Origin: Candidatus Saccharimonadota bacterium
GTDB taxonomy: Bacteria; Patescibacteriota; Saccharimonadia; Saccharimonadales; Saccharimonadaceae
DNA length: 19,729 nt
Direction: 5' to 3'
Assembly: GCA_009778015.1 (NCBI GenBank)
Contig: WRKS01000001.1
Coordinates: 1 to 19,729, forward strand
This document shows, one piece after another, positions 1 to 19,729 of the stretch. A program made the position numbers and the translations under genes. Within the stretch, counting starts at the first letter, position 1; every line of letters starts with the position of its first letter. Below the pieces are notes generated by a model. It was not told the origin of the DNA. It worked only from the letters and a program-made list of their open reading frames with translations, and did no database searches.

Positions 1-4
1 TATA

Positions 5-787
5 TTATTTTACCTTCCTAACCTTATAATAAACCGACGGACCAAAACGAAACGGGGCGAGAACTTTTTGCAGCGGGCTTTCTATCGCGGCCAAAAATTT
101 GTGGCCAAAAAGCTTTTTGAGGCGCGGGCTTCTAAAGTTGCTGACACTTAAAACCTTTTCCACCTTGAGGTGGTTGTCTTTAAAAAGTTGCTCCACATAC
201 TTGGGATGATAGTTGTAAAAATCGCCTTGGTTAAGTTCTTTTAGCTTGGACGGCTCGCGCGAGAACGGGTTAATGTCGCTTTTGCCAAACCAGTACTTAA
301 ACATCTTAGGCAAGGTCTTTTTGTTGGCCACTTCCATGACCAGCAAACCGTTTTTTGATAGGACGCGGGCAAGTTCTTGGATAATCGCCGGGAGGTCATC
401 AAAGTGGTGAGTGGCGCGGACCATCAGCATGGCGTCGGCCTCGCCGTCCTTAAACGGCGTCTTGTAGAGGTCGCCCTGAACAGTGGTAACTTGGTCGCCG
501 AACTCTTTTTTAGCATCTGCCAGCAAAGTTTTGGAGTAGTCAAAGATAATGGTTTTGCCGTAGCCGCGCGGCAGGTACTCGTTAGCCAGCCGGCCGTAGC
601 CGCCAGCAATATCAATAAAGACCTTGGCCTTTTTGGGCAAGAGCCGTTGGATAGCCTTGCGGTCGCTGATGTCCTCGTATTCGCGCCCCTGCCAGAACTG
701 ACCTTTATAGTCGTAGTTGTTATAATCGGCCAAAACTCTTGGCGACTTGCCTTGAGTTGTCTTGGTGCTCTCTTTTGCCTGATCCAT
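5..787 (-). CDS. Class I SAM-dependent methyltransferase (Methyltransf_11-like)
   Basis: A 260-aa protein with a Rossmann-type methyltransferase core. Motif I is FIDIAGGYGRLA at residues 57-68. An acidic residue at the end of strand 2 (D83 in IFDYS) would contact the SAM ribose. GDLYKTPFKDGEAD (105-118) is the motif II/III region seen in UbiE/Methyltransf_11 proteins, and ATHHF follows where that family often has a conserved His. The C-terminal third (from about residue 155) is basic and may set substrate specificity. The substrate cannot be told from the sequence. The ATG at 787 lies 6 nt after a TAGTAT hexamer preceded by TGC (extended -10), with no Shine-Dalgarno sequence, so the mRNA is probably leaderless. 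It diverges from the 845 gene across a palindrome at 813-830. The methyltransferase fold is confident; the function is not. Confidence 0.85.
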   Translation of the reverse strand: MDQAKESTKTTQGKSPRVLADYNNYDYKGQFWQGREYEDISDRKAIQRLLPKKAKVFIDIAGGYGRLANEYLPRGYGKTIIFDYSKTLLADAKKEFGDQVTTVQGDLYKTPFKDGEADAMLMVRATHHFDDLPAIIQELARVLSKNGLLVMEVANKKTLPKMFKYWFGKSDINPFSREPSKLKELNQGDFYNYHPKYVEQLFKDNHLKVEKVLSVSNFRSPRLKKLFGHKFLAAIESPLQKVLAPFRFGPSVYYKVRKVK

Positions 788-793
788 AATAAT

Positions 794-838
794 ATACTAG
801 CAGATGTTTTAGATAAACGGAAGCGTTTATGATAAAAT
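794..838. promoter_or_regulatory. Divergent promoter region with operator-like palindrome
   Basis: The perfect palindrome ATAAACG-gaag-CGTTTAT (813-830) sits between two divergent extended -10 elements: TGC-TAGTAT on minus (-10 at 799-794) and TGA-TAAAAT on plus (-10 at 833-838). In both directions the start codon begins 6 nt after the hexamer. The palindrome covers the expected -35 zone of the minus promoter and touches the extended -10 of the plus promoter, so a dimeric regulator bound there could control both genes. The operator role is inference. Confidence 0.5.
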
Positions 839-844
839 GGAAAT

Positions 845-1447
845 ATGGCGGAACGAAGGCTAAAGCGCGGGATAAGACGAATGTTGGGTGTCCGGACTTG
901 GATGGTTGCGGTTATTTGGATTGCTGTATTCCCGGTTATGCTGATGGCGCTTAGAGTGGACAATTTGCGGATGGAGCGGCTCCGCAACGAGGTAATGCTG
1001 GCCGATGAGACGGGCGATAATGTAAAAATTGACGCAGCGCTGAACGCCCTAGGCCAGTTTTCTAGCCGGCACATGAATGCTAATACCGGTGTTTTCTACT
1101 TGCAGCACTCTTATGAGCGGGCGGTTGCGGCGGCGGCTGACTACGCCAACGAAACTAACATCTACAAAGAGGCGTCCGAGCACTGTGAAAGGTTATTTAA
1201 TAATCGCTGGTCATTTGCCTTCGTGCAGTGTATGGTTAACCGCATTGCCGACCACCCCGAGGCAAGCGTGGTCAACTTCCCGGACCCGGCGCTGTTTAGA
1301 TATGAGTTTATCTCGCCGACCTTCTCGTTTACGGTCGCCGGCATGATTAGTGCGATTTGGTTTTTGCTTGCGCTTTTCATTGCGCTGCGCTTGTTATATT
1401 ACTTGATTTTGCGGGTCTCTCTGTTAATTATCAAGAAAAAGTCATAA
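845..1447 (+). CDS. Two-TM membrane protein of unknown function
   Basis: A 200-aa protein I do not recognise. A short basic N-terminus (MAERRLKRGIRRML) precedes a hydrophobic segment at about residues 17-36. A soluble region of about 120 residues follows, with two cysteines (C114, C129) flanking the stretch ERLFNNRWSFAFVQ. A second long hydrophobic segment at about 160-196 ends in KKKS. The basic N-terminus and the KKKS tail suggest both ends are cytoplasmic and the middle domain is outside, where the two Cys could pair. This topology is inferred. ATG 845 follows TGA-TAAAAT-GGAAAT directly, with no Shine-Dalgarno sequence, so translation is probably leaderless. It diverges from the methyltransferase gene. 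Confidence 0.75.
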   Translation: MAERRLKRGIRRMLGVRTWMVAVIWIAVFPVMLMALRVDNLRMERLRNEVMLADETGDNVKIDAALNALGQFSSRHMNANTGVFYLQHSYERAVAAAADYANETNIYKEASEHCERLFNNRWSFAFVQCMVNRIADHPEASVVNFPDPALFRYEFISPTFSFTVAGMISAIWFLLALFIALRLLYYLILRVSLLIIKKKS

Positions 1448-1454
1448 ATAACTA

Positions 1455-1488
1455 TTGACACCTCTATCTAACTCCTATATTATAGAGG
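1455..1488 (+). promoter_or_regulatory. Promoter with inverted repeat around the -10
   Basis: TTGACA (1455-1460), a 17-bp spacer, then TATTAT (1478-1483): a near-consensus sigma70-type promoter for the 68-aa gene. CCTCTAT (1461-1467) and ATAGAGG (1482-1488) form a 7-bp inverted repeat that begins right after the -35 and overlaps the -10. This could be an operator, or chance in a short AT-rich stretch. Confidence 0.7.
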
Positions 1489-1511
1489 TATAAGCTAACT
1501 AAAGGAGGAAT

Positions 1512-1718
1512 ATGGCTTATTCGCAAACGAATTCAAAGGGGGTTACTTACTACCTGCATAAGTCAGAGGTGACTTTGCGCGGTGGCAAGCCACAAACTAT
1601 TTACTTCTTCACCAAGGTGCCAAAGAACGCCAAAGGTGAGCCGTGTGACCTACCAGAGGACCGCATGGTAAAAGAAAACCCACGCAACGGTTTCTTGACG
1701 CTTTCTAAGAAGGCCTAG
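1512..1718 (+). CDS. Small 68-aa conserved-looking protein, function unknown
   Basis: A compact, basic 68-aa protein containing TYYLHKSEVTLRGGK, then IYFFTKVPKNAKGEPCDLPE, then a short tail ending SKKA. It has a strong Shine-Dalgarno sequence (AAAGGAGG, about 4 nt before ATG), its own near-consensus promoter and a strong terminator after it, so it looks like a well-expressed monocistronic gene. No signal peptide or membrane segment is visible. There is one Cys. I cannot assign a family with certainty. The alternating hydrophobic/polar pattern suggests a small beta-rich fold. The call as a real gene is firm; the function is open. Confidence 0.8.
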   Translation: MAYSQTNSKGVTYYLHKSEVTLRGGKPQTIYFFTKVPKNAKGEPCDLPEDRMVKENPRNGFLTLSKKA

Positions 1719-1769
1719 GGCAGACCTGACTTTCTTTGAAAAGAAAAGTCGGTAAGGAAACTAGTGAAG

Positions 1770-1802
1770 AAAATCTCCCAAGAGTGAATCTTGGGAGATT
1801 TT
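1770..1802. terminator. Strong bidirectional intrinsic terminator
   Basis: A 14-bp perfect stem: AAAATCTCCCAAGA (1770-1783), loop GTGAA, TCTTGGGAGATTTT (1789-1802). The A and T runs at each side give a U-tract in both directions. It serves the 68-aa gene on plus and nusA on minus, which converge here. Confidence 0.93.
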
Positions 1803-1814
1803 CGCAGGGGTTGG

Positions 1815-2951
1815 CTATTCGGCGATATCGTCAATGGCTGATAAGAGCGAATCCTCTGCACCGCGGCTGGTCTTGCGGACCGCTTTGGGCTTTTGGTCTA
1901 GCTCAATGTCTAGGTCGTAACCGGTAAGGCGCGACGCCAAGCGGACGTTCTGACCCTGTTTGCCGATGGCGATGGATTGTTGGTCCTCGGCCACAAACAC
2001 TCGGGCACGCTTGTTGTCGTTGTCTAATTCAACGCGCATAATCTCGGCTGGCGACAAGGCTTCGCGGATGAATTCGGGCATGTTGTCGCTCCAGATGACG
2101 ACGTCAATCTTTTCGCGGTCGCCAATTTCGCTTTGGACGGCTTGGACACGGACGCCGCGGCCGCCAACCAGGGTGCCGACCGGGTCAATGCCGGAGGCGC
2201 CGGCGCTAACGGCAATTTTGGTGCGGCGGCCTGCCTCGCGGGCGATGGCTTTGATTTCTACCAAACCGTTTTCAAGCTCTGGCACTTCTTGGCGGAAGAG
2301 ATATTCAACGAACTCGGATGCGGCACGGCTGACAATCATGTCAGCGCCTTTGTCGCCACGCTCAATACCTTTGAGATAGACTTTGATGCGTTGGCCAACG
2401 CGGTAGTGCTCGCCGGGGATTTGCTCGCGCTCTGGCATGATGGCGGTGGCGCGACCAAGGTCCACGCGGACGGCGCGATCAACGCGCGCTACGGTCGCTT
2501 GGACGACTGAACCGATACGATCCTCAAAGAGAACGAACATCTTTTCGCGCTCTAGCTCGCGGAGTTTGCTGACCAAAACTTGCTTGGCGGTTTGGCTGGC
2601 GACGCGGCCGAGTTCGCCGACGTTGTGGGCCTCCTCAATGATGTCGCCGAGCTCGGCGTTCTTTTTGATTTTTTTGGCGTCCTCTAGGGTAATTTCGGTG
2701 TATTCGTCGTAGGGGTGGCCGTCGGTCTCCTCGTCGCCGGATACTACTGTTCGCATAATGAAGGCGGTCGCTTCGCCGCTATTGAGGTCTAGTTCGGCGC
2801 GGACGTTCATCTCGCGCTCGCCGTAATCGCGGCGCCAAGCGGCGGCGATGGCCTGCTCAATAACCGCGAGGACCTCTGCCTCCTCTAGGTTCTTTTCTTC
2901 GGCGATGATGCGCGCCATAGCGCCCATTTGTTTTAGGTCTAATACTTCCAT
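1815..2951 (-). CDS. nusA: Transcription termination/antitermination factor NusA
   Basis: A 378-aa protein with the NusA domain order: an N-terminal RNA-polymerase-binding domain (about 1-125), an S1 domain (about 145-200), then two KH domains with GGRGVR (263-268) and GKQGQN (330-335, in QSIAIGKQGQNVRLASRLTGYDLDI). It ends soon after KH2, so it lacks the C-terminal acidic repeats found in E. coli NusA; short forms are normal in many bacteria. The start at 2951 is chosen because AAAGGAG lies just upstream and MEVLDLKQ begins the family homology. An open frame continues upstream to 3263, but it only reads through the 5' UTR and the cassette. It is transcribed alone from a consensus promoter at 3035-3007 and ends at the bidirectional terminator. 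Confidence 0.97.
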   Translation of the reverse strand: MEVLDLKQMGAMARIIAEEKNLEEAEVLAVIEQAIAAAWRRDYGEREMNVRAELDLNSGEATAFIMRTVVSGDEETDGHPYDEYTEITLEDAKKIKKNAELGDIIEEAHNVGELGRVASQTAKQVLVSKLRELEREKMFVLFEDRIGSVVQATVARVDRAVRVDLGRATAIMPEREQIPGEHYRVGQRIKVYLKGIERGDKGADMIVSRAASEFVEYLFRQEVPELENGLVEIKAIAREAGRRTKIAVSAGASGIDPVGTLVGGRGVRVQAVQSEIGDREKIDVVIWSDNMPEFIREALSPAEIMRVELDNDNKRARVFVAEDQQSIAIGKQGQNVRLASRLTGYDLDIELDQKPKAVRKTSRGAEDSLLSAIDDIAE

Positions 2952-2972
2952 GTCTCTCCTTTCAAAAGTTTT

Positions 2973-2990
2973 TCCTGCCAAATGGCAGGA
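2973..2990 (-). promoter_or_regulatory. Hairpin/palindrome in the nusA 5' UTR
   Basis: TCCTGCCA-aa-TGGCAGGA is an 8-bp-arm palindrome between the predicted transcription start (about 3000) and the nusA Shine-Dalgarno sequence. As RNA it folds into a small hairpin. It could be a protein site or an RNA element, for example for NusA autoregulation; the role is inferred only. Confidence 0.45.
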
Positions 2991-3006
2991 TAGTAAGTAT
3001 GTGTCT

Positions 3007-3035
3007 ATTATATAGGACAAGGCGGTGCATGTCAA
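3007..3035 (-). promoter_or_regulatory. nusA promoter (consensus -35/-10)
   Basis: On the minus strand: TTGACA (3035-3030), exactly 17 bp, TATAAT (3012-3007). Both hexamers are perfect sigma70 consensus. The -35 directly abuts and slightly overlaps the left end of the repeat cassette at 3034. Confidence 0.9.
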
Positions 3036-3343
3036 CACCCAACTCGGCGTGAACACACAATCCGCGATAGTTAATGGCGGTCTAGCCAATAAACCAAGCT
3101 TCTTTGGTTCCTCTATAGCAGAAATCGTATCAAGTGCCAATACTCTTAACGGCAGCTGGAACGGCGATCGGTCGCCCAGTAACATATCTACCAACCCTTG
3201 GCTTGGCCGTAGTGGCCACTCCAATCTCGGGTTTGAAATCGGCATCTTTTCATTCAACGGCATGTCTGCTGGTGGCGGGCCGCACTATTATACCTCCCAC
3301 CGCACCATACTATTAGGCTACTAAATGTATGTGGGGGGTGAGG
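3034..3343 (+). repeat. Repeat cassette C1 (silent C-terminal coding module)
   Basis: A 310-bp element. Its left end AACACCCAACTCGGCGTGA (3034-3052) is identical to that of C3, and 17 of these 19 bp are also in C2. Its right end (3294-3343, 50 bp, starting CTCCCACCGC and ending GGTGAGG) is identical in all three copies. The frame from 3034 to the TAA at 3322-3324 encodes NTQLGVN, then GGLANKPSFFG, SWNGD, STNPW, GIFSF and SHRTILLGY. An ATG occurs 9 bp before the left end but has no Shine-Dalgarno sequence, so the module looks silent. The right end stops exactly at the gyrA stop codon and the left end touches the nusA -35. The protein pattern resembles the end of C-type-lectin/FGE-like domains (G(V/I)FAF...R..L); that is a weak, by-eye match. 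Confidence 0.8.
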
Positions 3344-5896
3344 TTAGGCTTTAGGCTCTTCATCCTTGGACATAAGGGCGACGCTGGCAACAAAGTCGCC
3401 GTCGTTTAGCTTCATGACGCGGACACCTTGGGTAGCGCGGCCGAGTTTTGGAATATCTTTGACCGCCACACGGATTGCCTGGCCCTTAGTAGAGATGAGC
3501 AGGATTTCTTCCACATCTGGCGCGATTACTTGCACATCCATCAACGGGCCGGTTTTGGCGGTGACAACCGCTGCCTTAATACCGACGCCGCCGCGCTTGT
3601 GCGTATCAAAACTACTGGAATCGGTCAGCTTGCCGTAGCCGTTGCGAGAGACGACAAGTAGCTTCTCTTCGTTGCCGCCGATGATATCCATGCCGACGAT
3701 TTCGTCTTGGGCGCGGAGCCTGATACCGCGGACACCCATAGCCATGCGGCCCATCGGGCGGACGTCTTTTTCGCTGAAGCGGACGGCTTGGCCGGCCGAG
3801 GTGCTCATGATGATGTCGTTGTTGCCAGTCGTCCCCTGGACCCACTTAAGCTCATCGCCCTTGTCTAGCTTGATGGTGGCGAGGCCATTAGATCGGATGT
3901 TTTCGTATTCCTTCATGGCAGTCTTTTTAATAGTGCCTTTTTTGGTGGCCATAAAGAGGTAGCCGCTGCAACCGTTGGCGTCGCCGTTAGCCGTGCCGCA
4001 CTGTTTGATGATGGCGGTAACCTTTTCGTCAGGGCGGAGGTTGAGCAGGTTGACCACAGCCGTCCCCTTGGCTTGCAAGCCGGCAGACGGGACCTCAAAG
4101 GCCTTGAGCCGAAAGACGCGGCCAGAGTTGGTAAAGAAGAGCAAGAACTCGTGGCTGTTAATCGGGATGACGCTGTCAATGACGTCTTCGTCCTTAGTGG
4201 TGATGCCCCGCTTACCCTTGCCGCCGCGATTTTGTTTTTGGTAGTCGGTGGCAAGCGTGCGCTTGATATAGCCCTCAACGGTCATCAGGACAACACTCTC
4301 CTCCTCTGGGACAAGGTCTTCTTCGCTGAATTTGCCGAGTTCGTGGTTAAAGATACGGCTGCGGCGCTTGTCGCCGTATTTGTCGCGCATGGCGAGGAGT
4401 GCGTCCTTGACGACAGCGAGAATCTTTTGCTCGTCGGCGAGTAGCTCTTCTAGATGTGCAATAAGTTTGCGGAGTTCGGCCAGCTCGTCCTCAATCGCTT
4501 GGCGCTCCAGGCCGGTAAGGCGGCGAAGCTGCATAGCGAGGATAGCGAGCGACTGCACCTCTGACAAGCTAAACTTGCTCATGAGAGCGGTCTTGGCGTC
4601 CTCGGTGGTCTTGCTGGCGCGGATGGTCGCGATAACTTCGTCAATGTGGTCAAGCGCGATCTTAAGGCCTTCTAAGATATGCGACCTCTCTCGGGCCTTC
4701 TTAAGGTCAAACTCGCAGCGGCGGCGGATAACAATCTGGCGGTGTTTAACAAACTCGCTCAAGATGTCGCGGAGGCCGAGGATACGAGGTTGGATACCGT
4801 CAATCAGGGCGAGCATATTGTAATGGAAGCTAGTTTGGAGCTCGGTCATGCTGTAGAGTTGGTTTAGAACTTTCTTCGGGAAGGCGTCCTTTTTGAGTTC
4901 CACCACAAAACGGACCTTGCCGCGGGCCGATTCGTCGCGAACGGCAGAGATACTGGGGAGTTTTTTGTTCTTGGCGAGGTCGGCGATTTTCTCTTGGAGC
5001 TTTTCTTTGCTGACGCCATATGGCATCTCGTTAAAGACAATTAGGAACTTGCCTTTTTTGTCCTCTATAATCTCGGCCGGAGCTTGCATGACGACCGAGC
5101 CCTTGCCAGTTTCGTAGGCTTGGCGCATCGGCGCGCCGCCGTAAACATTGGCGCCAGTCGGGAAATCGGGACCCTTAACGTGCTTCATGAGGTCCTTGAC
5201 GGTTGCCTCGGGGTTGTCAATCAGCTCAACCGTGGCATCAATTACCTCTGTCAAGTTGTGCGGCGGGATATTGGTCGCCATACCGACGGCGATACCCATT
5301 TGACCGTTCAAGAGCAGATTGGGCACGGCGGCCGGCAGGACCGACGGTTCCATCTCGTTGCCCTCGTAGTTGGGGCGGAAATCAACGGTTTCTTTGTCAA
5401 TGTCAGAGAGGAGTTCGGCGCCGATTTTGTCCATGCGGGCCTCGGTGTAACGGTAGGCGGCGGCTTCGTCGCCGTCCATGGAGCCAAAGTTGCCCTGGCC
5501 TTCTACCAGAGTATAGCGCATGGACCACGGTTGCGCGAGGCGGACCATGGCGTCGTAAATAGAACTGTCGCCGTGTGGGTGATACTTGGCCATCACTTCG
5601 CCGACGATGTTGGCCGATTTGACGGTTTTGGATGGGGCTTTCCAGCCACGCTTTTCCATCGCAAAGAGGATACGGCGGTGGACCGGCTTGAGGCCATCGC
5701 GGACATCCGGGAGGGCGCGGTCAATAATCACGCTCATGGAGTAACGGAGGAAAGAATCCTCCATCACGTCCTCTACTTTGCGCAGTTCAATGCCGTCCGC
5801 GACGGTATCAAACGCTTGGCCTCTCTCCATAACTTCGGTGGTCTCGTCTATAATTTCCAGTTCCGGGGTTTCGCTTGTCTTATTCTCGTCTTCCAT
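3344..5896 (-). CDS. gyrA: DNA gyrase subunit A
   Basis: GyrA, about 850 aa. Counting from the upstream Met at 5899, the catalytic tyrosine is Y151 in AAAYRYTEAR, and the quinolone-region residues are S112 and D116 in HPHGDSSIYD (E. coli S83 and D87), so the wild-type, quinolone-susceptible residues are present. The GyrA box QNRGGKG (556-562) followed by a beta-pinwheel C-terminal domain marks it as gyrase rather than topoisomerase IV. An acidic N-terminal extension of about 30 residues precedes the usual start. Two ATGs are adjacent (5899, 5896); the second is preferred because AGGAGG lies 5 nt before it rather than 2. The Shine-Dalgarno sequence overlaps the gyrB stop, so the two are translationally coupled. 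With GyrB it forms the A2B2 enzyme that introduces negative supercoils. Confidence 0.98.
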   Translation of the reverse strand: MEDENKTSETPELEIIDETTEVMERGQAFDTVADGIELRKVEDVMEDSFLRYSMSVIIDRALPDVRDGLKPVHRRILFAMEKRGWKAPSKTVKSANIVGEVMAKYHPHGDSSIYDAMVRLAQPWSMRYTLVEGQGNFGSMDGDEAAAYRYTEARMDKIGAELLSDIDKETVDFRPNYEGNEMEPSVLPAAVPNLLLNGQMGIAVGMATNIPPHNLTEVIDATVELIDNPEATVKDLMKHVKGPDFPTGANVYGGAPMRQAYETGKGSVVMQAPAEIIEDKKGKFLIVFNEMPYGVSKEKLQEKIADLAKNKKLPSISAVRDESARGKVRFVVELKKDAFPKKVLNQLYSMTELQTSFHYNMLALIDGIQPRILGLRDILSEFVKHRQIVIRRRCEFDLKKARERSHILEGLKIALDHIDEVIATIRASKTTEDAKTALMSKFSLSEVQSLAILAMQLRRLTGLERQAIEDELAELRKLIAHLEELLADEQKILAVVKDALLAMRDKYGDKRRSRIFNHELGKFSEEDLVPEEESVVLMTVEGYIKRTLATDYQKQNRGGKGKRGITTKDEDVIDSVIPINSHEFLLFFTNSGRVFRLKAFEVPSAGLQAKGTAVVNLLNLRPDEKVTAIIKQCGTANGDANGCSGYLFMATKKGTIKKTAMKEYENIRSNGLATIKLDKGDELKWVQGTTGNNDIIMSTSAGQAVRFSEKDVRPMGRMAMGVRGIRLRAQDEIVGMDIIGGNEEKLLVVSRNGYGKLTDSSSFDTHKRGGVGIKAAVVTAKTGPLMDVQVIAPDVEEILLISTKGQAIRVAVKDIPKLGRATQGVRVMKLNDGDFVASVALMSKDEEPKA

Positions 5897-5905
5897 CATA
5901 TCCTC

Positions 5906-7888
<1,983 letters not shown>

Positions 7889-7927
7889 TTACCTACCTTC
7901 CAACTTTTCTGCCCTATTACTCTCTCT

Positions 7928-7956
7928 ATAATACACGACCTTACCCTAAAAATCAA
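7928..7956 (-). promoter_or_regulatory. gyrBA promoter
   Basis: Minus strand: TTGATT (7956-7951), 17 bp, TATTAT (7933-7928), about 40 nt before the gyrB ATG. The -35 lies inside the first unit of the short repeats at 7951-8011. Confidence 0.75.
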
Positions 7957-8011
7957 GCGTCGGCGGGGAAAATCAAGCGCTGGCGGGTGATTTTTAAGAG
8001 TCGGCGGGTAA
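7951..8011. repeat. Three imperfect short tandem units
   Basis: AATCAAGCGTCGGCGGGGAA (7951-7970), AATCAAGCGCTGGCGGGTGA (7971-7990) and a looser third unit, AAGAGTCGGCGGGTAA (7996-8011). The third lies in the last codons and stop of the 152-aa gene, so the array looks like a small duplication of that gene's 3' end which now supplies the gyrB -35. Confidence 0.6.
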
Positions 8012-8452
8012 TTTGTAGCGCTTGCGTCGGCGTTCTTCGCGTTCGGCAAGGAGTTTCGCGCGTAGTGCCAGCTCCTCTTCCAGCCCCGCTATCCAGAGCC
8101 TTGCCTCGGTTTCGGCCAGATACCACCAGAGCCGCCGCTCCAGCTGATCCAGAATCTCCTTGCGGGTGTCTAGCTTGAGCACCTCGTCAGAGAGCCGGTT
8201 GGCGTAACGGCGGTTGACGAAGGAGCGAACCAGCACCTCGCCAGTGGCAAGGTCAATATGAGCGCCAAAGATACGGGCGTATTTGCGGTAGCGCCGGATT
8301 AAGCAGTTTTTAAGTGTGGTAAAACTGCCGCAACCGATGACGCAGCTTTCGTTAGCGAGGCAAAGCACCGCCAGAATTATCCGATCATTTTGCTCGGCGA
8401 TTTGTCGCACATCGTCGGGGTAGAACCCTCTGCGCTTAACTGCGCATCTCAC
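7994..8452 (-). CDS. 152-aa basic protein of unknown function
   Basis: I do not recognise this protein. It is basic and Arg-rich. The N-terminal half has CLANESCVIGCGSFTTLKNCLIRRYRKYA, with cysteines that might bind metal, followed by LATGEVLVRSFVNRRYANRLSDEVL. The C-terminal third (about 95-148) is a long charged helix (ERRLWWYLAETEARLWIAGLEEELALRAKLLAEREERRRKRY), probably a coiled coil. The first usable start is GTG at 8452; a weak AAAGGG lies 9 nt upstream. A better AAAGGAGG is further upstream (about 8491-8484) but no in-frame start follows it before a TAA. An extended -10 (TGC-TATAAG, near 8515-8507) could provide a close promoter. It sits between gyrB and the ncRNA at 8556. Confidence 0.7.
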   Translation of the reverse strand: MRCAVKRRGFYPDDVRQIAEQNDRIILAVLCLANESCVIGCGSFTTLKNCLIRRYRKYARIFGAHIDLATGEVLVRSFVNRRYANRLSDEVLKLDTRKEILDQLERRLWWYLAETEARLWIAGLEEELALRAKLLAEREERRRKRYKLPADS

Positions 8453-8555
8453 ATTAGATTTCCCTTTCTTTTACTCTTTGTTTACCTCCTTTCCGCGCCC
8501 ACCTAACTCTTATAGCAAGTTTGATTTTAGTTTGCCACCCATTCTGCTCAAGCTT

Positions 8556-8642
8556 AAAAAAATCGCGACCCCTGTCGGAATCGGCTGTTTTATGGCAAAA
8601 TAGGCACAAATACGCGATTTTATCACATTTTTGTGCCTATCC
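8556..8642 (-). ncRNA. Candidate short structured ncRNA (about 87 nt)
   Basis: A 17-bp-spaced promoter ends just upstream. The transcript would start in the G-run near 8642 and enter an 11-bp perfect stem, ATAGGCACAAA/TTTGTGCCTAT (8640-8630 with 8610-8600), closing a 19-nt loop. It ends at an intrinsic terminator: ATTCCGAC-AGGG-GTCGCGAT (8581-8562, one mismatch) followed by U7. The loop contains AAAATCGCG, complementary to CGCGATTTT in the terminator, so a pseudoknot or alternative fold is possible. There is no ORF inside. It could be a free-standing sRNA or a leader attenuator of the 152-aa gene. I cannot match it to 6S, SRP or any other known RNA. Confidence 0.6.
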
Positions 8643-8648
8643 CCCCTT

Positions 8649-8677
8649 ATTATATCATACTTGCCCCTAAAAAGCAA
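8649..8677 (-). promoter_or_regulatory. Promoter of the 8.6-kb ncRNA, near twin of the tmRNA promoter
   Basis: Minus strand TTGCTT (8677-8672), 17-bp spacer TTTAGGGGCAAGTATGA, TATAAT (8654-8649), with TGA extending the -10. The spacer differs from the tmRNA promoter spacer at only two positions (TATAGGGGCCAGTATGA). Confidence 0.8.
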
Positions 8678-8680
8678 GCA

Positions 8681-11431
8681 CTAGCGGATTTTGAAGATCT
8701 GTTCGTGATCTTGGTTATCGTTATCGGCCTTGCGCACCGCGTTGGGCGTGTCGGCGGGGGCGAGGTCGGGCGAGTCATGTGGCGTGCTGTGTTGCTCGGC
8801 AGCTGGTGGGGTCTGTGGCGCGTTTTGAGGCGTGCTGGAGCCATTTTGGGCGGCAGGATGGGATTGGGTCGCCTCCGCGCTTGGTGGTGCGTTGTGGGCC
8901 TCTACAGGCGGTTCTAGGCCCTGCTTTTTGGCGTTCCAGTTGTCCATGACCGAGCCGCGTTGGGCGCCGGCGCTGGCGTTTTGCATGCCGCTCATCACAT
9001 TGCTCATATCTTTGACGCCAAGGCGGGCGGAGATTTCGGCCAGCACCTCCTCGCGCGGGCGGCCGTAACGGGTGGCGGAATAATGCTCAATCGCCTTTTG
9101 CAACTCAACGTTGCTGTCGGGGGTGCTCTTCCAGGTCCAGGTCATGGAGAACGGAGCGCTTGGCACGGAGTTGATGAGGACGGTCGCCACGGCGTTGAAA
9201 TTAGGCAACTTAGTCAAATCCTCGGCGCTAAAGGTGGGGGCGAACTTTTTGACCAAAACCTCGGCGTCGGTGATACCGATGCGGCCAGAGATGACGGTGC
9301 CGACGTTGCCGAGGATGGCCTCGCGAATCTTATCGGTCAGCTGGGCCATAAACTGGTTGGCGAGGATGAGGTTGAGGCGGTATTTGCGAGCCTCGGAGAG
9401 GATGGACTCAAAGCTGTCGGTGGCGAAGTTTTGGAACTCGTCCACGTAGAGGCAGAACGGCTCGCGCTGGTCCTCGGGGGTGTCGGCGCGGCTCATGGCG
9501 GCGGCTTGGAACTTCATGACAAAGACCATGCCGAGCAGTTTGGCCGCCTGTTCGCCGAGGAGGCCTTTGCTTAGATTGACGAGAAGGATTTTTTTGTTGT
9601 CCATGATGTCGCGGACCTTAAAGCCGCTCTTGACCTGACCGAGGATGTTTCTGATGACGTCGTTTTCAAAGGGTGCCCATTTGGAGACCACCCAAGAGGT
9701 GACTTCGCCGGCGTCGTTGCTCTTCTGGGCGGCCGGCCACTCTTTGGTCCAAAAATCAATGGTGCGCTGGTTTTTGACGTATTGCAGCTTGCTGGCGGCA
9801 TAGGCCGGGTCAACCAACACCTTGGGGATATCCATAAAAGTAGCGCCATCGGGGTCGCTCATGAGGAGGACGGCGGCATTGCGGACGATGTTTTCCATGC
9901 GCGGGCCGACGATACCGGTGTGACCGGGGTCAAAGAGGCTGTAAAGCATATTCATCATCTCGCCGATGATAAAGTCCATCTGGTCTTCGTTTTGCAGCTC
10001 AAAGATGTTCATGCCGATTGGCGAGTTGCGGTCGTTGGGGTTAAAATAGATGACGTCGTCCATGCGGTCCTCGGGGATAAGGCCGAGCAGCCCCTCGGCG
10101 AGGTCGCCGTGCGGGTCAATCATGGCGAAACCGCGGCCAGCGACGAGATCTTGGTAAGCGAGATTTTTAAGCATAACCGATTTACCGGTGCCGGTTTGAC
10201 CGATGATATAGGTGTGGCGCAGGCGATCTTTGTCGCTGAGGCGGATGGTCTTGACTTGGTCGCGGAACTCGTTGGTGCCGAGGATGAGGCCGCCTTCTAC
10301 CTCTTCGGCGGGGCCGTCCACCTGCTTGACGGCTAAGCGCTTGACGCTAGAGGTCGGGATGTCTTTTTGGTTGGGAAAGTGGAAGATGCTGGCGGCCTCG
10401 GCGCTGTTAAGGATGTTGCTGCTCTTTTCTACCGGGAAAGCACGGAGCATGTAGTCGGTTTCAATCTTGTTGGTGTCTTTGGCCATAGAAACCTTGAAGC
10501 CGTTATAGAGGGCGTTATCTAGCAACGAGAAGGCCGCGGCTACACCACCGACGAGGGCGGTGCTTTTTTCGCGGCTTTCGCTGCTGGCGATGATGCGAAT
10601 TAGGGTCTCAAAGCCGAGCGATTTGATTTTGCCAGTGATGGCGTCAATCTCGGCTTGGTCTTGGGGCGAGAGGGATTTTTCGCTCTTTTCGGTCTCCCAC
10701 TCTGGCGGCTTCCAGAGGCTACGAGAGATATCGCTGAGCCAGCCAATGGGCGAAGTGGTGGTTTTTTTGCCGCTTTTGATGTCGCTAATGCGTTTTTTGG
10801 CCTTCTCTACCCAGCCGTTGCCAGCCGGGCGGAGCAAAAATTGCACCGCGACGCCGTCGCCTTTTTTGGCGCCGCCGAGGGCGTTTAAGAGGGCGCGCAT
10901 GATGTCTTGCTTGGTCTCTTGGTATGAGGCGATGGGGTAAAAACCGTCTCGGCGAAGCTCTAGTTCGGCGCCGACGACGCCGGGCGAACCGTTGGGTTGG
11001 AAGATATTTTTTATCTTGGCCTCCTCTAGCTTGGCCGTGGGGTAGGAGGTAGCGATGGCTTGGCGGACGATTTCGGCCATCTCGGCCGGCGCCGCGACGT
11101 AATAGTAAATGCCGCCATCGGTAGAGACAATCTCAAAACTGAGGTGTTCTTGGCCCCAAAGTTGGCGGGATAAGTTTTTTTCGTAGCTGGAGGCGATAAT
11201 GGCGTATAGGCTTTGGGCTTGAGCGATGGTCTCCTCGGTGATGTCGCGTTCGTCGCGGCTGCCCTCTTTGATGTCCTCGGCGCTAGGAGGAAGGTGGATC
11301 AAGAACGTAACCATCTTGAGTCCGCGCTCACGCTCGCGGCCGAGGCGTTGTTTTTTGATGTGTTGCACAACTAGCAACGCGATAACCGCCAAGACGACTA
11401 CCGCTATGATAATGCCCACCACGGCGCCCAT
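8681..11431 (-). CDS. Membrane-anchored VirD4/TraG-like (DUF87-type) ATPase
   Basis: A 916-aa protein of the type IV secretion/conjugation coupling ATPase class. One N-terminal TM helix (about 3-23) anchors it. A region of about 380 residues lacks obvious motifs. The P-loop domain follows: Walker A GQTGTGKS (411-418), AMIDPHGD (436-443), Walker B LYVDEFQNFA (661-670), and a sensor-like NLILANQFMAQL. The last 95 residues are low-complexity (Pro, Ala, Ser, Asn, Gln) and probably disordered. By family it should form a hexamer at the inner membrane that moves DNA or protein, or powers pilus-like machinery. Large TraG/VirD4-like ATPases are common in Saccharibacteria. It begins at ATG 11431, inside the TAATG overlap with the 75-aa gene. 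Exact subfamily and substrate are unknown. Confidence 0.88.
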   Translation of the reverse strand: MGAVVGIIIAVVVLAVIALLVVQHIKKQRLGRERERGLKMVTFLIHLPPSAEDIKEGSRDERDITEETIAQAQSLYAIIASSYEKNLSRQLWGQEHLSFEIVSTDGGIYYYVAAPAEMAEIVRQAIATSYPTAKLEEAKIKNIFQPNGSPGVVGAELELRRDGFYPIASYQETKQDIMRALLNALGGAKKGDGVAVQFLLRPAGNGWVEKAKKRISDIKSGKKTTTSPIGWLSDISRSLWKPPEWETEKSEKSLSPQDQAEIDAITGKIKSLGFETLIRIIASSESREKSTALVGGVAAAFSLLDNALYNGFKVSMAKDTNKIETDYMLRAFPVEKSSNILNSAEAASIFHFPNQKDIPTSSVKRLAVKQVDGPAEEVEGGLILGTNEFRDQVKTIRLSDKDRLRHTYIIGQTGTGKSVMLKNLAYQDLVAGRGFAMIDPHGDLAEGLLGLIPEDRMDDVIYFNPNDRNSPIGMNIFELQNEDQMDFIIGEMMNMLYSLFDPGHTGIVGPRMENIVRNAAVLLMSDPDGATFMDIPKVLVDPAYAASKLQYVKNQRTIDFWTKEWPAAQKSNDAGEVTSWVVSKWAPFENDVIRNILGQVKSGFKVRDIMDNKKILLVNLSKGLLGEQAAKLLGMVFVMKFQAAAMSRADTPEDQREPFCLYVDEFQNFATDSFESILSEARKYRLNLILANQFMAQLTDKIREAILGNVGTVISGRIGITDAEVLVKKFAPTFSAEDLTKLPNFNAVATVLINSVPSAPFSMTWTWKSTPDSNVELQKAIEHYSATRYGRPREEVLAEISARLGVKDMSNVMSGMQNASAGAQRGSVMDNWNAKKQGLEPPVEAHNAPPSAEATQSHPAAQNGSSTPQNAPQTPPAAEQHSTPHDSPDLAPADTPNAVRKADNDNQDHEQIFKIR

Positions 11432-11658
11432 TATGCCGCCGCCTTAGTCTCTGGTGGGTTGGTATTTGTTGGCTTAGCCTCGGTCATGCTGATTACACCC
11501 CGGCCACGGGCTTGGGCGCGCTCACGCTCTTGGAGATTCTTGATCTCTTCCTCGCGCAAGTGCGGATTGCCGGGCGTGCCCGCGATGATGCGCTCTATTT
11601 GCTCTAGTGGGTCACTACTGTGAGAACCACTACCTTTGATAACCTCTCCTCCTGCCAT
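11431..11658 (-). CDS. 75-aa hydrophilic protein coupled to the ATPase
   Basis: A small charged protein with no membrane segment. A Gly/Ser-rich start (MAGGEVIKGSGSHSS) precedes a predicted helix (PLEQIERIIAG...LREEEIKNLQERERAQARG) and a Pro/Thr/Ala tail. No family is recognised. Its stop overlaps the ATPase start as TAATG, so the two are translated together, suggesting an accessory or regulator of the ATPase. ATG 11658 lies 6 nt after TGA-TATAAT, which implies a leaderless mRNA; the GGAGGAG at codons 3-5 is coding, not a ribosome-binding site for this start. Confidence 0.75.
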   Translation of the reverse strand: MAGGEVIKGSGSHSSDPLEQIERIIAGTPGNPHLREEEIKNLQERERAQARGRGVISMTEAKPTNTNPPETKAAA

Positions 11659-11664
11659 GTTTTG

Positions 11665-11693
11665 ATTATATCACATTTGCTTTTTACGAACAA
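11665..11693 (-). promoter_or_regulatory. Leaderless promoter of the 75-aa/ATPase operon
   Basis: TTGTTC (11693-11688), 17 bp, then TATAAT (11670-11665) extended by TGA. Six bases separate the hexamer from ATG 11658, placing the transcription start at or next to the A of ATG. The -10 lies just past the stop of the upstream membrane-protein gene (11671-11673); the spacer and -35 overlap its last codons. Confidence 0.75.
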
Positions 11694-12039
11694 TGAAAAA
11701 GCATCCTATCAGAAATAGGATGCTGACTCCTCCAACCCAAGGCAAGCTCCAACCCGCGACGCTCATTACAAGCACCGAGAAGCTGCCGAAAAGTGATACC
11801 CCATACCGTGACAAATTGGACATAATCGGCTGAGGTAACTTGTGTTGTAATGTTCGCAACACCAAGCCTAACAGAGTGTAAATCAGTGAACACACTGCAA
11901 CAAACGTTAGAATTAGTGCGGCCAAAATGCCAACACTGCCTGCCCTACTGGGCGAGGTGAAGGAGAAGAGCGCAGCTAGCGAGAGAGAACTTGCTGCGAG
12001 GGTGAAGATGGCTATTTTGTCTGATAATGCTGCTTTCAT
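11671..12039 (-). CDS. Small polytopic membrane protein, unknown function
   Basis: A 122-aa protein with about four hydrophobic helices: roughly residues 9-27, 37-61, 84-98 and 101-117. A basic turn follows (KKQM at the end). No catalytic motif is visible. ATG 12039 is 6 nt downstream of TGT-TACAAT with no Shine-Dalgarno sequence, so it is probably leaderless. It precedes the 75-aa gene by 12 nt, so read-through into the ATPase operon is likely. That makes it a possible membrane partner of the ATPase, but this is only inferred from position. Confidence 0.75.
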   Translation of the reverse strand: MKAALSDKIAIFTLAASSLSLAALFSFTSPSRAGSVGILAALILTFVAVCSLIYTLLGLVLRTLQHKLPQPIMSNLSRYGVSLFGSFSVLVMSVAGWSLPWVGGVSILFLIGCFFIVRKKQM

Positions 12040-12064
12040 GGATATATTGTAACATAAACATCTT

Positions 12065-12410
12065 CGGAAAATCTTGAAGTAGAGCGGCTAACTGGCCTAA
12101 ACTTAAAATATTTGCCACAGCCGCTATCTACTTGCTTGGTCGCCGTCCCTAGTGGGGCGGCAAAGTAAAGAGCTTGACTCACTAATTATTACTAAGGTGC
12201 TTGAGTTTCTGCCCTATCAGGCTCCTTACGAAGCTCTGGGTAGGTTCTAGGAGGTCAAAATGGTAATTTATGGCCAACAGAAGCTACCAATTCGCTTCTT
12301 AATGCCTCTGCCGCATACGTTTTCGCGTAGCGCCACCCCTGTTGGAGTGTTTGATGTACTTTGCTTTTTGTTTTTTGCCGGTTAAGGCGGTTTTTGCTTT
12401 TGTCTATGAC
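12065..12410 (-). ncRNA. Candidate structured RNA (about 345 nt), strand uncertain
   Basis: This is a stretch without a long ORF but with many helices. A 13-bp stem with a 2-nt bulge (12077-12089 with 12119-12133, AAGTAG/CTACTT plus AGCGGCT/AGCCGCT) is followed on minus by CAAGATTTT and could terminate. GCCGTCCC-TAGT-GGGGCGGC (12142-12161) forms an 8-bp hairpin. CCAACAG (12274-12280) can pair with CTGTTGG about 60 nt away, near 12340. A minus promoter at 12445-12417 would start it near 12410. Two helices carry G-U pairs on plus that become A-C on minus, while a CACTCC/GGGGTG hairpin favours minus, so the strand is not settled. It could instead be a long 5' leader of the membrane protein. Confidence 0.4.
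12260..12385 (+). CDS. Possible 41-aa small ORF with strong Shine-Dalgarno
   Basis: ATG 12260 lies 5 nt after a perfect AGGAGG, and the frame runs 41 codons to TAA: it starts MVIYGQQKLPIRFL and ends with a hydrophobic stretch (DVLCFLFFAG). There is no clear promoter on this strand and it overlaps the structured RNA candidate. The AGGAGG may be chance. Weak call. Confidence 0.25.
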   Translation: MVIYGQQKLPIRFLMPLPHTFSRSATPVGVFDVLCFLFFAG

Positions 12411-12416
12411 ACCCTT

Positions 12417-12445
12417 AGTGTATCATAAGCGCTATCGGAAGTCAA
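12417..12445 (-). promoter_or_regulatory. Minus-strand promoter before the structured region
   Basis: TTGACT (12445-12440), 17 bp, TACACT (12422-12417) with the TGA extension. A 10-bp AT-rich hairpin (TAAAATTTGT 12455-12464 with ACAAATTTTA 12480-12489) lies upstream of it. Confidence 0.65.
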
Positions 12446-12570
12446 TAGTTTTGTTAAAATTTGTGTTCAGTATTTTATTACAAATTTTATACAACTTGCC
12501 TGCTCTCAAACGCCCGTTTTGCCTGTGGAAAACTCGTGTATACAAAAATTAATTTTCTTGGAGAAAAGTA

Positions 12571-12599
12571 TTGACATAAGCATTTTGAAGCGCTATAAT
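12571..12599 (+). promoter_or_regulatory. Consensus promoter for the plus-strand sRNA
   Basis: TTGACA (12571-12576), 17 bp, TATAAT (12594-12599): both hexamers are perfect. No protein gene follows; a short hairpin-rich region and a terminator do. Confidence 0.88.
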
Positions 12600-12604
12600 A
12601 GGGG

Positions 12605-12770
12605 TAGTTACTGAATAATATTTTTATACAGTAGCCCAAAACAAAAAGTCGTCTGGCTTGTGAGGAGCGTAAAAGCATAAACGCTCCTACAGCCAAAACC
12701 AAAACTCCACGAAAACAAAAACCCCCTACATAATAAAAGAAAAATCCCCTTCTCTCTCGCGGGGATTTTT
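12605..12770 (+). ncRNA. Candidate sRNA (about 165 nt) of unknown identity
   Basis: It starts about 6 nt after a perfect promoter and ends at the terminator 12740-12770. It contains TACTG...CAGTA (stem near the 5' end), then the 8-bp hairpin AGGAGCGT/ACGCTCCT (12663-12670 with 12681-12688, 10-nt loop), then about 50 nt of unpaired A- and C-rich sequence. There is no ORF with a ribosome-binding site. The AGGAG in the second hairpin is sequestered. It converges with tmRNA and shares its terminator. Unpaired A/C-rich arms are typical of base-pairing sRNAs, but the role is unknown. Confidence 0.6.
12740..12770. terminator. Bidirectional terminator (sRNA and tmRNA)
   Basis: AAAAATCCCC (12740-12749), 11-nt loop, GGGGATTTTT (12761-12770): a 10-bp stem with U-tracts both ways, between the converging sRNA (+) and tmRNA (-). 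Confidence 0.9.
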
Positions 12771-12802
12771 CACTTGTAGGCTAAGAGGACAGAAAATGAT
12801 TT

Positions 12803-13186
12803 TGGTGGAGCTGCGGGATACTGCCTCCCGGTCCGACTAATAATACCAGAGTGTCCTACAAATTTAGTCTGTTTTTGAATGTAGCTATCTGTTGAAGCAG
12901 ACAAACCTAGATAGCTAAGCCCGAATTGTCTTATTGGTAAGCGCCATCAGGCGTGGCGGTTACCCGGATTACCGTGTATGACACCGGATCTCTTTACGGT
13001 AACTCAAGAGGTCGGCGGCCACGCAGTTAGGCTGTGGCTAGTGCAAAAGCAGGGACACTAAACGCGTTAGCGACGGCTGCTTTTACTTTAGCAAATGTGT
13101 TTGCATTTACAATTTGACCCTTAACGGGGGTGAAGCGATTTGCACATCTCTGATGTTAATTTAATCGTCAAAGCTTTGTCAGCCCC
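12803..13186 (-). ncRNA. ssrA: Transfer-messenger RNA (tmRNA)
   Basis: A 384-nt one-piece tmRNA. The 5' end GGGGCUG (13186-13180) pairs over 7 bp with the 3' CAGCUCC, followed by ACCA with encoded CCA at 12803. After the 5' arm comes UUUGACGA, as in the canonical UUCGACGG. The resume codon GCA is at 13104-13102 in the usual context GCAAAC. The tag frame runs to UAA at 13029-13027: 25 residues, beginning ANTFAKVKAA and ending FALATA. Together with SmpB it rescues stalled ribosomes. Oddities: the tag is long and hydrophobic and ends ATA rather than LAA, and the T-loop is GGCAGUA instead of UUCRANY, although its CGGGA/UCCCG stem is intact. Confidence 0.95.
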
Positions 13187-13241
13187 AATATGGTTTTGGT
13201 TATAGGTCTGCTGCTTACGCAGTCAGCCCCAATACGGTTTT
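13178..13241. repeat. Duplicated tmRNA 5'-end sequence in the precursor leader
   Basis: GTCAGCCCCAATATGGTTTT (13178-13197) recurs 44 bp away as GTCAGCCCCAATACGGTTTT (13222-13241), one mismatch. Read on minus, the leader thus contains a second GGGGCUGAC just upstream of the true tmRNA 5' end. Between them, CUGC-GUAA-GCAG forms a GNRA-capped hairpin. Confidence 0.8.
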
Positions 13242-13293
13242 TTCTAGTTAAAGGGTTGACTGCGCAAGCGCGGGCATCCCCAAACTCTCCTCT

Positions 13294-13322
13294 ATTATAT
13301 CATACTGGCCCCTATAATGCAA
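13294..13322 (-). promoter_or_regulatory. tmRNA promoter
   Basis: Minus strand TTGCAT (13322-13317), 17 bp, TATAAT (13299-13294) with TGA extension. The transcription start near 13287 gives a leader of about 100 nt, to be removed by RNase P at 13186/13187. Confidence 0.82.
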
Positions 13323-13329
13323 GAGGCTT

Positions 13330-13546
13330 ACGCTTAGACGGTAAATAACCCCTTGGAGCCAGGGGGCCAAGACCAGAGGGCAGGCCGCAACTTAGGGCTG
13401 GGGGGCTTATATTCAGGGGGCGAAAATGACAAAATGGCGATTTTCTCTAAATCTTTTTGGCCTCTAGAGGGTATGGGGGTCAGATCTAAACATAAGCGTT
13501 GTCTCTTATGCTTAGTTTTGGCGGCAAGCATGCTAAAGATAGGGGC
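13330..13546. other. Intergenic region before comM, rich in G-runs
   Basis: No convincing gene. Runs of 3-6 G recur at about 13362-13430 and again near 13475 on plus (motif AGGGGGC twice). A guanine-quadruplex or simply a decayed leader is possible. No clear promoter for comM is seen; TGC-TAAAGA just before its ATG is a poor -10. Confidence 0.35.
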
Positions 13547-15247
13547 ATGGTTAGTAAAGTGTTATCCGCGATACCGCTGGGGTTTGACGGCGCCACAGTG
13601 GTGGTAGAATGCGATATGAATAAGGGTTTGCCGGCATTGAACATCGTGGGGCTGCCGAATACTACGGTCAGCGAGGCGCGGGACAGGGTGCGGAGCGCGA
13701 TTGTGAACTCTGGGTTTAGCTTCCCCGCCCGCAAGATCACGATTAACTTGGCGCCAGCGGAGCTGAAAAAGGATGGGACAGGCCTGGACCTACCGATTGC
13801 GCTAGCGATTTTGGTGGCCAGCGGGCAGGTTGCGGCCAACGGGACACCGACAACAAGGGTTGTGACTGGTGATGTGCAGGGAGACTTAGTAGAGGTTGCG
13901 GCCAACGACGCATGTGGAGGCTCAGTAGAGGTTGCGACCAACGACGCATGTGGAGGCTCTACAAGCGCTTTAACGGCCGAAAAGCTATCCAACATGCTGT
14001 TTGTGGGCGAATTGTCCTTGAATGGCGAAATTTGCGCGGTTCCGGGGGTAATAAATGTGGTGGAAGCGGCGAAAAATGCCGGGGTTGAGACAGTTTTTGT
14101 GCCGCCGGGCAACTTGGAGCACGCAAAGCTGATAGAAGGCGTGGAAACCCGGAGCGCTAAGAGCTTGCGAGAGTTAGTTTTGGCACTCGGCGGGCAAAGT
14201 GCTAATGCTGTTGCAAAGAACGCAACGAGCAGAAATACAGAGAGGATTGAGGGGAGAAGCGGGAACCAGGGCAAGAACGAAAGGAGTGCCCGCGACGAGG
14301 ATAGAAAAAGCGTCGGCGGCGAGAGTGGAATTATTTTTGACCAGATCCACGGGCAAGCGCTCGCGAAACGGGCGCTGTTAGTCGCGATTGCAGGGCGGTA
14401 TAATATCCTACTCTCGGGGCCGCCCGGGACTGGCAAAACTATGCTGGCGCGGGCGGCGCACAGTCTATTGCCGCCTCTGGAGAACGAGGAACTGGTGGCG
14501 GTAGCTAAATTGCATGGGTTGAGTTCGTCGGTGGCGGAAATTTCGCCTAGGCGGCCGTTTCGGATGCCGCATCACAGCGCGAGCACGAGTGCGTTAATCG
14601 GCGGTGGCGCCAAGGCGAATCCGGGCGAGATTAGCCTGGCGCATTGCGGTGTGCTCTTTTTGGACGAGCTGCCCGAGTTCCCACGGAACCTGATTGAGGC
14701 GCTCCGCCAACCTCTAGAGGACCGAGTGGTTACGGTGACGCGCGTTAATTATAAGCTCGCCTACCCGGCCGATTTTATGCTGATTGCGACGGAGAACCCC
14801 TGCCCTTGCGGCTACTTGGGTGACCCAGATATTGAATGCTCGTGTTCGCAGACGCAGATTGCCCATTATCGGAAGAAGATTTCTGGGCCGATTACCGACC
14901 GGCTGGATATGACGATTAAGGTAGAGCGGGTGCCGATACGCGAGATTAGCGGTGGCAAAGGCGGGCGGGCTGAGCATGACTATGCTTGTGCACAGATAAA
15001 GCGGGCGGTGCTGTTTCGGCGAGAGCGGATGGGTGTGCGTAGCGGCGGATTGGCGGAAGGCCCGGTGACTGAGGCGGCGCTAAGGTTGCTGCATCAAGCG
15101 GTAGATAAGCTGCACCTCTCAACGCGAAGCTATTTCAAGATATTGCGGGTGGCGCGGACGATTGCCGACTTGGAAGAGTCGGTTACGGTGGAGCTGGCGC
15201 ACGTGACCGAAGCGTTGCAATATCGCGAAAAAGGTAAAAACCCTTGA
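13547..15247 (+). CDS. comM: ComM/YifB-like AAA+ ATPase (Mg-chelatase family)
   Basis: A 566-aa protein with the ComM plan. A Lon-protease-like N-terminal domain (about 1-200) contains VVECDMNKGLPALNIVGLP and KITINLAPAELKKDGTGLDLPIA. A charged linker (about 216-262) leads into the AAA+ core with Walker A GPPGTGKT (291-298), Walker B FLDELPEF (371-378) and a four-Cys cluster NPCPCG...CSC (C419, C421, C431, C433). The C-terminal lid includes LSTRSYFKILRVARTIADLE. ComM is a hexameric branch-migration helicase that helps integrate transformed DNA in Vibrio and Haemophilus. The start at 13547 has AGGGG just upstream and begins VSKVLSAIPLGFDG; a TTG at 13499 is a poorer choice. Odd: a perfect-frame 36-bp tandem repeat within the N-terminal domain. 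Confidence 0.93.
   Translation: MVSKVLSAIPLGFDGATVVVECDMNKGLPALNIVGLPNTTVSEARDRVRSAIVNSGFSFPARKITINLAPAELKKDGTGLDLPIALAILVASGQVAANGTPTTRVVTGDVQGDLVEVAANDACGGSVEVATNDACGGSTSALTAEKLSNMLFVGELSLNGEICAVPGVINVVEAAKNAGVETVFVPPGNLEHAKLIEGVETRSAKSLRELVLALGGQSANAVAKNATSRNTERIEGRSGNQGKNERSARDEDRKSVGGESGIIFDQIHGQALAKRALLVAIAGRYNILLSGPPGTGKTMLARAAHSLLPPLENEELVAVAKLHGLSSSVAEISPRRPFRMPHHSASTSALIGGGAKANPGEISLAHCGVLFLDELPEFPRNLIEALRQPLEDRVVTVTRVNYKLAYPADFMLIATENPCPCGYLGDPDIECSCSQTQIAHYRKKISGPITDRLDMTIKVERVPIREISGGKGGRAEHDYACAQIKRAVLFRRERMGVRSGGLAEGPVTEAALRLLHQAVDKLHLSTRSYFKILRVARTIADLEESVTVELAHVTEALQYREKGKNP
13889..13960 (+). repeat. 36-bp tandem duplication inside comM
   Basis: Units 13889-13924 and 13925-13960 differ at two bases and encode VEVAANDACGGS and VEVATNDACGGS (residues 115-138). 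The length keeps the frame. It falls in a surface loop of the Lon-like domain before ALTAEKLSNMLFVGELSLNG. Confidence 0.92.
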
Positions 15248-15271
15248 AAATACGGAATAAACCGCTATAAT
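15244..15271 (+). promoter_or_regulatory. infC promoter
   Basis: TTGAAA (15244-15249, overlapping the comM stop), 16 bp, TATAAT (15266-15271). The start point near 15278 leaves a leader of only about 15 nt before the AUA start of infC. Confidence 0.78.
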
Positions 15272-15292
15272 GTAACCAATGAAAGGGACAAA

Positions 15293-15802
15293 ATAGGCGA
15301 ACGAGTTAGGATTAACGGCGACATTCGCTATGCCGAGGTTCGGGTAATTGGTGAGAATGGCGAGCAATTAGGTGTGATGAATAGCGCGCGGGCGCAGCAG
15401 TTGGCGAGCGAGGCTGGCGTGGATTTGGTGGAGATTTCACCAAATGCGAACCCCCCTGTTGTAAAGATTATTAGCTGGGGCAAATATCAGTATCAGAGGT
15501 CTAAAGAGCAGAACCGAGCGCGCAAGAACGCTAAGACCAGCGAGCTCAGGCAGATTCGCTTGGGGCTTAGGATTGGCGAGAACGACTTAAATATTAAGCT
15601 GAAGAAAGTGCGCGAGTTTTTGGCGGATGGCGACCGAGTTAAAGTGACGGTGGTGTTCCGCGGGCGTGAGATGGCGCACAAAGAGATTGGTTTTGCGATG
15701 ATTGAGAAGATTTCTAACTCGCTGGCGGATGTCGCGACGCCAGATGCAGCGCCGCAGATGGCCGGTAAGCAATTGTCTATTGGCTATAGAGCTAAAAAAT
15801 AA
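15293..15802 (+). CDS. infC: Translation initiation factor IF-3, probable AUA start
   Basis: A 169-aa IF-3. The N-terminal domain reads IGERVRINGDIRYAEVRVIGENGEQLGV, then SEAGVDLVEISPNANPPVVKI and GKYQYQRSKEQ. The C-terminal domain has LRIGENDLNIKLKKVREFL and VTVVFRGREMAHKEIG. IF-3 binds the 30S subunit and rejects non-AUG starts. The first in-frame ATG (15374) would delete about 27 residues of the conserved N-domain. Upstream the only candidate with a Shine-Dalgarno sequence is AUA at 15293-15295 (AAAGGG, 5-nt gap), giving the family's normal length. Rare starts (AUU, AUC) are known for infC elsewhere and allow autoregulation. A 5-codon ORF (ATG 15279 to TAG 15294-15296) overlaps this start. 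Confidence 0.93.
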   Translation: MGERVRINGDIRYAEVRVIGENGEQLGVMNSARAQQLASEAGVDLVEISPNANPPVVKIISWGKYQYQRSKEQNRARKNAKTSELRQIRLGLRIGENDLNIKLKKVREFLADGDRVKVTVVFRGREMAHKEIGFAMIEKISNSLADVATPDAAPQMAGKQLSIGYRAKK

Positions 15803-15834
15803 TTGCTCGCTATGGGAAATTATCGTTTTAGCCC

Positions 15835-15862
15835 TTGCAATATAGACATTTTCTGCTATAAT
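15835..15862 (+). promoter_or_regulatory. rpmI-rplT promoter
   Basis: TTGCAA (15835-15840), 16 bp, TATAAT (15857-15862), about 20 nt before the rpmI ATG, which has AGAAGGA as ribosome-binding site. Confidence 0.82.
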
Positions 15863-15881
15863 TGTTGGTAGAAGGATTATT

Positions 15882-16076
15882 ATGCCAAAGATTAAGACAC
15901 ATAAAGGGACTGCGAAACGCGTTAAAGTAACCGCAAGCGGCAAGCTTGTGCGCGAGCGCGCGTTTGGTAACCACATCTTGTCCAAGAAGAGCAAATCGCG
16001 CAAGCGCGTGATTGCGACACCAGCGACAATTAACGGCAGCATTAAGCGCAACATTAAGAAAGCGCTAAATATTTAA
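15882..16076 (+). CDS. rpmI: 50S ribosomal protein L35 (bL35)
   Basis: A 64-aa basic protein with the family start [21 protein letters not shown]. The conserved centre is [16 protein letters not shown], and an AT...IKRNIKKAL tail follows. It is a component of the large subunit. Standard infC-rpmI-rplT order; rplT follows 8 nt later. Here it has its own promoter, so infC and rpmI-rplT can be expressed separately as well as together. Confidence 0.97.
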
Positions 16077-16084
16077 GGAGACCT

Positions 16085-16429
16085 ATGAGAGCTAAACGAA
16101 GCGTTCCAGCACGAGCAAAACACAAGAAGATTCTAAAGCTAGCCAAGGGTATGCAACATTACCGCACCCGCAGCTATCGCCTAGCGAAGCAAGGCGTGAT
16201 AAAGTCTTTGCGCTATTCTTACCGCGATCGCCGCAACAGAAAGCGCGACTTGCGCGCCCTCTGGATTACGCGCATCAATAATGCCGCGCGTGAGAATGGC
16301 ACAACCTACGCAAAACTAATTGCTGGCTTGGAAGCCAAGCAAATCGCGCTGGACCGCAAGGTGCTTGCCGAGCTCGCGGTGAGCGAGCCAAAAGCCTTTG
16401 CGGAAGTCGTAACAGCTGCTACAAAATAA
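16085..16429 (+). CDS. rplT: 50S ribosomal protein L20 (bL20)
   Basis: A 114-aa basic protein of normal length: a basic N-terminal tail ([22 protein letters not shown], then [11 protein letters not shown]). The globular part has [29 protein letters not shown]. It is an early assembly protein binding 23S rRNA, and in E. coli and Bacillus it represses the infC-rpmI-rplT operon. Ribosome-binding site AAGGAG about 6 nt before ATG. The gene is followed by the hairpin at 16451-16474. Confidence 0.98.
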
Positions 16430-16450
16430 CCACTTAACAGATGTAAATTT

Positions 16451-16474
16451 TGAAACGCCCGCGAGGGCGTTTCA
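16451..16474. terminator. Hairpin between rplT and RNase P RNA
   Basis: TGAAACGCCC-GCGA-GGGCGTTTCA: a 10-bp perfect stem with a GNRA tetraloop on plus. It separates converging rplT and rnpB. U-tracts on either side are short (AAAATTT on minus), so it is a moderate terminator. Confidence 0.75.
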
Positions 16475-16495
16475 ACTTGACGTTAGTCATTAAGT

Positions 16496-16889
16496 GAGTT
16501 CGCGTGTAAGCCGGATTTTGTCCTGCGACCACCTTGCGGCAATCGTTGGGCTACCATCTATCTAGGCATATAATTGCTTATACGCTCAAGCGGTAAACGA
16601 GCCAAACGCGGGCCGCGCTTGATATGACTCTCCTTGCAGCTGGCAGGGTTTACCTCTTTGGCTTGTCACCAAACCAAACTGTGCGCTCTTACCGCACTCT
16701 TTTCACCCTTACCGAGTTGCCCTGCGCGTTCTTACGGTAGGTTATTTCACTACTGGCACAGGATGGCTCGGCGGTTTAAGTTTCTGTGGCACTTTCCCTA
16801 TCCTTGCAGACGGTCGCTGTTAGCGACTGCCATGCCCTCTGCTGTCCGGACTTTCCTCTTGGCGAACCAAGCGGTAGCCTAACGAACTC
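16496..16889 (-). ncRNA. rnpB: RNase P RNA, bacterial type A
   Basis: About 394 nt. P1 is GAGUUCG (5' end, 16889-16883) pairing with CGAACUC (16502-16496). Conserved blocks: AGAGGAAAGUCCGGAC near the 5' end, GGUAAGGGUGAAA and GGUAAGAGCGCAC in the middle, and ACAAAAUCCGGCUUA near the 3' end, as in CR-I to CR-V. GUAAACCC and GCUGCAAGGAGA follow the specificity-domain pattern. It forms the catalytic part of RNase P with RnpA and would trim the tmRNA precursor at 13186. Length and arrangement fit ancestral type A. The 3' end is estimated from P1. Confidence 0.96.
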
Positions 16890-16895
16890 TCCGAC

Positions 16896-16924
16896 ATTAT
16901 ACACTGAACGATGGGATTTTACAA
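16896..16924 (-). promoter_or_regulatory. rnpB promoter
   Basis: Minus strand TTGTAA (16924-16919), 17 bp, TATAAT (16901-16896). The start is about 7 nt downstream, matching the first base of P1. Confidence 0.82.
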
Positions 16925-16987
16925 GATGCCGCTTAGTGGCAGTGGCAATGCTAAGATTAACTGCGCGACTTAGAGACTGCGAAACTG

Positions 16988-17842
16988 CTAGAGCCAGTGC
17001 TTATCTAGGATGCGGTTAGCCTCGCCGTCTGCAACAAAGTTGGCGCCGCGCGAGATGTGTTCAAAGGAATAAGATTTGAGCTTGGCCAGTTCGGCGTCAA
17101 TATCGTCCACTAGCTCCCAGAGGTCGCGGTTTTTGACCTGATAAACGCCGTTCATTTGCGAGACGACCATCAGTGAGTCGGACTTGAAGCTGACAGACTT
17201 GGCGCCTAGTTCTAAGGCGCGCTTGAGGGCTAGCTTGAGCGCCATATACTCGGCTTGACGGCTGTTGGCGCTGCCTAGATACTCGCCGCCGCGCTCTACT
17301 TCTTTGCCTTGCTCGTCTAAAATGTAGTAACCGGCCGCGGACGGTCCGGGGTTGCCGCGCGAGCCGCCATCCAGATAAACGGTAAACCGCGCTTCTTTAT
17401 ACTGACGGCGCGCAGTGCTGCCCACTCGCGGGTGGTGCTCTTGTTCCCAGAGGTTGCGGACCACCGCACGACCTTGCTCGGATAGGTGCATATTAACCGC
17501 CTCGGCAAGGGTAACAAACCTGTAGGCATCGTAGCGGCCACTTGGCTTGATGGTGGTTTGCTCGGTAACTTTGACTTTGTAAATTAAGAATAGATCGTAG
17601 TTGCCGGGGCTGCCATGGAGGCCGGTGGCGGTCAGGGCGTCTAGTAATTGGGCATTTTCGGCCGCGCCAACTTGCTCGGATGCCAGCCGAATCGCAGCTT
17701 CCTCCGGCTGTTCGCCAGGGGTAATTTTGCTAAAAGGCGGTTCCCAAGTCGGCGTTGAGAGCTCCCGCCCCATTGCGCGGCGCATCAGTAAGATCTTGCC
17801 TCGCCTCTGCGTAAACGCCACCACCCGAACTCTTTGTTTCAT
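16988..17842 (-). CDS. NUDIX-like domain fused to RNase H (RNase HI type)
   Basis: A 284-aa two-domain protein. The N-terminal part (1-125) has a NUDIX-like fold, but the box is degenerate: GEQPEEAAIRLASEQVG (43-59) has Leu and Gln where REUXEEXGU needs Glu, so hydrolysis may be lost or weak. The C-terminal part (about 152-284) is RNase H with the carboxylates D158 (YLDGGSRGNPGP), E198 (RQAEYMAL), D222 (KSDS) and D272 (VADGEAN), so it should cleave RNA in RNA-DNA hybrids, for example at primers or R-loops. Start at 17842 with GGAGGTGG just upstream. NUDIX fused to RNase H is unusual; the NUDIX part may sense nucleotides. RNase H call firm, coupling speculative. Confidence 0.87.
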   Translation of the reverse strand: MKQRVRVVAFTQRRGKILLMRRAMGRELSTPTWEPPFSKITPGEQPEEAAIRLASEQVGAAENAQLLDALTATGLHGSPGNYDLFLIYKVKVTEQTTIKPSGRYDAYRFVTLAEAVNMHLSEQGRAVVRNLWEQEHHPRVGSTARRQYKEARFTVYLDGGSRGNPGPSAAGYYILDEQGKEVERGGEYLGSANSRQAEYMALKLALKRALELGAKSVSFKSDSLMVVSQMNGVYQVKNRDLWELVDDIDAELAKLKSYSFEHISRGANFVADGEANRILDKHWL

Positions 17843-18050
17843 CCACCTCCAATATATATTATTTTAGCCAATCAGATCCAATTCCTTTGTTTGAAACAAA
17901 GGTGGGTAAACACGCGAGGAATAGGCTTCCCTAGCCCTCTTGCGCTCCCTTAGGTTTTGTATCAAGGAAATTTTCACCGACTGGCTAAATACATTATACG
18001 CCTAACGGCGAAAGTTTACAATACCCTTCTTTAGCGCCCCAGTATTTAAA
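17843..18050. other. Intergenic region with a perfect palindrome
   Basis: CCTTTGTTT-g-AAACAAAGG (17884-17902) is a 9-bp-arm palindrome about 45 bp upstream of the RNase H gene, operator-like. The rest (to the 3' end of the M50 protease gene) shows no gene or clear terminator. Confidence 0.5.
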
Positions 18051-18680
18051 CTATCCGATTATGGACTGAAATAGCCAGAGTGCCCAATTAACTATGGTGC
18101 CGATCCAGGTAGAGAGTAAGGCGCCAGCGACAAAGATGATAACGATGATAAAGATGAGGCCGAAACTTTCCATTTTTTCCATTAGGCGGCGGATGCCGTC
18201 GGGGGCGATGGCGTAAAGAAGCCGTGAGCCGTCTAGAGGTGGGATGGGCAGCAGGTTAAAGGCGAAGAAGCCGAGGTTGACAGTGACCCAATAGGTCCAA
18301 AAGGCGATGATGATAGCTGGGGCGCCGAGAACAGTGACAGAGAGGTGCAACAAGATATAGCCGAAAAAAGCGAGGACGAAGTTGGTTAAGGGGCCGGCGA
18401 GGGCGACGAGGGCGAAGCCCCACTCGTTGTATTTGAGCAGGCGGGTGTTAATCGGCACCGGTTTAGCGGCGCCAAAAATCGGCCCGCCGGTAAGGAGCAT
18501 GAGGAGCGGGAAAATGACGCTCATCCAGGGGTCAAGATGAGTTAAGGGGTTGAGTGTGAGCCGGCCCAAATCTTTGGCGGTGTCGTCGCCCAGCTTGTAG
18601 GCGACAAAACCGTGCATAAGCTCGTGCAAGGTCATAGAGACCAAGATGACGACCAGAACGATAATAACACTCACCAACAT
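18051..18680 (-). CDS. Site-2-protease-like membrane metalloprotease (M50)
   Basis: A 209-aa polytopic protein. The zinc motif HELMH (H19, E20, H23) sits in the first TM helix, and the third ligand is D150 in NLLPIPPLDGSRLL. LTLNPLTHLDPW and GPIFGAAKPVP also fit the compact S2P/M50B group. By family it cuts transmembrane segments of signalling proteins or remnant signal peptides inside the membrane; its substrate here is unknown. There is no PDZ domain. ATG 18680 is 6 nt after TGG-TAAAAT with no Shine-Dalgarno sequence, so it is probably leaderless. It diverges from rpmB. Confidence 0.93.
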   Translation of the reverse strand: MLVSVIIVLVVILVSMTLHELMHGFVAYKLGDDTAKDLGRLTLNPLTHLDPWMSVIFPLLMLLTGGPIFGAAKPVPINTRLLKYNEWGFALVALAGPLTNFVLAFFGYILLHLSVTVLGAPAIIIAFWTYWVTVNLGFFAFNLLPIPPLDGSRLLYAIAPDGIRRLMEKMESFGLIFIIVIIFVAGALLSTWIGTIVNWALWLFQSIIG

Positions 18681-18686
18681 GCTCTT

Positions 18687-18731
18687 ATTTTACCATAAAC
18701 CCTTGCAAATGCTCGGGTTTTTTGCTATAAT
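18687..18731. promoter_or_regulatory. Divergent promoters for the M50 protease and rpmB
   Basis: Plus: TTGCAA (18703-18708), 17 bp, TATAAT (18726-18731) for rpmB. Minus: extended -10 TGG-TAAAAT (hexamer 18692-18687) for the protease, without a good -35. The two overlap, so they may compete for polymerase. Confidence 0.75.
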
Positions 18732-18755
18732 AATTAAAACAATTATTGGAGTTAT

Positions 18756-18977
18756 ATGGCAATTTGTATGATTACAGGCAAAGGCAAGCAACACGGTCAC
18801 AATGTGAGCTTTTCGCAGCGCCGCACAAAAAAGACTTGGAGCCCAAACATGCAGACCAAAACTGTTGTAGTGGACGGTCAAAAGTTGCGCCTTAAGGTCT
18901 CGGCTAAAGGTATCCGCACGCTCAAGAAAAAGGGCGCGCTAGGTCAAGCACCGGTCGGTAAGCAAGTTACAGCTTGA
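18756..18977 (+). CDS. rpmB: 50S ribosomal protein L28 (bL28)
   Basis: A 73-aa basic protein with the L28 pattern: CMITGKGKQHGHNVSFSQRRTKKTWSPNMQTKTV, then LRLKVSAKGIRTLKKKG. It keeps only one Cys, so it is the zinc-free form. Ribosome-binding site GGAG 4 nt before ATG; stop is TGA, consistent with the standard code. It has its own promoter and a terminator at 18991-19013, and is monocistronic. Confidence 0.96.
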   Translation: MAICMITGKGKQHGHNVSFSQRRTKKTWSPNMQTKTVVVDGQKLRLKVSAKGIRTLKKKGALGQAPVGKQVTA

Positions 18978-18990
18978 GTTGCAATAGAAG

Positions 18991-19018
18991 CCAGTTAAGC
19001 ATGTCTTAGCTGGTTTTC
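18991..19018 (+). terminator. rpmB terminator
   Basis: CCAGTTAAG-catgt-CTTAGCTGG (18991-19013), 9 bp with one U-G pair, then TTTTC. The right end of cassette C2 begins 5 bp further on. Confidence 0.8.
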
Positions 19019-19022
19019 TGCA

Positions 19023-19333
19023 CCTCACCCCCCACATACATTTAGTAGCCTAATAGTATGGTGCGGTGGGAGATCCACTGAGCTTCAGCCCCCGCCTGAG
19101 AGTAGAAAGCGAAAACTCCGCTAGAAGTATTAGAAAACGAGCGTTCGCTTCGCCTAAACCATGGTTGAGTATCAAAAACAGATTGTGCAACATCCAAGTT
19201 CCAGCTAGCTAATAGATCAATGCCGGTGTTATTACTGCTGATTATTTCTGCTGTTGCAGTGCCAAAAAACTGAGCTTTACCAACAAGGCCTCCTTCAATC
19301 AGTGCCCGATTGTTGTTCACGCCGAGTTGGGTG
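19023..19333 (-). repeat. Repeat cassette C2
   Basis: The minus-strand copy of the family: left end TCACGCCGAGTTGGGTG on plus (19317-19333), right end the shared 50 bp (19072-19023). The reading frame runs from TQLGVNNN through GGLVGKAQFFGT, SWNLD, TQPWF and GVFAF to SHRTILLGY, with TAA at 19044-19042. Relative to C1 and C3 the core has diverged at most silent positions yet keeps the motif order. No start codon with a ribosome-binding site precedes it. It sits head-to-head with C3 and just after the rpmB terminator. Confidence 0.8.
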
Positions 19334-19373
19334 AGGGTAAAGGGACACACCCCGAACACCCAACTCGGCGTGA
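19317..19373. repeat. Perfect 17-bp inverted repeat between cassettes C2 and C3
   Basis: TCACGCCGAGTTGGGTG (19317-19333) and CACCCAACTCGGCGTGA (19357-19373) with 23 bp between. They are the two outward-facing left ends. Each arm is itself slightly symmetric (CAC...GTG). This is the geometry of a site-specific recombination junction between inverted segments, or a cruciform; no recombinase is visible in the window. Confidence 0.85.
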
Positions 19374-19667
19374 GCAATGTAAATGCTATACGGATAGGTG
19401 GATTAGCGAACAAGCCTGCGTTTTTTGGTACAACTTCGGCTGAAATAGTTAGCGTTGTTGCAGCCGGGCGCGATGTCAGTTGGAATGGCGATATGGCTGA
19501 TTTCGTGAATTCCACAAACCCCTGGTTTTACCGTGGTGGCGCCCACGCGCAAGATGGCTCCCAGGCTGGTGTATTTGCATCACACCCCAGGACTGGTGAC
19601 AGTAGCCAATACTGGACCTCCCACCGCACCATACTATTAGGCTACTAAATGTATGTGGGGGGTGAGG
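19355..19667 (+). repeat. Repeat cassette C3
   Basis: The plus-strand copy, same orientation as C1 and with the same 19-bp left end (19355-19373) and 50-bp right end (19618-19667). It encodes NTQLGVSN, then GGLANKPAFFGT, SWNGD, STNPWFYRGG, AGVFAS and SHRTILLGY-stop (TAA 19646-19648). PWFYRGG is closer than in C1 to the PWF(K/Y)RGG seen in lectin-like C-type folds. There is no start or ribosome-binding site. After the right end, the same TTAGGCT as after C1 follows, then the 3' end of a minus-strand gene. Confidence 0.8.
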
Positions 19668-19673
19668 GTTAGG

Positions 19674-19729
19674 CTATTGGGCGGTAATCTTGTAGATAGT
19701 GAGGCTGGCTGGCATGGTGGTGTTGGGCT
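19674..19729 (-). CDS. 3' end of a minus-strand gene (partial)
   Basis: The window edge cuts the gene; the visible last codons read PNTTMPASLTIYKITAQ then TAG (19676-19674). Hydrophobic-polar alternation suggests a beta strand. Another frame would end HYLQDYRPIA just before TAA, so the frame choice is uncertain. No function can be given. Confidence 0.4.
   Translation of the reverse strand, partial: PNTTMPASLTIYKITAQ

Follow-up and report, generated by a model that had tools for sequence, protein, structure and literature searches.

Silent-cassette antigenic variation is known from Neisseria (pilS/pilE), Borrelia (vls) and Mycoplasma (vlhA), and the shufflon of plasmid R64 provides alternative C-terminal segments of a surface adhesin. 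These are among the closest known systems to the elements described here, as are the DGR variable proteins, such as TaqVP (5vf4), TvpA (2y3c) and Mtd (1yu0), which have the C-type-lectin/FGE fold. The genomes of Saccharibacteria-type bacteria are very small, and a life on other cells is assumed for them. In a stretch of 19,729 nt from Candidatus Saccharimonadota bacterium (the window; contig WRKS01000001.1 of assembly GCA_009778015.1), an initial annotation noted three copies of a module with fixed ends and a diverged core, and proposed that such modules, which would encode a lectin/FGE-like variable domain, are exchanged into an expressed gene. Sequence comparisons and a predicted fold support this proposal. 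The window elements are probably part of a genome-wide bank of about 60 silent cassettes that hold variable regions of a single secreted or surface protein, with a core copied in by recombination, and a silent bank for an expressed lectin is the best-supported reading of their function as judged from the sequences.

Results

The three cassettes of the window

All three copies were found at the positions originally assigned (Table 1). The right end is identical over 50 bp in the three copies, and over 52 bp if only copies 1 and 3 are compared. At the left end, copies 1 and 3 agree over 19 bp, and copy 2 matches them over 17 bp. The cores differ as widely as had been described, the window copies being 47-52% identical in DNA. 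The match was said to run 23 bp beyond the stop codon, but in fact it ends 19 bp past the TAA. The absence of a start with a ribosome-binding site was confirmed, by a simple motif rule, for 49 of 50 cassettes of this genome, but not for the window copy at 3034, where the same rule finds a GTG at 3025 with AGGA upstream; this signal is probably accidental.

Table 1. Cassettes of the window and their parts.
Feature	Position	Strand	Description
Cassette 1	3034..3343	+	silent; left end, variable core, right end with stop and 19 bp beyond; between gyrA and nusA (names by eye)
Fixed left end of cassette 1, ACCCAACTCGGCGT	3037..3050	+	present in the C25 gene as well, differing there by one base
Fixed right end of cassette 1	3294..3343	+	SHRTILLGY, stop TAA 3322-3324, 19 bp beyond, predicted DNA hairpin over the stop codon
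Cassette 2	19023..19333	-	silent; head-to-head with cassette 3
Spacer, 21 bp	19334..19354	.	separates the inverted left ends of cassettes 2 and 3
Cassette 3	19355..19667	+	silent
Cassette 3 right end and flank	19616..19729	.	last 103 bp (19627-19729) equal the end of contig C6, with one mismatch

A genome-wide family of open reading frames

Searches of the genome (G000; 542,425 bases in 87 contigs, 71.9% complete, contamination estimate 0.33%) gave 68 matches to copy 1 at the DNA level. At the protein level there were 61 (E up to 0.1), including pieces at contig edges. When the ends were searched for, the 61 contigs examined yielded 56 right ends, a few with mismatches, and 50 cassettes with both ends, which account for 3.8% of the bases in these contigs. 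The 56 right ends, together with the 61 protein matches genome-wide, exclude chance as the origin of the window repeat.

The cores of the 50 two-ended cassettes are open throughout: no stop was found in 3905 codons, versus about 181 expected from base composition, and the other two frames of the same cores hold 131 and 369 stops. The cassettes have 10 distinct lengths, all equal modulo 3, so that insertions and deletions are multiples of three. A TAG that the protein search placed inside one cassette sits before its left end, and the locus was clean with a later-starting query. The core protein is on average 34% identical and conserves a framework of glycines, FFG, E, WN, PW, RGG, AG and F. 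The codon-level selection that exchange into an expressed gene was expected to leave on the core is thus present as strong constraint. At four-fold codon pairs encoding the same residue, 63% differ in 12 conserved core columns, i.e., silent sites are nearly saturated, whereas the values for the ends are only 3% (left) and 1% (right). The ends are thus held alike as DNA, either because copies recombine with each other or because the ends serve as a site.

The left end of the cassettes in a gene with start signals

The initial annotation had pointed to a full gene with an N-terminal part joined to the cassette start, and such a gene lies on contig C25. It is an ORF of 718-728 aa with AAGGAG ahead of its ATG and a signal-like N-terminus; its protein stops at the contig edge in ...GGLVYSLTQLGA (reaching ...GGGLVYSLTQLGANDRPSIANGALA), and the right side is absent from the assembly. 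The DNA at this contig end contains the left end, ACCCAACTCGGCG, so that a gene with start signals reaches the left end of the cassettes. Its first core residues were found in none of the other contigs examined, which counts against the proposed exchange. A second start of this gene family was observed at the end of contig C67. The genome therefore combines one or few predicted expressed loci with start signals and many startless partial copies.

The sister genome G002 has a complete gene of 771 aa, 55% identical to the C25 product over 94% of the query and with a cassette-like C-terminus, which corresponds to NCBI protein FWG86_01795 from a Candidatus Saccharibacteria bacterium. For the sister protein P0122 a DGR-type C-type-lectin/FGE domain was predicted, at a mean pLDDT of 73.7 that drops in part of the cassette region, in agreement with the lectin/FGE-like domain suggested earlier; a C-type-lectin-fold target with a variable C-terminus is found by prediction on this sister only. 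The cassettes thus correspond to the C-terminus of a protein that has, in the sister genome, a homologue with a predicted C-type-lectin/FGE fold, as in the DGR variable proteins. Among the best 120 proteins of the search with the C25 gene, however, none longer than 200 aa carried HRTIL, which again counts against the proposal.

Relatives and a second bank in another genus

The window cassette matches 3 of 100 relatives, and a profile search, with at most 13 candidates scored per genome, matches at least 16 of 394 family genomes, own genome included in both cases. No match to the cassette was found in the congeners G001 (98% complete) and G003 (97% complete), and at most six in the congener G002. 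This patchy distribution sits oddly with the saturated silent sites of the cores, whose divergence seems to be of old date; to reconcile the two, the bank would have to have been lost or acquired laterally, or the cores to have evolved fast. Among the best 120 proteins listed for metagenome relatives (own included), 74 end in HRTILLGY and 44 in HRTILSGY, and several cassettes lie together on presumably single contigs of 60-165 kb (7 on 125,315 bp, 4 on 164,545 bp).

In a genome of another genus, G127, a profile built from the copies of that genome found 84 matches, of which two lie in longer frames (810 and 751 aa). The ends of this bank, GGGTGGTCGGG...GGTTTTCGTGGGG, are almost invariant, and 51 of 52 extracted cores are open, the core of the presumed expressed gene being one of the 51. 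The complete gene is an 802-aa ORF with both ends in place and the C-terminus ...VGFRGVVVIRP. Flanks common to the predicted expressed gene and the silent copies are thus seen at the left end in the own genome and at both ends in G127. In G079, a congener of G127, two weak profile matches and no pattern match were found. A recA-like gene (identity by reading) lies directly downstream of the G127 lectin gene, on the other strand (L230, G127:C1 5729-6901). In addition, four Asn-rich copies of G127 (L176, L236, L237 and L238) share their 3′ end with the expressed gene and have an extra downstream stretch in common (alignment by eye) that the expressed gene lacks, as in template repeats; they are perhaps a multi-copy DGR template RNA.

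Cores shared between loci

Five locus pairs (C9/C39, C5/C11, C27/C79, C74/C49 and C2/C9) are 97.8-100% identical over 61-137 bp including a fixed end, and their flanks differ in every case, the match halting within or at the edge of the fixed end. The common core amounts to roughly 70-105 bp in four pairs and to only about 18 bp in C27/C79. All five are truncated by a contig end, as is expected if two contexts hold one core, and the identity refers to the visible core. The presence of a core at two loci indicates copying rather than moving; a mixed population in the assembly could contribute to the sharing. Contig ends lie inside cassettes at 11 of the 122 ends examined. One further overlap, C1/C6, corresponds to the right edge of the window itself: because its last 103 bp recur at the end of C6, C6 probably continues the window, and the assembly breaks close to a cassette. 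When mosaic sharing was analyzed, three pairs had a common 18-mer, versus a mean of 1.5 and a maximum of 5 in a column-shuffled control, and this speaks against segmental conversion of the vls type. Since beyond the five pairs no core segments are shared above chance, copying of whole cores fits better.

Reverse transcriptase, adenine bias and hairpin

In an unlikely variant of the copying step, which is compatible with a bank, the cassettes would be the many templates of a DGR-like reverse transcriptase (RT), whose cDNA would home into the expressed gene by means of the short left end and the hairpin-bearing right end. Several observations favor it. The own genome has a C-terminal RT piece at the edge of contig C38, which scores as RVT_1 and below the group II cut-off. 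RT matches were also found in G002 (two) and G003 (two), but not in G001, and the best solved match of a G002 RT is 8ub7 (E 3e-22), the BPP-1 DGR enzyme. Furthermore, G002 carries four dispersed template-like copies of about 340 bp each, which lie outside long genes and resemble each other in both flanks (L114, L115, L116). Compared with the A-rich copy C6:758 of that genome, copy C2:103626 differs at 30 of 138 core positions, 22 of which have A in C6:758 and none the reverse; C2:31572 has 18 core differences (13 with A in C6:758, 2 reverse) and C2:112784 has 11 (5 and 3, respectively), so that an adenine bias is seen in two of the three comparisons. The columns of the own bank at A-first codons of C6:758 have a mean entropy of 3.42 (17 columns), versus 1.49 for the remaining 37 (p=2.6e-8), and hence the own bank varies where a DGR would write. 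Independently of these comparisons, two repeat copies beginning tataaacacctcgccctcgcagcaatgctcggcgaggat were noticed on contig C38 (L128, G000), at about 1030-1180; they lie about 110 bp apart before an ORF at 1177.

Other observations speak against retro-homing. The hypervariable codons of the own bank have entropies of 1.67, 1.63 and 1.74 at positions 1, 2 and 3, i.e., the variation is not adenine-limited, and adenine-specific mutagenesis alone does not make third positions as variable as the first two. In the own bank no variable repeat that differs mainly at template adenines was found, and among the contigs examined there was neither a template repeat for this bank nor a template for the G002 copies. 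A search of G127 (64% complete) found no RT, whereas its congener G079 has one. The right end is predicted to form a hairpin over the stop codon (z -2.98), but with an AT-rich stem and a loop, GCTA, that departs from the GRNA consensus; the ends tested in G127 (z -0.40) and G002 (z 0.78) are indistinguishable from shuffled sequence in their folding. In favor of retro-homing, on the other hand, BPP-1 homing requires at least 8 bp of 5′ identity, improves from 19 bp upward, and depends on a 3′ element with a hairpin behind it (PMC3240598); the unequal ends and the predicted hairpin of the own bank share this geometry.

Arrangement of the cassettes

Crude ORF calls place 49 of 50 cassettes in gaps between ORFs, counting 18 that are bounded on one side by a contig edge or by no ORF, and the lone overlap is the window copy at 3034, which touches an artificial upstream extension of the nusA ORF. 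This cassette follows the gyrA stop codon and precedes a TTGACA...TATAAT motif upstream of nusA (gene names by eye), and in the congener G003 the gyrA-nusA gap measures about 90 bp and is without a cassette. Three cassettes, at C5, C74 and C55 (L064 11662-11729, L080 1361-1428 and L076 2021-2089), share the right end plus about 18 bp more of flank, 68-69 bp in total, hinting at dispersal of a longer unit. The insertion relative to G003, the intergenic sites, the patchiness among congeners and these longer flanks are what a selfish element would show, i.e., a mobile repeat that merely happens to carry the 3′ end of the gene and contributes nothing to the expressed gene. This origin is improbable: the perfect frames, the conserved framework and the hypervariability at DGR positions over 50 cassettes have no reason in a selfish repeat, and a second genus holds another bank with other ends.

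An inverted left end abuts 28 of the 50 cassettes (by a script rule), often as the palindrome ACGCCGAGTTGGCCAACTCGGCGT, and 12 complete head-to-head pairs lie within 60 bp. Within these pairs the starts are central and the tails point outward, and the partners are no more alike than random cassette pairs. Such palindromic centers are what a recombinase would use if it carried cassettes to the expressed gene by shufflon-like inversion. We consider this very improbable, since cassettes spread over the genome would make inversion turn whole chromosome segments, the starts lie at the middle of the pair with the tails outside, and a search with PF00589, which covers tyrosine recombinases, gave a single match per genome in G000, G002 and G079 and no match in G127. 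That the cassettes are many alleles of one gene, assembled or binned from mixed strains, is scarcely credible in spite of the fragmented assembly and the share of contig ends that fall in cassettes (11 of 122, for 3.8% of the bases), because they sit inside contigs, between different housekeeping genes, the contamination estimate is low, and metagenome relatives carry several on presumably single long contigs.

Discussion

The cassettes described here are almost all startless and intergenic; their reading frames are maintained, as is a conserved framework, and their ends are fixed as DNA. In the proposed silent bank, recombination at the two ends, the short left one and the long right one, would copy a core over its full length into the expressed gene, and the incoming core would replace the binding face of the lectin; the cassettes may stay open because they are expressed from time to time. 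RecA-type gene conversion may perform the copying. This is the weakest part of the model, adopted as the default of the two remaining mechanisms, and the left end of 12-19 bp is short for RecA. It is conceivable, although doubtful, that the bank is a heritable memory of hypervariable binding domains, in which a DGR lineage keeps about 60-80 dispersed silent in-frame templates per genome and RT- or RecA-based copying writes one of them into the lectin. If so, the lectin repertoire would be inherited and selected, instead of being re-randomized each time. Spending about 4% of the sequence examined on a library of binding variants would make recognition of changing hosts, or escape from surface binders, central to these bacteria, and such banks would offer large natural sets of lectin variants for testing.

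The bank would link DGRs and silent-cassette switching, two known diversity routes, through one protein fold. In DGRs adenine mutagenesis writes into one gene, but the bank described here is not so written, and unlike the DGR variable proteins it stores variable regions in dozens of silent cassettes across the genome, whose silent sites are saturated and whose lengths vary. Integron gene cassettes are an unlikely identity, since the elements are dispersed and do not contain complete genes. As in the R64 shufflon, there are alternative C-terminal segments, opposed partial ORFs and short shared repeats, but they do not form one invertible cluster, and no dedicated tyrosine recombinase was found by the PF00589 search of four genomes. 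With pilS/pilE, vls and vlhA the bank shares a gene that has its start and signal, numerous partial copies that lack a start, and in-frame variable cores between fixed flanks; it differs from them in that the cassettes are dispersed singly or head-to-head in the intergenic gaps of a reduced genome, and in that the cores, with an average protein identity of about one third, are not mosaic.
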